Shown: positions 1 to 64,000 of the stretch, in pieces | How the letters are laid out: every line of letters starts with the position of its first letter | How positions within the stretch are numbered: position 1 is the first letter of the stretch | Source: Paucisalibacillus globulus | Lineage (GTDB): Bacteria > Bacillota > Bacilli > Bacillales > Amphibacillaceae | Length of the DNA stretch: 64,000 nt | Direction: 5' to 3' | NCBI RefSeq assembly: GCF_900184735.1 | Contig: NZ_LT855386.1 | Span: 1-64,000, forward strand | Notes under the pieces: generated by a model | The model's database searches: none | What the model was told of the DNA's origin: nothing | Seen by the model: the letters and a program-made list of their open reading frames with translations, nothing else | Made by a program: the position numbers and the translations under genes

Positions 1-2
1 GC

Positions 3-371
3 TCCATGTGTACAAAGGCGAAAGAGGGAAACAATCGAAAAGTATATCTCAATGAAAAGTGGGAATCTCAAAAAGAATACGTCAGGGAGAAGCTTTCAGA
101 CGAGAAAACTGGTGAAATTTACGGTAAACGTAAAATCGATGTGGAGCCAGTCTTCGGATTTCTGAAGGCTAATTTGGGTTTCACTCGAATGTCTGTTAGA
201 GGAAAAGAGAAAGTGATAAATGAATTAGGATTTGCGCTTATGGCGGTAAACTTGAGGAAGTATACCGCCAAAATGGGTAAATCTAGTTTAGGAAATGGAA
301 ATGATTTCAAAAAACTGGTTCCAAGCAATTTTCAATCGCTTAGAACCAGTTTTTTATTACTTTCTGGCTAG
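3..371 (+). CDS. IS1182-type transposase, C-terminal part (cut by window edge)
   Basis: This is the C-terminal end of a DDE transposase whose 5' part lies left of the window; the frame is open to the first base, so the Met at base 6 need not be a start. The segment 'GKRKIDVEPVFGFLKANLGF' followed by a Leu/Arg-rich tail is the typical end of IS1182/ISL-type transposases, in which the Glu of 'VEPVFG' is the likely last catalytic acid. The stop codon abuts a terminal repeat (372-391) that ends in a 'gtcccagcctctt' motif shared with the MITE at 12033-12280. Whether the whole element is intact cannot be judged from here. Confidence 0.8.
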   Translation, partial: SMCTKAKEGNNRKVYLNEKWESQKEYVREKLSDEKTGEIYGKRKIDVEPVFGFLKANLGFTRMSVRGKEKVINELGFALMAVNLRKYTAKMGKSSLGNGNDFKKLVPSNFQSLRTSFLLLSG

Positions 372-391
372 TTTTGTCCCAGCCTCTTTTT
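372..391. repeat. right terminal repeat of the IS1182-type element
   Basis: The sequence 'ttttgtcccagcctctt' directly after the transposase stop matches, base for base, the complement of the left end of the MITE at 12033-12052. It also matches the 'gaggctgggaca' termini I know from the IS1182/IS1272 group of Firmicutes. It therefore marks the right end of the insertion sequence. Confidence 0.7.
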
Positions 392-504
392 CTTTTTCTA
401 AAGGTATTATGGCATAAGGAATATTATGGTAATATATAGCTGTTAAGCGCTATTTTATTAGAATCCAAGGTAAATATTATTCTTGAATTGGGGTGGTATA
501 GAAG

Positions 505-1215
505 ATGAATAGGCAAATAATTGCACTTGGAGGAGGAGGTTTCTCTATGGAACCCCATAATCCATTACTAGATAAATATATACTAACTCAGTCTAATAAA
601 ACAAATCCCAAAATTTGTTTTATCCCTACTGCAAGTGGAGATTCAGAGAACTATATTACTAGATTTTATAACTTCTTTGAAAACCAACCATGTCAACCTT
701 CCCATTTATCATTATTTAAACCACCTAGTAGAAATTTAACGAACTATTTATTAGATAAAGATATTCTATATGTTGGTGGTGGAAATACTAAAAACTTACT
801 AATCTTGTGGAAAGAATGGGGTTTAGATATCATCTTAAGGAAAGCTTGGGAAAAAGGTGTATTATTAGCTGGTATTAGTGCAGGATCCATTTGTTGGTTT
901 GAAGAAGGAGTGACTGATTCCTACGGAGAAGGACTAGAACCAATTAAGTGTTTAGGGTTTTTAAGGGGGAGTAATTGTCCCCATTACGATGGAGAAGAAG
1001 AAAGAAGACCTAGCTACCATAAACTAATAAAATCAGGTGAAATGAAACCTGGAGTCGCTACTGATGACGGTGTTGCAATTCATTATGTCGATCAGAAGAT
1101 ACATAGAGTTGTTAGCTCCAGACCAAAATCAAAAGCATATCACATTTACTATGATCAGGAAGTTAAAGAAATTGAAATGGAAACATTCTACCTTGGTTCC
1201 AATCATTCTACTTAA
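505..1215 (+). CDS. peptidase E-like serine peptidase (family S51)
   Basis: The 236-residue cytoplasmic protein resembles dipeptidase E/cyanophycinase-type S51 enzymes, like B. subtilis YgaJ. It has the nucleophile elbow 'GISAGS' at residues 123-128 (Ser125 the likely nucleophile) and a 'NCPHYD' segment with the probable catalytic His160. The N-terminal 'ALGGGGF' and 'YVGGGNT' loops are usual for the fold. PepE enzymes cleave Asp-X dipeptides, but the substrate here is not determined. The ATG follows only a weak G-rich site (ggggtgg). It stands alone downstream of the insertion-sequence end and upstream of a DUF4256 gene 160 bp away. Confidence 0.85.
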   Translation: MNRQIIALGGGGFSMEPHNPLLDKYILTQSNKTNPKICFIPTASGDSENYITRFYNFFENQPCQPSHLSLFKPPSRNLTNYLLDKDILYVGGGNTKNLLILWKEWGLDIILRKAWEKGVLLAGISAGSICWFEEGVTDSYGEGLEPIKCLGFLRGSNCPHYDGEEERRPSYHKLIKSGEMKPGVATDDGVAIHYVDQKIHRVVSSRPKSKAYHIYYDQEVKEIEMETFYLGSNHST

Positions 1216-1375
1216 ATAGATAGGGATAGTGTTTGTAAGTTTCATATTTGGAGTATGAATAATTTACTTCTCCACATTATCTAATGTAAACTAACATCAT
1301 ACTACTATTAAATTAATTGATAAATATCTAATACCAAAAACATTTTATGTAAAAGTTATTAGGAGGAAAGATAAT

Positions 1376-1945
1376 ATGACAATGACTGATAAAAAAGAAT
1401 TATCTCAAGAACAGCGTGATTACTTACTAGGTGTATTGAAATCCCGTTTCGAAGCCAATATGGATCGTCATCAAGATTTAAAATGGGATGCAGTCCAAGC
1501 AAGGATAGAAAATAACCCAGAAAAACTATGGTCTCTTCATGAAATGGAAAGAACAGAAGGCGAACCAGATGTAGTTGGATATGATAAAGAGAAAGACGAG
1601 TATATCTTTTGTGATTGTTCCAAAGAAAGTCCAAAGGGCCGCAGAAGCGTATGCTATGACCAAGCCGCACTGGAGGCTAGGAAAAAACATAAGCCAGAAA
1701 CTAGTGCGATGGAAATGGCAACTTCCATGGGGATAGAACTATTGACAGAAGAGCAGTATAGAGAGTTACAAAAACTTGGGAAGTTCGATATGAAAACATC
1801 CAGTTGGGTTCAAACACCATCTGCTATTAGAAAACTTGGTGGTGCCCTTTTTTGTGATTATCGCTATGATCATGTATTCGTATATCACAATGGCGCAGAT
1901 TCGTATTATGGTGCCAGAGGGTTCCGTGGGTCTTTAAGAGTATAG
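1376..1945 (+). CDS. DUF4256 family protein
   Basis: A 189-residue soluble protein of the DUF4256 family, common in Bacilli and Bacteroidetes and of unknown function. Visible features are the conserved 'EPDVVGYDKE' and 'FCDCSKESPKGRRSVCYD' blocks in the middle, and an aromatic C-terminus ('DYRYDHVFVYHNGADSYY') ending in 'GARGFRGSL'. An excellent aggaggaa site lies 7 bases before the first ATG; a second ATG two codons on is an alternative. It is followed by a bidirectional terminator shared with the convergent modB. There is no signal peptide or membrane segment. Confidence 0.8.
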   Translation: MTMTDKKELSQEQRDYLLGVLKSRFEANMDRHQDLKWDAVQARIENNPEKLWSLHEMERTEGEPDVVGYDKEKDEYIFCDCSKESPKGRRSVCYDQAALEARKKHKPETSAMEMATSMGIELLTEEQYRELQKLGKFDMKTSSWVQTPSAIRKLGGALFCDYRYDHVFVYHNGADSYYGARGFRGSLRV

Positions 1946-2001
1946 ATCATGCCATAAAAAATTGGCCTTAAGTATGAAGCTTTAATATGAAGAAAAGAAA
2001 G

Positions 2002-2036
2002 GGCTAAATTATCAGTATTATAATGATAATTTAGCC
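2002..2036. terminator. bidirectional intrinsic terminator, DUF4256 gene / modB
   Basis: A 13-bp perfect stem (ggctaaattatca / tgataatttagcc) with a 9-base loop lies between the two convergent genes. The modB stop codon (2031-2033) lies inside the descending arm. A-rich and T-rich flanks on both sides fit two-way use. Confidence 0.75.
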
Positions 2037-2717
2037 TTTAGTTTCTTTTGTTCGGATAAATAATAGCATAAAAAATGATATGATCACGATTGAAATAACC
2101 CACATCCAAGCTAGAGTCATTTCCCCTGAGTCAATAGCAATATAGATAGCAGTTGGGATTGTTTGTGTTTCTCCAGGAATATTTCCGGCAAACATAAGCG
2201 TTGCCCCAAATTCTCCCAATGCACGAGCAAAACTTAAAATACTACCCGCAATTAAAACACGTGAGGCAAGCGGTATCGATACATACAGAAACACTTTCCA
2301 TTCATTTGCACCATCTAATCTAGCTGCTTCTTCGATATCCGACTCTACGCCCTGAAAGGCTGACTTTGCAGATTGATACATGAGAGGAAAAGAAACTACA
2401 ACAGCAGCAATAACAGCAGCCCACCAGGTAAACATGATGGATTGATTAAATAACCATTCAATCACATCGTCAGCAATACTATTTCTTCCAAAAAGTACTA
2501 TTAGAATGAATCCAACTACAGTCGGAGGGAGTACCATTGGTAGCATGATGATTGTTTCTACTACTGCTTTCCCTCTAAAACTATTACGGGCAAAATATTT
2601 ACCAATAATTGTCCCTATGATTATCACAACAATACCTGAGACTGTGGCAATTTTAATTGATAATCCAATAGGACTGAAGAATTCTTCTGAAAATAACTTA
2701 GTAAGTATGGAATCCAT
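2031..2717 (-). CDS. modB: molybdate ABC transporter permease ModB
   Basis: Inner-membrane permease of the molybdate/tungstate importer, 228 residues, with about five hydrophobic helices. The cytoplasmic EAA loop is clear at residues 129-151 ('EEAARLDGANEWKVFLYVSI'); this loop normally docks to the ATPase. 'MLPMVLPPTVVGF' and 'RALGEFGATLMFAGNIPG' are ModB signatures. The gene overlaps the 3' end of modA by 20 bp, so the two are translationally coupled. No modC ATPase follows; B. subtilis yvgL-yvgM are, to my memory, also without modC, so an ATPase encoded elsewhere must be assumed. Confidence 0.93.
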   Translation of the reverse strand: MDSILTKLFSEEFFSPIGLSIKIATVSGIVVIIIGTIIGKYFARNSFRGKAVVETIIMLPMVLPPTVVGFILIVLFGRNSIADDVIEWLFNQSIMFTWWAAVIAAVVVSFPLMYQSAKSAFQGVESDIEEAARLDGANEWKVFLYVSIPLASRVLIAGSILSFARALGEFGATLMFAGNIPGETQTIPTAIYIAIDSGEMTLAWMWVISIVIISFFMLLFIRTKETKG

Positions 2718-3489
2718 AATCCTTAAATACCTCTATAGATTCGTCACTTGTTAGAAAATCATAAAAATCTTTCGCAGCCTCATAGTTTTTACTATCGTTA
2801 AGTATACCAACAGGATAATGGATAAGTGTATGTGTGTCTGAATCTATCGTCGAAATAATGTCCACTTTATCTGAAACCATTGCATCAGTTTTATACACAA
2901 TGCCAGCAGCCACGCTTGCAGTCTCCACATAGGATAGAACTTGCCGAACATCTTTTGCTAGGACCATTTTTGACTCTAAGTCTGACCATAACTCTTGGTT
3001 TCTAAGGGATTCTTTCGCATATTTTCCTGCAGGAACAGTTTCGGGAATACCGATGGAAATATGATCTATATTTTTATGTATTAAATCTTCTAGACTACTA
3101 ACATCCATTGGATTATTAGATGGTACAATGATCACTAATTCATTCATGAGTAACACATCCCAATCTTCCTTAGCTATGAAACCTTCTTCTACTAATTCAT
3201 TAAATTTATCTTCTGCCGCAGAAAAAAACAGATCCACCGGAGCACCTTGCACGATTTGTTGTTTTAGTGATCCAGAACCACCAAAATTAAATCGTATTTT
3301 TACATTGGGGTGTTCCAGTTCATATTTACTTTGTATTATTTCTAATGACTCTTTTAGACTTGCAGCTGCTGAGATAGTCAATTCAACTGTCTTTGTTGTA
3401 TTGGAGTTTGAACCTTCCTTAGGTGAACAACTTGCAAGCATTACAAGTATTAGTAATAAACATATATATTTTTTAAAATAACTTCCCAT
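2698..3489 (-). CDS. modA: molybdate-binding lipoprotein ModA
   Basis: Extracytoplasmic solute-binding lipoprotein of the molybdate importer. The chosen ATG at 3489 is preceded by gaggtg at 5-base spacing; an in-frame ATG eight codons upstream lacks a good site. From the chosen start a basic/hydrophobic signal leads to the lipobox L18-A-S-C21, so the mature protein is anchored at Cys21. 'ISAAASLKESLEII' is the conserved ModA N-terminus and its Ser residues bind the oxyanion. 'FFSAAEDKFNELVEEG' and 'IVYKTDA' further down are also typical. It is coupled to modB. No molybdenum-cofactor genes lie nearby, so the reason for its position beside citR is unclear. Confidence 0.93.
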   Translation of the reverse strand: MGSYFKKYICLLLILVMLASCSPKEGSNSNTTKTVELTISAAASLKESLEIIQSKYELEHPNVKIRFNFGGSGSLKQQIVQGAPVDLFFSAAEDKFNELVEEGFIAKEDWDVLLMNELVIIVPSNNPMDVSSLEDLIHKNIDHISIGIPETVPAGKYAKESLRNQELWSDLESKMVLAKDVRQVLSYVETASVAAGIVYKTDAMVSDKVDIISTIDSDTHTLIHYPVGILNDSKNYEAAKDFYDFLTSDESIEVFKDYGFHTY

Positions 3490-3570
3490 GTATACACCTC
3501 GATTGCTATCCAAAATAGTACGACATAGTCTAGTTTACTATATTTCTTATGAAATTACAGAACATGCTTC

Positions 3571-4449
3571 TCAGCTGAAATGAAATGATGAAATAAAGTT
3601 CATTAGTTCCGAATCAAATTGCTGATCGTTTCTATAGACAAAGTACATACTAGCACTCGGAATATCTATATTATCCACAGGAACTTCTAGTAATCTACCT
3701 TCTAATAACTCTTTATTGATAATGGATTTAGGTAAAAAGCTAACGCCCATTCCTTCTAGAACAAATCGCTTGGTTATATACGATTGATTAACTTTCATCA
3801 TTCTAAGGGAAGGGACCATTGTAATTAACTTTTCCTTTAAATCTGGCCAGTAGTAAGGATGGTTATCTGTAAATAAGATATTATTTTCCAGTGTTTCAAA
3901 TGGATCAAGTACTGGTCCTGATTCAAAGTCATATCCATCGTGTTTAATAATTAATGAAACGGGCTCTTCGTGAAATTGAATGGATTTGATGAGACTTGTT
4001 CCAGGTAGACAGGATAATCCGAAATCAACTATACCGCTTTCAATTTGCTCAGAGATTTCTTTAGACTCCATCACTTGAATGGTGAATTCAACTGTAGGAT
4101 TGGCAAGCATATATTTATGCAAAACAGTTGGCAAAATGGTATCTGCAAGTAGGGGAGAAATAGCTATTCGTAACAACTTATTGAAACCTTGCTTATATTG
4201 ATTTATTCGATGGATACTATTTTCAAATTGGGAGACAATTTCTAGTGATTCACGGTAAAACAATCTACCAAACTCCGTTAAAACAATGTTTCTACCATCC
4301 TTTATAAATAGCTGCCCACCTAATTCTTTTTCTAATTGTTTCATCTGAAATGTGATAGCAGGTTGTGTAATAAACAGTTTTTCTGCAACTTCACGATAAT
4401 TTTCATGTTCTGCGGCTAATATAAAAGTTTTAATTGTTCGTATATCCAT
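3571..4449 (-). CDS. citR: LysR-type regulator CitR, divergent from citA
   Basis: LysR-type transcription factor of 292 residues. A winged helix-turn-helix fills residues 1-60 ('ENYREVAEKLFITQPAITFQ'), and the remainder is the two-lobed effector-binding domain. It is transcribed divergently from a citrate synthase gene 113 bp away, exactly as B. subtilis citR is placed beside citA, and the length matches that family (about 290). CitR represses citA there. An alternative would be the related CcpC, which controls citZ/citB, but location favours CitR. A perfect dyad at 4487-4501 overlaps this gene's own -10 box, which suggests autoregulation. Confidence 0.8.
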   Translation of the reverse strand: MDIRTIKTFILAAEHENYREVAEKLFITQPAITFQMKQLEKELGGQLFIKDGRNIVLTEFGRLFYRESLEIVSQFENSIHRINQYKQGFNKLLRIAISPLLADTILPTVLHKYMLANPTVEFTIQVMESKEISEQIESGIVDFGLSCLPGTSLIKSIQFHEEPVSLIIKHDGYDFESGPVLDPFETLENNILFTDNHPYYWPDLKEKLITMVPSLRMMKVNQSYITKRFVLEGMGVSFLPKSIINKELLEGRLLEVPVDNIDIPSASMYFVYRNDQQFDSELMNFISSFHFS

Positions 4450-4482
4450 TTAATAACCTCCAATCAATTAATATCATTTATT

Positions 4483-4501
4483 ATTATAGTAAAAATTACT
4501 A
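4483..4501. promoter_or_regulatory. probable CitR operator and citR -10 region
   Basis: 'TAGTAA-AAA-TTACTA' at 4487-4501 is a perfect 15-bp dyad of the size expected for a LysR-type binding site. It overlaps a perfect minus-strand TATAAT (4483-4488) that would serve citR. The citA -10 hexamer starts 26 bp further on. Assignment to CitR is by position only. Confidence 0.5.
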
Positions 4502-4503
4502 AA

Positions 4504-4532
4504 TATTAATAATCTTTTAACTGCTATATAAT
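4504..4532 (+). promoter_or_regulatory. citA promoter
   Basis: A perfect TATAAT lies at 4527-4532, about 30 bp before the citA start. The hexamer 17 bp upstream (tattaa, 4504-4509) is a poor -35. A weak -35 beside the dyad at 4487-4501 fits a regulator-controlled promoter. Confidence 0.5.
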
Positions 4533-4562
4533 GAAGCCAAAGGAAAGGGAGTGGGGAAGACG

Positions 4563-5633
4563 ATGTATTATCCAGGTTTAAAAGGGGTAATCGCTGTACA
4601 GACATCTTTGAGCAATATTGATGGAGAAAAAGGAATGTTAACGTATCGAGGGATTGAAATTGAGAGGTTAGTAGAGAAATATTCTTTTGAAGAAGTTGCT
4701 TATTTTTTATTGTACCGAGAATTTCCAAATGAGGAAATGAAAGTCCGGTTTAAGGAAAAATTAATTAATTATCGTCCTATACCAAATTATATTGTTGGGA
4801 TACTAGAGCTAATGCCAAAGGAAATGCCGTTAATGGACGTATTAAGGACAATTATTTCTTCCTTCAATTTACCAGAAAAAGATGGTATTTATGAAGCTGC
4901 AGAACGATTAATATCAGTTTTTCCAACGATAATAGCATACCGGTATAGACAACTAAAAAATCTACCTGTAATTCCACCAAATAGCTCATTAGATCATGTA
5001 AATAATTTTGTTTATATGCTTACTGGTAACATAAATTCTACTCATGCTCAAATACTCGAATCCTACCTTATTCTTACTATGGAGCATGGTTTGAACGCAT
5101 CTACATTTGCAGCAAGAGTTACTATTTCAACTGAGAGTGACCTAATATCGGCAATAACAAGTGCATTAGGAACCATGAAAGGGCCATTACATGGGGGTGC
5201 TCCATCAGGAGTGATAGCACTTTTAGAGGAAATTAAGACAGAAGATGCAATATGTGAAGTAATTCACAAGAAGTTAGAAAATAAAGAACGAATAATGGGA
5301 TTTGGTCACCGTGTATATAAGACAACTGATCCTAGAGCATTAGCCTTAAAAAATACCATCATGAAGATGGATGAATTGCCAGATTGGATCGATTTAGCAG
5401 TAAAAACTGAGATTGAAACGATTGAGATTCTAAAACAAGTAAAACCAGACCATAAACTATATACAAATGTGGAATATTATGCAGCAGCGATAATGAAAAC
5501 GCTGAGTCTAGATGAATCATTGTTTACAGCAATTTTTAGCTCGAGTAGAATTGTTGGCTGGTGTGCACATGCAATTGAGCAACAAAATAATAATACGTTA
5601 TTTAGACCAAATGCTATGTATATTGGTAATTAA
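4563..5633 (+). CDS. citA: citrate synthase, CitA type
   Basis: Condenses oxaloacetate and acetyl-CoA to citrate. The 356-residue protein has 'MEHGLNAST' (about 174-182), 'GPLHGG' with catalytic His210, and 'GFGHRVYK' with His249. The third catalytic acid, usually Asp in 'NVD', is Glu304 here ('NVEYYAA'), a conservative change that may mark the CitA branch. The ATG at 4563 is preferred over the GTG at 4551 because 'MYYPGLKGV' lines up with the known CitA N-terminus, and ggggaag lies at 3-base spacing; the GTG has its own aaggga site, so this is not certain. It lies opposite citR. A second, CitZ-type synthase is probably encoded elsewhere. Confidence 0.9.
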   Translation: MYYPGLKGVIAVQTSLSNIDGEKGMLTYRGIEIERLVEKYSFEEVAYFLLYREFPNEEMKVRFKEKLINYRPIPNYIVGILELMPKEMPLMDVLRTIISSFNLPEKDGIYEAAERLISVFPTIIAYRYRQLKNLPVIPPNSSLDHVNNFVYMLTGNINSTHAQILESYLILTMEHGLNASTFAARVTISTESDLISAITSALGTMKGPLHGGAPSGVIALLEEIKTEDAICEVIHKKLENKERIMGFGHRVYKTTDPRALALKNTIMKMDELPDWIDLAVKTEIETIEILKQVKPDHKLYTNVEYYAAAIMKTLSLDESLFTAIFSSSRIVGWCAHAIEQQNNNTLFRPNAMYIGN

Positions 5634-5640
5634 TAATAAA

Positions 5641-5676
5641 TTACGCTATAAAATTTCTAATTGTTTTATAGCGTAA
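5641..5676 (+). terminator. citA terminator
   Basis: A 13-bp perfect stem (ttacgctataaaa / ttttatagcgtaa) with a 10-base loop begins 8 bases after the citA stop. The trailing T-run is short. Confidence 0.6.
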
Positions 5677-5789
5677 AATTCCAATTTTGTCTCACTATCT
5701 AGAGTAAACTTGTATTTTGAGATATTTATCGTTATTTTATCATTAACTTCCCATAATAAGTATTATGTTAACAAGAAAAAGAATTAAAT

Positions 5790-5822
5790 GGAACAGCAAT
5801 TTATACGAATAATTGCTGTTCC
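5790..5822 (-). terminator. terminator after the homing-endonuclease remnant
   Basis: A 12-bp perfect stem (ggaacagcaatt / aattgctgttcc) with a 9-base loop lies just beyond the stop of the minus-strand remnant. It is followed on that strand by ATTTAATTC. Confidence 0.6.
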
Positions 5823-5830
5823 ACCCCTAT

Positions 5831-6482
5831 CTATTCAATGATTGACTTATTAATAAAGTTAAAATTATATTTGAATATCTCATCCTGCTTTATCCATCTC
5901 TTAGGTGTTTCTTTCTTAATTTCCAAACAATCACATGTGAATTTATACGATCTGCTAGTAGCATATAGAGCTAGAAATTTTAATTTGCGATTACTTACAT
6001 CTTCTCTTGTAGCCTTATGTACCCTGTCTCTAATCTCACTAGCTTTCTTATTTTCTCTTTCAAACTCATTAAACTTTCTGCTAAGATACAGTTCCTTATC
6101 CTGATAAATCCATTCTGCAAATAACTTGATAGATTTTCTTCCTCTTATATGAATCCTGTAATGTCTATCCTTTTCATATAGTTGTGGCTGTAATTCAACT
6201 CTTTCTAATTCTTTCATTAGTTGAATCATAAACACTCTGGAACCACCAACAAATGTAACTGTGTACTTATCATAGTTCACATAGCCATCTCCATCAAAAA
6301 AACCTCTAATAAAATGACTCTTATATTGATCGGGTACATTAGGGAATTTGATAGTGCTTGATTTATTAGGTTCAATACCATGAGTTTGAATTAGATCATT
6401 TTTTAGAATCTTGCTATTCAAATTTAAATTATAAACACCAGTCTTTTTATTTTTATATAGAGGCTGATTCGATCCAATTATT
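5831..6482 (-). pseudogene. LAGLIDADG homing endonuclease, 5'-truncated and frameshifted
   Basis: An open frame of 196 codons, openable only from a TTG at 6421, encodes the C-terminal half of a free-standing LAGLIDADG endonuclease. The motif 'FIRGFFDGDGYV' (about 37-48) is the second catalytic motif, followed by 'VTFVGGSRVFMIQLMKEL' and a basic tail. Upstream, across a run of four A (6420-6423), a second frame continues the family consensus with 'SNQPLYKNKKTGVYNLN' back to about 6479, where a TGA ends it. The first LAGLIDADG motif and the N-terminal helix-turn-helix are missing. I read this as a decayed gene: one frameshift plus loss of the 5' half. No intron or intein surrounds it. Confidence 0.75.
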
Positions 6483-6525
6483 CATAACGGGTAAACAATA
6501 ATTCTTTTCCTTAGATTACATTACC

Positions 6526-7737
6526 TCAGAAAAATGACTTCTTATATTTTTTTAGTACATAATTTATTCTTTCCGAACTCCAGATCATTGCTCCAACAAA
6601 AACTACAATACAAAATGGTAAGATTCCTATTGTTAACTGAGATGCAGTAAACCCTAGTAAAGGTGGGATAAATGTTGTACCTGTATAAGCAACAGCCATT
6701 TGGTATCCCATAATAGTTTGAGAATGTTTTTTACCAAATCGAATTGGGGTTTCATGCAACATACACGGAAATATTGGCGCTAAACCCAGTCCAACTATGA
6801 TAAAACCGATAAGTGAGAAAGTAGACGGCAAAGGTAAAATCAGGATGATGGCCCCTATTAATGCTATAGTTTGCCCGATGCGAATGAGCGTTCTGTTACT
6901 CATTCTGAAGGTAATAAATCCCGTAATAAATCTACCAATTGTTATGCCTGCAAAATAGAAGGAAACCCACGCGGCAGCAGTTGGAGGATTTAAGCCTTTG
7001 ATATTTACCAAATAACTACTTCCCCATAGATTCATTGTAGCTTCTGCACCACAATAAAATAAAAAGGACACTAACGCTAGTTTAACCCCTTTAACCTGTA
7101 AAGGTTTTATATCTTTCTCACCTTCAACGTGATTGATCATTATAGATTCCTTTGTCACTTCATCTAAAATAGTATTGCAATTCTTAGCCACCCTCTTCCA
7201 TAAAGGTAATGATAAAATAAGGACCAACACTAAAAATATCTGGATGCAAGCAATAACCATATATCCATTACGCCAAGAATTATCACCTGTAGAAATGAAC
7301 TGAGCCATAATAACGGGTCCGAGCGTAGCACCTACTCCCCAAAAACAATGTAACCAGCTCATATGATGTGCCTCATAGTTTGTGGCTACATAGTCGTTTA
7401 ACCCGGCATCAACAGCCCCTGCACCTAATCCAAGTGGAATAGCACAAATTATTAACCAACCTATAGAATGAGCAAAATTAAATCCTAGTAAAGCAATAGC
7501 AGTCATTGATACGCTAACAATTGTAACTTTTCCTGTACCAAACCGTTTAAGTACCTTTCCACTAACCAAGCTTGAGATTATCGTGCCACCCGCTATAGTC
7601 ATGAATAGAATTCCACCTGTCTCAAGTTGTGCTCCAATGTCTGATTGCATTGCAGGCCATGCAGCCCCTAACAATGAATCAGGTAAACCTAGGCTAATAA
7701 AAGCCAAATAAATAATAACTAAAAGTAAAGTTGTCAT
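6526..7737 (-). CDS. MFS transporter, FHS (fucose/glucose:H+ symporter) type
   Basis: A 403-residue major facilitator with 12 predicted membrane helices. 'SLGLPDSLLGAAWPAMQ' in helix 1 and 'NDYVATNYEAHHMSWLHCFWGVG' around helices 4-5 are typical of the FHS sugar:proton symporter branch (GlcP/FucP-like). The long central loop (about 185-215) is hydrophilic and acidic. The gene starts 25 bp after a ROK repressor gene on the same strand, so the pair probably forms one sugar-responsive operon. The sugar is unknown; glucose, mannose or a deoxyhexose are candidates. The RBS gaggtaac precedes the ATG. No metabolic enzyme is attached to the operon. Confidence 0.8.
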   Translation of the reverse strand: MTTLLLVIIYLAFISLGLPDSLLGAAWPAMQSDIGAQLETGGILFMTIAGGTIISSLVSGKVLKRFGTGKVTIVSVSMTAIALLGFNFAHSIGWLIICAIPLGLGAGAVDAGLNDYVATNYEAHHMSWLHCFWGVGATLGPVIMAQFISTGDNSWRNGYMVIACIQIFLVLVLILSLPLWKRVAKNCNTILDEVTKESIMINHVEGEKDIKPLQVKGVKLALVSFLFYCGAEATMNLWGSSYLVNIKGLNPPTAAAWVSFYFAGITIGRFITGFITFRMSNRTLIRIGQTIALIGAIILILPLPSTFSLIGFIIVGLGLAPIFPCMLHETPIRFGKKHSQTIMGYQMAVAYTGTTFIPPLLGFTASQLTIGILPFCIVVFVGAMIWSSERINYVLKKYKKSFF

Positions 7738-7762
7738 ATGTTACCTCATGTAATATAGAATT

Positions 7763-8785
7763 TTAGTTCACTTTATTCATTATCAGATCAAGCCCAAGAC
7801 GTTGTAATCCAACTAAATAATCTTGTTTCCAATCACTCCTAGTTAACTCTGGAAGGTGTTCTGAAGGAATATACTTTGAACTGACCTCTGCAATCTTATC
7901 TAATACTCCTTCTTCTATTTCATTACGCACAAAAATTATCTCATGGGGGTTTATGATCGCTACAAATGATGCTATTAATCTACTTATTGCATCAATCTGA
8001 TCTGTCTCGTTTATTGATATCGTTTTATACTCAATCCCTCTTTCGAAAGCTCGCTGGAAATTCAGGTCATTATACTGTGGAACGAATGCAACTTCTCCCG
8101 CGAAAAATGTACTTCCCCTCACCACATCTCCATTAATTAATAATCCTGCACCTGGTCCGTTTTGGCCAAAGTAGAGATAAACGAGGGATTTATTATGTTG
8201 ATTCCCCTGACGATTATCGATTCCAATAACAGCAGCATTCATATCATTCTCAACTGTTACTGGTAAGGAGAAATATTCTTCTAAGTATCCTTTTAAATCA
8301 AAATGTTGAAACTGATCATATCCAGGTATAAAGAATATTTGGCCATTATCAACCGAACCAGGAACCCCAATGGCGATGGAGCTGATTTTTGGATGATTAG
8401 TGACTATTGATTCGATACACTTGGTTAATAAACTTAATCCATCTTCAATCAAAACACTTGGTACATTCCCTTGTTCTTTTATTTCTCCCGAACAATTACA
8501 AATCGTAAAATTCGTCTCGGTTTTTTCTAAAAAAATGGCTAGACCTAGCATATGATCCGAATTGTATGTATACCTTTTAGCTCGTCTCCCTCCACTAGAT
8601 TTATCTAAACCAACCGAGGTGACTTCCCCCTCTGTCTCCATTTGACCAATGAACTTACTTATAGTTGGAAAACTAATTTTCAATTTATCACTAAGTTCGA
8701 CTTTTGTTGCACTTCCAAGTTCAATCAATGTCTTTCGAATACCACTTAGAATTGCGCTCTTCATCATTTCTGGAGTTGAAGCCAT
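7763..8785 (-). CDS. ROK-family transcriptional repressor (NagC/XylR type)
   Basis: A 340-residue regulator. The N-terminal winged helix-turn-helix (about 10-75; 'SATKVELSDKLKISFPTISK') is followed by a ROK sugar-kinase-like domain. 'VENDMNAAVIG' retains the sugar-binding Asn-Asp pair. The phosphate-binding 'DxGGT' loop is absent at the start of the ROK domain ('LGLAIFLEKTETNFTICN'), and the Cys-rich zinc motif of classic ROK proteins is missing, so it should sense a sugar without phosphorylating it. It is the first gene of a two-gene unit with the FHS symporter. Two identical dyads (8810-8831, 8845-8870) lie directly before its start, which indicates autorepression. Confidence 0.85.
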   Translation of the reverse strand: MASTPEMMKSAILSGIRKTLIELGSATKVELSDKLKISFPTISKFIGQMETEGEVTSVGLDKSSGGRRAKRYTYNSDHMLGLAIFLEKTETNFTICNCSGEIKEQGNVPSVLIEDGLSLLTKCIESIVTNHPKISSIAIGVPGSVDNGQIFFIPGYDQFQHFDLKGYLEEYFSLPVTVENDMNAAVIGIDNRQGNQHNKSLVYLYFGQNGPGAGLLINGDVVRGSTFFAGEVAFVPQYNDLNFQRAFERGIEYKTISINETDQIDAISRLIASFVAIINPHEIIFVRNEIEEGVLDKIAEVSSKYIPSEHLPELTRSDWKQDYLVGLQRLGLDLIMNKVN

Positions 8786-8809
8786 TTATTTCACCCTTTG
8801 TTCCAACAT

Positions 8810-8831
8810 CTTATTAAACACATTTAATAAG
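8810..8831. promoter_or_regulatory. ROK repressor operator 1
   Basis: A perfect dyad CTTATTAAA-N4-TTTAATAAG lies 25 bp before the repressor start codon and downstream of its -10 box. It shares its arms with operator 2; the two centres are 37 bp apart. Confidence 0.7.
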
Positions 8832-8844
8832 TAATTTATAAAAA

Positions 8845-8870
8845 AACTAATTAAAATGATTTAATAAGTT
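8845..8870. promoter_or_regulatory. ROK repressor operator 2
   Basis: AACTAATTAAA-N4-TTTAATAAGTT is a dyad with one mismatch that repeats the arm sequence and 4-base spacer of operator 1. It covers the presumed transcription start just below the -10 box at 8877-8882. Confidence 0.7.
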
Positions 8871-8876
8871 ACCCAT

Positions 8877-8905
8877 ACTATATCATATAAGTTTTTGTAA
8901 AACAA
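8877..8905 (-). promoter_or_regulatory. promoter of the ROK/MFS operon
   Basis: Read on the minus strand: TTGTTT (-35, 8900-8905), 17 bp, TATAGT (-10, 8877-8882). Transcription would start at about 8870, inside operator 2. Confidence 0.6.
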
Positions 8906-8946
8906 TTGTGATTTTAAACTGCACGATCTAAAAACGTTATTCGTAT

Positions 8947-8993
8947 TATAAGCCTAATTTCACCATGTTTTATAATGAGAAATTAGGCTTATA
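8947..8993 (-). terminator. probable terminator of the VWA lipoprotein gene
   Basis: A long stem (tataagcctaatttc / gaaattaggcttata) with a loop of about 17 bases sits 55 bp after the stop of the minus-strand lipoprotein gene and before the ROK promoter. The following T-run is weak. Confidence 0.5.
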
Positions 8994-9048
8994 GACGTTT
9001 TTAATATATGATTTTATATTACTTTGCCACACTCAGATAATTAATGTT

Positions 9049-10455
9049 TTAGTCATAAACAAGCTCTTCCATTTCTTCTATCCATTGAAAAACACGGTCT
9101 TTGATATCATTAGCTATGTCATCAATTTCCTTAATTTTTTGAGATTCTAAATCCCTAGAAATATCCATCTTACTACTATATCTAGAAGAAACTAATTCCT
9201 CTATCTCTCTATATGTTTCAAGAGTTACCATTTCTTCTTCGATAATCATATTCATGGCAGCATCTAATCGATCTTTCTCCTTATCAATTAGTTGCCTTAT
9301 TCTTTTATGCTCTTCCCTATATTTATCATACTCAGCTAAGATTTCCCATGGACCAGGTGCTTTCATATGGGCCCATGCTAACTCTCCCATAGAAGGCAAC
9401 CATTCATATTCAATCGTCTCTTGTATTTCTTCTGCATTATTAGCTGAATAATATTTTCCGTTCCCAGCCTCGGAAACTGCTGTCAGCTGGTCTTCCGCTT
9501 TTTTATCTACATTAAAACCAATAATATTGACTGAACGGTCCTCATGATTCATAACAAAATCTTTAGCGGCTTGAATTGGATCACCATCACAAGTTTCTAC
9601 ACCATCACTTACGATATAAACAGTGACTGCACCTTCTAATTCAGCTATCATTTCTGTTGCCTTATTGATTGCACCTGCTAGCGGAGTCCATCCTTTACTA
9701 TCGAAAGTAGATAGTGAATCTTCGAAGGCTTCCGAGTTGTACGCTCCCATTGGGTAAATTTCCTCAATACCTTCACAGGATATTTTTTTATCAGAATTGT
9801 CTTCAGATCCTTTATGTCCATATACAACTAAAGATACTTCACTTTCTTGACCAATTACATCTGCAAAACGCAAGACTGCATCTTTTGCAATGTTCATTTT
9901 CACCTCACCGTCAACACTTAATAGCATACTTGAACTAGCATCTAGCAATATAATTGCTTGACCAATTTCTTCGCTATTACCAGATTCACTAACTCTTTTA
10001 GGATTTGGAAGATAAGGATCCTCAAAATCAGGCTGAAAATCCTCAGCAATTTCTATCACTTCTTTATAATTAGGACTACCTAATAATTTAATAAGAGCAC
10101 TTTCAATAACCTCAGGCTCCTTAGTTTCATTAAGGATATTAACCAATTGTTCGTGTAACTCTTCATTTAAACTCTCCATTACATCCTTTGAGTCAGTTGA
10201 TAATTCATTATCTAATGTTAGGTCATTTACCAAGATTCCAGTGGGCTGATCTTTGATATCTTCCAAGATCTCTGTCGCAGCCAATGCACCTATTTCAACT
10301 TTCATGGTTGTATCCGATTCTCTGTCCTCTGGATTTTCATCTGCTACCTGTTTTTCATCATCATTTGGTTCTTCTACCTTAGTCTGATTATCTTCACTGC
10401 ATGATGCAACAATGAATAATAAACCGGTCATAAGTATCAAAAAATAATATCGCAA
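9049..10455 (-). CDS. VWA-domain lipoprotein
   Basis: A 468-residue surface lipoprotein. I start it at the TTG at 10455, which has aaaggag at 8 bases; this gives 'MRYYFLILMTGLLFIVASC', a clean signal with Cys19 as the lipid-modified residue. The upstream TTG at 10479 has no site. A von Willebrand factor A domain (about 165-350) carries a complete MIDAS: 'DASSS' (Asp172), 'GWTPLAG' and 'YIVSDGVETCDGD'. The long acidic linker before it and the charged, helical C-terminus after it (about 370-468) are without known domain. It resembles B. subtilis YwmC/YwmD-type proteins, whose role is poorly defined; metal-dependent adhesion or envelope assembly is only a guess. Confidence 0.8.
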   Translation of the reverse strand: MRYYFLILMTGLLFIVASCSEDNQTKVEEPNDDEKQVADENPEDRESDTTMKVEIGALAATEILEDIKDQPTGILVNDLTLDNELSTDSKDVMESLNEELHEQLVNILNETKEPEVIESALIKLLGSPNYKEVIEIAEDFQPDFEDPYLPNPKRVSESGNSEEIGQAIILLDASSSMLLSVDGEVKMNIAKDAVLRFADVIGQESEVSLVVYGHKGSEDNSDKKISCEGIEEIYPMGAYNSEAFEDSLSTFDSKGWTPLAGAINKATEMIAELEGAVTVYIVSDGVETCDGDPIQAAKDFVMNHEDRSVNIIGFNVDKKAEDQLTAVSEAGNGKYYSANNAEEIQETIEYEWLPSMGELAWAHMKAPGPWEILAEYDKYREEHKRIRQLIDKEKDRLDAAMNMIIEEEMVTLETYREIEELVSSRYSSKMDISRDLESQKIKEIDDIANDIKDRVFQWIEEMEELVYD

Positions 10456-10717
10456 TACCCGCACTCCTTTATTTTCCAATTCTATAGTCTAGATTGGAGG
10501 GAATATAGGCAATAGTCAATATATCAAAATAACTATTTAGAATTATTTTCTGGTACTTATTAACCATTTAGGTAAAGTGAAAGTAGTGAAAATGTCGATT
10601 ATTTAACTGATATATCCAATAGAGATACAAAATGATATATTCCCGAATAATATATTAAGAAGTGGTATTTGGAAAGTTTTTTTAATAAAACAGTCAATTC
10701 TTAGAAAGTTTAACAAA

Positions 10718-10748
10718 AACTAAAGAATAGTCATAGGATTCTTTAGTT
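10718..10748 (+). other. stem-loop in the ykuK leader; rest of the 10,480-10,787 gap empty
   Basis: An 11-bp perfect stem (aactaaagaat / attctttagtt) with a 9-base loop ends 25 bases before the ykuK ribosome-binding site and is followed by AT-rich sequence. It could act in the leader as a terminator or attenuator. Nothing else is recognisable in the roughly 310-bp gap. Confidence 0.4.
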
Positions 10749-10787
10749 AAAATAATAAATAAGGAGTTAATATAGGAGGTTTCTGTT

Positions 10788-11324
10788 GTGGCCAAACTAA
10801 AAGTTTTGGATTTTAGCTTTCAAAATTTAACTCATAAAAGTATGTCATTTGATGAGGTATTCGGACATATTGTAAGATTCATGGATAAAGAACCTAATGG
10901 GCAGTACCGTTTGATATTTGGTACCGATTCTCAAGTACATCCAACTTACACTAGATTTATAACTGGAATAGTTATTCAGCGTGAATCCAAAGGTGCCTGG
11001 GCATGCATACGCAAAGTAATCGTTCCAAGGAAGATGATGAATCTCCATGAGAGAATATCCTATGAAACAACTTTAACAGAAGAAGTGGTTTCCATGTTTA
11101 CAGAAGAAAAAAAGACCCAGTTAATCGATATTGTTCTACCCAATATCTATAAGGGATCCTCCTTTACCATTGAGGGGCATATTGACATTGGTTCTTCTCA
11201 TAAAAACAAAACAAGGGTATTTGTAAATGAGATGGTTGGAAGGATGGAATCATTAGGCATTGAGCCCAAGATCAAACCAGACTCATTTGTTGCGAGTTCT
11301 TATGCTAACCGCTTTACTAAATAA
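10788..11324 (+). CDS. ykuK: YkuK family protein (DUF458, RNase H-like fold)
   Basis: A 178-residue cytoplasmic protein matching B. subtilis YkuK, length and ends included. The acidic segments 'IFGTDSQVHP' and 'IEGHIDIG' are placed like the metal-binding Asp residues of RNase H-like folds, which is how DUF458 is usually classified; the substrate is not known. It begins with GTG after a strong taggaggt site at 6-7 bases. YkuK is widespread in spore formers and often stress- or sporulation-linked, but nothing in this context fixes a role. It stands alone, and the next gene is convergent. Confidence 0.8.
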   Translation: MAKLKVLDFSFQNLTHKSMSFDEVFGHIVRFMDKEPNGQYRLIFGTDSQVHPTYTRFITGIVIQRESKGAWACIRKVIVPRKMMNLHERISYETTLTEEVVSMFTEEKKTQLIDIVLPNIYKGSSFTIEGHIDIGSSHKNKTRVFVNEMVGRMESLGIEPKIKPDSFVASSYANRFTK

Positions 11325-11358
11325 TCATATAAGAGCGATGTCCATCCTTTTATTTAAA

Positions 11359-12014
11359 TTATAGATATTTACTTCCCTCTCGTATACTAAGGTTTGCTAA
11401 CTTATTTTGTTCTATAAAATTACGAACAGATTCTGGATTAGTTTTTGAGTATTCTCGCAGTGCCCATCCTATTGCCTTTTGAATAAAGAATTCTTTACTG
11501 TCTGAATTTCTTTTTATGTATGTATATAGTAAGTCTTCATTCGTTTTTTCTTTATATTTTAGTTGAAATAATATTGCTGTCCTCTTAACCACATATTTTC
11601 ATTTTGAGACCAATTATCAATGGTACTATTGATAATACTTGGTGAATCCACTGCGATTTTACCAATAGGTTTTTGAGCTAACATATCTACTGTATCCCAC
11701 CAGGATTTCGTTGTTATTAATTGATGCATTAGTGACAAATGTTCTTTCGATATATTTTTAAGTTGTTTATCGATATAATCCAAAGCTAGATACTGATATT
11801 CTCGTTCCTCTTTTTCCCATAATTCTATTAAGAAATCTGAATTAAAAGGTTGTTTATGTAATCCGGTTTCTTTAAAGAATAGTGAAGTTATTCTTCTACG
11901 CTCGGGTGATTTAATACCTAAAAACGGGAAATGGTCCTTCATATATCGTTCCATTTGTTGAGCATTCTCTATGTTTCGGTACTTCTCAAATTCTCCTGTT
12001 ATCCATTGCAGCAT
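11359..12014 (-). pseudogene. AlkD-like DNA alkylation repair gene, broken by one frameshift
   Basis: Two overlapping frames together encode a full HEAT-repeat DNA glycosylase of the AlkD/COG4912 family. The first (from ATG 12014 after ggtggggaag; a GTG at 12026 is possible) runs through 'SWWDTVDMLAQKPIGK', where the Trp and Asp are the DNA-gripping and catalytic positions, to 'ENMWLRG', then goes out of frame. The next frame resumes at about 11588 with 'RTAILFQLKYKEKTNEDLL' and runs to the natural C-terminus. Insertion of one base near 11580-11588 restores 'NMWLRRTAILF'. A MITE begins only 18 bp upstream of the start codon and probably cut off the promoter, so the gene looks silenced and decaying. 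Confidence 0.8.
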
Positions 12015-12032
12015 TGTCTTCCCCACCTAATA

Positions 12033-12280
12033 AAGAAGAGGCTGGGACAAAAGAGTTTAAGTTAATGAAAATCCGAACTAATATGATAAGCGCATAGACC
12101 CGCTCCGGAAATATACTGCGCTTTCCGCGGGCGGCTGGTGAGCCTCCTCAGAGCTAAAGCTCTTCCGGGGTCTCACCGATGCCTTTCCTCCCGCAGGAGT
12201 CTCCGTATATTTCCGGAGCTGATGCGGAAAAACGTTCAGGTTTTCAACTTGACTTCTTAGTTATGTCCCAGCCTCTTCTT
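12033..12280. mobile_element. 248-bp IS1182-type MITE carrying a GC-rich repeat
   Basis: The ends 'aagaagaggctgggacaaaa' (12033-12052) and its complement with one mismatch (12261-12280) form 20-bp terminal inverted repeats. They match the terminal repeat of the transposase at the left edge of the window. The inside has no gene; it holds one copy of the GC-rich palindromic repeat (12102-12219). It lies between the alkD start and the 3' end of the CAP gene. It looks like a non-autonomous element moved by IS1182-type transposase. Confidence 0.75.
12102..12219 (+). repeat. GC-rich palindromic repeat, copy C (inside the MITE)
   Basis: The outer arms gctccggaaatatac / gtatatttccggagc are a perfect 15-bp inverted repeat. 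Inside are the family blocks 'ctttccgcgggcggctgg', 'tgagcctcctc', 'ggggtctcaccgatgcc' and 'cctcccgcaggagtctccg', shared with copies at 26.9, 27.2 and 63.8 kb. Confidence 0.8.
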
Positions 12281-12304
12281 CCTTATTTCTTGTACGTTAA
12301 TGTT

Positions 12305-12928
12305 TTAGGACCCTGTAAACATTTGAACCCATGCTCCATTGTAATATCCTACACCAATGGAATCAAACTTAGCATTTAATATATTGGCCCTGTGTCCTGA
12401 TGAATTCATCCATGCATTCATAACTTCTTGTGGAGTTTTTTGCCCTTTGGCAATGTTCTCTCCAGCTGTACGATATTTAATCCCAAACGTTTTCATCATA
12501 TCGAAAGGTGATCCATAGTTTGGACTAGTATGAGAGAAATAGTTGGAATTAATCATATCCATTGCTTTTTTCTCTGCAACACTTTTTATATCTGCTCTGT
12601 GTAGCAATGGTGATAATCCCTGTTTTGCTCGCTCTTTGTTTACTAACTGGGCAACTTGCTCTTCGAAAGTAGTCGGGCTAGCGGCAGTTGCACGAAGTCG
12701 AATTACCGATCCAACCTGCATGTTTGTCGGAACCACATTTGGGTTTAATCGCATCAACTCATGATAATCTAAACCATAACGCTTAGCTATAAACCAAAAT
12801 GAATCTCCTTTTGAAACTTTATAGAAATCAAAAGGAGGTTCATTAAACATTTTGATATTTTGTGCACTTGCTCCCATTGGAAATACAAGTATTAACGCAA
12901 AGAGCAAGGGAATCAATCGCTTAACCAT
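12305..12928 (-). CDS. secreted LysM + CAP-domain protein
   Basis: A 207-residue exported protein. The ATG at 12928 follows gaggtg at 6 bases; the GTG at 12937 overlaps that site and is rejected. After a signal peptide (about 1-22, ending 'GASA') comes one LysM peptidoglycan-binding repeat (about 36-80, 'YKVSKGDSFWFIAKRYGLDY'). A CAP/SCP domain (about 90-205) follows with 'YFSHTSPNYGSPFDMM', 'AGENIAKG' and 'SSGHRANILNAKF', including the paired His residues of the family. It resembles YkwD and the SafA/YlbC-like spore or wall CAP proteins of Bacillus. A coat/cortex or wall role is likely but unproven. The MITE ends 25 bp after the stop. Confidence 0.85.
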   Translation of the reverse strand: MVKRLIPLLFALILVFPMGASAQNIKMFNEPPFDFYKVSKGDSFWFIAKRYGLDYHELMRLNPNVVPTNMQVGSVIRLRATAASPTTFEEQVAQLVNKERAKQGLSPLLHRADIKSVAEKKAMDMINSNYFSHTSPNYGSPFDMMKTFGIKYRTAGENIAKGQKTPQEVMNAWMNSSGHRANILNAKFDSIGVGYYNGAWVQMFTGS

Positions 12929-13059
12929 AATAGTCACCTCATATTTTGTAAAATTGTTATCCCCCTGCTTCTATTGTTTCTTATGTAACAATAGTAATAC
13001 ATTAATTTACAGAGTGTAAAAATTTGGTAAGGTAACATTCCTTCTAAATATGAGTTCTG

Positions 13060-13722
13060 TTAATAAAATAATGTTAAACCAATTAATATGATCATAATAT
13101 CTGCACATATATGTATCATCCAAGAGGACCAAATTGTTTGATTACGTTCATTTACTTTATGAAATATCAATCCAATAATCCATAATCCGAGGAAACATAG
13201 CCCCATAATCAATGGACTAAACCATAAAGCAATCATCGGGACATGATAAGCAGCAAATAGTATTGGGCTATAAATATAACCTAATTTCTTTGGTAAATTA
13301 AAAAAGATAAATCCCCTGAAGAAGTATTCTTCTAAAAAAGAATTTCCAAATGTCACATAAAGGCCTACAAATATATATGTAGTAGCACTAATCCCCAGCC
13401 GCTCTGTTAAATCATTTTTTATCGTGTCTAAACTAATCAATGGCAAGAATATCAAATATGCGATGAGAACGATGGTGGCGGATGTAAATCCGAGGATAAC
13501 AATCCGTTTCCACTCATTAAAAGAAATTCTTTCTATACTAATAGCATCTCTAAATCGATAATCCTTAAATATTCGAATATAAACTCGAATTGTTAGGTAA
13601 AAAAGGCCTATTTTTAAAATAGTTTTAATTAGATAGTTAATTTCAATACCATGTTCAATAAAAGCAAGTAAACCACAAGTAATTATTGTACTTAAAATGA
13701 TAAAGATTGATTTTTTACCCAT
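13060..13722 (-). CDS. CPBP-family intramembrane metalloprotease
   Basis: A 220-residue membrane protein with about seven helices, of the CAAX/bacteriocin-processing (Abi) family PF02517. The catalytic set is present: 'EEYFFRG' (Glu131, Glu132, Arg136), 'AAYHVP' (His160) and 'WMIHICAD' near the C-terminus. In bacteria these proteins serve in self-immunity to bacteriocins, sigma-factor regulation or unknown membrane proteolysis. No bacteriocin or peptide gene lies beside it, so no target can be named. The ATG has ggagaac at 5 bases. It is transcribed alone. Confidence 0.85.
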   Translation of the reverse strand: MGKKSIFIILSTIITCGLLAFIEHGIEINYLIKTILKIGLFYLTIRVYIRIFKDYRFRDAISIERISFNEWKRIVILGFTSATIVLIAYLIFLPLISLDTIKNDLTERLGISATTYIFVGLYVTFGNSFLEEYFFRGFIFFNLPKKLGYIYSPILFAAYHVPMIALWFSPLIMGLCFLGLWIIGLIFHKVNERNQTIWSSWMIHICADIMIILIGLTLFY

Positions 13723-13943
13723 AAAGTTCTCCTAATTAAGATCTATAGTAAACTGTATATTCTTTTCTAAATTTATTTTCGATTATCCCATATCTTTAAC
13801 CTTATGTACAATAGAAAAATATAAAAAGGGTAAATTTGTAAATTAAATGAATTAATTTAAATAAACGGGGTAACATACATTTTGTAAGGTGAAATAGAAC
13901 TAGTATGTTCATTTTCACTAAAAAAAATAGGAGGTAATTAGTT

Positions 13944-14111
13944 ATGGCGAACAACAAAAATCGCAACAACAACAATAACAATAATAACAACAATAACAAC
14001 AATGATAATGTTGAATTTGCGAATGAGTTTCTAAATGATGATAATTTAGATAACAACAACAATAATAATAATAATCGCAATAACAACAATCGTAACAACA
14101 AACGTAAATAG
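13944..14111 (+). CDS. small Asn-rich basic protein, possibly spore-associated
   Basis: A 55-codon gene with a strong ataggaggt site 9 bases before its ATG and a perfect terminator 11 bases after its stop, so it is a real transcription unit. About two thirds of the residues are Asn, in two poly-Asn blocks around the only ordinary stretch, 'DNVEFANEFLNDDNLDN', with Arg/Lys scattered at both ends. The composition and the 'EFANE' piece recall gamma-type small acid-soluble spore proteins ('EFASET'), but the similarity is too low to claim. A long Leu-rich frame on the other strand is only its complement. I do not recognise a named family. Confidence 0.6.
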   Translation: MANNKNRNNNNNNNNNNNNNDNVEFANEFLNDDNLDNNNNNNNNRNNNNRNNKRK

Positions 14112-14122
14112 TAATTTCTAAA

Positions 14123-14161
14123 AGTAAAGACCTGTATTGTCAGACAATACAGGTCTTTACT
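14123..14161. terminator. bidirectional terminator, Asn-rich gene / ypcP
   Basis: An 18-bp perfect stem (agtaaagacctgtattgt and its complement) with a 3-base loop sits between two convergent genes. It is the strongest hairpin in the window. Confidence 0.85.
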
Positions 14162-14167
14162 TTGATA

Positions 14168-15031
14168 TTACGATAGAAGTTTAATTAAGTTATTCACTTG
14201 TAATTCCTCGAATTTTTGTGTTACTTTCTCGCGGTTATATTTCCAACCAGCTTTATCTAATGATACTTCAATCGGTACATCACAACGAATTTCAGCAAGT
14301 CTTCTCGACAGATGAAGCATATCCAGATTAGTTTTTATCTTTGTTTGTACACCCTTAGGTAGCTGATCAATATTCTCTAACAAACCATCAATCGTTTCAT
14401 GTTCTTGTAGTAGTTTTAATGCAGTTTTTTCCCCTATTCCTTTAACTCCTGGATAATTATCTGAAGTATCCCCCATTAATCCTTTTAGATCAATAATTTG
14501 TTTAGGTTGAAGTCCCTTCTTTTCGTAAAAGTTCTCCTCGGTGAAAACTTCATAATTCCCTTGACCTTTTCTCATAATCGCTACACTAATACCCGGTTCA
14601 ACTAATTGAAGGATATCTTGATCACCAGTTAAGATTAATACCTCATTCTCATTAGAGAATTGTCTGGCAAGTGTACCAATACAATCATCCGCTTCAAAAT
14701 TTTCAATACCAATATTTGGCATATCAAAAGCATCAACAACTTCTTTAACCAAATCAAATTGAGGAATTAGTTCTTCCGGAGGTGCTGAACGATTGCCTTT
14801 ATAATCCTCATACATCGTTGTGCGGAATGTTTTACTTCCCATATCCCAGCAACAGATTACATGTGTGGGTTGGAATGTGTCTACTGCATTTAATAAATAT
14901 CGTAAAAATTGGTACACACCATTTGTAGGAACCCCATTTTCATTCTTCATGAAGTTACCTCGGATTGACGTAGCGAAAAATCCTCTAAATAAAAGAGCCA
15001 TACCGTCTACTAATAAGATTGATTGTTGCAA
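14168..15031 (-). CDS. ypcP: 5'-3' exonuclease (FEN-like), YpcP
   Basis: A 287-residue stand-alone 5' nuclease equivalent to the N-terminal domain of DNA polymerase I, acting on flaps and RNA primers. The metal-binding acids are visible in 'LLVDGMALLF', 'FEADDCIGTLA', 'LTGDQDILQLV' and 'DLKGLMGDTSDNYPGVKGIG', the last being the helix-hairpin-helix. It starts with TTG 15 bp after the dynA stop, with gagg near the junction, so it is probably cotranscribed with dynA. The ypbR-ypcP neighbourhood matches B. subtilis. It backs up PolA in Okazaki-fragment processing. Confidence 0.92.
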   Translation of the reverse strand: MQQSILLVDGMALLFRGFFATSIRGNFMKNENGVPTNGVYQFLRYLLNAVDTFQPTHVICCWDMGSKTFRTTMYEDYKGNRSAPPEELIPQFDLVKEVVDAFDMPNIGIENFEADDCIGTLARQFSNENEVLILTGDQDILQLVEPGISVAIMRKGQGNYEVFTEENFYEKKGLQPKQIIDLKGLMGDTSDNYPGVKGIGEKTALKLLQEHETIDGLLENIDQLPKGVQTKIKTNLDMLHLSRRLAEIRCDVPIEVSLDKAGWKYNREKVTQKFEELQVNNLIKLLS

Positions 15032-15046
15032 TCTATTCCACGTCCT

Positions 15047-18000
15047 CTATTGTATATTTTTCATTATTTGTTTCAATTCATTTTCCTTGTTATCCAAAAT
15101 ATTCATGTCAATCGGATCTTCTAACACAGCTAGGCTGTTCAATACATATTGTTTAATTTCGTGTTGAATATCCTGTATGTTTTGATTAACTAAGGACTCC
15201 CATTGCTGACTATAAGCATCAGACATAATTAATTTAGTTTGTTCAGTAAATCGTTGTATTTCGGGCTCTATAATCTGATACATTACATCTTTCATTTTTT
15301 CCTTGTCATTTTTTTCAAAAAATGATTTAGTACCTTTAAAATATGAGAAAGCTTGTTTAAACAAACTAATATCTAGATCCTGAAGTGGTTGTATATATTC
15401 AGGCGTTGATAATTCTACACTTTGAAATGTTGGAAGAGAAAAATCATGATCAACTTCACTGATTTTCTCTTTATATACTTGCATCCACTCTACGTTTTGT
15501 TCATGTATATAAGCTTCGATTCGAAGTGAAACTGCTCGTGCTTCTTGTAATAGTTCATAGCCACAATAATCTAATAAGTCCCTGGTGTTTCTCTCAACTT
15601 GGGCTATGGCTTTACGACCGGATTCCGTAATAGTTGTAGGGTTGAATTTGTCCTTAAACATATCGTGAAAACGAATGCCAATTCTTTCAACCACATAGTG
15701 CAACTGCTTTGAAATCTTTTGGTGGACCCGTTCATTATATGTTCTATCGTCACCAGAATCAACCGTATTTAGTAATTTGTCTTTTCTTTCCATTAATTCC
15801 TGTTTATACTTGGATTTTTCCTGTTCATTCAAGCTAGATTTTTGCTTAAATTGCTCGAGTAATTGCATTGTCCTATTTAACTCATGAACTGCTGATTTGA
15901 CTGCTAGTTTAGACAGGTCTTTCTCTAAAAACGTATAGAAATCTTCTTCAAACTTGTGTATTTGATCGTTAACTTGTTTCTTTTCTTGTTTTTCAGCTAA
16001 GGATCTTTTACTTGAAATAGGATACAATCTTGGGTTACGAATCCCTAACTTACTTAGTTGTTCATTCACATAATTAACTACAAGATTTAATTCTGTATTA
16101 TCTTGGGCAAGATCTGAAGCATTAATTATAAAAAACATTTTATCAAGTTGGAAAGCTTCTTTTACTCGACCTAATTGCATCACAAAATCCTTGTCAGCCT
16201 TTGTAATGGCATGATTATAATAGGTTACATATAGAATAGCATCCGCATTTTTAATGTAATCAAATGCTACGTTTGTATGTCTAGCATTAACTGAATCAGC
16301 CCCTGGAGTATCTACCAAAGTAATACCTTTTTGTGTGATAGAACAGTCATAATACAAGTCAATAGATTCTACAAAACAAGCCTTGGATTCATCCGTAACA
16401 TATGCATCGAAATCCTCTAATTGGATTGTTTTACTTTTGCCAATAAGCTCTTTATGATCATCATAACCATTTAATACCGCTTGTAAGTAGCTTTGGAACA
16501 TATTACTTAATTCATCACTGTATTGAATATTATGTTGATTAATCCAATCTACCAAACTCCCGATATCATCATTTATTGGCGGTGAAAAGTGTTTAAGGAT
16601 ATTACCTAAATCCTGTAGTAAAGTTTTTTGATCTTTTAAATGAATTACTACCGTTCCGTGCTCATTTTCTTCTGTTACTGGAGTAATCCGATTAATAACA
16701 GCAGTTGTAGGATTTGGTGAGGAGGGTAAAATCCCTTCACCAATTAAAGCATTGGCAAATGATGATTTGCCTGCACTGAATGCACCAAATAATGCAATAG
16801 TTAATTGGCGATTTGATAGTCTATCTTTTCGAGTAGTTAATTCGGAAACCAAAGACTCAAAAGCAGGCATATCTTCCAATACTTTTACCGTATCATGTAT
16901 GGCGTGAACAACTCGTTGCACAGTTGGTATATCTTCTTTTTCTACTTCTCTTTCATTGGTATGTTTATCGGTTACTGTTTTCTTTACAACATCAACTTTG
17001 GACACAGTTTTAGCTTTTTTAATTAAAACTTTTTCTATTTTTTTCTGGAGTATCTTTTCAGTTTCAACAGTAAACACCGGTCTGTGAAGTTGATCTTTAA
17101 TCCTGTGTATTTGCTTCTGATATTTTTCCTCTAAAGCTTGGTATTCCTCATTTACTTTTACAAGTTCATTATAAGTTTTAAGTTCCTCTTTATATTCCGA
17201 TTGCTTTTGTTCAGATTTATGTTCAATGACATCTATAATAGCGTTGAGAGTATCCCGAGCAACTTTTCGGTATTTGTTTTTTATTGCATTTGCAAGGTCA
17301 TTCGTATAGTTCAACACAGAATCACCATTAACTTGAGCGCCTTTTTTTATGTTTGCAAGTAAATCTACTTCGTTAATTGAAACCGATAACTGTTGTACGG
17401 TAGCATAAAGTTCCTGTTCCGTAATGGAATAAGAGCGTAATCGTTCGGCAAACTTTTCTCTTAGCTTCCATTCAATGCTAGCATGCATGCTTTCTCTCAC
17501 ACTGGATAAAAAGTCTTCAAGCCTTTTTACCTTCTCTTCTTCGGTCTTTCTCTTTGCAGCAATAAATCCGATTTTAAAATCTTTTTGTTGTGATTCTAGA
17601 AAACTTAATGCCTTATCCCGTACATTTGCTGGCATTAAATAAGCATTTTTTAATGTGTGATCTAAATCACCCATATAATCGTTCTGAAAATCACTTGACA
17701 TGTTTTCTAAGGATTCAAGTGAATGTTGTATCGTAGCTACTTTCTCCAGTAGATTTTCATCCGTTTGATTTTCAAGTGAGAGGTTTCCAATATCTTCTTC
17801 ATGCTTCTCATATAAAAAACGTTTATGATCAGCAATTACGTTTTGCACTGATAAATCTAATCGCTGAATTCTCTCGTCGGTAAATAAACTTTGAATCTTA
17901 CTTTTAATTAGCTGGAATTGGTTATGTGTAGCATCTAGTTTTATTAACGATGAATAATAAATTGCTTCAGGTGAAATCCCCCATTGGTCAAACGTTTGTT

Positions 18001-18664
18001 TGACACTATTTTCAAATGATTGAAAGGTTAATTCGCATTCATTATGTTTATCAATCTGATTAATAATAATATAAAATGGTATTTTCATAGATTGAATGTT
18101 CTTTAGGAACTTCATATTTAATTCAGATTGGACATGGTTATAATCCATCACATAAAATAATACATCAACTAAATGTAGGGATGACTCTGTTATAATTCGA
18201 TCTGTGTCATCTGCAGCATCAATACCAGGAGTATCGATAATGGTACAATTTTCTGGAATAATTTGCTTGCTTGAGCTAATTTCGATTTGAGTGATTGTAT
18301 CTTTATCTTTTGCATACTCCTTAATCATGTCTAAATCATAAGGTTCGTCGTATTCAATTGGAGCATCATGTCGGAAGAATATTCTAGCAACGCCCTCGCC
18401 AGAAGTTAATTTGACAATATTAGCACTGGTTGGAATAGGACTTTTTGGTAAGATATCACTACCTAATAAAGCGTTGATGATAGATGATTTCCCTGCTGAA
18501 AAATGCCCAGTAAAACTTATAATGAATTCATCTGATCGTTTTTTCTTATATAAATCAATTATCTTTTCTGCGTTTATGTCATCCCCATGTTCTTTCATAA
18601 CATGATAAATTCCAGTTAGATTATCATAATCTAGCACAGAGATATTCTGTTTAGTTGCCTTCAC
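15047..18664 (-). CDS. dynA: bacterial dynamin-like protein DynA (two fused GTPases)
   Basis: About 1,205 residues, close to B. subtilis DynA (YpbR, 1,193), a membrane-fusing GTPase that helps the cell survive membrane damage and phage or pore stress. It is a head-to-tail fusion of two dynamins: P-loop 'GHFSAGKSS' at about 53-61 with 'DTPGIDAADD' and 'NQIDKH', and P-loop 'GAFSAGKSS' at about 628-636 with 'DTPGADSVN' and 'NASDLAQ'. Long helical stalks follow each GTPase. I use the GTG at 18664, which has aaagggg at 10 bases; the frame opens 16 codons earlier, but a perfect -10 box lies inside that extension. ypcP follows in the same unit. Confidence 0.93.
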   Translation of the reverse strand: MKATKQNISVLDYDNLTGIYHVMKEHGDDINAEKIIDLYKKKRSDEFIISFTGHFSAGKSSIINALLGSDILPKSPIPTSANIVKLTSGEGVARIFFRHDAPIEYDEPYDLDMIKEYAKDKDTITQIEISSSKQIIPENCTIIDTPGIDAADDTDRIITESSLHLVDVLFYVMDYNHVQSELNMKFLKNIQSMKIPFYIIINQIDKHNECELTFQSFENSVKQTFDQWGISPEAIYYSSLIKLDATHNQFQLIKSKIQSLFTDERIQRLDLSVQNVIADHKRFLYEKHEEDIGNLSLENQTDENLLEKVATIQHSLESLENMSSDFQNDYMGDLDHTLKNAYLMPANVRDKALSFLESQQKDFKIGFIAAKRKTEEEKVKRLEDFLSSVRESMHASIEWKLREKFAERLRSYSITEQELYATVQQLSVSINEVDLLANIKKGAQVNGDSVLNYTNDLANAIKNKYRKVARDTLNAIIDVIEHKSEQKQSEYKEELKTYNELVKVNEEYQALEEKYQKQIHRIKDQLHRPVFTVETEKILQKKIEKVLIKKAKTVSKVDVVKKTVTDKHTNEREVEKEDIPTVQRVVHAIHDTVKVLEDMPAFESLVSELTTRKDRLSNRQLTIALFGAFSAGKSSFANALIGEGILPSSPNPTTAVINRITPVTEENEHGTVVIHLKDQKTLLQDLGNILKHFSPPINDDIGSLVDWINQHNIQYSDELSNMFQSYLQAVLNGYDDHKELIGKSKTIQLEDFDAYVTDESKACFVESIDLYYDCSITQKGITLVDTPGADSVNARHTNVAFDYIKNADAILYVTYYNHAITKADKDFVMQLGRVKEAFQLDKMFFIINASDLAQDNTELNLVVNYVNEQLSKLGIRNPRLYPISSKRSLAEKQEKKQVNDQIHKFEEDFYTFLEKDLSKLAVKSAVHELNRTMQLLEQFKQKSSLNEQEKSKYKQELMERKDKLLNTVDSGDDRTYNERVHQKISKQLHYVVERIGIRFHDMFKDKFNPTTITESGRKAIAQVERNTRDLLDYCGYELLQEARAVSLRIEAYIHEQNVEWMQVYKEKISEVDHDFSLPTFQSVELSTPEYIQPLQDLDISLFKQAFSYFKGTKSFFEKNDKEKMKDVMYQIIEPEIQRFTEQTKLIMSDAYSQQWESLVNQNIQDIQHEIKQYVLNSLAVLEDPIDMNILDNKENELKQIMKNIQ

Positions 18665-18700
18665 GTGAAATAAACCCCTTTGTTTCAACATAATATCTTT

Positions 18701-18706
18701 ATTATA
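18701..18706 (-). promoter_or_regulatory. -10 box of the dynA promoter
   Basis: TATAAT on the minus strand, about 37 bp before the chosen GTG start. The region 17 bp upstream offers only a poor -35. Its position inside the longer reading frame argues against the upstream ATG as start. Confidence 0.45.
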
Positions 18707-18827
18707 GCGCATAGTTAAGGCTTATTACTACCCTGTTTACACTATGTCAGTTGATTTCAAGCAGAATGCTGCACTCGGGTAGAATTACACCAACTATTAG
18801 AATTAATAATGTCAGATGCAGAAAAAA

Positions 18828-18860
18828 GAAAAAACTTCCCAAAACTTAAGGAGTTTTTTC
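18828..18860 (-). terminator. terminator of the flavin reductase/CBS unit
   Basis: gaaaaaact / agttttttc stem (9 bp) flanking the stop codon of the CBS gene, which sits in the loop. The minus strand continues with a T-rich run. Confidence 0.6.
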
Positions 18861-19319
18861 TTTATTTATAATTTCCATGGTAATATGACGCAGTAAATCT
18901 CCTCTACTGATTACCCCTACTACTTTATCCTCCCTATCTAGAACGGGAATTTTCTTAAAATGGTGTCTAGAAAAGATAGCTAAGGCAGTATCTAAATCAC
19001 TATCGGGTTTAACTGTCTTTATATCCTTTGTTTTCATTAGGTTTGACACGTTCTTTTCCAAGGAATATCCTAATTTATCCGTTAATTTTTCTTGTTCATT
19101 CACCATTACTATGGCAAACATATCGAACACAGTTCTACTATTCGGCTTTAAATAACGGATAACATCTCCATCACTTATCATACCAACTAACTTATTTTCC
19201 TTACTTACTACAGGTACACCACCAATTTTATGTGTTACTAAAATTTCGAGTAATTCTCTAATTGTTGTTCCTTCCGTTACAGTAATTACATCTTGAATCA
19301 TAAAATCTCGAACCTTCAT
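18846..19319 (-). CDS. tandem CBS-domain protein
   Basis: A 157-residue protein made of a CBS pair. CBS1 is about 1-60 ('MKVRDFMIQDVITVTEGTTI', 'KIGGVPVVSKENKLVGMISD'); a linker follows, and CBS2 is about 95-157 ('VKPDSDLDTALAIFSRHHFK', 'KIPVLDREDKVVGVISRGDL'). Such pairs bind adenine nucleotides and act as energy or redox sensors; no catalytic domain is attached. The ATG at 19319 has ggtga at 5 bases, and the TTG at 19331 is less good. It follows the flavin reductase gene by 33 bp on the same strand, so the two are probably one operon. The partner protein is unknown. Confidence 0.85.
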   Translation of the reverse strand: MKVRDFMIQDVITVTEGTTIRELLEILVTHKIGGVPVVSKENKLVGMISDGDVIRYLKPNSRTVFDMFAIVMVNEQEKLTDKLGYSLEKNVSNLMKTKDIKTVKPDSDLDTALAIFSRHHFKKIPVLDREDKVVGVISRGDLLRHITMEIINKEKTP

Positions 19320-19352
19320 AAATTTCACCAACTTACTTGTAGGTTTCTTTTC

Positions 19353-19811
19353 TTATTTTAAATAACGATATTTACCATTAAAAAAGATTATTGGTTCCAC
19401 TTCTCTTGTAGTGTACTGTGTCACTTCTCCAATATATACGATATGATCCCCCGCTTTTAAAGAATTAACAATGCGACAAGATAGTGCTGCTAATGCTTCT
19501 TGTAAAACGGGTACACCATCTAAGCTAATAAATGGGATCTGTTCCTTAGACTCCACTTGTTTCGCAAATATTTTAGAGAAATCTTTTTGATTACTCGATA
19601 AGATACTTATTCCAAACTCATTTACTTCACCTAATTTACTATACATCTTTGCCTTTTCATCAATAGAAATGGCGATTAATTTAGGGGATAGCGATACAGA
19701 CATAAATGCATTAACAGTCATAGCCATTATTTCATTGTTATATTCTAATGAAACAACAGTAATTCCCGTAGCAAATCTTCCCATTGCATTACGAAATTGT
19801 CTTTCTTCCAT
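19353..19811 (-). CDS. flavin reductase-like domain protein
   Basis: A 152-residue member of the flavin reductase/FMN-binding split-barrel family (HpaC-like), which reduces FMN or FAD with NAD(P)H for a partner monooxygenase or acts alone. 'MGRFATGITVVS' at the N-terminus, 'AMTVNAFMSVSLSPKLI' (flavin contact) and 'GDHIVYIGEV' near the end are the usual signatures. The site agaggggg precedes the ATG. It is first in a two-gene unit with the CBS protein. No monooxygenase gene is nearby, so the physiological acceptor is open. Confidence 0.85.
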   Translation of the reverse strand: MEERQFRNAMGRFATGITVVSLEYNNEIMAMTVNAFMSVSLSPKLIAISIDEKAKMYSKLGEVNEFGISILSSNQKDFSKIFAKQVESKEQIPFISLDGVPVLQEALAALSCRIVNSLKAGDHIVYIGEVTQYTTREVEPIIFFNGKYRYLK

Positions 19812-19894
19812 TTACTCCCCCCTCTTTCACTTTTTTTTCCTATTTATAGCATAACTCGAATACTAGAAGTTATGAAATTTTATTTAGTTTACAT

Positions 19895-19923
19895 AATATA
19901 ATTATGGTTAACATAATTATATT
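19895..19923. promoter_or_regulatory. 29-bp perfect palindrome upstream of the flavin reductase
   Basis: aatataattatg-gttaa-cataattatatt has 12-bp perfect arms with a 5-base centre, 84 bp upstream of the flavin reductase start. It lacks the T-run of a terminator and resembles an operator; it does not match the Fur or PerR 7-1-7 consensus well. Confidence 0.4.
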
Positions 19924-20035
19924 CTTTTACTTAATTATATGAAATAAGAGCAATTTGGTTAGATATCCACTTTTTAGTCCATGCTTTGCTAAACCGAATC
20001 GTAGTAAATTTTTCATTTATGAATACAAAAAAGAA

Positions 20036-20068
20036 ATCTCAGACAGGAATTCAGTTCCCGTCTGAGAT
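20036..20068 (-). terminator. terminator of the acyl-CoA carboxylase operon
   Basis: atctcagacaggaa / ttcccgtctgagat, a 14-bp stem with one mismatched pair, starting 8 bases after the last stop of the operon. A T-rich stretch follows on the minus strand. Confidence 0.8.
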
Positions 20069-20075
20069 CTTATTA

Positions 20076-21605
20076 TTACACAGGATATACACCATGTTTA
20101 CGTTCAGTAAATAAAACATTTTTTGCTTCATAGATTCGGTATCGTTCTACTAATTCTTTCCTTAAATTATTTGGTTCCACTATTGCATCAATAACCATTT
20201 CACTTGCTAGTCGATATATATCGATATCATCACGATATTCATCTTGTTTTTGTTTAATAAATGAAGCTCGTTCTTCTTCTGGTAATTCAGCTATTTTATT
20301 AGCGTAAACAGCATTAACAGCCGCTTCTGGCCCCATAACCGCAATTTGTGCTGTTGGTAAAGCGATGACAGCATCAGGTTCAAATGCAGGGCCAGCCATA
20401 GCATAAAGTCCTGCACCATATGCTTTACGAACGATGACAGATATTTTTGGAACAGTAGCTTCACTCATCGCGGCAAGCATCTTGGCACCATGGCGAATAA
20501 TACCTGCTCTTTCTACTTTCGTACCAATCATAAATCCAGGAACGTCCATTAGGAATAGTAATGGAATATTAAATGCATCACATAATTGAATAAACTTAGC
20601 TGCTTTATCAGCTGAATCCGGGAAAAGAACTCCACCTTTCATTCTTGGCTGATTTGCTATAATACCAACAGATTTTCCATTTATTCTAGAAAGACCTGTT
20701 ATCAGTTCTGGCGCAAATTTCTTTTTGATTTCACAGAAACTATCTTCATCAATTATTCTATTGATGAAATCATGCATGTTGAATGGTGCATTTTGATTTT
20801 CTGGTATAATGTCTTCGATTGACTTTTCAAATTCCTTCACTTCTTTTGATTCGTATGCTCTTGGTTTTTCTCTAAAGTTCTTTGGGAAATACGATAGATA
20901 ATTTCGTGCGTAACTTATCGCGTCAGGCTCGGTTTTCACTAAAACGTCACCAACTCCAGATACAGAGCAATGCATTTTAGCTCCTCCCATTTCTTCAAGT
21001 GTAACTTTCTCACCAATAACTTTCTCTGCCATTCTTGGAGACCCAAGATACATCGATGCATTACCGTCAACCATGACAACGATATCACAAAATGCCGGAA
21101 TATATGCTCCACCAGCAGCAGAAGGTCCAAATAGTAAGCAGATTTGTGGTACACGCCCAGAGAGTTTGATTTGATTATGGAAAATCCGCCCCGCTCCTCT
21201 TCTTCCAGGAAACATCTCAATTTGGTCCGTAATTCTCGCACCTGCGGAATCAACTAAATAAAGAATCGGTAATTCTAACGTAAGCGCAGTTTCTTGAATA
21301 CGAAGGATCTTTTCAACCGTTCTTTTCCCCCATGAACCTGCCTTTACCGTAGAATCATTCGCCATGACACAGACATCTTGGCCATTAATTTTACCAATAC
21401 CGGTAACTACACCATCTGATGGTAATGAATCATCCATACAATTAGCAAAAAATGCATCTTCTATGTCTATACCTTCATCAAATAAAAGTTCTAAACGTTT
21501 GCGAACAAATAATTTCCCTTTTTCTTCATTCTTCTGATGGTATTTTATTTGTCCGCCTTTTTCTATATGCTGTACTCTCTTTTGTAGTTCTTCTATATAT
21601 GACAT
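20076..21605 (-). CDS. yngE: acyl-CoA carboxylase, carboxyltransferase subunit (YngE-like)
   Basis: Transfers CO2 from carboxybiotin to an acyl-CoA. The 509-residue protein holds both halves of the carboxyltransferase (crotonase-like) fold: 'GADRITDQ'-type region 'LVDSAGARITDQ' and 'FGPSAAGGAYIPAFCD' in the N-half, 'LFLMDVPGFMIGTKVE' and 'RKAYGAGLYAMAGPAFEPD' in the C-half. It is closest to methylcrotonyl/propionyl-CoA carboxylase beta subunits. It is the last of five cotranscribed genes corresponding to yngJ-H-HB-F-E of B. subtilis, where the pathway is leucine breakdown in the mother cell; methylcrotonyl-CoA is therefore the best guess for substrate. aaggaggt precedes the ATG. Confidence 0.88.
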   Translation of the reverse strand: MSYIEELQKRVQHIEKGGQIKYHQKNEEKGKLFVRKRLELLFDEGIDIEDAFFANCMDDSLPSDGVVTGIGKINGQDVCVMANDSTVKAGSWGKRTVEKILRIQETALTLELPILYLVDSAGARITDQIEMFPGRRGAGRIFHNQIKLSGRVPQICLLFGPSAAGGAYIPAFCDIVVMVDGNASMYLGSPRMAEKVIGEKVTLEEMGGAKMHCSVSGVGDVLVKTEPDAISYARNYLSYFPKNFREKPRAYESKEVKEFEKSIEDIIPENQNAPFNMHDFINRIIDEDSFCEIKKKFAPELITGLSRINGKSVGIIANQPRMKGGVLFPDSADKAAKFIQLCDAFNIPLLFLMDVPGFMIGTKVERAGIIRHGAKMLAAMSEATVPKISVIVRKAYGAGLYAMAGPAFEPDAVIALPTAQIAVMGPEAAVNAVYANKIAELPEEERASFIKQKQDEYRDDIDIYRLASEMVIDAIVEPNNLRKELVERYRIYEAKNVLFTERKHGVYPV

Positions 21606-21627
21606 GTTGTACTACCTCCTTACAGGG

Positions 21628-22407
21628 TTAATTTCCGTGGTAAACTGGAGTTCGTTTCTCTTTAAATGCTTCAAGTCCTTCCAAACGATCGTTTGTTTTA
21701 ATAGTTTCTTTATAGCATAAATGTTCAATTTCTAAAGCTGTAGATAAATCTGTTTGCATTCCTTGATTTATTGCCATTTTTGCTTGACGTAAAGCAATAG
21801 GACCATTCTTAGCAATTGACTTCGCAACGTCAATTGCATAATGTAGTAGCTCCTCCTTAGGTACTATTTCTTCTACTAATCCTATGGATAGTGCATCCGA
21901 CGCTGAAATGGCTTTTGCTGAAAAAATTAATTGTTTAGCACGACCAACCCCTATTAATCGAGGTAAGCGTTGTGTACCACCAGCACCGGGAATGATGGCT
22001 AAAGATGTTTCAGTTAATCCCAACTTGGCCGAGTCAGCTGCAATTCGAATGTCGCATCCTAGAGCTAGCTCCAATCCACCGCCAAATGCTACACCGTTTA
22101 TCGCCGCGATAACAGGTACTTTTATGGACTCCACAGCAAGTACTGATTTTCCAATATACCTGACTGCATCCACTACTTGTTCATCATCCATGCCCTTACG
22201 TTCTTTTAAATCAGCACCTGCACAAAATGCTTTATCACCAGAACCAGTGATAATAACACAATTTATTTGTTTATTACTGCTCAATTCTTCCACTGTAGAA
22301 TTCAAATCATCTAGTAATGCTTTTGACATGGCATTAGCAGCCTCAGGTCTATTTAACGTAATTAAGGCTACATATTCACCGATAAATTTTAAATCTACTA
22401 AGTTCAT
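21628..22407 (-). CDS. yngF: enoyl-CoA hydratase/methylglutaconyl-CoA hydratase (YngF-like)
   Basis: A crotonase-fold hydratase of 259 residues. The oxyanion-hole segments 'FCAGADLKERKGM' (about 61-73) and 'FGGGLELALGCDIRIAA' (about 107-123), the latter with catalytic Glu112, and 'GIVPGAGGTQRLPRLIG'-type 'AIIPGAGGTQRLPRLIGVGR' (second Glu position region) are intact. In the yng-type pathway it would hydrate 3-methylglutaconyl-CoA to HMG-CoA. It lies 22 bp upstream of the carboxyltransferase gene, with ttaggaggt before its ATG. A general enoyl-CoA hydratase role cannot be excluded. Confidence 0.85.
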   Translation of the reverse strand: MNLVDLKFIGEYVALITLNRPEAANAMSKALLDDLNSTVEELSSNKQINCVIITGSGDKAFCAGADLKERKGMDDEQVVDAVRYIGKSVLAVESIKVPVIAAINGVAFGGGLELALGCDIRIAADSAKLGLTETSLAIIPGAGGTQRLPRLIGVGRAKQLIFSAKAISASDALSIGLVEEIVPKEELLHYAIDVAKSIAKNGPIALRQAKMAINQGMQTDLSTALEIEHLCYKETIKTNDRLEGLEAFKEKRTPVYHGN

Positions 22408-22437
22408 AGAAACCTCCTAAAATTATAGCTTCTTATA

Positions 22438-22653
22438 TTACGATTCAATAATAGCGATAACGTCTCCTTCGTTTACAAAGTCACCTTCAGCAACTTTAAT
22501 TTCTTTAACAACCCCAGCTTCTTCCGCTGCAATTGGGATTTCCATTTTCATAGATTCTAAAATGACGATATCTTGGTCTTCCTCAACTGTGTCTCCTTCA
22601 GCTACGACAATTTTCCAAACGTTACCTGCCATCATTGCTTTTACTTCTTCCAT
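22438..22653 (-). CDS. yngHB: biotin carrier protein of the acyl-CoA carboxylase (YngHB-like)
   Basis: A 71-residue single biotinyl/lipoyl domain. The biotinylation motif 'ILESMKMEIPI' places the acceptor Lys at position 35 or so, and the domain ends 'NEGDVIAIIES' with the usual two-fold pseudo-symmetry. It shuttles carboxybiotin between the biotin carboxylase encoded just upstream and the carboxyltransferase downstream. gaggaggag precedes the ATG, 21 bp after the previous stop. Stand-alone carriers of this length are normal for the yngHB group. Confidence 0.9.
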   Translation of the reverse strand: MEEVKAMMAGNVWKIVVAEGDTVEEDQDIVILESMKMEIPIAAEEAGVVKEIKVAEGDFVNEGDVIAIIES

Positions 22654-22674
22654 TATTTCTCCTCCTCAAGTCTT

Positions 22675-24024
22675 CTACTTTTTAACTGGCTTAAAATGCT
22701 CTTCAATAAATTTAGTTGTAGTATTACCAGAAGCAAATTCTGGATGAGTGGCAATTTCGAGAAGTAGTGGAACATTTGTTTTTATTCCTTCTACTTTGGT
22801 ACTTGTTAATGTTTCTATTAATAATTCAATTGCCGCTTCTCGTGAACTTCCTTTTACTATCAACTTACTAATCATCGGATCATAAAAAGGTGTCACTTGA
22901 AAGTTACTAGTTACGGCAGATTCCAAACGAATATTCTGCCCACTTGGAACTTCGAAAGTGGTAATATGTCCAGGTGATGGGAAGAACGTTTTCGGATCTT
23001 CCGCATAAATTCGTGCTTCAATAGCATGACCATTAATGGTTAAGTCTTCTTGATTAAATGTTAATTCTTTTCCATTAGCAATATTAAATTGTTCTTCAAC
23101 AATGTCAATTCCAGTAATCTCTTCGGTCACAGGGTGTTCCACTTGAATTCTTGTGTTCATTTCTAGAAAATAAAAATTTTCATTCTTATCAACTAGAAAT
23201 TCAATAGTACCGGCATTAGTGTATCCGAGAGCAAGTGCTGCACTAACTGCTGCATTACCCATCTTTGTTCTTGTTGTTTCTGAAATAAACGGTGAAGGGG
23301 CTTCTTCTATGACCTTTTGATTTCTTCGTTGGATTGAGCACTCTCGTTCAAACAAGTGAACAACATTACCATGAGTGTCTGCCAATAATTGAATTTCAAT
23401 ATGTCTAGCATCATCAATTTTTTTCTCCAAAAAAATAGCGCCATCGCCAAAGAATGTCTCAGCACGCTTTGCGTTGTTTTGAAATGCTTTTAATAATTCA
23501 TCATCATTAGTTACAACCTGCATACCTATTCCACCACCGCCAGCGGAAGCTTTAAGCATGATAGGATAACCAATCTGGTTCGCAAATTCTACCGCTTCCT
23601 CAGCAGTTGGTATTGCTTCTTCAGTACCAGGAACAATCGGCACATTAGCCAGTTTCATAGCTTTTCTTGCTTCGATTTTACTTCCCATTTTATCCATTAC
23701 TTTACTAGTAGGTCCGATAAACGTAAGTCCTACTGCTTCACATTTTTCTGCAAAGCTAGCATTCTCACTTAGAAATCCATATCCAGGGTGGATAGCATCA
23801 ACTCCAGCTTCATTTGCAATAGAAAGGATTTTATCCACATTTAGATAGCTTTCATTAACACGTGCTGGCCCTAATAAATAACTTTCGTCAGCCATGTTTA
23901 CAAATGGCGCACTGGCATCTGCTTCTGAATATACAGCCACTGTATGAATCCCCATTTTTTTACAAGTTCTAATAACCCTTGCAGCTATTTCCCCACGATT
24001 TGCAATTAATACCTTTGAAATCAT
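22675..24024 (-). CDS. yngH: biotin carboxylase subunit (YngH-like)
   Basis: ATP-dependent carboxylation of biotin. The 449-residue ATP-grasp enzyme starts 'MISKVLIANRGEIAARVIRT', carries the Gly-rich loop 'LKASAGGGGIGMQVV' (about 157-171), the 'EMNTRIQVEHPVTEEITG' active-site block (about 286-303) and the C-terminal 'GHAIEARIYAEDP' block. The length equals AccC. The operon context with a carboxyltransferase of the propionyl/methylcrotonyl type separates it from the housekeeping accBC genes. aaaaggagag precedes the ATG. Confidence 0.9.
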   Translation of the reverse strand: MISKVLIANRGEIAARVIRTCKKMGIHTVAVYSEADASAPFVNMADESYLLGPARVNESYLNVDKILSIANEAGVDAIHPGYGFLSENASFAEKCEAVGLTFIGPTSKVMDKMGSKIEARKAMKLANVPIVPGTEEAIPTAEEAVEFANQIGYPIMLKASAGGGGIGMQVVTNDDELLKAFQNNAKRAETFFGDGAIFLEKKIDDARHIEIQLLADTHGNVVHLFERECSIQRRNQKVIEEAPSPFISETTRTKMGNAAVSAALALGYTNAGTIEFLVDKNENFYFLEMNTRIQVEHPVTEEITGIDIVEEQFNIANGKELTFNQEDLTINGHAIEARIYAEDPKTFFPSPGHITTFEVPSGQNIRLESAVTSNFQVTPFYDPMISKLIVKGSSREAAIELLIETLTSTKVEGIKTNVPLLLEIATHPEFASGNTTTKFIEEHFKPVKK

Positions 24025-24063
24025 TACTTCTCTCCTTTTCTTATAGGAAATCTGACGTCTATT

Positions 24064-25206
24064 CTAGCAACCTAATTGTCTAGCAATTACAAGTCTTTGA
24101 ATTTCGGATGTACCTTCACCGATCTCTAATAATTTGGCATCACGCAAATATCTTTCTACCTCGTATTCACGCATATACCCATATCCACCGTGGATTTGGA
24201 TAGCCTGGTTTGCAGCTCGGAACGCTGTTTCCGTAGCAAATAACTTGGCATAAGCAGATTCTTTCGTAAACGGCTTATCATTATCTTTTAACCATGCAGA
24301 CTTATAAACCATATTTCTAGCTAATTCTACTTCCATCGCGATATCAGCCAGCTTGAACTGGATGGCCTGAAAATCAGAAATTGATTTTCCAAATTGTTTT
24401 CTTTCTTTTGCATATTGTAGCGATTTTTCTAATGAAGCTTGTGCAATACCTAACCCCAGAGCTGCAATAGAAATTCTCCCACCATCTAATGTATACAAGA
24501 ATTGGCTAAAGCCTTTTTTCTCGTCACCTAATAGATTTGTCTTTGGAACCCGAACATTATCTAGTACAATTTCTGCAGTATCTGAACCTCTTACGCCCAT
24601 CTTGTCATAATTGCTTGTGATAGTAACTCCCTTAGCATCAGTTGGCACAATAATCGCGGAAATAATATTCTTACCTTTTTCATTTTTACCTGTTACCGCA
24701 GTTACAATTAGTGTCTTGGCAAAACTAGCATTGGTAATAAAGCATTTTTCACCGTTAATAATAAAATCATCACCATCAACTACTGCTGTTGTTTTTGTAC
24801 CTCCTGCATCAGATCCTGCATTGGGCTCGGTTAAACCAAAAGAACCTAACGCTTTCCCTGAAGCTAATGGGGTTAGGAATTCTTTCTTTTGCTCTTCTGT
24901 TCCAAAATAGTAGATAGGACTAGCACCCAAGGAAACCGCTGCTGCATAACTTAAGCCCGTACTTCCACATACACGTCCGATTTCTTCTACAGCAATAGCA
25001 TAGGATAGTGTATCGCCACCAGCCCCACCATATTCTTCAGGGAATGGAATCCCCAAAAGGCCAAGCTCGCCCATCTGCTCAAATATATCTAATGGAAATT
25101 TCGCCTCTGTATCAATCTCAATTGCTCTAGGTCGAATTACTTCCTCTGCAAAATCCCTTACCATTTTTCGGATCATTGTTTGTTCCTTCGTTAAATTAAA
25201 ATCCAT
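24064..25206 (-). CDS. yngJ: acyl-CoA dehydrogenase (YngJ-like, probable isovaleryl-CoA type)
   Basis: An FAD enzyme of 380 residues that oxidises acyl-CoA to the 2-enoyl form. Signature 1 '[19 protein letters not shown]' region, '[18 protein letters not shown]' (FAD binding) and signature 2 '[20 protein letters not shown]' are all clear. The catalytic Glu is probably the one in '[10 protein letters not shown]' or the '[15 protein letters not shown]' tail, depending on subfamily; isovaleryl-CoA dehydrogenases use a Glu elsewhere, so the chain length is not fixed. It is first in the operon. A TetR-type operator (25225-25242) lies 19 bp upstream. taggaggg precedes the ATG. Confidence 0.88.
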
Positions 25207-25224
25207 AATTTACCCTCCTAGATA

Positions 25225-25242
25225 AGACCGACTGGTTGGTCT
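25225..25242. promoter_or_regulatory. probable TetR operator of the yng-like operon
   Basis: AGACCgACtgGTtGGTCT is an 18-bp imperfect palindrome with the 'ACCGACNGGTNGGT' look of many TetR-family fatty-acid regulators. It lies between the promoter area and the ribosome-binding site of the first operon gene, next to a TetR gene on the same strand. Confidence 0.7.
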
Positions 25243-25298
25243 GTTTTTAGCTTAAAAAATATAGCTTGTGATAAAGCTATTACTCTAAGTTTTTACAA

Positions 25299-25312
25299 AT
25301 ATAGCGCTTTCA
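25299..25312 (-). promoter_or_regulatory. cre-like site (CcpA)
   Basis: TGAAAGCGCTATAT on the minus strand agrees with TGWAANCGNTNWCA at 12 of 14 positions, failing at the last two. It lies 93 bp upstream of the acyl-CoA dehydrogenase, which would fit glucose repression of acyl-CoA use. Confidence 0.45.
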
Positions 25313-25314
25313 TA

Positions 25315-25887
25315 TTAGTTATTTAAAATTGAACGCATAATCAAATCTACGTAAATATCACCAATTTCCTCAATTGATTTCTCTCCTGACTTTTTATACC
25401 ATTTATACGTCCAATTCACCATTCCGAGTATTGCCATACCTGTAATTTCTTCTGACAAATCCTCTCTAAAATCCCCACTTGTTTTTCCTTCGTGGATCGT
25501 ATCAATAATAATATTTTTGAACTGGTCTCGCTTTTTCTTTATCAATTCTTCGTAATCTGCCTTTAAGTAAACATTTTCTTGGTAAAATACTGAAATATGA
25601 GGTTTATACAAATCAAAGACCTGCACAAAACTTTTAATGATTTCTTGTAGTTTCTTTGTTGGAGAGTCATAGGTGTTTTTTGCTATGTAGGCTTTTTCAA
25701 GCACATACGTAATAAACGTATCATGAATCACAAATAATAATTCGTCCTTAGATGTGAAATGATGGTAGAATCCTCCTTTAGAGGTTCCAGTACTTTCAAC
25801 AATTTGATTAACGGTTACACCATGGAAACCATGTTTTTCAAACAAAAGTAAGGCTGAATGGATGATTTTGTCTCTTAAATTCGTCAC
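25315..25887 (-). CDS. TetR-family regulator of the acyl-CoA operon
   Basis: A 190-residue TetR repressor. The helix-turn-helix at about 25-45 ('VNQIVESTGTSKGGFYHHFT') is well conserved; the C-terminal ligand domain is of the TetR_C fatty-acid-regulator type ('YFKSKEELFIHDTFITYVLE'-like region, followed by a helical core). It starts with GTG after aaaggagg. It sits directly upstream of the acyl-CoA dehydrogenase operon on the same strand, with a palindrome matching TetR operators in between. An acyl-CoA intermediate is the likely inducer, by analogy with FadR/YsiA and PaaR-type regulators. Confidence 0.85.
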   Translation of the reverse strand: MTNLRDKIIHSALLLFEKHGFHGVTVNQIVESTGTSKGGFYHHFTSKDELLFVIHDTFITYVLEKAYIAKNTYDSPTKKLQEIIKSFVQVFDLYKPHISVFYQENVYLKADYEELIKKKRDQFKNIIIDTIHEGKTSGDFREDLSEEITGMAILGMVNWTYKWYKKSGEKSIEEIGDIYVDLIMRSILNN

Positions 25888-25962
25888 AAGTCCTCCTTTC
25901 CTTATTACCTATTTTAGCTTATCATAATTTTCGTAAAATAGTAAAGGTAAATTTAATTCAGT

Positions 25963-26745
25963 TTATACTTCTATTACACCGTAATGAGTCGAGGAGGATT
26001 GTCTTTTATACTGTGTAAAACCAAACCGTGTAAATCTATCACTCTTCCAGTGGTCCTTTAGCACAACTCGAGCTCTAGCCACTCGTTTTGCTTCTTGTAT
26101 TAATTCATCAGAAATAGTAGTTCTTAATGCATGCTCCTTAATTATATTTATGCCATTAGAGGTGTCAATAGACTCTTGAAACATGGGGTCTAAATAAACG
26201 ACATCAAAAGAATCTGTGTCACAATTCTTTAGAAAATGTAAATTATCTTGATGAATAACATCAATTCTTCTCATCGCAGCATCTACAATTTCATTTCCAC
26301 TCGAAAAAGAAACTAAACCTGCATGGGTTAAGAAATAAAGAAGGGGATTCCCTTCAATACCAGTTACCTTACCATTTGGGCCAACAATTAGGCTTGCAAT
26401 AACACTATCAGATGCCAGTCCTAGTGTACAATCAAGAAAAGACATTCCTTCTTTAAGCTTAGCTATCGAAATTAGTGGTTCCTGCCCACCCTTTCCTCCA
26501 TTGATGATTCGTTTTGCTCTAATCAATGCTAAATTTGGATGGTAGAACATTTCCTCTTCGCTATTAAGAGGAGATATAACGATTCTATCATTTTCTACAA
26601 TAACAACATCATCTCGATATTTTTTCTTCAGCGTTTGAATGGATACTCCAAGTCTTTCTTTATAAGGTAGGCTATAATCATTAGCAAATTTCTTTGCTTT
26701 TCTCACAATTTTACTAGTCGACTTACCAGGTGTTGTAATAATCAT
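25963..26745 (-). CDS. class I SAM-dependent methyltransferase, RsmJ-like
   Basis: A 260-residue putative RNA methyltransferase. The ATG at 26745 has gggaag at 5 bases; the frame also opens at a GTG 11 codons upstream without a better site. The AdoMet motif I 'FLDCTLGLASDSVIASLIVG' (about 105-124), the acidic end of beta-2 'VTGIEGNPLLYFL' and motif IV 'DVVYLDPMFQ' are visible. 'LDPMF' and the overall order recall RsmJ (16S rRNA m2G1516) and B. subtilis YpiP, but the N-terminal region differs. The substrate is an inference. It stands alone between the TetR gene and the repeat region. Confidence 0.75.
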   Translation of the reverse strand: MIITTPGKSTSKIVRKAKKFANDYSLPYKERLGVSIQTLKKKYRDDVVIVENDRIVISPLNSEEEMFYHPNLALIRAKRIINGGKGGQEPLISIAKLKEGMSFLDCTLGLASDSVIASLIVGPNGKVTGIEGNPLLYFLTHAGLVSFSSGNEIVDAAMRRIDVIHQDNLHFLKNCDTDSFDVVYLDPMFQESIDTSNGINIIKEHALRTTISDELIQEAKRVARARVVLKDHWKSDRFTRFGFTQYKRQSSSTHYGVIEV

Positions 26746-26868
26746 AAAATCTTCCCATCTAACTTTCTGTAATATCACAAATTACTAAATTATACCTATA
26801 TCCGTGTTCATATGCATTTTAGAAAACTTTATTCGTAAAGTTTTGTACATTATATCTTCTGTATTTGT

Positions 26869-27057
26869 TAGAAACTGTGCGATAACTAGTTTAATTACAA
26901 CAGAATTAGTTATTGGATAAGCTGTACGACACCGCTCCGGCAGAATACTCCGCTTTCCGCGGGCCCGGCCTCAGCCTCCTCGAGGAAAGTTCACCTCTGC
27001 GGGGTCTTCGGACACGTGCTTTTCCCGCAGGAGTCTCCGTATTCTACCTGCGCTAGT
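26869..27057 (+). repeat. GC-rich palindromic repeat, copy A (divergent)
   Basis: Begins with 'gaaactgtgcgataacta' and ends with 'ctgcgctagt'. It contains the family blocks 'ctccgctttccgcgggc', 'cagcctcctcg', 'ctgcggggtct' and 'cccgcaggagtctccgtatt'. The centre differs from the other copies (cggcctcag... ...cacgtgctttt). Together with copy B in reverse it fills most of the 590-bp gap 26,779-27,368, which otherwise holds nothing recognisable. Confidence 0.75.
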
Positions 27058-27125
27058 TTGGATTTCTAATCAGAGTTAGAAATTAAATTACGTTTTTGAT
27101 CTTATGTAATATTTTTTCCATTCTA

Positions 27126-27294
27126 TACTAGCGAAGGAAATACACGGAGACTCCTGCGGGAGGATAGGCATCGGTGAGACCCCTAAAGAAGTAAGCGCGA
27201 GGAGGCTCACCAGCCGCTCAGCGAGTGCGGAGTGTATTTCCGTAGCGGGAATGATGCACTATCTAAAATCATTAGTTACCGCACATTTTCTATC
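27126..27294 (-). repeat. GC-rich palindromic repeat, copy B (reverse orientation)
   Basis: Read on the minus strand it starts 'gatagaaaatgtgcggtaacta' and ends 'gtgtatttccttcgctagta', and is nearly identical to copy D at 63,769 apart from that copy's 60-bp insert. Copies A and B face each other 68 bp apart, making a 430-bp imperfect inverted arrangement between the methyltransferase gene and parC. Confidence 0.8.
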
Positions 27295-27338
27295 AAGTGC
27301 ATGAGTATACAATCTTTTAATAACAATTTTTACAAAAA

Positions 27339-27362
27339 GCAGACTGTTTGGTAACAGTCTGC
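27339..27362 (-). terminator. parE-parC operon terminator
   Basis: gcagactgtt / aacagtctgc, a 10-bp perfect stem with a 4-base loop, 7 bases after the parC stop and followed on the minus strand by TTTTTGT. Confidence 0.85.
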
Positions 27363-27368
27363 CTTATT

Positions 27369-29819
27369 TTAATCTAGTGTTGGGTCAAATGGTTTCTCAT
27401 AGTTTACTTCTTTCCAAACTTCCACTACTTCTCCTTGTGTGTCTGAATCAATAACAAATGAACCATTGCTATAACGATCACTATTAGATAAGTCTAGCGG
27501 TAAGAAATGATGTCTTTCACCTTTTGTTGTTGAGAAACAAATTGTATCATTCTTATAAGTAGCAAAGAAACCAACAATACGATGTGGTTTATTTTTAAGC
27601 TCTCGCAACATGAGTAAACCACGTTTTGCTCTACTTGATTTTTCAAACTCTCTCAGTTTCATGCGTTTACATGCTCCGCGTTGTGTTACAACAACTAAAG
27701 AAGGCTCTGAAAGGTCATCAAATACCTGACCTCCAACAACATATTCTCCTTCTTTTAATTGTATTGCTTTAACTCCAGTAGCTCTTTGTCCAACAACAGG
27801 TACTTCTGATTCATGGTACCATAGTCCATAACCTTTGTTTGATGCAATAAATAAGTCAGAGTAACCTTTTGTTTGGCATACACTAATTACTTCATCATCG
27901 TTTTTAAGATTTAGTGCTATAAGTGCTTTAGAATGACGTTGTGCCTCATAAATCTTCAATTCACTTCGTTTTACCATTCCATTTTTAGTAAAGAATACTA
28001 GGAATTCTCCTTCTTTAAATTCCCGAACAGGTAATATTTGAAGGATATACTCATCCTTATCGATTTGGACAATATTTGATACATGCTGTCCGATGTCTTT
28101 CCACCGAATATCTGGTAGTTCATGTACTGGTAAGTACAGATATTTACCTTTATTAGTAAAGAGTAGGATCTTATCTGTAGTGTTTGCTTCAATTAAACCG
28201 ACAAGGTGGTCTTCTTCTTTGATAGCAAAGTCCTCACCATTAGAGGCAGCGTAAGAACGGAGACTTGTCCGTTTAACATAGCCATCTCTAGTAACAGAGA
28301 TTAATACATCTTCACTTGCTACAGTTACTTCAATATCAATTTTCAATTCTTCAATTTTTTCTTCAATCATTGTTCTGCGACGTTCAGAGAATTGTTTTTT
28401 CATCTGTTTTAAATCGTTTTTTATCGTTTCTAATAGTTTCTCTTCGCTGGCTAAAATAGATTCTAGCTCTTTAATTTTATCCCGTAATTCTTCAGCTTCA
28501 GCCTCAAGGAGAGTAACATCGGTATTAGTCAAACGATATAGCTGTAACATAACAATGGCTTCTGCTTGTCTTTCTGTAAATCCATATTTTTCGATGATTT
28601 GTTTTTTCGCATCCTGCTTGTCCTTTGATGCTCGGATGGTAGCAACTAATTCATCTAAAATGGAAATTGCTTTGATTAACCCTTCCACAATATGTGAACG
28701 ATCTTTTGCTTGTTTTAAATCAAATTTTGTGGATCTGGTTACCACTTCTTTTTGATGTCCAATATAAGCATCAAGCATTGCTGTTAAAGATAAAAGTTTA
28801 GGTGTTCTATCTAGTATCGCAACCATATTGAAATGATAAGTTACCTGTAAATCAGTATTTTTATATAGATAATTTAAAACCCCTTCACTGTTTACATCTT
28901 TTTTGAGTTCAATGACGATCCGTAATCCAGTTCTATCTGTTTCATCACGGACTTCCGCAATACCTTCTACTTTGCGATCAAAACGAAGTTCATCAATTTT
29001 TTTAACAAGTAACGCTTTATTAACTTCGAATGGAATTTCATCAATGACAATCTGCTCACGATTTCCACGTAAAGGTTCAACTGTAGCCTTCCCTCGAACC
29101 ACAATTTTACCTTTACCCGTTTCATAAGCCTTCTTGATTTCCTCAACACCTTGAATGATTCCACCAGTTGGAAAATCTGGGCCTTTAATAACTTTCATTA
29201 ATTCTTCTATTGTGATTTCTGGATTATCGATACGTTTTATCACACCATCAATTACTTCACCAAGATTATGCGGTGGAATATCAGTAGCGTAACCAGCAGA
29301 AATACCTGTTGTTCCATTAACTAAAAGGTTTGGGAACTTTGCAGGCAATACAACTGGCTCGAAATCTGTATCATCAAAGTTGGGCATGAAATCAACTGTC
29401 TCTTTATTGAGATCTCGTAGTAACTCCGATGATATTTTGGACAATCTTGCTTCTGTATAACGCATCGCAGCAGGTGGGTCGCCATCCATACTTCCGTTAT
29501 TCCCGTGCATTTCAATAAGTACATTACGCATCTTCCAATCCTGACTCAAGCGTACCATTGCTTCGTATACGGATGAATCACCATGTGGGTGGTAATTACC
29601 GATAACATTACCAACAGTTTTAGCAGATTTACGGAAGTGTTTATCATGTGTGTTCTTTTCACGGAACATGGAATAAAGAATCCTACGTTGAACTGGCTTT
29701 AAACCATCTCGTGCATCTGGAATAGCACGGTCTTGAATTATATATTTACTATATCTACCAAATCGATCACCGATTACTTCTTCTAATGGAAGATCGAGAA
29801 ATTTTTCTGACTGTGTCAA
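27369..29819 (-). CDS. parC: DNA topoisomerase IV subunit A
   Basis: The DNA-cleaving subunit of topoisomerase IV, which decatenates daughter chromosomes. It has 816 residues, like GrlA/ParC of Bacilli. The quinolone-resistance region reads 'HPHGDSSVYEAM' (Ser82/Ser83, Glu86), the drug-sensitive type, and 'AMRYTEARLS' carries the active-site Tyr121. A long coiled-coil tower (about 400-480) and the beta-pinwheel C-domain ('RTSLRSYAASN', 'FTKNGMVKRSELK', 'VTQRGACKRMKLREFEKSSR') follow. TTG start with agggggaa at 8 bases. It lies 36 bp downstream of parE in the same operon. Confidence 0.97.
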   Translation of the reverse strand: MTQSEKFLDLPLEEVIGDRFGRYSKYIIQDRAIPDARDGLKPVQRRILYSMFREKNTHDKHFRKSAKTVGNVIGNYHPHGDSSVYEAMVRLSQDWKMRNVLIEMHGNNGSMDGDPPAAMRYTEARLSKISSELLRDLNKETVDFMPNFDDTDFEPVVLPAKFPNLLVNGTTGISAGYATDIPPHNLGEVIDGVIKRIDNPEITIEELMKVIKGPDFPTGGIIQGVEEIKKAYETGKGKIVVRGKATVEPLRGNREQIVIDEIPFEVNKALLVKKIDELRFDRKVEGIAEVRDETDRTGLRIVIELKKDVNSEGVLNYLYKNTDLQVTYHFNMVAILDRTPKLLSLTAMLDAYIGHQKEVVTRSTKFDLKQAKDRSHIVEGLIKAISILDELVATIRASKDKQDAKKQIIEKYGFTERQAEAIVMLQLYRLTNTDVTLLEAEAEELRDKIKELESILASEEKLLETIKNDLKQMKKQFSERRRTMIEEKIEELKIDIEVTVASEDVLISVTRDGYVKRTSLRSYAASNGEDFAIKEEDHLVGLIEANTTDKILLFTNKGKYLYLPVHELPDIRWKDIGQHVSNIVQIDKDEYILQILPVREFKEGEFLVFFTKNGMVKRSELKIYEAQRHSKALIALNLKNDDEVISVCQTKGYSDLFIASNKGYGLWYHESEVPVVGQRATGVKAIQLKEGEYVVGGQVFDDLSEPSLVVVTQRGACKRMKLREFEKSSRAKRGLLMLRELKNKPHRIVGFFATYKNDTICFSTTKGERHHFLPLDLSNSDRYSNGSFVIDSDTQGEVVEVWKEVNYEKPFDPTLD

Positions 29820-29855
29820 GTCATTTCCCCCTTCTCTTTCTATTCAACTCTCTAT

Positions 29856-31808
29856 TTAAGATTGTATTTTCTCGTTCTCTAGTATGTTTGTTTCATCATC
29901 AAGTCCAAAAGCAACGTTAGACTCTATCCATTTTCTTCTAGGTTCTACCTTATCGCCCATTAATGTGGTCACACGTCTTTCTGCACGAGCAATATCATCA
30001 ATTGTTACTCGTATTAAGGTTCTAGACTCTGGATTCATCGTCGTATCCCATAATTGGTCTGCATTCATTTCTCCAAGACCTTTATAGCGCTGGATAATAT
30101 ACCCATTTTTGAACTTATTAACTGCAGCACGCATCTCTTCATCATCCCATGCGTAAACTATCTGCTCTTTTTTACCTTGTCCCTTAGAAATCTTATATAA
30201 AGGTGGTAATGCAATATAGATTTTTCCAGCCTCAATTAAAGGTCTCATGTAACGATAGAAGAATGTTAATAATAATACCTGTATATGAGCACCATCTGTG
30301 TCAGCATCTGTCATGATAATAATTTTGTCGTAGCTAGCGTCTTCTAATGTAAATTCAGGACCAATTCCTGCCCCAATAGTGTGAATGATAGTTGAAATCT
30401 CTTCATTTTTAAATACATCTTGAAGCTTAGCCTTTTCCGTATTAATAACTTTACCCCTTAATGGTAAAACAGCCTGGAATTTACGATCCCTTCCCTGTTT
30501 AGCAGATCCTCCTGCAGAATCCCCCTCCACTAGATATAGCTCATTTTTGTCAGGGTTTTTTGATTGTGCAGGTGTTAATTTACCACTAAGGATGGTATCC
30601 TTTCTACGTTTCTTTTTACCAGTTCTTGCATCATCACGTGCTTTCCGTGCCGCTTCACGTGCTTCTTTTGCTTTTATTGCCTTTTTAACTAACAAGCCAG
30701 ATACATCAGGGTTTTCCTCAAGGAAGAAATTAAGCTTTTCAGACACTACCGCATCAACTGCGGAACGAGCTTCAGATGTTCCTAACTTCCCCTTCGTTTG
30801 ACCTTCAAATTGCAATTTTTCTTCTGGGATTCTTACCGAAACAATTGCCGTTAATCCCTCACGAATATCTGTACCTTCGAGGTTTTTATCTTTTTCTTTG
30901 AGAGCGTTTGTTCTTCTTGCATAATCATTAAAGATTCTTGTAATGGCTGATTTAGCACCGGATTCATGTGTACCACCATCCTTCGTACGAACATGGTTTA
31001 CAAAGGAAAGCATATTCTCTGAGAAGCCATCATTAAATTGAAATGCAAATTCAACTTCAAGTTCTTGTTGTTCTCCATCAAATGACACTACCTCATGAAG
31101 GGTGTCTTTATCCTCATTAAGATAATGTACAAATGATTTTAATCCATCAGGATATTCATATACTTCAGTTTCTTCCGTTCGTTCATCTATTAGTTCGATA
31201 CGAAGTCCCTTTAATAAAAATGCAGCTTCTCGCAATCGTTCAGAGATTGTTTCATAGCTAAAGACATTCGTTGAGAAAATAGATGCATCTGGTTTAAAGT
31301 GGATCGTACTACCTGCTTTTCTTGTAGTCCCAATCTTTTTGATTGTTCCAACAGGATTACCACCATTTTCGAATCGTAAGAAATATGATTCACCATCACG
31401 ATGGGATGTTACTTCTAACCACTCTGATAGTGCATTTACTACGGATGCACCTACACCATGTAGTCCTCCACTTGTTTTATAACCACCTTGTCCGAATTTA
31501 CCACCGGCATGGAGCACTGTAAAAATAACCTCCATGGTTGACTTTCCTGAGCTATGTTTCCCAGTAGGGATACCTCTTCCGCTATCCTCAACAGAGATAC
31601 TGTTATCATTATGTATTTTTACTTTAATAACATTTCCGTAGCCAGCTAAAGCCTCATCTACTGCGTTATCGACAATTTCAAATACAAGATGATGTAAACC
31701 TCGATGATCAGTACTTCCTATATACATTCCTGGTCTTTTTCTAACTGCTTCAAGTCCTTCAAGAACTTGAATCGAATCATCAGAATAATGTAATGGTGTC
31801 TTGTCCAA
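29856..31808 (-). CDS. parE: DNA topoisomerase IV subunit B
   Basis: The ATPase subunit of topoisomerase IV, 650 residues. GHKL ATPase motifs: 'EIVDNAVDEALAGY' (about 45-58), 'DSGRGIPTG' and 'GGLHGVGASVVNALSEW'. The TOPRIM domain has 'LVEGDSAGGSAKQGRDR' and 'IIIMTDADTDGAHIQ', and the C-terminus ends with the 'QRYKGLGEMNADQLWDTTM' block. Start is TTG (31808) with agggagat upstream. It is the first gene of the parE-parC operon; an AT-rich stretch of 180 bp without clear features lies upstream before the yneT terminator. Confidence 0.97.
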   Translation of the reverse strand: MDKTPLHYSDDSIQVLEGLEAVRKRPGMYIGSTDHRGLHHLVFEIVDNAVDEALAGYGNVIKVKIHNDNSISVEDSGRGIPTGKHSSGKSTMEVIFTVLHAGGKFGQGGYKTSGGLHGVGASVVNALSEWLEVTSHRDGESYFLRFENGGNPVGTIKKIGTTRKAGSTIHFKPDASIFSTNVFSYETISERLREAAFLLKGLRIELIDERTEETEVYEYPDGLKSFVHYLNEDKDTLHEVVSFDGEQQELEVEFAFQFNDGFSENMLSFVNHVRTKDGGTHESGAKSAITRIFNDYARRTNALKEKDKNLEGTDIREGLTAIVSVRIPEEKLQFEGQTKGKLGTSEARSAVDAVVSEKLNFFLEENPDVSGLLVKKAIKAKEAREAARKARDDARTGKKKRRKDTILSGKLTPAQSKNPDKNELYLVEGDSAGGSAKQGRDRKFQAVLPLRGKVINTEKAKLQDVFKNEEISTIIHTIGAGIGPEFTLEDASYDKIIIMTDADTDGAHIQVLLLTFFYRYMRPLIEAGKIYIALPPLYKISKGQGKKEQIVYAWDDEEMRAAVNKFKNGYIIQRYKGLGEMNADQLWDTTMNPESRTLIRVTIDDIARAERRVTTLMGDKVEPRRKWIESNVAFGLDDETNILENEKIQS

Positions 31809-32011
31809 TTCCGTTATCTCCCTTCACCAATTATTCAATTTTTGTCATATTTTATATAGTAGAACAGGTGTTTGTTTTTGTAAAGTCACTTATAATTACC
31901 AAAACAGCATCCTAATTAGTATACTACAAGATATTTTGAAATGTATAGAAGTTCTATAATACCTCTACTAATTATGTGTAGGTAATTGTAAAATAACTAA
32001 CTTAAATTTGT

Positions 32012-32037
32012 AAAAGGATGACAGATGCCATCCTTTT
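32012..32037 (-). terminator. yneT terminator
   Basis: aaaaggatg / catcctttt, a 9-bp stem with an 8-base loop, 31 bases after the yneT stop on the minus strand. The trailing T-run is moderate. Confidence 0.65.
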
Positions 32038-32067
32038 TTACTAAATATTGAAATTAATTTCTAAGAA

Positions 32068-32490
32068 TTAACTTTTTTTACTTTTAAGAAGTACAGCGTG
32101 AGCCACTTTAATACACAAATCCATGATGACTGTAAAACCCTTATCGTTGAGATACCGATATGCTTCTTCGTTGACAATCCCTTGTTGAGCCCAAAAGACC
32201 TTGCAATCAGTCATAGCTGCTTCCTTAGCGATTTCTGGTAGATATTCTGGTCTTCTAAATACATTAATAATATCAATTGGTTCTTCAATATCTTGTAAAG
32301 ATTGGTATGATTTCTCCCCCAACACCTCATTTACCGTTGGATTTACTGGAATAATACGATAGCCACTATCTTGCATTATTTTAGAAATTTGGTAAGATGT
32401 TCTTTCCGGATTATCTGATAGACCGACTACAGCAATGGTTTTTGCGGTTTCTAACACTTCTTTTATTTGATCGTTTGATGGATTCTTCAT
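32068..32490 (-). CDS. yneT: CoA-binding protein, YneT
   Basis: A 140-residue Rossmann-fold protein of the CoA_binding_2 family (YccU/YneT). 'TIAVVGLSDNPERTSYQISK' at 14-33 is the nucleotide-binding start and 'FWAQQGIVNEEAYRYLNDKG' the conserved second half. The family binds CoA-type ligands; no enzyme activity is established. The gene sits between parE and plsY as in B. subtilis (yneT), and is divergent from plsY. The Shine-Dalgarno region gaggtgaaa precedes the ATG. Confidence 0.9.
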   Translation of the reverse strand: MKNPSNDQIKEVLETAKTIAVVGLSDNPERTSYQISKIMQDSGYRIIPVNPTVNEVLGEKSYQSLQDIEEPIDIINVFRRPEYLPEIAKEAAMTDCKVFWAQQGIVNEEAYRYLNDKGFTVIMDLCIKVAHAVLLKSKKS

Positions 32491-32745
32491 GTTTAGTTTT
32501 CACCTCATTAATTGATATACTTAATACTAGTTTAACATGATATCTGAATTTAAATCAGTATTATACCTTTATCCATTCCAAGCGCTAAATATAAAAAATA
32601 TTTTATTGTTCCTAAGAACTTGTATATAATCTTCTTATTAAGGTAATATCCTAATAAAATTGGTACCTTATCTTAATAGTTCGTGATAAAATGGATAGAG
32701 AATACATATTGTTAAGTAAATAATGAATGAAAGTAGGAAATTTAT

Positions 32746-33327
32746 ATGGAATATGTTCTATTGGCCATAATTGCTTATCTGTTGGGATCAATACCTTCAG
32801 CTCTAATTGTTGGGAAGGTTGGCTATAACATTGATATTCGCCAGCATGGGAGTGGTAATTTAGGTGGCACTAATACATTTCGTGTGTTAGGTGTTAAGGC
32901 TGGTATTATCGTAACATTGGCAGATATTTTGAAAGGAACATTAGCAACATTAATGCCAGTATTCTTTGATATTGATGTATATCAACTTGCAATTGGTATC
33001 TTTGCTGTGTTAGGTCATACTTACCCAATATTTGCACGCTTTAAAGGTGGTAAGGCAGTTGCAACCTCTGGTGGTATTATCCTCGGAGTTAACCCAATTT
33101 TATTTGTTGTAATGGTTGTTACATTCTTACTATCATTAAAAATATCTAAATACGTATCACTTTCTTCCATGATCACAGGAGTAATTTCATTTATTGTTTC
33201 CATCTTTTTTGGTGATATTGGACTAATGATTGTGGTCGGGGCATTAACGTTATTTGTTATATATCGACATATTGCTAACATAAAACGAATTATTAACAAA
33301 ACTGAACCAAAAATCAAATGGATGTAG
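32746..33327 (+). CDS. plsY: acyl-phosphate:glycerol-3-phosphate acyltransferase PlsY
   Basis: Membrane enzyme for the first acylation of glycerol-3-phosphate, using acyl-phosphate made by PlsX. It has 193 residues and five helices. The three conserved loops are clear: '[11 protein letters not shown]', '[15 protein letters not shown]' (about 37-51, the phosphate/acyl-phosphate site) and '[21 protein letters not shown]' (about 92-112). It corresponds to yneS. The RBS aggaaa lies 6 bases before the ATG. The 255-bp divergent region with yneT contains several near-palindromes (ttaaggta... taccttatcttaa) but no promoter I would stake on. Confidence 0.95.
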
Positions 33328-33338
33328 AAGCGGTATAA

Positions 33339-33368
33339 TTGAAATAAAATGTGTTGTTGGCTTATACT
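33339..33368 (+). promoter_or_regulatory. probable folE2 promoter
   Basis: TTGAAA, 18 bp, TATACT; the start of transcription would fall about 35 bp before the folE2 ATG. I see no Zur-box-like dyad near it, although folE2 in B. subtilis is under Zur. Confidence 0.5.
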
Positions 33369-33411
33369 TTGATATGAGACAAGTCTTGCAGTGAAGAAAG
33401 GGATAACAAAC

Positions 33412-34326
33412 ATGAATTCAAATCATATATCGCTAAAAAGTCTACCTACAAAGGAAGAAAGACATAAATTATTTGGTTCTGTTGAACCTGGTCCGAAACA
33501 TAAGCCAGTTGAGAAAGAAAAAATGACTGACCTTCAAAATTTACAGAAGGATTTTCTCTTTGAGCTAGATGCTGTTGGGATCACAAATGTAAAGCATCCA
33601 ATCTTAATTCATAGTATGAATGAGCCAAAGAAACAAACAAGTATTGCATCTTTCACCTTTACATCTAGTATTAAGCAATCAAGTAAAGGAACTAATATGA
33701 GTCGTTTTATGGAGCAATTAGCTGATTATAGTAAAAATGGCTTCCTCATTGAGATTTCTGTATTAAAAGAGTTTACAAAAGATTTAGCTGACCGTTTAGG
33801 GCAAAGTGATGCAACAATTGAATTAACATTCCCTTGGTTTTATGAGCGTAAGGGACCGAGTAGTGGTTTAACTGGACTTAACCATGCCGATTTAACTATA
33901 AAAATATCATATAACGAAAACTTCGGTTACCAAATCCGTGTTGGCATGTCCGTACTTGTTACAACACTCTGTCCTTGCTCAAAAGAAATAAGTGAATATA
34001 GCGCACATAATCAACGGGGCAATGTATCAATAGAGGTTGCTCTATCAGATAGTTTTAATGAAGAAGAAGATTGGAAATATGCATTACTAGAAGCTGCTGA
34101 AAGTAATGCAAGTTCTAGACTACACCCAATTCTAAAACGTCCTGACGAAAAAATGGTTACAGAAGAAGCATATGAAAACCCACGATTTGTCGAAGATATG
34201 GCGCGGTTAGTGGCAGCAGATCTATATGAATTACCTTATGTTAAAAGCTTTTCTGTTACATGCCAGAATGAAGAATCTATTCATATGCATGATGCAATTG
34301 CAACAATACGTTATGATAAAAACTAA
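33412..34326 (+). CDS. folE2: GTP cyclohydrolase FolE2 (type IB)
   Basis: Converts GTP to dihydroneopterin triphosphate, the first step of folate (and queuosine) synthesis, using Mn/Fe/Zn flexibly where FolE needs zinc. It has 304 residues. 'DAVGITNVKHPILIHS' (about 51-66), 'VTTLCPCSKEISEYSAHNQR' (about 182-201, with the metal Cys) and the conserved C-terminal 'SFSVTCQNEESIHMHDA' are signatures. The ATG at 33412 has gaaaggg at 9 bases; a GTG seven codons earlier is less likely. It is inserted between plsY and the yneQ/yneP genes, where B. subtilis has yneR. Confidence 0.93.
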   Translation: MNSNHISLKSLPTKEERHKLFGSVEPGPKHKPVEKEKMTDLQNLQKDFLFELDAVGITNVKHPILIHSMNEPKKQTSIASFTFTSSIKQSSKGTNMSRFMEQLADYSKNGFLIEISVLKEFTKDLADRLGQSDATIELTFPWFYERKGPSSGLTGLNHADLTIKISYNENFGYQIRVGMSVLVTTLCPCSKEISEYSAHNQRGNVSIEVALSDSFNEEEDWKYALLEAAESNASSRLHPILKRPDEKMVTEEAYENPRFVEDMARLVAADLYELPYVKSFSVTCQNEESIHMHDAIATIRYDKN

Positions 34327-34347
34327 AATTAATGAGAAGGTTATTTC

Positions 34348-34584
34348 ATGAAATACATTTTTATCGGACTAATCAAATTTTACCGGAATGCTATTAGTCC
34401 ATTTACACCTTCAACATGTCGATTCCATCCCACTTGTTCCGAATATGGATTAGAGGCAATTAGAAAGTTCGGAGCTATTAAAGGTGGATATTTAACAATT
34501 AAACGGATAAGTAAATGTCATCCATTTCATCCGGGTGGTGTCGATTATGTACCTGAAAAGAAAGAAAAAAGGCGCTCAAGATAG
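34348..34584 (+). CDS. yidD: membrane protein insertion efficiency factor YidD
   Basis: A 78-residue YidD/YtjA protein that assists YidC-dependent membrane insertion at the inner face of the membrane. The family blocks '[19 protein letters not shown]' (about 24-42) and '[13 protein letters not shown]' (about 57-69) are complete, with three Cys. It follows folE2 by 21 bp and probably shares its transcript. Yeast-like rpmH-rnpA linkage, usual for yidD in many bacteria, is absent here, as it is in B. subtilis ytjA. gagaagg precedes the ATG. Confidence 0.95.
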
Positions 34585-34597
34585 CTTTCTTGAGCGC
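34572..34597. terminator. bidirectional terminator, yidD / yneQ
   Basis: gcgctcaag / cttgagcgc stem (9 bp) with an 8-base loop, overlapping the yidD stop codon. The A-run before it and T/A-rich sequence after it fit use from both sides. Confidence 0.75.
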
Positions 34598-34601
34598 TAA
34601 C

Positions 34602-34901
34602 TTATAGGCCAAATCTTATTATTTGATCCCATTTCCCTTCTTTTGTTAACACTTCTTTTTGTTTTTCTCCAAATAAATCATAATGTGGATATTTTTTATC
34701 AAGGTGTATCCAATTTGGTTCAAGTTCATATTGTTTTCCCCATTCAATAAGAATATTAATATTATTGCAGCCTACCTTTGTAACGGTTGTGCATCCAGGA
34801 AAACGATCATCTAACCAGTAATGTGTTAAGAATGCAAGTTCTCCACTCTCCACTTTAGTTTTCCAGCTATGAATTTCTTCCCTTTTCAAACCAAATGCCA
34901 T
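34602..34901 (-). CDS. yneQ: conserved hypothetical protein YneQ
   Basis: A 99-residue soluble protein that corresponds by place and length to B. subtilis YneQ, of unknown function. It is rich in aromatics ('WKTKVESGELAFLTHYWLDD', 'PNWIHLDKKYPHYDLFG'). There is no signal or membrane segment. Its ATG overlaps the last base of the yneP stop, so it is translationally coupled to the thioesterase. Only position and general look support the name. Confidence 0.75.
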   Translation of the reverse strand: MAFGLKREEIHSWKTKVESGELAFLTHYWLDDRFPGCTTVTKVGCNNINILIEWGKQYELEPNWIHLDKKYPHYDLFGEKQKEVLTKEGKWDQIIRFGL

Positions 34902-35326
34902 TATACTTCACCTTCGATTTGTTGCATATATATTTCATGCCATTCAGGAAATGTTCTTCGTAATGACAACGGTCTAAAACTATCTTTATTTACGATAACA
35001 TGCTTGGTACTTCCAGATACTCTAACTTCCTCATTATCGTCCATTACCTTGTATCCATAAACTGTTCTAAGTCCATCATAGTGTTCAATCCAAGTTTCAA
35101 CGTAGACCTTCTCACCGTATTTAACTGGTTTCTTAAATGAAATCTGGGCATCCACAACTGGTGAAACAACATTGTTCTTTTCCATATCTACATAGCTTAA
35201 ACCGAGATATTCAATGAACTTAGTTCGTCCTATTTCAAACCAAACCAAATAATTTGCATGGTATACAACGCCCATTTGATCCGTTTCTTGATATCTAACT
35301 TCGATTGGAACTTTTACGTTTTTCAA
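34901..35326 (-). CDS. yneP: acyl-CoA thioesterase, YneP (4HBT hotdog fold)
   Basis: A 141-residue hotdog-fold thioesterase. 'VRYQETDQMGVVYHANYLVW' (about 9-28) carries the conserved Asp of the 4-hydroxybenzoyl-CoA/YbgC class, followed by 'GRTKFIEYLGLSY'. It cleaves short acyl-CoA or acyl-phosphopantetheine; the substrate is unknown. It lies upstream of and overlaps yneQ. aaggaggag precedes the ATG. The order matches B. subtilis. Confidence 0.88.
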   Translation of the reverse strand: MKNVKVPIEVRYQETDQMGVVYHANYLVWFEIGRTKFIEYLGLSYVDMEKNNVVSPVVDAQISFKKPVKYGEKVYVETWIEHYDGLRTVYGYKVMDDNEEVRVSGSTKHVIVNKDSFRPLSLRRTFPEWHEIYMQQIEGEV

Positions 35327-35412
35327 TTATAACTCCTCCTTACTTTCCAATCTAAGTTTATCTCAGTTTTTTACATTCAAAGATTAATAAAGCACTTTAT
35401 TTTCAAAAGAAA

Positions 35413-35441
35413 AACCCCAAATCTATTAACGATTTGAGGTT
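35413..35441 (-). terminator. tlp terminator
   Basis: aaccccaaatc / gatttgaggtt, 11-bp stem with one mismatch, 11 bases after the tlp stop and followed on the minus strand by TTTTCTTTTG. Confidence 0.7.
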
Positions 35442-35451
35442 CATATACTTC

Positions 35452-35679
35452 TTACTTCTGACTACGTACTTCATCAGATATTTCTGAACGAAACCCTTCA
35501 ATAGCTTCCTCACGACGTTTATTCTTGTCTACAATGTTCTGCTTTTCTTCACCCGAAGCAAAATGCATTGTTTCATGAGCAGCTTCTATATTTTCTATAG
35601 TGTCATGAATCATATTTTGCAACTTTTCTACATTATCACTACGATCATCGGGTTTCGGTGAATGTTCTTTTTCAGACAT
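35452..35679 (-). CDS. tlp: small acid-soluble spore protein Tlp (thioredoxin-like)
   Basis: A 75-residue, highly charged helical protein made in the forespore. 'PKPDDRSDNVEKLQNMIHDT' near the N-terminus is the Tlp signature, and the total length is close to the family (about 80). Its exact role in the spore core is not known, and despite the name it has no Cys. It has aaggagg before the ATG and its own terminator. In B. subtilis tlp is next to yneN and citB, as here. Confidence 0.92.
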   Translation of the reverse strand: MSEKEHSPKPDDRSDNVEKLQNMIHDTIENIEAAHETMHFASGEEKQNIVDKNKRREEAIEGFRSEISDEVRSQK

Positions 35680-35773
35680 TTGACATCCTCCTTTTTATAG
35701 TTGTCAAACTTCATAGTTATTCTTTGATGTTTTAACGTTACTATACCGATAAATCATTAAAGGATAATGGAAA

Positions 35774-35817
35774 AAACTCTTTATGTTGTAAATATCTGGA
35801 TACAACATAAAGAGTTT
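35774..35817 (-). terminator. terminator of the FbpB-like gene
   Basis: aaactctttatgttgta / tacaacataaagagttt, a 17-bp perfect stem with a 10-base loop, followed on the minus strand by TTTTCC. It lies 24 bases after the stop of the small gene at 35842-36021. Confidence 0.85.
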
Positions 35818-35841
35818 ATTGTAACGAGCATTTGTTAACTA

Positions 35842-36021
35842 TCATGCTTCTTTACGCTTCGATAGTAATTCTTTCGCTCTTCTTTCTAAATTATCTTCGA
35901 TTCGGTCCAATATTGCCCTATCTTCTAATATTTGTTGACGATTAGCCTGAACCAGCTCTTCAAACGAAAGTCTTTTCTTTAAAGAAATGGTAATCACCCC
36001 TTTTAATAGAAGTATTACCAT
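35842..36021 (-). CDS. FbpB-family small basic protein (Fur-regulated basic protein type)
   Basis: A short gene beside acnA. The conserved core 'LSFEELVQANRQQILEDRAI' followed by 'LDRIEDNLERRA' and a basic tail matches the FbpB family (PF13040), small proteins that in B. subtilis work with the iron-sparing sRNA FsrA. The start is uncertain: ATG 36021 gives 59 residues but has no good site; GTG 35997 gives 51. The only strong Shine-Dalgarno (aaaagggg) best serves a start near 35988-35994, where the codons are ATT. A 13-bp perfect inverted repeat (35982-36026) folds around this site. Its own terminator follows. In B. subtilis FsrA/Fbp target citB mRNA, so the place next to acnA is suggestive only. 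Confidence 0.65.
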   Translation of the reverse strand: MVILLLKGVITISLKKRLSFEELVQANRQQILEDRAILDRIEDNLERRAKELLSKRKEA

Positions 36022-36026
36022 TTCTT
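35982..36026 (-). promoter_or_regulatory. hairpin around the start region of the FbpB-like gene
   Basis: On the mRNA, aagaaatggtaat and attaccatttctt (13 bp, no mismatch) pair with a 19-base loop that holds aaaaggggtg. The upstream ATG lies in the first arm, the GTG at the loop end, and the non-standard start in the second arm. This can expose or hide the start of translation. Confidence 0.6.
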
Positions 36027-36063
36027 ACTTTTTTTATAATAATTTTTGCAAAATTATAATCGT

Positions 36064-36660
36064 TTAATTTAAAGCATTGATGGTGTCCACCATAAAATCA
36101 TAAGTCATCGGTCCAAAATACCTTGATTGAATTTTACCTGCCGTATCAACAAAATACGATGTTGGAATTGTTGCTACCCTATACATTTCATCAGTTACAC
36201 TCATGTCTTTATCAAGTGCTACTGGGAATGTATAACCATTTTCATCGATGTAATCTCGCACAACCTGTTCATTTCTCTCAGAATCTGTTGCATTTATCGC
36301 AATGATTTTAATTTCATCACCATGTTCTTTATATAATTTTTCAAGTTCAGGCATTTCCTTTTTACATGGTCCACACCAGGAAGCCCAGAAATTAATTAAC
36401 ACTTTATTACCCTTTAACTCAGAAAGCTTTATCATTTCACCATTTAATAGTGGTAATTCAAAATCTGGAGCTTGATCTCCTTCTTTGATTCCAACTGCTC
36501 CAGGAGAAACAATTTGAACACCGTCGACAGAAGTATCACCCGTTACGTCTACCATATTGGGCCCTGATGCTTCTTCTTTTTTATTGGTTTCAACTATATT
36601 TATTACTAATACAATACCTAGAACCGCTAGGATTGCAATTCCTATGATCTTTTTAAACAT
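36064..36660 (-). CDS. yneN: membrane-anchored thioredoxin-like protein YneN (TlpA/ResA family)
   Basis: A 198-residue thiol-disulfide oxidoreductase. One N-terminal helix (about 4-22) anchors it outside the membrane, followed by a linker and an AhpC/TSA-redoxin domain with the active site 'WCGPC' (Cys96, Cys99) and the cis-Pro block 'VATIPTSYFVD'. ATG 36660 has gggag at 8 bases; an earlier in-frame start 11 codons upstream has none. The gene lies between acnA and tlp as in B. subtilis. The family reduces apocytochrome c or spore-coat/cortex proteins; with ccdA nearby at 43.1 kb, it could receive electrons from CcdA. Confidence 0.88.
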   Translation of the reverse strand: MFKKIIGIAILAVLGIVLVINIVETNKKEEASGPNMVDVTGDTSVDGVQIVSPGAVGIKEGDQAPDFELPLLNGEMIKLSELKGNKVLINFWASWCGPCKKEMPELEKLYKEHGDEIKIIAINATDSERNEQVVRDYIDENGYTFPVALDKDMSVTDEMYRVATIPTSYFVDTAGKIQSRYFGPMTYDFMVDTINALN

Positions 36661-36796
36661 TGTATGTGCTCCCAACTTATGTATATTTATCACTTCTATT
36701 TATAGTATACAATCTAAGAAACAATAATAAAGAAATATACACAAAAGTCAAAGAGATTTCACATATTACTATCCCTTCTCCTTTACCAAATAAAAA

Positions 36797-36823
36797 ACGA
36801 GCTCCTCATAAAAGGAGCTCGTT
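36797..36823. terminator. acnA terminator
   Basis: aacgagctcct / aggagctcgtt, an 11-bp perfect stem with a 5-base loop, 8 bases after the acnA stop, with a T-run (TTTTTTATTTGG) on the minus strand. Confidence 0.85.
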
Positions 36824-36830
36824 ATAAAAA

Positions 36831-39542
36831 TTAGTTGGCTAATCTGTTACGTAATACCATCTGTAAAATACCACCATGACGGTAATAGTCAATTTCCACT
36901 TCACTATCAAAGCGAACTACAACTTTAAACTCAGTTGTTTTACCATTTTCGTCTGTAGCTGTAACTTTTACTAGATCGTGTGGTTTAACATCTTCACCAA
37001 TTTCTAAATTGAATTCTTCTTTACCAGTCAAGCCTAATGTCTCAGCACTTTGACCTTTTTCAAATTCTAATGGTAATACACCCATCATAACAAGGTTAGA
37101 ACGGTGAATACGCTCAAAGCTTTCAGCAATAACCATCTTAATTCCAAGAAGGTTAGTACCTTTAGCTGCCCAGTCACGAGAAGATCCCATACCATAGTCT
37201 TTACCCGCAAGAATTGCTAAGCCAGTCCCATCTTGTTGATATTTCATTGCTGCATCATAGATCGGCATAACTTCACCAGTTGGCCAGTAAGTTGTGTAAC
37301 CACCTTCTGTGCCAGGGGCAATTTGGTTACGAATACGTATATTCGCGAATGTACCACGCATCATCACTTCATGGTTACCACGACGAGAACCATAAGAGTT
37401 GAAGTTTCTAGGTGAAACACCTTTATCTTGTAAATAAAGTCCTGCTGGCATATCTTTCGCAATTGCACCTGCTGGAGAGATATGGTCAGTAGTCACGGAA
37501 TCACCAAACTTACCAATTACGCGTAAGTTATTAAGTGCTTCTACTTTACCAGGTTCTTTAGATAAACCTTCGAAGTATGGTGGGTTTTGAATATAAGTCG
37601 ATTCTTCATCCCACTCAAAGATAGGCTCATCTGTAGTTTTGATTTCATTCCATTTTTCGTTAGAGCTAAATACATTTTCATACTCTTTACGGAAAATTTC
37701 TGGGTTTACTACCCGATTTACTTCTTCCTTAATTTCTTCCATTGAAGGCCAAATATCATTTAAGTAAATAGGCTCTCCATCTGCATCAGTACCAATTGCA
37801 TCTTTAGCTAAATCAACATCCACCGTTCCAGCAAGAGCATAAGCGACAACTAGTGGAGGTGAAGCAAGATAGTTTGCCTTTACAAATGGATGTATACGAC
37901 CTTCAAAGTTACGGTTACCAGAAAGAACCGATGAAACCGTTAAATCATTCTTAGCAATCGCTTCTTCAATCTCAGGAAGAAGTGGACCTGAGTTACCTAT
38001 ACATGTCGTACAACCATATCCAACTAAGCTAAACCCTAGTTTGTCAAGATATGGCATTAGACCAGCATCTTCAAGGTAACGTGTAACAACTTTAGAACCA
38101 GGAGCTAATGAAGTTTTTACATAAGCCGGTACTTCTAATCCCTTTTCTACCGCTTTCTTAGCTAGTAGTCCTGCACCTAACATTACATATGGGTTGGAAG
38201 TATTCGTACAAGATGTAATAGCTGCAATTGCAAGAGAACCTGTTTTCATAACGGTTTCTTTACCATTAGAAAGTTTCACTGTTACTTCTTTATCAAACTC
38301 TGATTTATCTAGTCCAAAACCTTGGTTTCCTTGAGGAGCAGTAATAGCTTTCTTGAATTCCTTTTGCATGTTAGATAGAGGAATCAAGTCCTGCGGACGC
38401 TTAGGTCCAGAAAGGTTTGGTTCTAGTTCTGATAGATTAATTTCAATAACGTTTGTATATTCAGGATCTTTCATATCAGCTGAATACCAAAGATCATTTT
38501 CTTTACAATATTTTTCAACTAACTGAATATGATCTTCACTACGGCCAGTTAGGCGAAGGTAGTTAAGTGCCTCTTCGTCTACAGGGAAGAAACCACATGT
38601 TGCACCGTACTCTGGAGCCATGTTGGAAATGGTAGCACGGTCAGCTAGTGGCATGTCTTTAAGTCCTGGTCCGTAATACTCAACAAATTTCCCTACTACA
38701 TTTTGTTCACGTAAGACTTGTGTCACTTTTAGAGCTAAGTCAGTTGCAGTAGTTCCTTGAGGGAAGCTACCAGTGAATTTCACACCAATTACTTCTGGTT
38801 GTGGGAAGTATGAAGGTTGACCAAGCATTCCAGCTTCTGCTTCAATTCCACCTACTCCCCAACCTAATACACCTAGACCATTAATCATTGTGGTATGAGA
38901 ATCAGTACCAACTAATGTATCAGGAAATGCATCATATTCACCATTCTCATTCTCAAGTTCATGTACAACACTTGCAAGATACTCAAGGTTTACTTGGTGT
39001 ACAATTCCAGTTGCTGGAGGAACAGCACGATAGTTCTTAAATGCTTTTTGAGCCCAGTGTAAGAATTCATAACGCTCACCATTACGCTTGAATTCTAAAT
39101 CCATATTAGCTTGTAGAGCACTTGCTGTACCATATTGGTCAACTTGTACAGAGTGGTCAATAACTAAATCAACTGGAACTTCTGGATTAATTTCTTCTGC
39201 ATTACCACCTAGATCAACCATTGCTTTACGCAATGAAGCAAGGTCTACTACAGCTGGTACTCCAGTAAAGTCTTGTAAGATAACACGGGATGGTTTGAAA
39301 GGTACATCGACCCCAACACCTTCCTTTGTTCCCCATTTTGTTAAGGCTTCAACATGTTCATCATTAATTACACGGCCATCATATTGACGAACTAAAGATT
39401 CTAGTAATACTCGAATAGAAAATGGTAGTCTGTCAATTTTACCTAGGCCAGCTTCTTCTAAAGCTTTTAATTCATAGTAGTTATAGGTTTTACCATTAAG
39501 GTCGAATTTCTTCTTTGCATCGAAGACAATATTCTCTCCCAC
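36831..39542 (-). CDS. acnA: aconitate hydratase
   Basis: Iron-sulfur TCA enzyme interconverting citrate and isocitrate; when iron is short the apo-form binds RNA. The 903-residue protein has the cluster ligands in 'SCTNTSNP' and '[11 protein letters not shown]' and the usual '[19 protein letters not shown]' block. C-terminal swivel domain: '[16 protein letters not shown]', '[15 protein letters not shown]', '[16 protein letters not shown]'. I start it at GTG 39542 with agaaagggg at 9 bases, which gives an N-terminus like B. subtilis CitB; a TTG 10 codons upstream has no site. It is called citB in B. subtilis. An AT-rich 250-bp region lies upstream; I could not place a convincing CcpC dyad there. 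Confidence 0.97.
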
Positions 39543-39666
39543 TCGCAAAAACCCCTTTCTGCTTTTTTTCAAGAATTGGAATGTTGCTATGTCTATGGTT
39601 TATTCATAATCTAAAGAGCATATCCAAATTCTATTAGTTTTCTACATATTCATATTAAATGAAAAT

Positions 39667-39735
39667 CGAGTATAAAACAATTGTTTCATACTCGAACGAC
39701 TATACGAAAAACTTATTCAAGGTGATAAGTTTTTC
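39667..39735 (-). terminator. two hairpins downstream of the histidine kinase gene
   Basis: Hairpin 1: cgagtat...atactcg with an inner aaacaattgttt palindrome (39667-39694). Hairpin 2: gaaaaactta / taagtttttc (39706-39735). Both lie between the kinase stop and the acnA promoter region, so they separate the two units. Confidence 0.6.
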
Positions 39736-39788
39736 TTATATGGTTGTAATTATTATTTTCCCTGTTAATTATAATGAAGTATTTAGGA

Positions 39789-40916
39789 TTAGTTCAGTTT
39801 TGGAAAAATAATACGAAATGTACTTCCTTTCCCTGTGTTTTGTAGTATGGAAAGTTTTGCGTTATGTCTTTCTAATAATTGTTTTGTAATCATTAATCCT
39901 AAGCCTGTTCCTTGTTGCTTAGTCGTAAAAAATGGTTCACCTAATTTATGTATTACTTCTTCATCAATACCTGGACCTTCATCGATAATGTCTATGCTTA
40001 CTTCTGATTCTAAATCCACTATCTTGATAATTATTCTCCCGGCTTCTTCCATTGCTTCGATACCATTTTTAATAATATTGATTAATACTTGTTTAACTTG
40101 TGATCTATCACAAAAGATATATTGGTCTTCACCAATTGTTTCTAAAAATATGTTTTTTAATTTGGCTTGGGGTTTTAAAAGCTCTGATACATCATGAATC
40201 ATTTCTAATATTGATTCCTGTTTTTTATTATCCGTCAGCGGCTTTGAGATAAACAATAACTCTGATGTAATGGTTTCCATCTTCTCAATCTCATCAATCA
40301 TAATTTTATAATAGACATCTTTTCTGTTTACTCCAGCTTGTAGCAATTGCAGAAATCCTTTTATTGAGGTGAGTGGATTTCTAATTTCATGTGCAATACC
40401 AGCTGCTAACTGACCAGCAATAGACATTTTTTCTGAACGAATCATCATCTCTTCTGTTTCTTTCTTTTCAGTGATGTCACGAATACTAGTCACATAATAT
40501 GCATTTAAATTTGATGAATCCTTTAATCTTGCAACTTTACATTCACACCATATGTATTTCTGTTCAAAATTTAGGATATGTAAATTAAATGTTTGATTTG
40601 TGAAAGTTTCACGAATAAACTCTTTTCTTAAATATTGGACGTCTTCTGGTAGAACCAGGTCAAGGTATGATTTCCCTACTAGCTCGTCCGCATCATAGCC
40701 TAGTACCCGCTCAACTGCTGGCGAGAAATATTGTCCAACCCCATCTTCATCCCATACCGAGAAAAAGTCACTACTATTTTGTCCGATCCAATTAACTATC
40801 ATATCAGGTAAATTTAATAAACTAGAGTTATTAGATACTGGAAAAACTTTTTCATAAGGGCTGACTGGTATTGACGAAACAGGATCTATATTGTTTTTAT
40901 TTGTTTCTTTCCCCAT
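39789..40916 (-). CDS. orphan PAS sensor histidine kinase, sporulation-kinase type
   Basis: A 375-residue soluble kinase. One PAS domain (about 45-150, 'FSVWDEDGVGQYFSPAVERV') precedes HisKA with the phospho-acceptor His176 in 'AGIAHEIRNPLTSIKGFL', and HATPase with 'NIIKNGIEAM', 'DEGPGIDEE' and 'GTGLGLMI'. No transmembrane segment is present and no response regulator lies beside it. Cytoplasmic orphan PAS kinases of this build in Bacillaceae feed the Spo0 phosphorelay (KinA/KinE type), which is the best guess. It interrupts the citB-yneK order known from B. subtilis. aaaggggcgg precedes the ATG. Confidence 0.8.
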   Translation of the reverse strand: MGKETNKNNIDPVSSIPVSPYEKVFPVSNNSSLLNLPDMIVNWIGQNSSDFFSVWDEDGVGQYFSPAVERVLGYDADELVGKSYLDLVLPEDVQYLRKEFIRETFTNQTFNLHILNFEQKYIWCECKVARLKDSSNLNAYYVTSIRDITEKKETEEMMIRSEKMSIAGQLAAGIAHEIRNPLTSIKGFLQLLQAGVNRKDVYYKIMIDEIEKMETITSELLFISKPLTDNKKQESILEMIHDVSELLKPQAKLKNIFLETIGEDQYIFCDRSQVKQVLINIIKNGIEAMEEAGRIIIKIVDLESEVSIDIIDEGPGIDEEVIHKLGEPFFTTKQQGTGLGLMITKQLLERHNAKLSILQNTGKGSTFRIIFPKLN

Positions 40917-41171
40917 TGAATCCGCCCCTTTATTACAAATTCATACTCTTTCATAGCTTAATAATACTATATGTTGAATGATATACAAATATGAAAGTTG
41001 TTTAAAATCAAATCTATAATTATAATAATAGTAGCATAGATAATAGTTAAAAGTAATGGTTTATCAGAATTATTTTAACTCTTTAGTAGTAAAATTACAG
41101 CATTGTTACATATAATTCAACAAATATGTTGGTTTTCTTGTAAAATAATCAGGCAGAAAAAGGTGGATATT

Positions 41172-41636
41172 ATGTCATATGTTATAGTGTTTTGGGGATT
41201 TTTTATGATAGTATTAATGGCAATTGGTGGTTATTTCATGTTTCGTAAATTCCTAAAACAAATTCCTAAAGCGGATGGTAAATCGATGATGGATTGGGAA
41301 GTCTATTATCTTGAAGAATCGAGACATATGTGGAATGAACATGAAAAAGCATTACTAGAGGAGCTAGTCTCTCCTGTGCCAGAGTTATTTCGCGATGTGG
41401 CAAGACAAAAAATTGCTAGTAAAATAGGTCAAGTAGCTATTGAAAAAGGAAAATCAAAAATTAGCCAAGAAATTCTAATAGAGGGTTATATTCTAGCAAC
41501 TCCAAAACGAGATCATAAATTTCTAAGGAAAAAGTTGAAAGAAAAACAAATTGATGTCAGTCCATATGAGTCATTATTTAAACAATCTAATGATGATTAT
41601 CGAACAGATTGGCAAGCTCAATATAAAAAAAATTAA
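41172..41636 (+). CDS. yneK: DUF2621 membrane protein, YneK
   Basis: A 154-residue protein with one N-terminal membrane helix (about 3-22) followed by a charged cytoplasmic domain ('LEELVSPVPELFRDVARQKI'). ATG 41172 has aaggtgg at 5 bases; the frame opens 23 codons earlier without a site. It fits DUF2621 and the B. subtilis yneK position, convergent with ccdC. The function is unknown. It ends at a perfect hairpin that also encodes the end of ccdC. Confidence 0.8.
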   Translation: MSYVIVFWGFFMIVLMAIGGYFMFRKFLKQIPKADGKSMMDWEVYYLEESRHMWNEHEKALLEELVSPVPELFRDVARQKIASKIGQVAIEKGKSKISQEILIEGYILATPKRDHKFLRKKLKEKQIDVSPYESLFKQSNDDYRTDWQAQYKKN

Positions 41637-41640
41637 ATTT

Positions 41641-41672
41641 AAAGGTGCCTTCATGTAGATGAAGGCACCTTT
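41641..41672. terminator. bidirectional terminator, yneK / ccdC
   Basis: aaaggtgccttcat / atgaaggcaccttt, a 14-bp perfect stem with a 4-base loop. The last seven codons of ccdC, including the stop at 41651-41653, lie within it. Confidence 0.85.
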
Positions 41673-42130
41673 AATTGTTTCTCTAACTGCTTATATTTAT
41701 ATAACATTGCTATTCTCCAACTCACCAGCATTCCAAAGGCTAATAAAAAGAACATCCCACTAGTTTCACCTAATGTTATTGTACTTCCAATTATTAGTTT
41801 TAGAATCAGTCTTATAATTAAAAGTCCAACTAAGATAAATGCAAATGCTTTAGAGGGAATTAGATAAATTTGCTCACTTCGAATTTCAAATTTCGATGTT
41901 TTTATTAAAAAGACTGAAAAAAACACGCCAATTGTTAATGCTTCTAGTACTTGCATCCAATGTACTCGAAATTCTGGAAAAACAAACATCAAGGCACCCG
42001 TACTCATGAATAACGGTGGTAAAATTATTCGCTTAACAGATGCTGGTCTTTTGGAAGCTTTAAGTCGCACAACAATCATCAAGGAAGCCATAAATAAGGC
42101 TACAATTGTACTTGCTATAATCCAAAACAT
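41651..42130 (-). CDS. ccdC: cytochrome c biogenesis-associated membrane protein CcdC (YneJ)
   Basis: A 159-residue protein with four to five membrane helices, corresponding to B. subtilis YneJ/CcdC. It is encoded downstream of ccdA and yneI. CcdC is not essential for cytochrome c assembly in B. subtilis and its role is open. The tail ('YKQLEKQLKVPSST') is charged and cytoplasmic. aagagtg lies before the ATG. Confidence 0.85.
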   Translation of the reverse strand: MFWIIASTIVALFMASLMIVVRLKASKRPASVKRIILPPLFMSTGALMFVFPEFRVHWMQVLEALTIGVFFSVFLIKTSKFEIRSEQIYLIPSKAFAFILVGLLIIRLILKLIIGSTITLGETSGMFFLLAFGMLVSWRIAMLYKYKQLEKQLKVPSST

Positions 42131-42155
42131 AATAACACTCTTTTCAGTCTAATAA

Positions 42156-42527
42156 TCAACTAGTAATAAATGACAATGTCCGCTCTACTGTTTCCAGTAC
42201 ACGTTGTTCGTCAAACGGTTTCACAATAAAGTCCTTAGCCCCAAGCTCAATAGCTTCAACCACTACTTTCTGATGTCCCATGGCAGAACATACAACTATT
42301 AGAGCATTCACATCAAATTCTTTTATCTTTTTAATTGCTTCAATACCATTCATCACTGGCATAGTTATATCCATAATAACCAAATCAGGCTTGTTCTTTT
42401 TATAAAGTGAAACTGCAATTTCACCATTTTCAGCCTCTCCAACAATCTCATGATTACTCTTAGTTAAGATTGTTTGGAGGGTAGTACGCATAAATTTCGC
42501 GTCATCAACGATAAGAATTTTAGCCAT
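42156..42527 (-). CDS. yneI: CheY-like single-domain response regulator YneI
   Basis: A 123-residue receiver domain without output domain (also called CcdB). Phosphorylation pocket: Asp8, Asp9, phospho-acceptor Asp53 ('DLVIMDITMPVMNG'), Ser81 and Lys103 ('FIVKPFD'). It is normally found between ccdA and ccdC in Bacillus and its partner kinase is unknown. It begins 26 bp before ccdC. The orphan PAS kinase 1.3 kb away on the same strand is a possible partner, but nothing proves it. Confidence 0.9.
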   Translation of the reverse strand: MAKILIVDDAKFMRTTLQTILTKSNHEIVGEAENGEIAVSLYKKNKPDLVIMDITMPVMNGIEAIKKIKEFDVNALIVVCSAMGHQKVVVEAIELGAKDFIVKPFDEQRVLETVERTLSFITS

Positions 42528-42563
42528 TTCACCAATCCCCCACTATTAATAGAATACAAAAAT

Positions 42564-42995
42564 CTATGCTTTGCGGTCATTCGCAATATTTACAATGATA
42601 GTAACTGTAACTCCAACTACCGTAAGATAAACCCCTAAATCAAATAGAGTTGCAGTTGCAAGTTCCACCTTTCCAAAGATTGGAAAAGTAAAATAATCAT
42701 ATGTGTGAGAAAGAAACGGGACGTTAAACAAGAATGAACCCATACTTGTCAGTAATGCTACTAATAATCCTATTGGTATTAGCACTCGAAAATTGACTGG
42801 TAAGATTTTATTAACAAAATCTATACCGTAAGCCATATACAGTAATACGATTGCAGCAGCAGTAACCAGTCCCCCAATAAATCCTCCACCGGGAGAATTA
42901 TGTCCTGCAAAAAATAGATATAAGGAAAACCCTAATAAGAGAAAAGCAATTAATGATGTTGCCGTTTGTAAAATCAAATTATTAGGTTTATTCAA
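42564..42995 (-). CDS. orphan MrpB-like Na+/H+ antiporter subunit
   Basis: A 143-residue membrane protein with four helices that matches MrpB/MnhB: 'FFAGHNSPGGGFIGGLV' (about 27-43), 'ILPVNFRVLIPIGLL' and the C-terminal 'ELATATLFDLGVYLTVVGVT'. MrpB is normally one of seven subunits (A-G) of a hetero-oligomeric antiporter and does not work alone; no other mrp gene is nearby. It is inserted between ccdA and yneI, where B. subtilis has none. TTG at 42995 has aagga at 10 bases and gives the family N-terminus; a GTG three codons earlier is too close to it. It may be a duplicate with a new role. Confidence 0.88.
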   Translation of the reverse strand: MNKPNNLILQTATSLIAFLLLGFSLYLFFAGHNSPGGGFIGGLVTAAAIVLLYMAYGIDFVNKILPVNFRVLIPIGLLVALLTSMGSFLFNVPFLSHTYDYFTFPIFGKVELATATLFDLGVYLTVVGVTVTIIVNIANDRKA

Positions 42996-43049
42996 TGATA
43001 ACACGTCCTTATGTAGAATCTTTACGTATTATCATAATACAGATTACTA

Positions 43050-43754
43050 CTAAAATCCAACGAAACCTACCCAACCTGCAAGGAAGGCTGTTAGTTTTGT
43101 CATCCAGTCAAAAAACAGAGCGATACCAATAAAAATCATAAAATAACCACCAATTTTCACTAACTTATGGCTATTTCTTTTTATCCAGTTTAATTTTCCA
43201 ACAAAGAATGAAAGAACTAAAAACGGAATGGAGAATCCTAGCACATAAGCAACCATCATTACCATGCCAGAGCCTGGATCAGTTGCAGCTAATGAAAGAA
43301 CTACTGCTAAGATAGGCCCTGTACATGGAGTCCACCCCATTGAAAACGCCATCCCTATTAATACTGATCCAAAATATCCTGATGGTCGATTTTTGAACGT
43401 AATCTTCTTATCTTTCATCAAGAACTTAAAATTAAAGATTCCTACAATGACTAGCCCAAAGAAGATAATAAGTAATGCCCCTACCTGTCTAATAATATCT
43501 TGGTAAGTCAATAAAAAATCAGAAACAGCACTTGCTGTAAATCCTAACGCAATAAAAATACTAGAAAACCCAATTAAAAAAGAAACGGTATGTAATATAC
43601 TCTTCCGATTTAACATTTTATTATCATCTTTTATTTCACTAACACTCATACCGGTGATATAAGATAAGAATGCTGGAAACAAGGGCAAGACACATGGTGA
43701 AATAAATGAAAGAAATCCTGCTCCAAACGCAAGAAACACGTTAACCTCAGACAT
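43050..43754 (-). CDS. ccdA: cytochrome c biogenesis protein CcdA
   Basis: A 234-residue DsbD-beta-like membrane protein with six helices that carries reducing power from cytoplasmic thioredoxin to the outside. The reactive cysteines lie in 'SFISPCVLPLFPAFLSYITG' (helix 1) and 'GWTPCTGPILA' (helix 4). It supplies ResA-type proteins and, in sporulation, StoA. aggaggct precedes the ATG. It is first in the cluster ccdA-(mrpB-like)-yneI-ccdC. Confidence 0.93.
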   Translation of the reverse strand: MSEVNVFLAFGAGFLSFISPCVLPLFPAFLSYITGMSVSEIKDDNKMLNRKSILHTVSFLIGFSSIFIALGFTASAVSDFLLTYQDIIRQVGALLIIFFGLVIVGIFNFKFLMKDKKITFKNRPSGYFGSVLIGMAFSMGWTPCTGPILAVVLSLAATDPGSGMVMMVAYVLGFSIPFLVLSFFVGKLNWIKRNSHKLVKIGGYFMIFIGIALFFDWMTKLTAFLAGWVGFVGF

Positions 43755-43847
43755 AATTAGCCTCCTGAATTATAATTCTACTTTCATTATAGCAGAATAT
43801 TCTTCAAAACTTTTGTTGGGAATATGACAATATAATGTCATGAAAAA

Positions 43848-43874
43848 ACCCCCTACTATTCATTAGTATGGGGT
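43848..43874 (-). terminator. yneF terminator
   Basis: accccctacta / tagtatggggt, 11-bp stem with one mismatch and a 5-base loop, followed on the minus strand by TTTTTTCATG. Confidence 0.75.
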
Positions 43875-43917
43875 ATCTCTGTGCAATGTAAAATATAATA
43901 GTAATTATTCCAGAATA

Positions 43918-44139
43918 CTACTTGTCCATTTGGTTATTCATTGCACGCATCATTTGATTGATTTTCTTCTGTGAAGGCTTTTGACCCATTTGCATCATTA
44001 AAGTGCGAAGCATTTGCTCATTAATTGGTGGATTCTTTTTCAAATAACTCATCATGTACTTTCTTGCGATAAAAAATCCAAGAGCAACACCAGCGATTAA
44101 AGCTGCTATAGCAATAAGTACTACCCAAATTACGTCCAT
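43918..44139 (-). CDS. yneF: UPF0154 small membrane protein YneF
   Basis: A 73-residue protein with an N-terminal membrane helix (about 4-24) and a basic helical tail, matching UPF0154/YneF in length and ends ('[20 protein letters not shown]'). The function is unknown; the family is nearly universal in Bacilli. gaaggagg precedes the ATG. It lies between sirA and ccdA as in B. subtilis. Confidence 0.92.
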
Positions 44140-44190
44140 CTATCGTTTTCCTCCTTCGTGCTGTCTCTTTTACAGTATAGTAAAACAGTT

Positions 44191-44643
44191 CTAAGAATAC
44201 AATACTTGTTCATTATTATAACCAATACTTGTCCTTGCAGGCGAAATCCAACCATAGTTTTCATAATGATCATCAATTATGAAAAGAAATGGATGGAATT
44301 GTCTTAAGGCAGGGAATAATAATGTTTCAGCATCCTGTAATGTTTCACAACGAAATTTTATCTGTTTTTCCTCGATATGTAAAGAGATTAAGCTATGCTT
44401 ACTTTTAATATCAACTATATCAATATATTGTTCATTTTGTAATCTATTTTTGGGTTGCCTTAATAATTGCAAAGTTAATGTATCTTTAGGGAAGCTCTCT
44501 GTAATGAAATTAAATTGTGATACTAGATCAACTCGATTCTTCTGCATATGAAATTCTCTTAAAAAGCGATATAAAATATCACTTTTATAGTAATAATGTC
44601 TAGCAAACTCTTCTTTAATCCAGTAAATCTTATATTCTTTCAT
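44191..44643 (-). CDS. sirA: sporulation inhibitor of replication SirA
   Basis: A 150-residue protein corresponding to B. subtilis SirA (YneE), which binds domain I of DnaA and stops new rounds of replication when Spo0A is active. 'YWIKEEFARHYYYKSDILYR' at the N-terminus and 'LFPALRQFHPFLFIIDDHYE' near the end are family hallmarks. aggggagg precedes the ATG. The location next to tkt and yneF supports the call. I did not find a convincing 0A box in the AT-rich 225 bp upstream. Confidence 0.87.
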   Translation of the reverse strand: MKEYKIYWIKEEFARHYYYKSDILYRFLREFHMQKNRVDLVSQFNFITESFPKDTLTLQLLRQPKNRLQNEQYIDIVDIKSKHSLISLHIEEKQIKFRCETLQDAETLLFPALRQFHPFLFIIDDHYENYGWISPARTSIGYNNEQVLYS

Positions 44644-44825
44644 TTTTTTAGCGTCCCTCCCCTTTTCTATTTACTATTATAATGATTCTACTAAAAAATA
44701 ATGTCACTCTGTGAAACAAAAAAACACTAGTTTTGTCGAAATAGAGATAACTTGAGTTTAATAACGATTCTTTTCGTAAAACTACATAGAATCTACAAGA
44801 GAATACCACTTAACCATAAAAAAGC

Positions 44826-44853
44826 GGAGCGTTCATTTTATAATGAACACTCC
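44826..44853 (-). terminator. tkt terminator
   Basis: ggagcgttcatt / aatgaacactcc, 12-bp stem with one G-U-type pair and a 4-base loop, 16 bases after the tkt stop and followed on the minus strand by GCTTTTTTATG. Confidence 0.8.
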
Positions 44854-44868
44854 ACTCTCAGATAGCTC

Positions 44869-46869
44869 TTATTTAACTAATTCTTTTACGTTATTCACTA
44901 CATTTTCTACGGTAAAACCATATTCCTCAATAAGTTTATCGCCATTTGCAGAGGCACCAAATGTATTAATACCCATGATTTTCCCTTCTAAACCAACGTA
45001 TCGTTCCCAACCCAATGAAGAGCCCATTTCAATTGCAACACGGTTCTTGATAGCCTTTGGAAGAACTTGTTCTTTATAATTTTCATCCTGCTCTTCGAAT
45101 CGGTCCCATGAGGCAAGACTAACAACACTTACATCAACATCTTGCTTACGAAGTACTTCTTGAGCAGCAATAGCTAATTGAACTTCCGAACCTGAGGCAA
45201 TAAGAATTGCATCTGGGCTCGCTTTCTTTGAGCTGCTGATTATGTAGCCACCGCGTTTCACACCTTCATAGGCATGTTGTTCTGTACCTTGTAATGTCGG
45301 TAAATTTTGTCTTGTTAATACAAGCATTGTAGGTTTATCTTTAGATTCGATTGCAAGTCTCCATGCAGCCTGTGTCTCATTACCATCGGCTGGACGAATG
45401 ACAGAAAGATTTGGCATTCCTCTAAATGAAGATAGGTGTTCTATTGGTTCATGTGTTGGTCCATCTTCACCAACAGCAATGGAATCATGCGTGAAAACAT
45501 AGGTTACCGGGGTTTTCATAATTGCAGATAGGCGGATAGCTGGGCGTAAGTAGTCACTGAACACAAAGAATGTCCCGCCATATACTTTTAACCCGCCATG
45601 TAACGCCATTCCATTTAGAGCAGCACCCATCGCATGTTCACGGACCCCAAACCAGATATTTCTACCGCTATAATTATTTCTAGTTAAATCTTCTTCATTA
45701 TTTATTGTCGTTTTATTAGATCCTGCTAAGTCAGCACTTCCACCAACGAAATATGGTATTTCTTTAGATATCACATTTAATACTTCTCCAGACGAAGCTC
45801 TAGTTGCAAGTGATTTACCAACTTCATATTTCGGAAGTGAATCTTCCCATCCCTCGGGTAATTCACCATTTATAGCAGCTTCTAATTCTTTTGCTTCTTC
45901 TGGATATTTATCCTTATATGACTGAAATGTAGATTCCCATTCACTTTCTTCTTTATTACCTCGTACAACAATCTTTTCATTAAAATCACTATAAACCTCT
46001 TCAGGCACATAGAATTCTTCATGTCCCCATTTATAAAATTCTTTTGTTAATACTACTTCATCCTTTCCAAGTGGTGATCCGTGCGAAGCAGATGAAGCTG
46101 ATTTATTTGGGGATCCATATCCGATTACAGTCTTAATTTCAATAAGTGTTGGATGTTCCAAGTCATCCTTAGCTGACTGAATAGCAGAGCGTAATTGGGT
46201 TAAGTTATTTCCATCTTCCACTCGAATGACTTGCCATCCATATGCTTTAAATCGTTCTTCTGTATTATCAGAGAATGAACGATTTAACTCCCCATCAAGA
46301 GAAATATCATTGGAATCATATAACACAACTAGTTTCCCTAACCTTAAATGTCCAGCAAGAGATGCAGCTTCATGTGAAATACCTTCCATTAAGTCACCAT
46401 CACCGACTAAAGCATATGTATAATGATCAATAATAGTTGCATCACCTTTATTATATTTCCCTGCCATATGTGCTTCCGCCATCGCCATACCAACAGCCAT
46501 GGCAATTCCTTGACCGAGTGGTCCTGTAGTTGCTTCAACACCGTCTGTATGATGAACTTCTGGATGTCCCGGTGTTCTAGATCCCCACTGGCGGAATTGT
46601 TTCAGGTCATCCATAGTTACTTCATAGCCTGATAAATGAAGTAAACTATAAAGAAGCATGGAACCATGACCTGCAGATAATACGAATCGATCACGATTGA
46701 ACCATTTTGAATTCTTTGGATTGTGTTTCATAAAATCAGTCCATAGTGTATAGGCCATTGGTGCAGCACCCATTGGTAAACCAGGGTGACCAGAGTTCGC
46801 ATTCTCAATAGCATCAATTGATAATGTCCTTATGGTGTCTATCGATAACTGTTCGACGTAATTAGCCAT
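44869..46869 (-). CDS. tkt: transketolase
   Basis: TPP enzyme of the pentose phosphate pathway, 666 residues. '[18 protein letters not shown]' at 27-44, the TPP motif '[20 protein letters not shown]' (about 154-173), '[11 protein letters not shown]' (pyrimidine domain) and '[20 protein letters not shown]' (about 470-489) are complete. aaaggag precedes the ATG. Neighbours ynzC upstream and sirA downstream match B. subtilis. Confidence 0.96.
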
Positions 46870-46969
46870 TCTTTGTAACTCCTTTCATCTTATTCAAGTT
46901 GAAGCCCATGTTATTCTATTTAATTGTAGTTCACAATTAATAGTATGCCTATTACTTGAATAACTATGT

Positions 46970-47206
46970 TTAATGCTGTCTGTTTCGTTCTTGCATGTCT
47001 CGGAGTTTCTTAGGAGTAACATCGTTTCCAGCCGGATCAATAACTGTCATTGATTTTAATTGATTTTTAAAGGAACCACGGATATTCTTTAAATACTCTT
47101 CTCGTAATTGTTTTTGTTCAGTTTTCTCTTCTTCGGTTAATCCTGCTTCCGTTTTTGACTTTTTGGCCAATATATTAATTCGTTCCAACTTTTCTTTTGA
47201 TAACAT
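46970..47206 (-). CDS. ynzC: DUF896 protein YnzC
   Basis: A 78-residue helical protein of the UPF0291 family. 'ERINILAKKSKTEAGLTEEE' and 'LREEYLKNIRGSF' are the conserved helices. B. subtilis YnzC has the same length and sits in the SOS-controlled yneA-yneB-ynzC operon, so cotranscription with yneB is likely here (gap 86 bp). The function is unknown. aggagga precedes the ATG. Confidence 0.9.
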   Translation of the reverse strand: MLSKEKLERINILAKKSKTEAGLTEEEKTEQKQLREEYLKNIRGSFKNQLKSMTVIDPAGNDVTPKKLRDMQERNRQH

Positions 47207-47292
47207 GTCTATATCCTCCTAGATTTATCTATTTAAACCAAATAAATGTCCATATTAAAAGCAAGAACATATAATGTCCTTGCTTTTTAATA

Positions 47293-48058
<766 letters not shown>

Positions 48059-48089
48059 TTCTTCATCATCCTTTCCATTTTTAAATATA

Positions 48090-48103
48090 AGAACCTTTGT
48101 TCG
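48090..48103. promoter_or_regulatory. LexA box 1 (start region of the yneB unit)
   Basis: AGAACCTTTGTTCG matches the Bacillus SOS consensus CGAAC-N4-GTTCG at all but the first base. It covers the presumed transcription start of the minus-strand unit. Confidence 0.85.
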
Positions 48104-48111
48104 ATACATTC

Positions 48112-48139
48112 AGTATAACAGAACGTACGCTCTTGTCAA
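48112..48139 (-). promoter_or_regulatory. promoter of the small peptide-yneB unit
   Basis: Minus strand: TTGACA (48134-48139), 16 bp, TATACT (48112-48117). A weak extra LexA-like half-palindrome (agaacgtacgctct, 48120-48133) fills the spacer. Confidence 0.75.
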
Positions 48140-48147
48140 CACTTTTT

Positions 48148-48161
48148 CGAACGAATGTTTG
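48148..48161. promoter_or_regulatory. LexA box 2 (lexA promoter)
   Basis: CGAACGAATGTTTG, one mismatch to CGAAC-N4-GTTCG, overlapping the -35 box of lexA: autorepression. Confidence 0.85.
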
Positions 48162-48187
48162 CTTTTTAGTTTTATCAATGGTAAACT
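48159..48187 (+). promoter_or_regulatory. lexA promoter
   Basis: TTGCTT (48159-48164), 17 bp, TAAACT (48182-48187); the start of transcription would lie about 30 bp before the lexA ATG. Confidence 0.65.
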
Positions 48188-48223
48188 ATCATTAATAAAT
48201 AATATGTGTGAGGTGTTTAATAG

Positions 48224-48847
48224 ATGACAAAATTATCAACTAGACAACAAGCAATTCTTGATTACATAAAAGAACAAGTTAAGTTAAAAGGCTATCCACC
48301 TTCTGTTAGAGAGATTGCTGAAGCTGTCGGTCTAGCTTCTAGTTCTACTGTACATGGCCACCTCTCCAGACTAGAGAGTAAAGGATTTATCCGTCGTGAT
48401 CCTACTAAACCCAGAGCAATAGAAATACTAGATTTAGAAGAGGAAAATAATATTCCGAAAGATGAAGCTCGTTATGCACCTGTAATCGGTAAAGTTACAG
48501 CTGGTATACCAATCACAGCTGTTGAAAATATCGAGGAATTCGTACCCATCCCAAGTTCTACTGCTGGACCAGATGAGAATCTATTTGTACTTGTCATTGA
48601 TGGGGAAAGTATGATTGAAGCGGGTATATTAGACGGAGACATGGTAATTGTAAAACAACAAAGTAGTGCCCAAAACGGTGACATTGTTGTTGCTATGACT
48701 GAGGATAATGAAGCTACAGTAAAGAGATTCTTCAAAGAAAAGAATTACATTCGCCTGCAGCCAGAGAACGCTACTATGGAACCATTAATCTATAATAATG
48801 TCTCTATTCTTGGTAAGGTAGTCGGTCTATATCGTCATATTAAATAG
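48224..48847 (+). CDS. lexA: SOS repressor LexA
   Basis: A 207-residue repressor of the DNA-damage response. The winged helix is at 1-65 ('[20 protein letters not shown]'). The self-cleavage site is Ala93-Gly94 in '[10 protein letters not shown]', with catalytic Ser129 in 'IDGESM' and Lys167 in 'ATVKRFF'. gaggtg lies 8 bases before the ATG. Two good LexA boxes lie in the 165-bp divergent region. Length and order as in B. subtilis. Confidence 0.97.
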
Positions 48848-48860
48848 TTTTAAATATAAA

Positions 48861-48904
48861 AAAAGCTGATTAACACAGGAAAAACTTGTGTCAATCAGCT
48901 TTTT
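48861..48904. terminator. bidirectional terminator, lexA / glnA
   Basis: aaaagctgattaacaca / tgtgtcaatcagctttt, a 17-bp stem with one mismatch and a 10-base loop, with A- and T-runs on its two sides. Confidence 0.85.
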
Positions 48905-48923
48905 TATTATTATCGAAAGGAAC

Positions 48924-50255
48924 TTAATACATAGTAAGATATTGCTCACGTTCCCAAGGGTGTACTGTTGTACGGAACATATCCCATTCAATCTCTTTAG
49001 CTTCCATAAAATGCTCAAATAAGTGCTCACCTAGTGAGTTTACAATAACCTCATTTTCTTGAAGTAAGCCTAAAGCATCCATTAATGTAGCAGGTAGATT
49101 TTGAATATGGTTTTCCATTCGTTCTTCATGGGTCATAATATATATATTCCGATCAACAGCTGGTGGTGGGGTTAGTTTATTTTTTACTCCATCAAGTCCA
49201 GCAGCTAATAGCACCGACAATGCCATATAAGGATTTGCCGCAGGATCTACACTACGTACTTCTACACGAGTACTAACACCCCTAGAATTAGGAATACGTA
49301 ATAATGGACTTCTGTTCATGGAAGACCAAGCAACATAACTTGGTGCCTCATAACCTGGAACTAGACGCTTATATGAATTTACAGTAGGATTTGTAACTGC
49401 AGTAAAACCTAGTGCATGTTTCATAATACCTGCGATAAATTGATAAGCGGTATCACTTAATTGAAGATCTCCACTAGGATTAAAGAATGCATTTTCTCCA
49501 TTTTTGAACAATGACATATTTACATGCATTCCAGAACCATTCACACCAAATAGAGGTTTTGGCATAAATGTTGCATGCAAATTATGCTTCCTAGCTATTG
49601 TTTTAACCACTAATTTAAAGGTTTGAATATCATCAGCATGTTTAATAGCATCTGAGTATTTAAAGTCAATTTCGTGTTGACCAGGTGCAACTTCATGATG
49701 GGATGCTTCAATTTCAAAGCCCATTTCCTCTAATTCAAGAACGATATCACGACGACAGTTTTCTCCTAAATCAGTTGGAGCTAAATCAAAATATCCACCA
49801 TGGTCATTTAACTCAAGTGAAGGCTCACCATTAGCGTCTAATTTAAATAAGAAAAATTCCGGCTCTGTTCCAATATTAAACGCATCAAATCCTAGTTCTT
49901 CCATTTTCAACAGATTGCGCTTTAAGTTGTAACGTGGGCAGCCTTCAAATGGAGTCCCATCCGGGTTATAAATATCACATATAAAACGAGCTACTTTTCC
50001 TTTTTCAGATGTCCAAGGGAAAACAACAAACGTGTCTAAATCAGGATATAAATACATGTCGGATTCTTCAATTCGAACAAATCCTTCAATAGATGATCCA
50101 TCGAACATCATTTTGTTGTCTAGTGCTTTTTCCAATTGGCTTAGTGGAATTTCAACATTTTTGATAGTACCTAACATGTCAGTAAACTGAAGTCTGATAA
50201 ACCTAACATTTTCTTCTTTAATTTTCTTTTCAATTTCCTCACGAGAATAACCCAT
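48924..50255 (-). CDS. glnA: glutamine synthetase (GSI-alpha)
   Basis: ATP-dependent ligase making glutamine from glutamate and ammonia; in Bacillus it also controls GlnR and TnrA by direct contact. It has 443 residues, the length of the feedback-inhibited alpha class, without the adenylylation site. 'FDGSSIEGF' (about 51-59), '[12 protein letters not shown]' and '[17 protein letters not shown]' (the Glu/Asp flap region) are intact. It follows glnR by 36 bp with taggaggg before the ATG, in a glnRA operon under the GlnR boxes at 50.7 kb. Confidence 0.97.
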
Positions 50256-50291
50256 AAGATATTTCCCTCCTAAAATTTAGTTGAATATTAA

Positions 50292-50687
50292 CTAACGATT
50301 CACAAAGAATCGTGATAGCTCCCCTTGTCGCAAACTCGCTTTGCCAAATCGGCCAGCTTCAGAAATTTCACTTCTTAAAATTTCTCTTAATTCCCTTTTA
50401 GAAATCTCAACCTGTTTTTTCTCTTGAACTGGCAATTCTTTCAGTTCGTCTTCTGATAGCAACAATTTAATTCCAGCGAGGTTTAGACCTTTATCTAAGT
50501 AGTTTTTAATCTCTAGAAGACAATCAACATCATTGAATGAAAATAATCGTTGATTACCCTCTGTGCGTTCTGGATGGATTAATCCGTTTTCCTCATAATA
50601 TCGTATTTGTCTTGCGGTAAGTTCAGTTAGTTTCATAACTATTCCGATTCCAAACAAAGGCATCGAACGGCGATCCTTATCATTCAT
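50292..50687 (-). CDS. glnR: glutamine synthetase repressor GlnR
   Basis: A 131-residue MerR-type repressor of nitrogen genes. The HTH ('LTARQIRYYEENGLIHPERT', about 17-36) is followed by a short dimer helix and the C-terminal tail 'GRFGKASLRQGELSRFF' that senses feedback-inhibited glutamine synthetase. gggaggt precedes the ATG. Two GlnR-box sequences sit at its promoter. The order glnR-glnA is conserved. Confidence 0.95.
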   Translation of the reverse strand: MNDKDRRSMPLFGIGIVMKLTELTARQIRYYEENGLIHPERTEGNQRLFSFNDVDCLLEIKNYLDKGLNLAGIKLLLSEDELKELPVQEKKQVEISKRELREILRSEISEAGRFGKASLRQGELSRFFVNR

Positions 50688-50714
50688 GATCTGACCTCCC
50701 TTTTAATAATTTTG

Positions 50715-50744
50715 ATTTTATCACCATGTGAGGTTTTCTGTCAA
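50715..50744 (-). promoter_or_regulatory. glnRA promoter
   Basis: Minus strand: TTGACA (50739-50744), 18 bp, TAAAAT (50715-50720). The -35 overlaps the downstream GlnR box. Confidence 0.75.
50727..50743. promoter_or_regulatory. GlnR/TnrA box 1
   Basis: TGTGAGGTTTTCTGTCA has one mismatch to TGTNA-N7-TNACA and overlaps the -35 and spacer of the glnRA promoter. Confidence 0.8.
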
Positions 50745-50749
50745 CACTT

Positions 50750-50766
50750 TGTTAGGTTTTCTGACA
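50750..50766. promoter_or_regulatory. GlnR/TnrA box 2
   Basis: TGTTAGGTTTTCTGACA matches TGTNA-N7-TNACA exactly. It repeats the core of box 1 ('AGGTTTTCTG') 23 bp further upstream of the promoter. Confidence 0.9.
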
Positions 50767-50771
50767 TAAAA

Positions 50772-50800
50772 AAATAAAGGGCCTTTACGACCCTTTATTT
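50772..50800 (-). terminator. ynbB terminator
   Basis: aaataaaggg / ccctttattt, 10-bp perfect stem with a 9-base loop that includes the ynbB stop codon (50795-50797), followed on the minus strand by TTTTATG. Confidence 0.85.
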
Positions 50801-52024
50801 TAATGTTTTCATTACTTTAACCGCCTCAATTATTGCAAGTTTTACATGAGCATAGGTTAACCCACCTTGGACAAATGCTGTATATGGTGCCCGAATTGGC
50901 CCGTCGGCTGATAATTCAATACTAGATCCCTGTATGAAGGTACCTGCAGCCATAATTACATCGTCCTCATATCCTGGCATTGGACTAGGATATGGTGTGA
51001 CAAATGAATTAACTGGTGAATTCATTTGAATAGCCTGACAAAAGGCAATCATTTGTTCAGCTGTTTGAAAGGTTACAGATTGGATAAGGTCTGTTCTTTT
51101 AGCTTGATAGTGTGGTTTTGTTACAAACCCTAACAATTCAAGGAACCTTGATGTAAACACAGCTCCCTTTAGTGCTTCACCAACGATAAGAGGCGCTAAG
51201 AAAAAACCTTGATACATTTCCTGTAAGAGATTAAAGGTCGCACCTAACTCTTTCCCTAATCCCGGAGCTGTTAAACGATAAGAACATAAAGTGACTAAAT
51301 CATTCTTTCCAACTATATATCCTCCAGCTCGTACTATTCCACCACCTGGGTTTTTAATTAAAGAACCAGCTATAATATCTACACCAACATGTAATGGCTC
51401 TCTATCTTCAACAAATTCGCCATAACAATTATCGACAAAAATAATAATATCTTCTCGTATTGATTTTACAAATGATACGATCTCACCTATCTCGTCCACT
51501 GTAAATGAAGGTCTGTCTGCGTATCCTTTAGATCGTTGGATAGCAACAACTTTTGTATGATTGTTGATATTATTTTTTATCAGTTCATAATTAATTTTTC
51601 CGTCTTCTGTCAATGGTACTTCATTATATGTAATGTTAAAATCTTTTAAGGAACCAGTATTATTTTCGTTCTTACCAATTACTTCTTCAAGAGTGTCATA
51701 TGGTTTTCCTGTAACATAAAGTAATTCATCCTGAGGCCGTAGTAAGCCGAATAAAACAGTAGTTATAGCATGAGTGCCGGAGACAAGCTGCGGGCGAACA
51801 ATTGCGGACTCCCCTCCAAATACTTCAGCATACACTGCCTCCAATGTATCCCGTCCCATATCATCATACCCATAGCCACTTGTAGAATTAAAGTGGCTAT
51901 CACTTACTCTGTTATTTTTAAAGGCATCTAGGACTCTTTTTTGATTTTTCTCAACGATGTGATTGATATGTTGATGAATTGTTGTGATGTCTTTTTCTGT
52001 TTGTTCTACGACTTGCTGTATCAT
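50795..52024 (-). CDS. ynbB: PLP-dependent aluminium-resistance/methionine gamma-lyase-like protein YnbB
   Basis: A 409-residue PLP enzyme of the Cys/Met metabolism fold (the 'aluminium resistance protein' group). 'GTHAITTVLFGLLRPQDELL' holds the phosphate-binding region, 'FVDNCYGEFVE' the cofactor Asp, and 'DIIAGSLIKNPGGGIVRAGG' the PLP Lys. Real substrate not known; the old name came from an aluminium screen. It begins 4 bp after hflX in the same unit and precedes glnR, as in B. subtilis. Confidence 0.88.
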   Translation of the reverse strand: MIQQVVEQTEKDITTIHQHINHIVEKNQKRVLDAFKNNRVSDSHFNSTSGYGYDDMGRDTLEAVYAEVFGGESAIVRPQLVSGTHAITTVLFGLLRPQDELLYVTGKPYDTLEEVIGKNENNTGSLKDFNITYNEVPLTEDGKINYELIKNNINNHTKVVAIQRSKGYADRPSFTVDEIGEIVSFVKSIREDIIIFVDNCYGEFVEDREPLHVGVDIIAGSLIKNPGGGIVRAGGYIVGKNDLVTLCSYRLTAPGLGKELGATFNLLQEMYQGFFLAPLIVGEALKGAVFTSRFLELLGFVTKPHYQAKRTDLIQSVTFQTAEQMIAFCQAIQMNSPVNSFVTPYPSPMPGYEDDVIMAAGTFIQGSSIELSADGPIRAPYTAFVQGGLTYAHVKLAIIEAVKVMKTLK

Positions 52025-52028
52025 TTTT

Positions 52029-53270
52029 CTATTCTTTCTCCTTTATTATTCCCTTTAGCGGATGTTCTGGGCGAATAAAGCCATTTAGAATATATAATTC
52101 TTTCGCCTCATTAAATTCTTTTTTCTCAAGAATTGTCTCATGTTCAAATCGATTTATCAAATTTCCTTCCGATGCTTCTAAGGAGACTTCATAAGATTCC
52201 CAACCAGCCTTTAGTACCTCTTCTACTTTTTGAATAAGTTGACTTAAATCCCCCTCATCAAATGCGCTTATCATAATATACGGGCGGTTTTGCGGAAAGA
52301 ACTCATCCGAAACCACGTCTTTTTTATTATAAACTGTTAGCATAGGAATAGAGCTACTTTCAAGTTCGTCTAATAATTTTAAAACTGTATCTTGATGTTG
52401 CTGATAGTCAGGATGTGAGCTATCCACGACATGCAGTATAAAATCCGCTTCACTTACTTCTTCTAGAGTAGAACGGAAGGCTGCAATTAAAGTGGTTGGG
52501 AGCTGTTGAATAAATCCAACAGTGTCAGTTATTAACACTTGGAAACCTGATGGCAATTGTATCTTTCTAGTTAGCGGATCTAATGTTGCAAACAATTTAT
52601 TTTCTTCCAGTGAATCACTGTTAGTTAATCGGTTAAACATAGTCGACTTACCAGCATTGGTATACCCGACAATTGCAATTTGAAACACTTCATTTTGTTT
52701 TCTTCGTTTCCGATATTGATCACGTTGTCTTACCACTTGTTTTAAGCGTCTTTTAATATCATCGATTCGTCTTCTAATATGTCGTTGATCCGCTTCTAAT
52801 TTCGTTTCACCTGGTCCCCTTGTTCCAATCCCAGCACCTAGTCTTGATAATTGTACTCCTTGACCGCGCAATCTAGGCAATAAGTATTGAAGCTGAGCCA
52901 ATTCTACTTGAAGTTTACCTTCTTTCGTTCTGGCTCTGCTAGCAAATATATCAAGTATTAATTGACTACGATCAATAACACGACAATCAAAAAAATCACT
53001 TAAGTTTCTTGACTGACCTGCAGATAACTCATCATTCGATATCACTAAGTCTATTTCTAGTTCGTCTATTCTTTCTTTTATTTCGGCCATCTTACCTTCA
53101 CCAATATAATAAGCAGAATGAATTCTCTCCCTGTTTTGTGTGATCACTTCTATCACTTTACCACCTGCAGTATCCGCTAAAGAGATTAGCTCTTCCAGGG
53201 AGGATTCAAATAAATCATCAGGTTGGTTAGGTCTTTTTACAGCTATTACTATAATTCTTTCTTCTGGCAT
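52029..53270 (-). CDS. hflX: ribosome-associated GTPase HflX
   Basis: A 413-residue GTPase that rescues stalled ribosomes. The N-terminal domain ends in the glycine-rich 'GAGIGTRGPGETKLE'; the G domain has G1 'GYTNAGKSTMFN', 'ATLDPLTRKIQLP', G3 'DTVGFIQQLPTTL' and G4 'NKKD'. It corresponds to B. subtilis YnbA. It is first in the hflX-ynbB unit. The ATG has ggagagaag at a somewhat long distance. The lineage-specific short C-terminal domain follows. Confidence 0.93.
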   Translation of the reverse strand: MPEERIIVIAVKRPNQPDDLFESSLEELISLADTAGGKVIEVITQNRERIHSAYYIGEGKMAEIKERIDELEIDLVISNDELSAGQSRNLSDFFDCRVIDRSQLILDIFASRARTKEGKLQVELAQLQYLLPRLRGQGVQLSRLGAGIGTRGPGETKLEADQRHIRRRIDDIKRRLKQVVRQRDQYRKRRKQNEVFQIAIVGYTNAGKSTMFNRLTNSDSLEENKLFATLDPLTRKIQLPSGFQVLITDTVGFIQQLPTTLIAAFRSTLEEVSEADFILHVVDSSHPDYQQHQDTVLKLLDELESSSIPMLTVYNKKDVVSDEFFPQNRPYIMISAFDEGDLSQLIQKVEEVLKAGWESYEVSLEASEGNLINRFEHETILEKKEFNEAKELYILNGFIRPEHPLKGIIKEKE

Positions 53271-53328
53271 GAGTTCTACTTCTCTCCTTCATGAATTGCT
53301 AAAAATCTGAGTATGAATAATGATGTCG

Positions 53329-54261
53329 CTACAAAATCGAATCAATATCATCTAATTTCAAATCATTTCCTGTCAGCACTATAAGTTCGTCTGGTGATAT
53401 ATTATCTTTATAAAGTAATCTTACTGCCTGCATACGTATAGCATGTTCAATTACATTTCGGATAAATCGGGCATTGGAAAAGTTTCTATTTATATTGTTC
53501 TTTTGTTTATAGAGGTAATTTCTTAATTTCCATTCTGCGTCCTTTGATAATTGATACTCTCTATCAGATGCCATTCGTCGAGAGATTTCAAGCAATTGAT
53601 CAACCTCATAATCTGGAAATTCAAGAATGAAAGGAAATCTTGATTTTAGCCCCGGATTCAATGTTAAAAAACGGTCCATCTCATATGGATAACCAGCAAG
53701 AATTAATACAAAGTCATCTCCATTATCTTCCATATGTTTGACTAGGGTGTCAATCGCTTCTTTACCAAAATCTCTTTCCCCGCCCCTGGCTAAGGAATAA
53801 GCTTCATCAATGAATAGAATCCCACCCATTGACTTTTGAATTAAAGCACGAGTTTTTTGTGCAGTTTGACCAATATATTCACCAACCAGGTCAGCTCTTT
53901 CAGCCTCAATAAAATGTCCTTTAGAAAGTAGATTCATATCAAAATATATTTTAGCTAACTTTCTAGCCACTGTAGTTTTCCCTGTACCTGGATTTCCCTT
54001 AAATAACATGTGCAATACTTGCTTTGTATTTGTGAGGCCCATTTGAGTTCGCTTTTCATTGATAACAATAGAAGCATAGATTTCTTTTATTTTCTGTTTT
54101 AGATTATCCATTCCAACAAAATTAGATAATTCTTGATCAATATGAGCAAATGGGTCTTTTCCAATGTATTCTTGTTGAACATTATCTAGTTTAGCAGCGT
54201 GATTATCTTGTAAAACAATATTAATTTTTCCATTTTTATGATGAATCCTTTGAGTACCCAA
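53329..54261 (-). CDS. spoVK: stage V sporulation protein K (AAA+ ATPase)
   Basis: A 310-residue CbxX/CfxQ-type AAA+ ATPase needed late in spore maturation in the mother cell. Walker A 'GNPGTGKTTVA' (about 85-95), Walker B 'ILFIDEAYSLARGG' (about 148-161), sensor 1 'FVLILAGYP' and arginine finger 'NPGLKSRFPF' are present. I start it at TTG 54261 with aaggag at 8 bases, the GTG at 54270 being inside that site. Upstream 'cgtataat' is a weak sigma-E -10; no good -35 was found. Order hfq-spoVK-hflX is that of B. subtilis. Confidence 0.93.
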   Translation of the reverse strand: MGTQRIHHKNGKINIVLQDNHAAKLDNVQQEYIGKDPFAHIDQELSNFVGMDNLKQKIKEIYASIVINEKRTQMGLTNTKQVLHMLFKGNPGTGKTTVARKLAKIYFDMNLLSKGHFIEAERADLVGEYIGQTAQKTRALIQKSMGGILFIDEAYSLARGGERDFGKEAIDTLVKHMEDNGDDFVLILAGYPYEMDRFLTLNPGLKSRFPFILEFPDYEVDQLLEISRRMASDREYQLSKDAEWKLRNYLYKQKNNINRNFSNARFIRNVIEHAIRMQAVRLLYKDNISPDELIVLTGNDLKLDDIDSIL

Positions 54262-54355
54262 CTTTATCACTCCTTAGTCATCTTATTATACGTAAAGGGT
54301 AATAAAGTTGTGACAAATGCCTATATCTTACTTGAAGCATGTAATGCAAACCAAA

Positions 54356-54380
54356 AACGAACGCTATCAAAGCGTTCGTT
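54356..54380 (-). terminator. hfq terminator
   Basis: aacgaacgct / agcgttcgtt, a 10-bp perfect stem with a 5-base loop, 5 bases after the hfq stop, followed by TTTTTGG on the minus strand. Confidence 0.85.
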
Positions 54381-54385
54381 ATAGT

Positions 54386-54610
54386 CTACTCTTTATCCAG
54401 ATTTACATTTTTAGAAGGTGCAAAAGTGGAAATAGCATGTTTAAAAATTAATTGCTGTTTACCTTCTGATTCCAATAAAACTGTAAAATTATCAAAAGCT
54501 TTGACAATGCCTCTTAACTGAAAACCATTTGTGAGAAACACGGTAACGGAAATATGCTCTTTTCGTAATTGATTTAAATATTGATCCTGAATGTTCACAG
54601 ATTGTGCCAC
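54386..54610 (-). CDS. hfq: RNA chaperone Hfq
   Basis: A 74-residue Sm-like hexamer-forming protein that pairs small RNAs with targets. Sm1 '[20 protein letters not shown]' and Sm2 '[13 protein letters not shown]' (with the 'FKHA' equivalent of YKHA) are clear. It follows miaA by 42 bp, the usual place in Bacilli, and is terminated separately. gaggaaaa lies before the ATG. Confidence 0.96.
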
Positions 54611-54652
54611 CTGATTTTCCTCCTCTTTTCTATCTATACTATATATTTCTAC

Positions 54653-55585
54653 TTAACTTTCAATAAATCCTGCTAAATCCGTTAAAATGTCGTTAAATTT
54701 TTCGGTCATGGTTGATGGAGTCAGTTCGTACCAATTTACATCCATTTTGTTTTTAAACCAAGTGTATTGCCGTTTAGCATATCTCCTCGAATTTCGTTTC
54801 AACAATTCAATTGATGTCTCTAAAGGGACTTCTCCAGTAAAATAAGGGATTAATTCTTTATAGCCTATTGCTTTCATTGATTGATAGTTTTCATAACCTT
54901 TCTCAATTAAACCTTTAACCTCTTCCAATAATCCTTCTCTAACCATACCATCAACTCGTTGATTAATTCGTTTATAAAGTAACTCTCGATCCATTTCGAG
55001 TCCTATTAATAAACTTTCATACGGGCTACTACTTGCCTGTTGCTTTTGATACTCTGTCATGGTTAAACCGGTTTTTTCAAAGATTTCTAACGCCCTAAGG
55101 ACTCTTCGGAAATTATTGGGATGAATTTTTTCTGCTTGGTTAGGATCAATTGTCTTCAATCGATCAAATAATGGCTCGATGCCCTTTTGATTCATCTCAT
55201 CTTCTAACCTTTTAGTTAAAGCATCATCTCTCTTTTCTTTAGAAAAATTGTAATTCTGTAGAACTGCTTGTATGTATAAACCACTTCCTCCAACAATAAT
55301 CGGAATGTGGTTTCTTGCTGAAATTTCTTCTATATATTTCTGAACATAGTATTGAAAGTCTGCAACAGAGAAGTCTTCATTGGGGGACTTGATGTCAATC
55401 ATATGATGCGGTATTCCTGCCATTTCTTCTTCCTTTATCTTGGCTGTACCAATATCCATCCCTTTGTACACCTGCATGGAATCACCACTGATAATTTCCC
55501 CACCAAACTTTTTCGCAACCTCTATACTAAGTCTAGTTTTCCCAACAGCAGTTGGACCGACTATCGCAATAACTTTTTGTTTCAT
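54653..55585 (-). CDS. miaA: tRNA dimethylallyltransferase
   Basis: Adds the dimethylallyl group to A37 of tRNAs reading UNN codons, 310 residues. P-loop 'GPTAVGKTRLSIEVAKKFGG', 'SGDSMQVYKGMDIGTAK' and 'VGGSGLYIQAVL' are the active-site blocks, and 'NSRRYAKRQYTWFKN' is the C-terminal tRNA-contact block. MiaB, encoded at 62-63.5 kb, then methylthiolates the product. aggggaag precedes the ATG. Confidence 0.96.
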   Translation of the reverse strand: MKQKVIAIVGPTAVGKTRLSIEVAKKFGGEIISGDSMQVYKGMDIGTAKIKEEEMAGIPHHMIDIKSPNEDFSVADFQYYVQKYIEEISARNHIPIIVGGSGLYIQAVLQNYNFSKEKRDDALTKRLEDEMNQKGIEPLFDRLKTIDPNQAEKIHPNNFRRVLRALEIFEKTGLTMTEYQKQQASSSPYESLLIGLEMDRELLYKRINQRVDGMVREGLLEEVKGLIEKGYENYQSMKAIGYKELIPYFTGEVPLETSIELLKRNSRRYAKRQYTWFKNKMDVNWYELTPSTMTEKFNDILTDLAGFIES

Positions 55586-55611
55586 TCAACTTCCCCTAAT
55601 AATTAATCTTT

Positions 55612-56064
55612 TTATTCCTTATAAGCACGATATGCAGATAGCATCCAAACATATTTTTCATAACTTCCTAAAAGTGATATTAATAAATCTTTTGTTGGTT
55701 CATCACTTCGTTCGTCTGCAAGTGTAAATCCGACTTCACGTATTTCAGTAATAAGCTGCTTATAATCTGCATGTAGTTGGTCGATTATTTCGTCTTCTTC
55801 ATCATCCGCATTAGCTTCTACTAAAGTAGCTTCTTTTAAATACTTAGACATAGTAGCAAGAGGTTTACCATCTATCATTAGAATCCTCTCTGCAACTTCA
55901 TCAAGGTCATTTGCAAACTTCTTATACATCTCTTCAAATAATGTATGAAGCCCAAAAAAATGTCTTCCCTGGATAAACCAATGATAACGATGTAATTTTA
56001 CATACATTACAAATTGGTTCGATAATAATTGATTTAGGAAATTAATTAATTTTTGATTTTCCAC
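55612..56064 (-). CDS. dps: Dps-family ferritin-like DNA-binding protein
   Basis: A 150-residue Dps/MrgA-type dodecamer subunit that oxidises and stores iron and protects DNA. Ferroxidase residues: 'LHRYHWFIQGRHFFGLH' (His and His/Asp pairs) and 'DLDEVAERILMIDGKPLAT'. In B. subtilis the paralogue MrgA is PerR-controlled, but I see no good PerR box in the 95 bp upstream. It is inserted between miaA and mutL, where many Bacilli have other genes. The symbol is a family label. aggtggag precedes the ATG. Confidence 0.88.
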   Translation of the reverse strand: MENQKLINFLNQLLSNQFVMYVKLHRYHWFIQGRHFFGLHTLFEEMYKKFANDLDEVAERILMIDGKPLATMSKYLKEATLVEANADDEEDEIIDQLHADYKQLITEIREVGFTLADERSDEPTKDLLISLLGSYEKYVWMLSAYRAYKE

Positions 56065-56159
56065 TTGTACTCCACCTTTTTTAAATCATAGAGTGCTTAT
56101 TTTCCCTATAAAATTACACTTATGATTAGGATTATCGAAGTACAGTGGAAATATACCTA

Positions 56160-58022
56160 TTACATCACTCGTTTAAACATTTTTTCTAACTCATAAGTTG
56201 TAAAGTGGACGATAATTGGGCGTCCATGTGGACAAGTAAATGGATCAGTTGTTTTTCTTAGGTCTTCTAGTAAACGAAACATATCATCATGATTTAAAAA
56301 ATGGTTAGCTTTAATGGAACGTTTACAAGACATTAGAATCGCTGCATCTTCACGAATAGATTCTACATCAATTCTTTCATCATGCATGATTTGTTCGATC
56401 ATTTCCCTAATGACTTCTTCCTCAAATCCTTTAGGAAACCAATTTGGATAAGACCTGACTATATAAGACTGATTCCCAAAGCTTTCAAAAAACAGACCCA
56501 CTCCCTCTAATTCAGTTTTATAATGTTCTATAAAAATGGATTCTTGCTTTGAGAATTCAAAGGTAATTGGGATTAGTAATTCTTGAACTTCTTTAGTTGT
56601 TTGCCCTAACTTCTTCTTAAAAAACTCATACTTTATCCGTTCTTGCGCTGCATGTTGATCAATCATAAAAAATCCATTTTCATTTTGCGCTAAGATATAC
56701 GTGCCATGTAGCTGACCAATTGGATACATAACCGGAACACGATCTTCTAATGCAAGATACTCTTTTTTATCATGTTCCCGTTGTAGTTCAAACGTTTGTT
56801 TTAAAGTCTCTGTAGATAGTTCCTCTTGTTGGATTTCATTGTCACTAGCTACGGATTGTTTCTCTGCGATATTATGGTCTTCTTTATCCTCTTGTTGGAA
56901 GAATGACTTATTCATTTCATTAGCAACCACATTCATTTGTGACTCTTTTACAATAGGTTTAGTTGAATCGAAATTGAAAGTGGGCTGAAAACTTTGCTTA
57001 TGAGTCTCTTTCGGTTTTTGTTCTAATTCAGGAATTAATCTTGTTTGTCTAAAGGTTGTCCGTATTTGTTCCTCAACTAATGAATACAATTCTTTATCCT
57101 TACTAAACCTTGCTTCTAATTTCGTTGGATGTACATTAACATCCACGAGTATGGGATCCATATTAACTTGTAAAACAACAATTGGAGATCGACCAATAGG
57201 TAATAAAGTATGGTATCCACGGATGATAGCTTGTGTAATTGGGATACTCTTTATATACCTCCCGTTTAAAATAATGGAAATGTAAGACCTTGATGCTCTA
57301 GTTATTTCAGGTTTTGCAATATACCCTTTAATATTAAAGTCAAGAGTCTCCACATTAATCGGTACCATTTTTCTTGCTACACCCATACCGTATATTTGAG
57401 CGATTACTTGAAGTAGGTCGCCAGTACCAGGAGTTTTAAATAAAGATTTTCCATTATGAGATGCTTCAAAACGAATTTCGGGATGAGACAAAGCTAGTCT
57501 ATTTAACAGATCTGTTATATGTCCAAGTTCCGTATGAATAGTCTTCATATATTTCAAACGAGCAGGGGTGTTATAGAATAAATCAGATACGGTTATTTCT
57601 GTACCCTTTCTAGCATTACTTTTACCCCTCTCCTTTACTTCGCCACCCTCTAGGGACAGATAAGTTCCAGCAGAGTCTCCCTGAGATGTCTTTATGGTTA
57701 ACCTACATACAGATGCTATACTAGCTAGAGCTTCACCACGAAAGCCTAATGTATGCACATGAAATAAATCTGACTCATTGCGAATTTTACTAGTTGCGTG
57801 ACGTAGGAAAGCCCTTTCTACATCGTCTTCAACCATACCTTCTCCATTATCAGTAATTTTAATTTGTTCTAATCCCGCTTCTAGAACATCAATTTTTATC
57901 CAGGTACTACCAGCATCAATACTGTTCTCAACTAACTCCTTTACCACCGATGCTGGTCTTTCGACAACTTCTCCTGCAGCTATTTTATTTGCTAAGGTTT
58001 CTGGCATTTGAAATATCTTCAT
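56160..58022 (-). CDS. mutL: DNA mismatch repair endonuclease MutL
   Basis: A 620-residue mismatch-repair protein. GHKL ATPase motifs '[11 protein letters not shown]', 'DNGEGM' and '[10 protein letters not shown]' lie in the first 110 residues. The C-terminal endonuclease motif is present ('[12 protein letters not shown]', about 455-466), as are '[11 protein letters not shown]' and 'CPHGRP', so it belongs to the nicking type found where MutH is absent. A variable linker (about 345-425) joins the domains. It begins 15 bp after mutS in the mutSL operon. Confidence 0.96.
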
Positions 58023-58037
58023 TAGAAAGAACCCTTT

Positions 58038-60641
58038 CTATTTACTACTTTGTACTCTTTTTTTACTTAACTTTTGTAAACGATGTAATGCATTCATTGC
58101 CTCTAATGGAGTCATATCAAAAAGATCTAGCTCATTTAACTCTTTTAGAATCTTGCCTTCTTCGCCTGATACTGTATTTGTATTCAATACCCTTTGATTA
58201 CTCTCTTCAACGAAAAATGATAATTGATTAGACTCGTTATTTGTTTCTTTCAAATCTTGTCCTGAATCAAAGCTTTCTAATTGCTCCAATATTACACTTG
58301 CTCGATTAATCAACTTATCCGGCAAGTTTGCAAGCTTAGCGACATGAATGCCATAACTTTTATCTGCAGCACCATCTTTAATTTGGTGGAGGAATACGAC
58401 ATTTCCTTCATGCTCTTCAGCACGAACATGGATATTCTTTAACCTAGGAAGATTTTCCTCTAAGGCCGTTAATTCATGGTAATGGGTTGAGAATAATGTC
58501 TTTGCACGAATATTGTTATGAATATACTCAACTATCGCCTGCGCTAGCGCCATTCCATCATAAGTGCTAGTTCCACGACCAATTTCATCAAGAAGAATTA
58601 AACTCCTATCAGTAGCATTTGATATTGCATGATTAGCTTCGAGCATTTCCACCATAAAGGTGCTTTGGCCAGATACAAGGTCATCAGCAGCTCCGATGCG
58701 GGTGAAAATTTGGTCAAAGATTAAAAGCTCTGCCTTTTCACAGGGTACAAAGCAGCCTATTTGACCCATAATAGCAATCAATGCCAATTGCCTCATATAG
58801 GTGCTTTTTCCAGACATATTTGGCCCAGTAATTAATAATACATTTTTATCATTATCTAACAAGATATCATTCGGCACAAATGTACCATCATCCATTACTT
58901 TCTCTATGACAGGATGACGACCATTTTTAACTTCTAATTTATCTTTTGTAAAATTTGGTCGCTGATAATTATTCGTTTCACTTACGGTTGCAAATGATTG
59001 TAAAACATCAATTTTACTAATGATATCTGCTAGATATTGAATTTTAGGAATGTGTGACTTAATATTTTCCCGTATTTCTGTAAATAGTTTGTACTCTAAG
59101 TCTACACTTTTTTCTTCCGCTTCTAAGATTAATTGCTCTTTTTCTTTTAGTTCTGGTGTAATAAAACGTTCTGCATTGGTTAATGTTTGTTTACGCTCAT
59201 ACTTACCTTCAGGTAGCAAGTGTAAATTGGCTTTTGTGACCTCGATATAATAACCAAAGACACGATTATAACCAATTTTTAAGGACTTAATATTAGTTTC
59301 TATTTTTTCTTTTTGTTCCAATTCTGCTATCCATTTCTTACCATTTCGTGAAGCATATCGATACTTATCCAATTGATTATCATAGCCATCTTTAATAATA
59401 TCTCCCTCTTTAATGGAGATAGGGGGATCCTCCACTATACTAGCTTCCAAGGTATCTACCACTTCAGTTGGATATTCTAGTTGCTCAGCTAGTTGAGTGA
59501 TTACTTTGTTATCAAAAGATGAAAGAATTTCCTTTATTTCTGGAATTCTATTCAATGATTTCTTAAGTTGTATTAGGTCCCTGGCATTTACATTTCCAAA
59601 TGCAATTCTTCCAGCTAAACGCTCTAAATCATACACAGATTTTAGGCTCTCACGTAATCTATCCCGTTCTAGAAATCCATTGTAGAAGCCTTCTACTGCC
59701 TCAAGTCGATTTTCTATTTGAATCTTATCTAATAATGGACGCTCTAACCATTTTTTTAACATTCGGGATCCCATTGCTGTTACTGTTTTATCTAGAACCC
59801 ATAATAAACTACCGTGCCTTCCCTTTCTTAGAATCGTTTCGGTTAGCTCCAGATTCCGCTTCGAATACATGTCCAGAGATAGATAAGCATTGAGTTCAAG
59901 TATCTCCGCTTGTTTTAAATGATCTAAGGAACGTTTTTGTGTATGTTGAACATAATTTAGTAAGCGACTAAAAGCTTTCACTAGGAGTTCATCGGTCAAA
60001 TTTTCACAAATATTACGATACTCTCCATTAAAAGTAACCTCATCTTGATATGATAATGTTACTTGTAATCGGTCTTTTAATTGTTCTTGAAGTTCCTCTG
60101 ATAAATTAGATGAAACCACAATCTCTTTTATTGGTTGATTATAGAGTTCATGTATGACGCGATCAAATTCAGAATTAATATGAGCAATTTTACTCTCTCC
60201 AGTTGATAGATCACAATAAACAATAACAAATGACCCATCCTGAAAATGTGATAGACTTGCAATATAATTATTGTTCCGTTCATTTAACATAGTGCTTTCC
60301 ATAACGGTACCGGGAGTGATAAGTTGTACAACTTCACGCTTAACTACTCCTTTTGCCGTTTTAGGATCCTCTACTTGCTCACAAATAGCTACTTTATACC
60401 CTTTCTCCACTAGATTCTTTATATAGTTTCCAGCTGAATGATAAGGAACACCACACATTGGAATCTTGTCCTCTTGTCCAGCATCACGTTTTGTTAAGGT
60501 AATCTCCAATTCTCTAGACGCTTTAATAGCATCTTCAAAAAACATCTCATAAAAATCGCCTAATCGAAAGAATAAAAATGCATCTTTATGATCTGCTTTA
60601 ATTCTTAAATATTGTTCCATCATTGGTGTATATTTTGCCAT
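58038..60641 (-). CDS. mutS: DNA mismatch recognition protein MutS
   Basis: A 867-residue mismatch-binding ATPase. N-terminal mismatch-binding motif '[11 protein letters not shown]' (about 25-35) with the Phe that wedges at mispairs; core and clamp domains; Walker A '[18 protein letters not shown]' at about 607 and Walker B '[16 protein letters not shown]'; C-terminal '[12 protein letters not shown]'. I start it at ATG 60641 with ggagg at 8 bases rather than at the TTG that overlaps this site. It is followed by mutL. Between it and cotE lies a terminator. Confidence 0.97.
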
Positions 60642-60715
60642 TACAAAATCCTCCAAAAACCTACATATTATTCTATTATTATAGCATAAAATGTCCTAAC
60701 TACCGTGAGTAAAAA

Positions 60716-60747
60716 AAAACTTACGAGGAACATCCCCCGTAAGTTTT
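60716..60747 (-). terminator. cotE terminator
   Basis: aaaacttacg / cgtaagtttt, a 10-bp perfect stem with a 12-base loop just after the cotE stop; the minus strand continues with TTTTTACTC. Confidence 0.85.
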
Positions 60748-61326
60748 CTAATCTTTACTTCTTGAACTCGAGCTACTCTCAAGGAAATCTGGTTTTAAAT
60801 CGCTTAACTCATCCTCTGTTACAGCATAATCCCAGCTTTCATCATCATGATGTTTGAATCCTCTTGGTTTAACTTTAACGTAAATTTTTGTTTCGCCAAC
60901 TACTTGAACCATAAATTCTCTCTCAATGTCTACAAGAATCTTATTTCCTTGATTTGCAATTCTGCATTCCAAGCAATTTGGTTGTTGTAGCACTTTACAA
61001 ATCACATCGTAATCATCACTTATGCAATTTTCATCTAATACCCCCAGAGGAATATAGTCGCAGTACGTTACCCTTTCCGTAACTACCTCTGTTTTTGTAT
61101 TATCATTATAGGAATACCAAATATTAATGTCATAGCTTCCATTAACTTCAATGGTATCTTCTGATTTTTTATTTGCATTATATAGATGATTTATAACCCA
61201 GCATCCTAAGATACTTGTAGGTCTATGTGATGGCGAAATGGAATGAGTAGCTTGCGTGAATTTTTTACCTTTGCCGATAACCGCTTTTGTAATAATTTCT
61301 CGGTAGTCTTTATCTAGAAAACTCAT
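60748..61326 (-). CDS. cotE: outer spore coat morphogenetic protein CotE
   Basis: A 192-residue mother-cell protein that nucleates the outer coat. 'DYREIITKAVIGKGKKFTQA' at the start, 'NIWYSYNDNTKTEVVTERVT' (about 70-89) and 'CKVLQQPNCLE' are CotE signatures, and the acidic C-terminus is usual. The ATG at 61326 (MSFLDKDYREII) fits the family start; gaggagg lies 11 bases upstream, and the longer frame has no better site. A sigma-E promoter matches closely at 61358-61386. Its place between mutS and ricA is as in B. subtilis. Confidence 0.95.
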   Translation of the reverse strand: MSFLDKDYREIITKAVIGKGKKFTQATHSISPSHRPTSILGCWVINHLYNANKKSEDTIEVNGSYDINIWYSYNDNTKTEVVTERVTYCDYIPLGVLDENCISDDYDVICKVLQQPNCLECRIANQGNKILVDIEREFMVQVVGETKIYVKVKPRGFKHHDDESWDYAVTEDELSDLKPDFLESSSSSRSKD

Positions 61327-61357
61327 AATTACGTTTACCTCCTCTTTTTTCATAGTC

Positions 61358-61386
61358 ATTTTATGCAAGACAAATACCTAATGTTC
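61358..61386 (-). promoter_or_regulatory. sigma-E-type promoter of cotE
   Basis: Minus strand: GAACATT (-35, 61380-61386), 14 bp, CATAAAAT (-10, 61358-61365). This agrees with KMATATT-N14-CATACAHT at 6 of 7 and about 7 of 8 positions, as expected for early mother-cell transcription. Confidence 0.75.
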
Positions 61387-61478
61387 ATGATGAATCCATG
61401 AAAGGTAAATAATTAATGATTTTTTTAGGCGAAAACCGTTACATGATGTTGGTTACAGGGACTTAAGGAATAATAAAA

Positions 61479-61510
61479 AAGCTAAGCATGATAATTCATT
61501 TGCTTAGCTT
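61479..61510 (-). terminator. ricA terminator
   Basis: aagctaagca / tgcttagctt, a 10-bp perfect stem with a 12-base loop, about 50 bp after the ricA stop and followed on the minus strand by TTTTTATTATTCC. Confidence 0.8.
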
Positions 61511-61559
61511 GTAAATTAGTTTATTAGGTTTTGATATCTAGAAAGACAATGTTAAAACT

Positions 61560-61988
61560 TTAATGATCACAGCCTACGTTATTTTTATCTGCTGCTGCTG
61601 TTTTTCCAGATAATGGATCTCCGCCGGTTGATTCGATCACTTTGTTAGTTACTTCTCGAGCGATTGTACCTGAAACTAGTTGTAATACATCATTAACCAC
61701 AATTTGTGTTTCTTTAAATTCTTGAACAATAGGAATCTCATCTATTTCTGCTTGTAAACGATCGATTTCATCTTCAATTCGTTTTAATGCTTCTCTTTTC
61801 TCATAAGCTTGGAAATTAACTGCTTGCTTTTGCAAGGTTTTAATTTTTTGAATTAATTTCGTTACTTTTTGATTTTCATTTAATTTCGCTTCTACTTGTT
61901 TAAAACGCTCAATTTCTTCTGTATTAGCCAACATCTCTGCAAGTTTTCTTGCTTCTTCTAGTACTTGTGTGCGAGTAAATTCTGCCAT
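61560..61988 (-). CDS. ricA: RicA (YmcA), biofilm/competence/sporulation factor
   Basis: A 142-residue helical protein of the YlbF/YmcA group. RicA works with RicF (YlbF) and RicT (YaaT) in a complex that carries Fe-S clusters and speeds Spo0A activation and mRNA maturation. 'REARKLAEMLANTEEIERFK'-type N-terminal helix, a 'YEKREALKRIEDEIDRLQAE' coiled coil and the end 'GCDH' with Cys140 are visible. Its ATG directly follows the miaB stop (TAAATG), with gaggtg inside the end of miaB, so translation is coupled. Confidence 0.93.
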   Translation of the reverse strand: MAEFTRTQVLEEARKLAEMLANTEEIERFKQVEAKLNENQKVTKLIQKIKTLQKQAVNFQAYEKREALKRIEDEIDRLQAEIDEIPIVQEFKETQIVVNDVLQLVSGTIAREVTNKVIESTGGDPLSGKTAAADKNNVGCDH

Positions 61989-63566
61989 TTATTTCACCTC
62001 TACCGTATTTTCAACCATGACTCCGTTTAAGGACCATGTCTTAGTCTCCGTAATCTCAACATCTACAATTTTACCAATTGCAGATTTAGGGCCTTTAAAG
62101 TTCACTAGTTTGTTCTTTTCTGTATAACCTGCTAAAACATTTGGGTCCTTTTTGCTTTCCCCTTCTACTAACACCTTTACAGTTTTGTTTTTATAGGACT
62201 TCATGGAAGCTGCTGACTGCTTGTTAACAAGTTCATTTAAGCGATATAGTCGTTGTTTTTTCACTTCTTCTGGGACATCATCCTGCTTTTTGGCAGCTGG
62301 TGTACCCTCACGTGGTGAATAAATAAAAGTATATGCCGCTTCAAAACCTACTTCTTCTACAAGTGTCATCGTTTCCTCAAACTGTTCTTCTGTCTCGTTT
62401 GGAAAACCAACAATTATATCAGTTGTAAGGGTTGCATTTGGTATAGCTTTACGAATTTTACGTACTAATTCCAAATAGTCCTCACGAGTATATTTACGAT
62501 TCATACGTTTCAAGACTTCACTGCTTCCAGATTGGACTGGCAAGTGGATATGATCAAGTAAGTTTCCACCTTTTGCAAGTACTTCAATTAGATGATCATC
62601 GAAGTCTCTAGGGTGTGAAGTAGTAAAACGTACTCTTGGAATATCTATCTTATGCATATCATCCATTAAATCACCGAAACGATAATCGATATCCTCAAAG
62701 TCTTTCCCATAGGCATTCACATTCTGTCCAAGTAGTGTTATCTCTTGATAACCTTGTGCAGCTAAATGACGAACCTCTTGAATAATATCCTCTGGACGAC
62801 GACTTCTCTCTTTACCACGCGTCATTGGAACAATGCAATATGTACAGAATTTATCACATCCATACATAATATTTACCCATGCTTTAATATTCCCTTTACG
62901 TACTTTCGGAAGGTTTTCTATAATGTCTCCTTCCTTAGACCATACCTCTACGACTTGTGCTTTACTAAACATTGCTTCTTGCACAAGGTTTGGTAACCGG
63001 TGAATGTTATGGGTACCAAATACAATATCGATATGTTGATGTTTCTTCATAATACGATCTACAACTGATTCTTCCTGTGACATACAACCACATACACCAA
63101 GAATTAAATCTGGTTTTTCCAGTTTAAGAGGCTTTAAGTGACCAATTTCACCGAACACTTTATTTTCCGCATTCTCACGTATTGCACATGTATTGAGTAA
63201 GATTAGGTCTGCTTCTGATGTCTCTGTTGTAGATTCATAGCCCATTTCCGTTAGGATTCCAGCCATGACCTCTGTATCATGTTCGTTCATTTGGCAGCCA
63301 TAAGTTCTAATTAAAAATTTTTTCCCTTGGCCAATAAGTTGAACATCCTCTGGAATTTGAAAGTCGTAGTGAAATTGAACTTCTTCTCTACGACGCTTTC
63401 TAGCTTTCTTTAGATCAGGTGGTTGATAACTAGTTTGAAAATACTTAGCTATCATATCATCACTAGAAATGTTTTTAATTCGGTCGATATTATCTTTCTC
63501 AGAAAGTTTATCCGCAGAATGAACTGGGTTAATTTGAGCTTGTTCAAGACGTTGCTTCTCGTTCAT
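61989..63566 (-). CDS. miaB: tRNA-2-methylthio-N6-dimethylallyladenosine synthase MiaB
   Basis: A 525-residue radical SAM enzyme that thiolates and methylates i6A37 made by MiaA. N-terminal cluster Cys in '[12 protein letters not shown]', '[13 protein letters not shown]' and 'GVCGCMSQ'; radical SAM motif '[11 protein letters not shown]' (about 230-240); C-terminal TRAM domain ('[20 protein letters not shown]'). The N-terminal 65-residue extension is typical of Bacillaceae. aaaggagat precedes the ATG. Order miaB-ricA-cotE as in B. subtilis. Confidence 0.97.
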
Positions 63567-63620
63567 GAATCGATCTCCTTTCTATCTATAAAAAGAAAAA
63601 TAGTATATGTATAGTTGTTC

Positions 63621-63630
63621 ATTATAACAG
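63621..63630 (-). promoter_or_regulatory. extended -10 promoter before miaB
   Basis: Minus strand TGTTATAAT, a TGn-TATAAT extended -10, about 55 bp before the miaB ATG. The -35 region is poor, as is usual for this type. Confidence 0.55.
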
Positions 63631-63768
63631 TATAAAGCCTTTTTGGGATTTTAACAATAAATGTGAGAAACAGACACAATAAAACCACAAAAAATGAAGA
63701 CTGTTTGAATAAAAGTCATTATTATAATAGCCTATTGTTTTCCCCTACTTTGAATCAATTAAATATTA

Positions 63769-64000
63769 GATAGGAACTGTGCGGTAACTACGGATTTTGG
63801 GTAGAGCAACATACCCGCTACGGAAATACACTCCGCTTTCCGCGGGCGGCTGGTGAGCCTCCTCGCGCTTACGCACTGCGGGGTCTCACCGAAGCCTATC
63901 CTCCCGCAGGACAAGGAACGCTACGAAAGCGATACATCGCACGCAGAAAAAGTGATTTTCTTTTTCAAGGAGTCTCCGTGTATTTCCTTCGCTAGTATTG
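63769..64000 (+). repeat. GC-rich palindromic repeat, copy D with a 60-bp insert
   Basis: Starts 'gataggaactgtgcggtaacta' and runs off the window at 'cttcgctagtattg'. The blocks 'cggaaatacactccgctttc', 'cgcgggcggctggtgagc', 'ggggtctcaccgaagcctat' and 'gtgtatttcc' match copy B. Between 'ctcccgcagg' and 'agtctccg' it has an extra 60 bp (63911-63970). The 200 bp between miaB and this repeat show only AT-rich sequence apart from the promoter. Confidence 0.8.

Follow-up and report, generated by a model that had tools for sequence, protein, structure and literature searches.

A likely AUU start codon inside a covarying hairpin: a probable two-layer translation brake on an acnA-linked FbpB-like gene

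The FbpB-like gene and its surroundings

The window, i.e. the whole stretch of 64,000 nucleotides analysed from Paucisalibacillus globulus, carries on its minus strand a small FbpB-like gene (35842..35988; 48 aa), the start of which was placed by alignment with relatives. Upstream on the same strand lie a ResA/YneN-like thioredoxin-fold gene (36064..36693, minus strand, assigned from family and profile matches) and acnA (36831..39572, minus strand, read from its translation), the product of which we take to be aconitase from knowledge of the family and which served as tblastn query; tlp and a thioesterase gene follow downstream. The FbpB-like gene had been described in the first-pass annotation as lying two genes downstream of acnA, which is correct, with the ResA/YneN-like gene in between. 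The annotated length of 51–59 codons did not stand, the most likely product being 48 aa from an ATT codon (35842–35988); its description as a small FbpB-like gene did.

A search with PF13040 (Fur_reg_FbpB), proposed in the same annotation, returned a match of the frame at E 3.8e-13 and 49.2 bits, above the Pfam gathering cut-off of 25. With the NCBIfam equivalog model for FbpB (NF033227) the protein scored 12.4 bits against a cut-off of 60, and because this is far under the cut-off the gene is called FbpB-like here. It is the sole PF13040 match in its own genome at E ≤ 0.001 (profile search) and is carried by 11/11 genomes of the genus. Among the 11 genus loci, variable sites at codon positions 1, 2 and 3 number 25, 14 and 41, and the frame is, judged from sequence comparison, constrained at the protein level. 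B. subtilis FbpB, which sits in the Fur-regulated fbp operon, shares the PF13040 domain and the size of 48 aa with this product; the FbpB-like gene differs in its score under the NCBIfam equivalog cut-off, in its linkage to acnA and in the control proposed at its start.

A role at citB by way of the small RNA FsrA, which the first-pass annotation had suggested from the known helper function of FbpB, found no support: the protein lies at 12.4 bits with the FbpB equivalog cut-off at 60, the FsrA model gave only about 18 bits, and according to a 2020 review, no Fbp protein has been found to contribute when FsrA represses citB (PMC7430163). In detail, the best scores of the FsrA model (RF02273) on the window's own genome were 18.1 and 17.8 bits (gathering score 80, E about 0.5), with the reservation that the Rfam model may be narrow. 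A RoxS/RsaE-like small RNA was observed elsewhere in this genome (G000:C3:582805–582920, L217) at 66.3 bits and E 1.8e-10, the gathering score being 79. A second RsaE/RoxS candidate, inside the window on the plus strand (36735–36826) over the acnA terminator region, scored 26.9 bits against the same gathering score of 79 and was judged to be a chance match, a better copy existing elsewhere.

The start region of the FbpB-like gene is enclosed by an inverted repeat. Its 3′ arm (35982..35994, minus strand, from inverted repeat and folding) holds the proposed AUU start codon (35986..35988, minus strand), and its 5′ arm (36014..36026, minus strand, from inverted repeat, folding and covariation) holds an upstream ATG (36021–36019). 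Both arms are 13 nt long and 100% complementary, with 19 nt between them, so the perfect 13-bp repeat of the first-pass annotation is exact, as is its placement of the ATG in one arm and the ATT (35988–35986) in the other. The loop (35995–36013) contains AAAAGGGGUG, by eye the only strong Shine–Dalgarno sequence, again as annotated; the core AAGGGGUG (35995..36002, minus strand) lies in the hairpin loop or upper stem. Folding of the minus-strand RNA 35940–36046 gave −26.2 kcal/mol; shuffled sequences averaged −14.63 (z −3.81), and 0/200 of them were as good.

Just 5′ of the 5′ arm, the consensus of 64 rows displays a TTATAA-rich, −10-like stretch (36033..36043, minus strand), a putative promoter. 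A TATAA-like motif was present in 53/68 rows with a yneN match upstream and in 11/15 rows without one; a sigma-70 scan of the window returned no minus-strand site at the −10-like stretch. Behind the gene, a 20-nt inverted repeat with 95% complementary arms followed by a T-run (35771..35820, minus strand) is a likely terminator, and was not among the sites of a simple terminator scan. Together, the −10-like stretch and the 35771–35820 repeat with its T-run suggest a short transcript of the FbpB-like gene's own, beginning at or near the hairpin.

The start codon inside and outside the family

The named relatives found (n = 16) belong to Paucisalibacillus, Ornithinibacillus, Oceanobacillus, Lentibacillus and Virgibacillus, together with three Alkalihalobacterium/Alkalihalobacillus. 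The window's ATT aligns with the initial ATG of these three proteins, and the same column is the start of other relatives outside the family. For the family survey, 157 genomes of the window's family were searched and 118 gave a match. The in-family linked set comprises 91 loci with acnA/yneN linkage, namely 83 unique first loci and 8 found among 20 lower-scoring places; it does not extend to the rest of the lower-scoring matches, among them a genus with ten genomes. L108 (= L013), flagged as linked through a thioredoxin-like match 1.9 kb away, was counted as a second copy, and L027–L029, which lie outside the family, were excluded from the in-family count. One genome (G152) has the locus twice, on contigs C1 and C2 (L065 and L066), one of them a 23-kb contig, as a duplicate or an assembly artefact.

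At the aligned start, the 91 linked loci carry ATT (68), ATA (3), ATC (4), ATG (11), GTG (3) or TTG (2), i.e. AUH (AUU/AUA/AUC) in 75/91 and ATG/GTG/TTG in 16/91. According to this tally, letters 1 and 2 are nearly invariant and letter 3 takes all four bases. Further statistics, including those on structure, were based on 83 of the 91 linked loci (69 AUH and 14 NUG rows), the 83 leaders of which were aligned (alignment A2). An AAGG or AGAG core ends 9–18 nt before the start in 69/69 AUH rows, and in 57/69 it is AAGG at a distance of 11 nt. The ATT, called the best-spaced start in the first-pass annotation, can be read directly at 35988–35986 and gains support from the alignment and the family tally.

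Initiation could instead take place at a canonical codon, the candidates being the 5′-arm ATG and the GTG in the Shine–Dalgarno sequence, either of which would give a longer protein with the ATT as an ordinary codon. In the window each of the two begins an open stretch in the frame of the gene, that of the ATG being 59 aa long, by eye without a well-placed Shine–Dalgarno sequence, and an in-frame canonical codon lies somewhere upstream in 26/69 AUH rows (a GTG inside the Shine–Dalgarno sequence in 9, the window included). However, the remaining 43/69 rows have no in-frame ATG, GTG or TTG upstream before a stop, which in 36/43 falls within 30 nt; the GTG overlaps the Shine–Dalgarno sequence, and the ATT column is the start of the outside relatives. 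Moreover, 29/69 AUH rows contain no ATG, GTG or TTG at all from the in-frame stop through codon 7, so that in these a canonical start cannot yield the conserved core, and in 14/69 a canonical codon is present only within codons 2–7. Canonical initiation is accordingly regarded as very improbable. An in-frame ATG 6 nt (two codons) before the AUU was noted in 5/69 AUH rows (L048, L049, L081, L097 and L098), too near the Shine–Dalgarno sequence for an obvious start. The comparison establishes the position of the start and the identity of its codon, from which we infer translation of the FbpB-like gene from AUU.

Among genomes drawn from the order outside the family, 376/397 match the FbpB-like gene. 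The out-of-family set that was read consists of 63 loci from 28 families, mostly higher-scoring rows and no random draw; in this set 63/63 loci are canonical at the exact aligned position (52 ATG, 6 GTG, 5 TTG). Either acnA or yneN lies upstream on the same strand in 45/63, and neither was seen in 18/63. The place beside aconitase, which the first-pass annotation had expected to be a new arrangement, is therefore not new, since it is common to these 45/63 loci with their ordinary starts. The in-family loci counted as second copies number 38, of which 20 come from genomes that also contributed a linked locus; in 38/38 a canonical codon stands at the aligned position or one codon later. In most of them it stands one codon past the aligned position; L119 and L236 have ATA or ATC at the aligned codon, directly followed by ATG or TTG. 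With all 63 outside loci and all 38 second copies canonical, the AUH start is limited, as read, to one gene in one family. On a tree of the 83 loci built from acnA, yneN, tlp and the thioesterase gene, the midpoint root is AUH and parsimony counts nine codon-class changes; a second tree again gave nine.

The hairpin over the start among relatives

Pairing was assessed over the 83 leaders for 13 pairs named from the window's structure, a choice that leans towards that structure. These pairs are standard in 78.7% of cells, compared with 74.1% after shuffling and 37–51% with the partner slid. Double-changed cells number 55, against 26.2 for shuffled and 25–33 for slid partners, and the covariation score of 0.236 (shuffled 0.157) was reached by 0/500 shuffles. 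A double change occurs in 10/13 pairs, which is less telling as 38/500 shuffles reach 10. One hairpin pair alone appears as UA (38), CG (20), UG (9), GC (3), GU (2) and other (11). For the third base of the start codon the pairs are AU (51), GU (4), UA (3), UG (2) and CG (1), with 22 unpaired or other, i.e. standard in 61/83. Counted along the tree, 15 branches are compensatory compared with 0–7 for slid partners; pair-breaking changes outnumber pair-keeping ones (147 to 78), slid partners keeping 30–58. The double-changed cells and the compensatory branches bear out what the first-pass annotation had named as a check, namely that the arms are conserved and covary in related genomes. The three outermost pairs stand in 47–58 of the 83 rows, and RNAalifold on the 83-row leader alignment (A2) predicted no consensus structure.

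Folding z-scores below −2 were obtained for 55/69 AUH and 9/14 in-family NUG leaders, 9/63 leaders from outside the family and 0/20 second copies. The mean probability of the start codon being paired is 0.88 for AUH loci, 0.58 for in-family canonical loci, 0.41 outside and 0.48 for second copies. An uninterrupted helix of at least 8 bp over the start codon is predicted in 59/69 AUH rows, 4/14 in-family NUG rows and 12/63 outside loci; 10/69 AUH rows are without such a helix, so that conservation of the AUH codon extends further than that of the hairpin. Along the tree, the tie between AUH and the hairpin runs mostly in the expected direction, with only 5 independent pairs and a median p of 0.25. 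From these comparisons the hairpin is conserved in most of the family and uncommon outside, and we infer that it forms in the cell.

Variants of the 5′ arm were seen by eye. L043, L052, L054, L059, L064 and L080 keep AUU or AUC while unrelated sequence takes the place of the usual 5′ arm, and some of these loci have another helix instead. In a sub-group (L095, L103, L104, L109, L111, L113, L114, L220–L223 and L233) the 5′ arm reads AATCCTT or AATCCTCC; this arm can pair with a purine-rich stretch of the AAGGAGAGGATT type, drawing the Shine–Dalgarno region into the helix.

5′ stem-loops stabilise Bacillus mRNAs, and a 5′-terminal hairpin might chiefly shield a short mRNA from 5′ exonuclease, with effects on translation being secondary. 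The −10-like element would indeed have transcription begin not far from the 5′ arm. For protection alone the start codon would not have to be part of the hairpin, yet the pairing here runs through it, the third base of the start codon stays paired through other base pairs in some rows, and the AUU would be left unexplained, so that protection as the main function has little probability. Similarly improbable is an RNA thermometer or ion-responsive switch: a hairpin covering both Shine–Dalgarno sequence and start codon is the usual form of such elements, but the energy with which the 84-nt leader folds differs greatly among the 83 rows (−6.9 to −25.6 kcal/mol).

A covariance model of the hairpin (R1) was run on 31 genomes with 150 first-look candidates scored per genome. 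A strong site (E 2.2e-7 or better) was found in 14, all of them in-family, all at the FbpB-like gene and all from genomes that were in R1's own alignment; no convincing second site emerged among the 150 candidates scored in each of the 31 genomes. A second R1 site in the window's genome (E 0.0126) was attributed to chance on inspection. The hairpin element looks, by this model, single-copy per genome. This bears on a further possibility, in which a trans regulator, such as the Fbp-like protein itself, RNA-binding aconitase or a C-rich small RNA, e.g. RoxS, docks on the hairpin and exerts the main control, the AUU merely lowering the baseline. In its favour, the sequence of the arms is conserved beyond pairing alone (A2), the genome has the RoxS-like RNA mentioned above (66.3 bits, under the gathering score of 79), and B. 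subtilis aconitase binds RNA hairpins according to the accessible part of PMC7430163. Against this, the covariance model is strong at only one gene per genome with 150 candidates scored in each, linkage to acnA extends to loci outside the family, most of which lack the hairpin, and FsrA was not found above noise in the own genome. Docking as the main control is considered less likely than not.

A proposed brake and its known counterparts

The arrangement probably constitutes a translation brake of two layers, a near-cognate start and a hairpin over the Shine–Dalgarno sequence and the start codon, peculiar to one family. AUU, or AUA/AUC in a few relatives, would initiate the 48-residue PF13040 protein, with the start codon and the long Shine–Dalgarno sequence held in a hairpin with the upstream arm, probably at or close to the point where a short transcript of the gene itself begins. 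The helix would have to open before the 30S subunit binds the Shine–Dalgarno sequence; in series with this first brake, the near-cognate codon would be poorly accepted under IF3 proofreading. The strong Shine–Dalgarno sequence would select the initiation site despite both brakes, and the result would be low and adjustable synthesis of a protein of which little is required. Output would be expected to rise when start-codon stringency relaxes or when the hairpin is opened by a presumed releasing signal.

To our knowledge, conserved AUU/AUA starts are few. In E. coli, infC and pcnB have an AUU start that limits translation, and the AUU of infC is the target of IF3 feedback. They differ from the FbpB-like gene in protein family and host, and the latter is further set apart by the covarying hairpin that covers its start. 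In the window's own genome infC (IF3; contig C2, ~95300–96400, L205/L215) reads by eye as AUU-started after GGAGGTGGCTGGCT (GGAGG), while the ATG that follows in frame lies four codons further on and is poorly spaced; IF3-linked discrimination of starts is therefore plausible in this genome.

In S. aureus, AUU/AUA starts with a long Shine–Dalgarno sequence give about 10% of AUG output in RPMI, with ccpN reaching up to 30% in rich medium (PMC13009471, as far as its text was available). The S. aureus genes cvfC1, ccpN and infC resemble the FbpB-like gene in having a near-cognate AUH start conserved across species and a long start-proximal Shine–Dalgarno sequence, and cvfC1, a small protein of 61 aa, is similar in its small size as well (same portion of PMC13009471). 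These cases concern other genes and were measured by Ribo-Ret and reporters, whereas the start of the FbpB-like gene was placed by sequence comparison; no structure over the starts is described in the available portion, and the word 'hairpin' is absent from the main text (PMC13009471).

For B. subtilis cmpA and isp, the available text of PMC13317604 describes stem-loops over the start region that keep expression low and tie it to the 16S methyltransferase MraW; in E. coli, according to the same text, loss of the 16S mark set by MraW raises mis-initiation at AUU. Both genes are like the FbpB-like gene in their stem-loop over the start region, and their products are proposed by the authors to be needed in limited amounts (PMC13317604, text available). 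The isp stem takes in sequence 5′ of the RBS and the start codon, as does the FbpB-like hairpin, and cmpA starts with AUG, unlike the AUU of the FbpB-like gene (PMC13317604, likewise in part). The FbpB-like leader would thus unite a stem of the cmpA/isp type with an AUH start of the S. aureus type.

Titles and abstract openings in the open-access literature, most subscription journals excluded, contained no paper on the start of the FbpB-like gene, and none of the conserved AUU/AUA starts in the text examined is described as lying inside a covarying hairpin. A conserved near-cognate start is in itself known; what appears to be new is that such a codon also lies within a covarying hairpin, a combination confined to one family as read.

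A more specific and rather unlikely extension of the two-layer brake is that the leader gauges start stringency, the AUU together with the helix over it causing output to respond sharply to the condition of the ribosome at initiation (IF3 level, 16S C1402 methylation). In one family, an otherwise ordinary gene linked to acnA would then have come to report on the fidelity of initiation, and the Fbp-like protein might feed back on its own leader.

The findings suggest that gene finders restricted to ATG, GTG and TTG could miss the FbpB-like gene or mis-start it, as 29/69 AUH loci offer none of these codons through codon 7; in Borrelia, a true AUU start was long mis-annotated, as stated in the accessible part of PMC13398362. 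Within the family and its surroundings, loci with AUH and hairpin, with AUH without hairpin and with a canonical start without hairpin form a natural series for asking what near-cognate starts serve, and the FbpB-like leader may offer a way to study how bacteria choose the start of translation.
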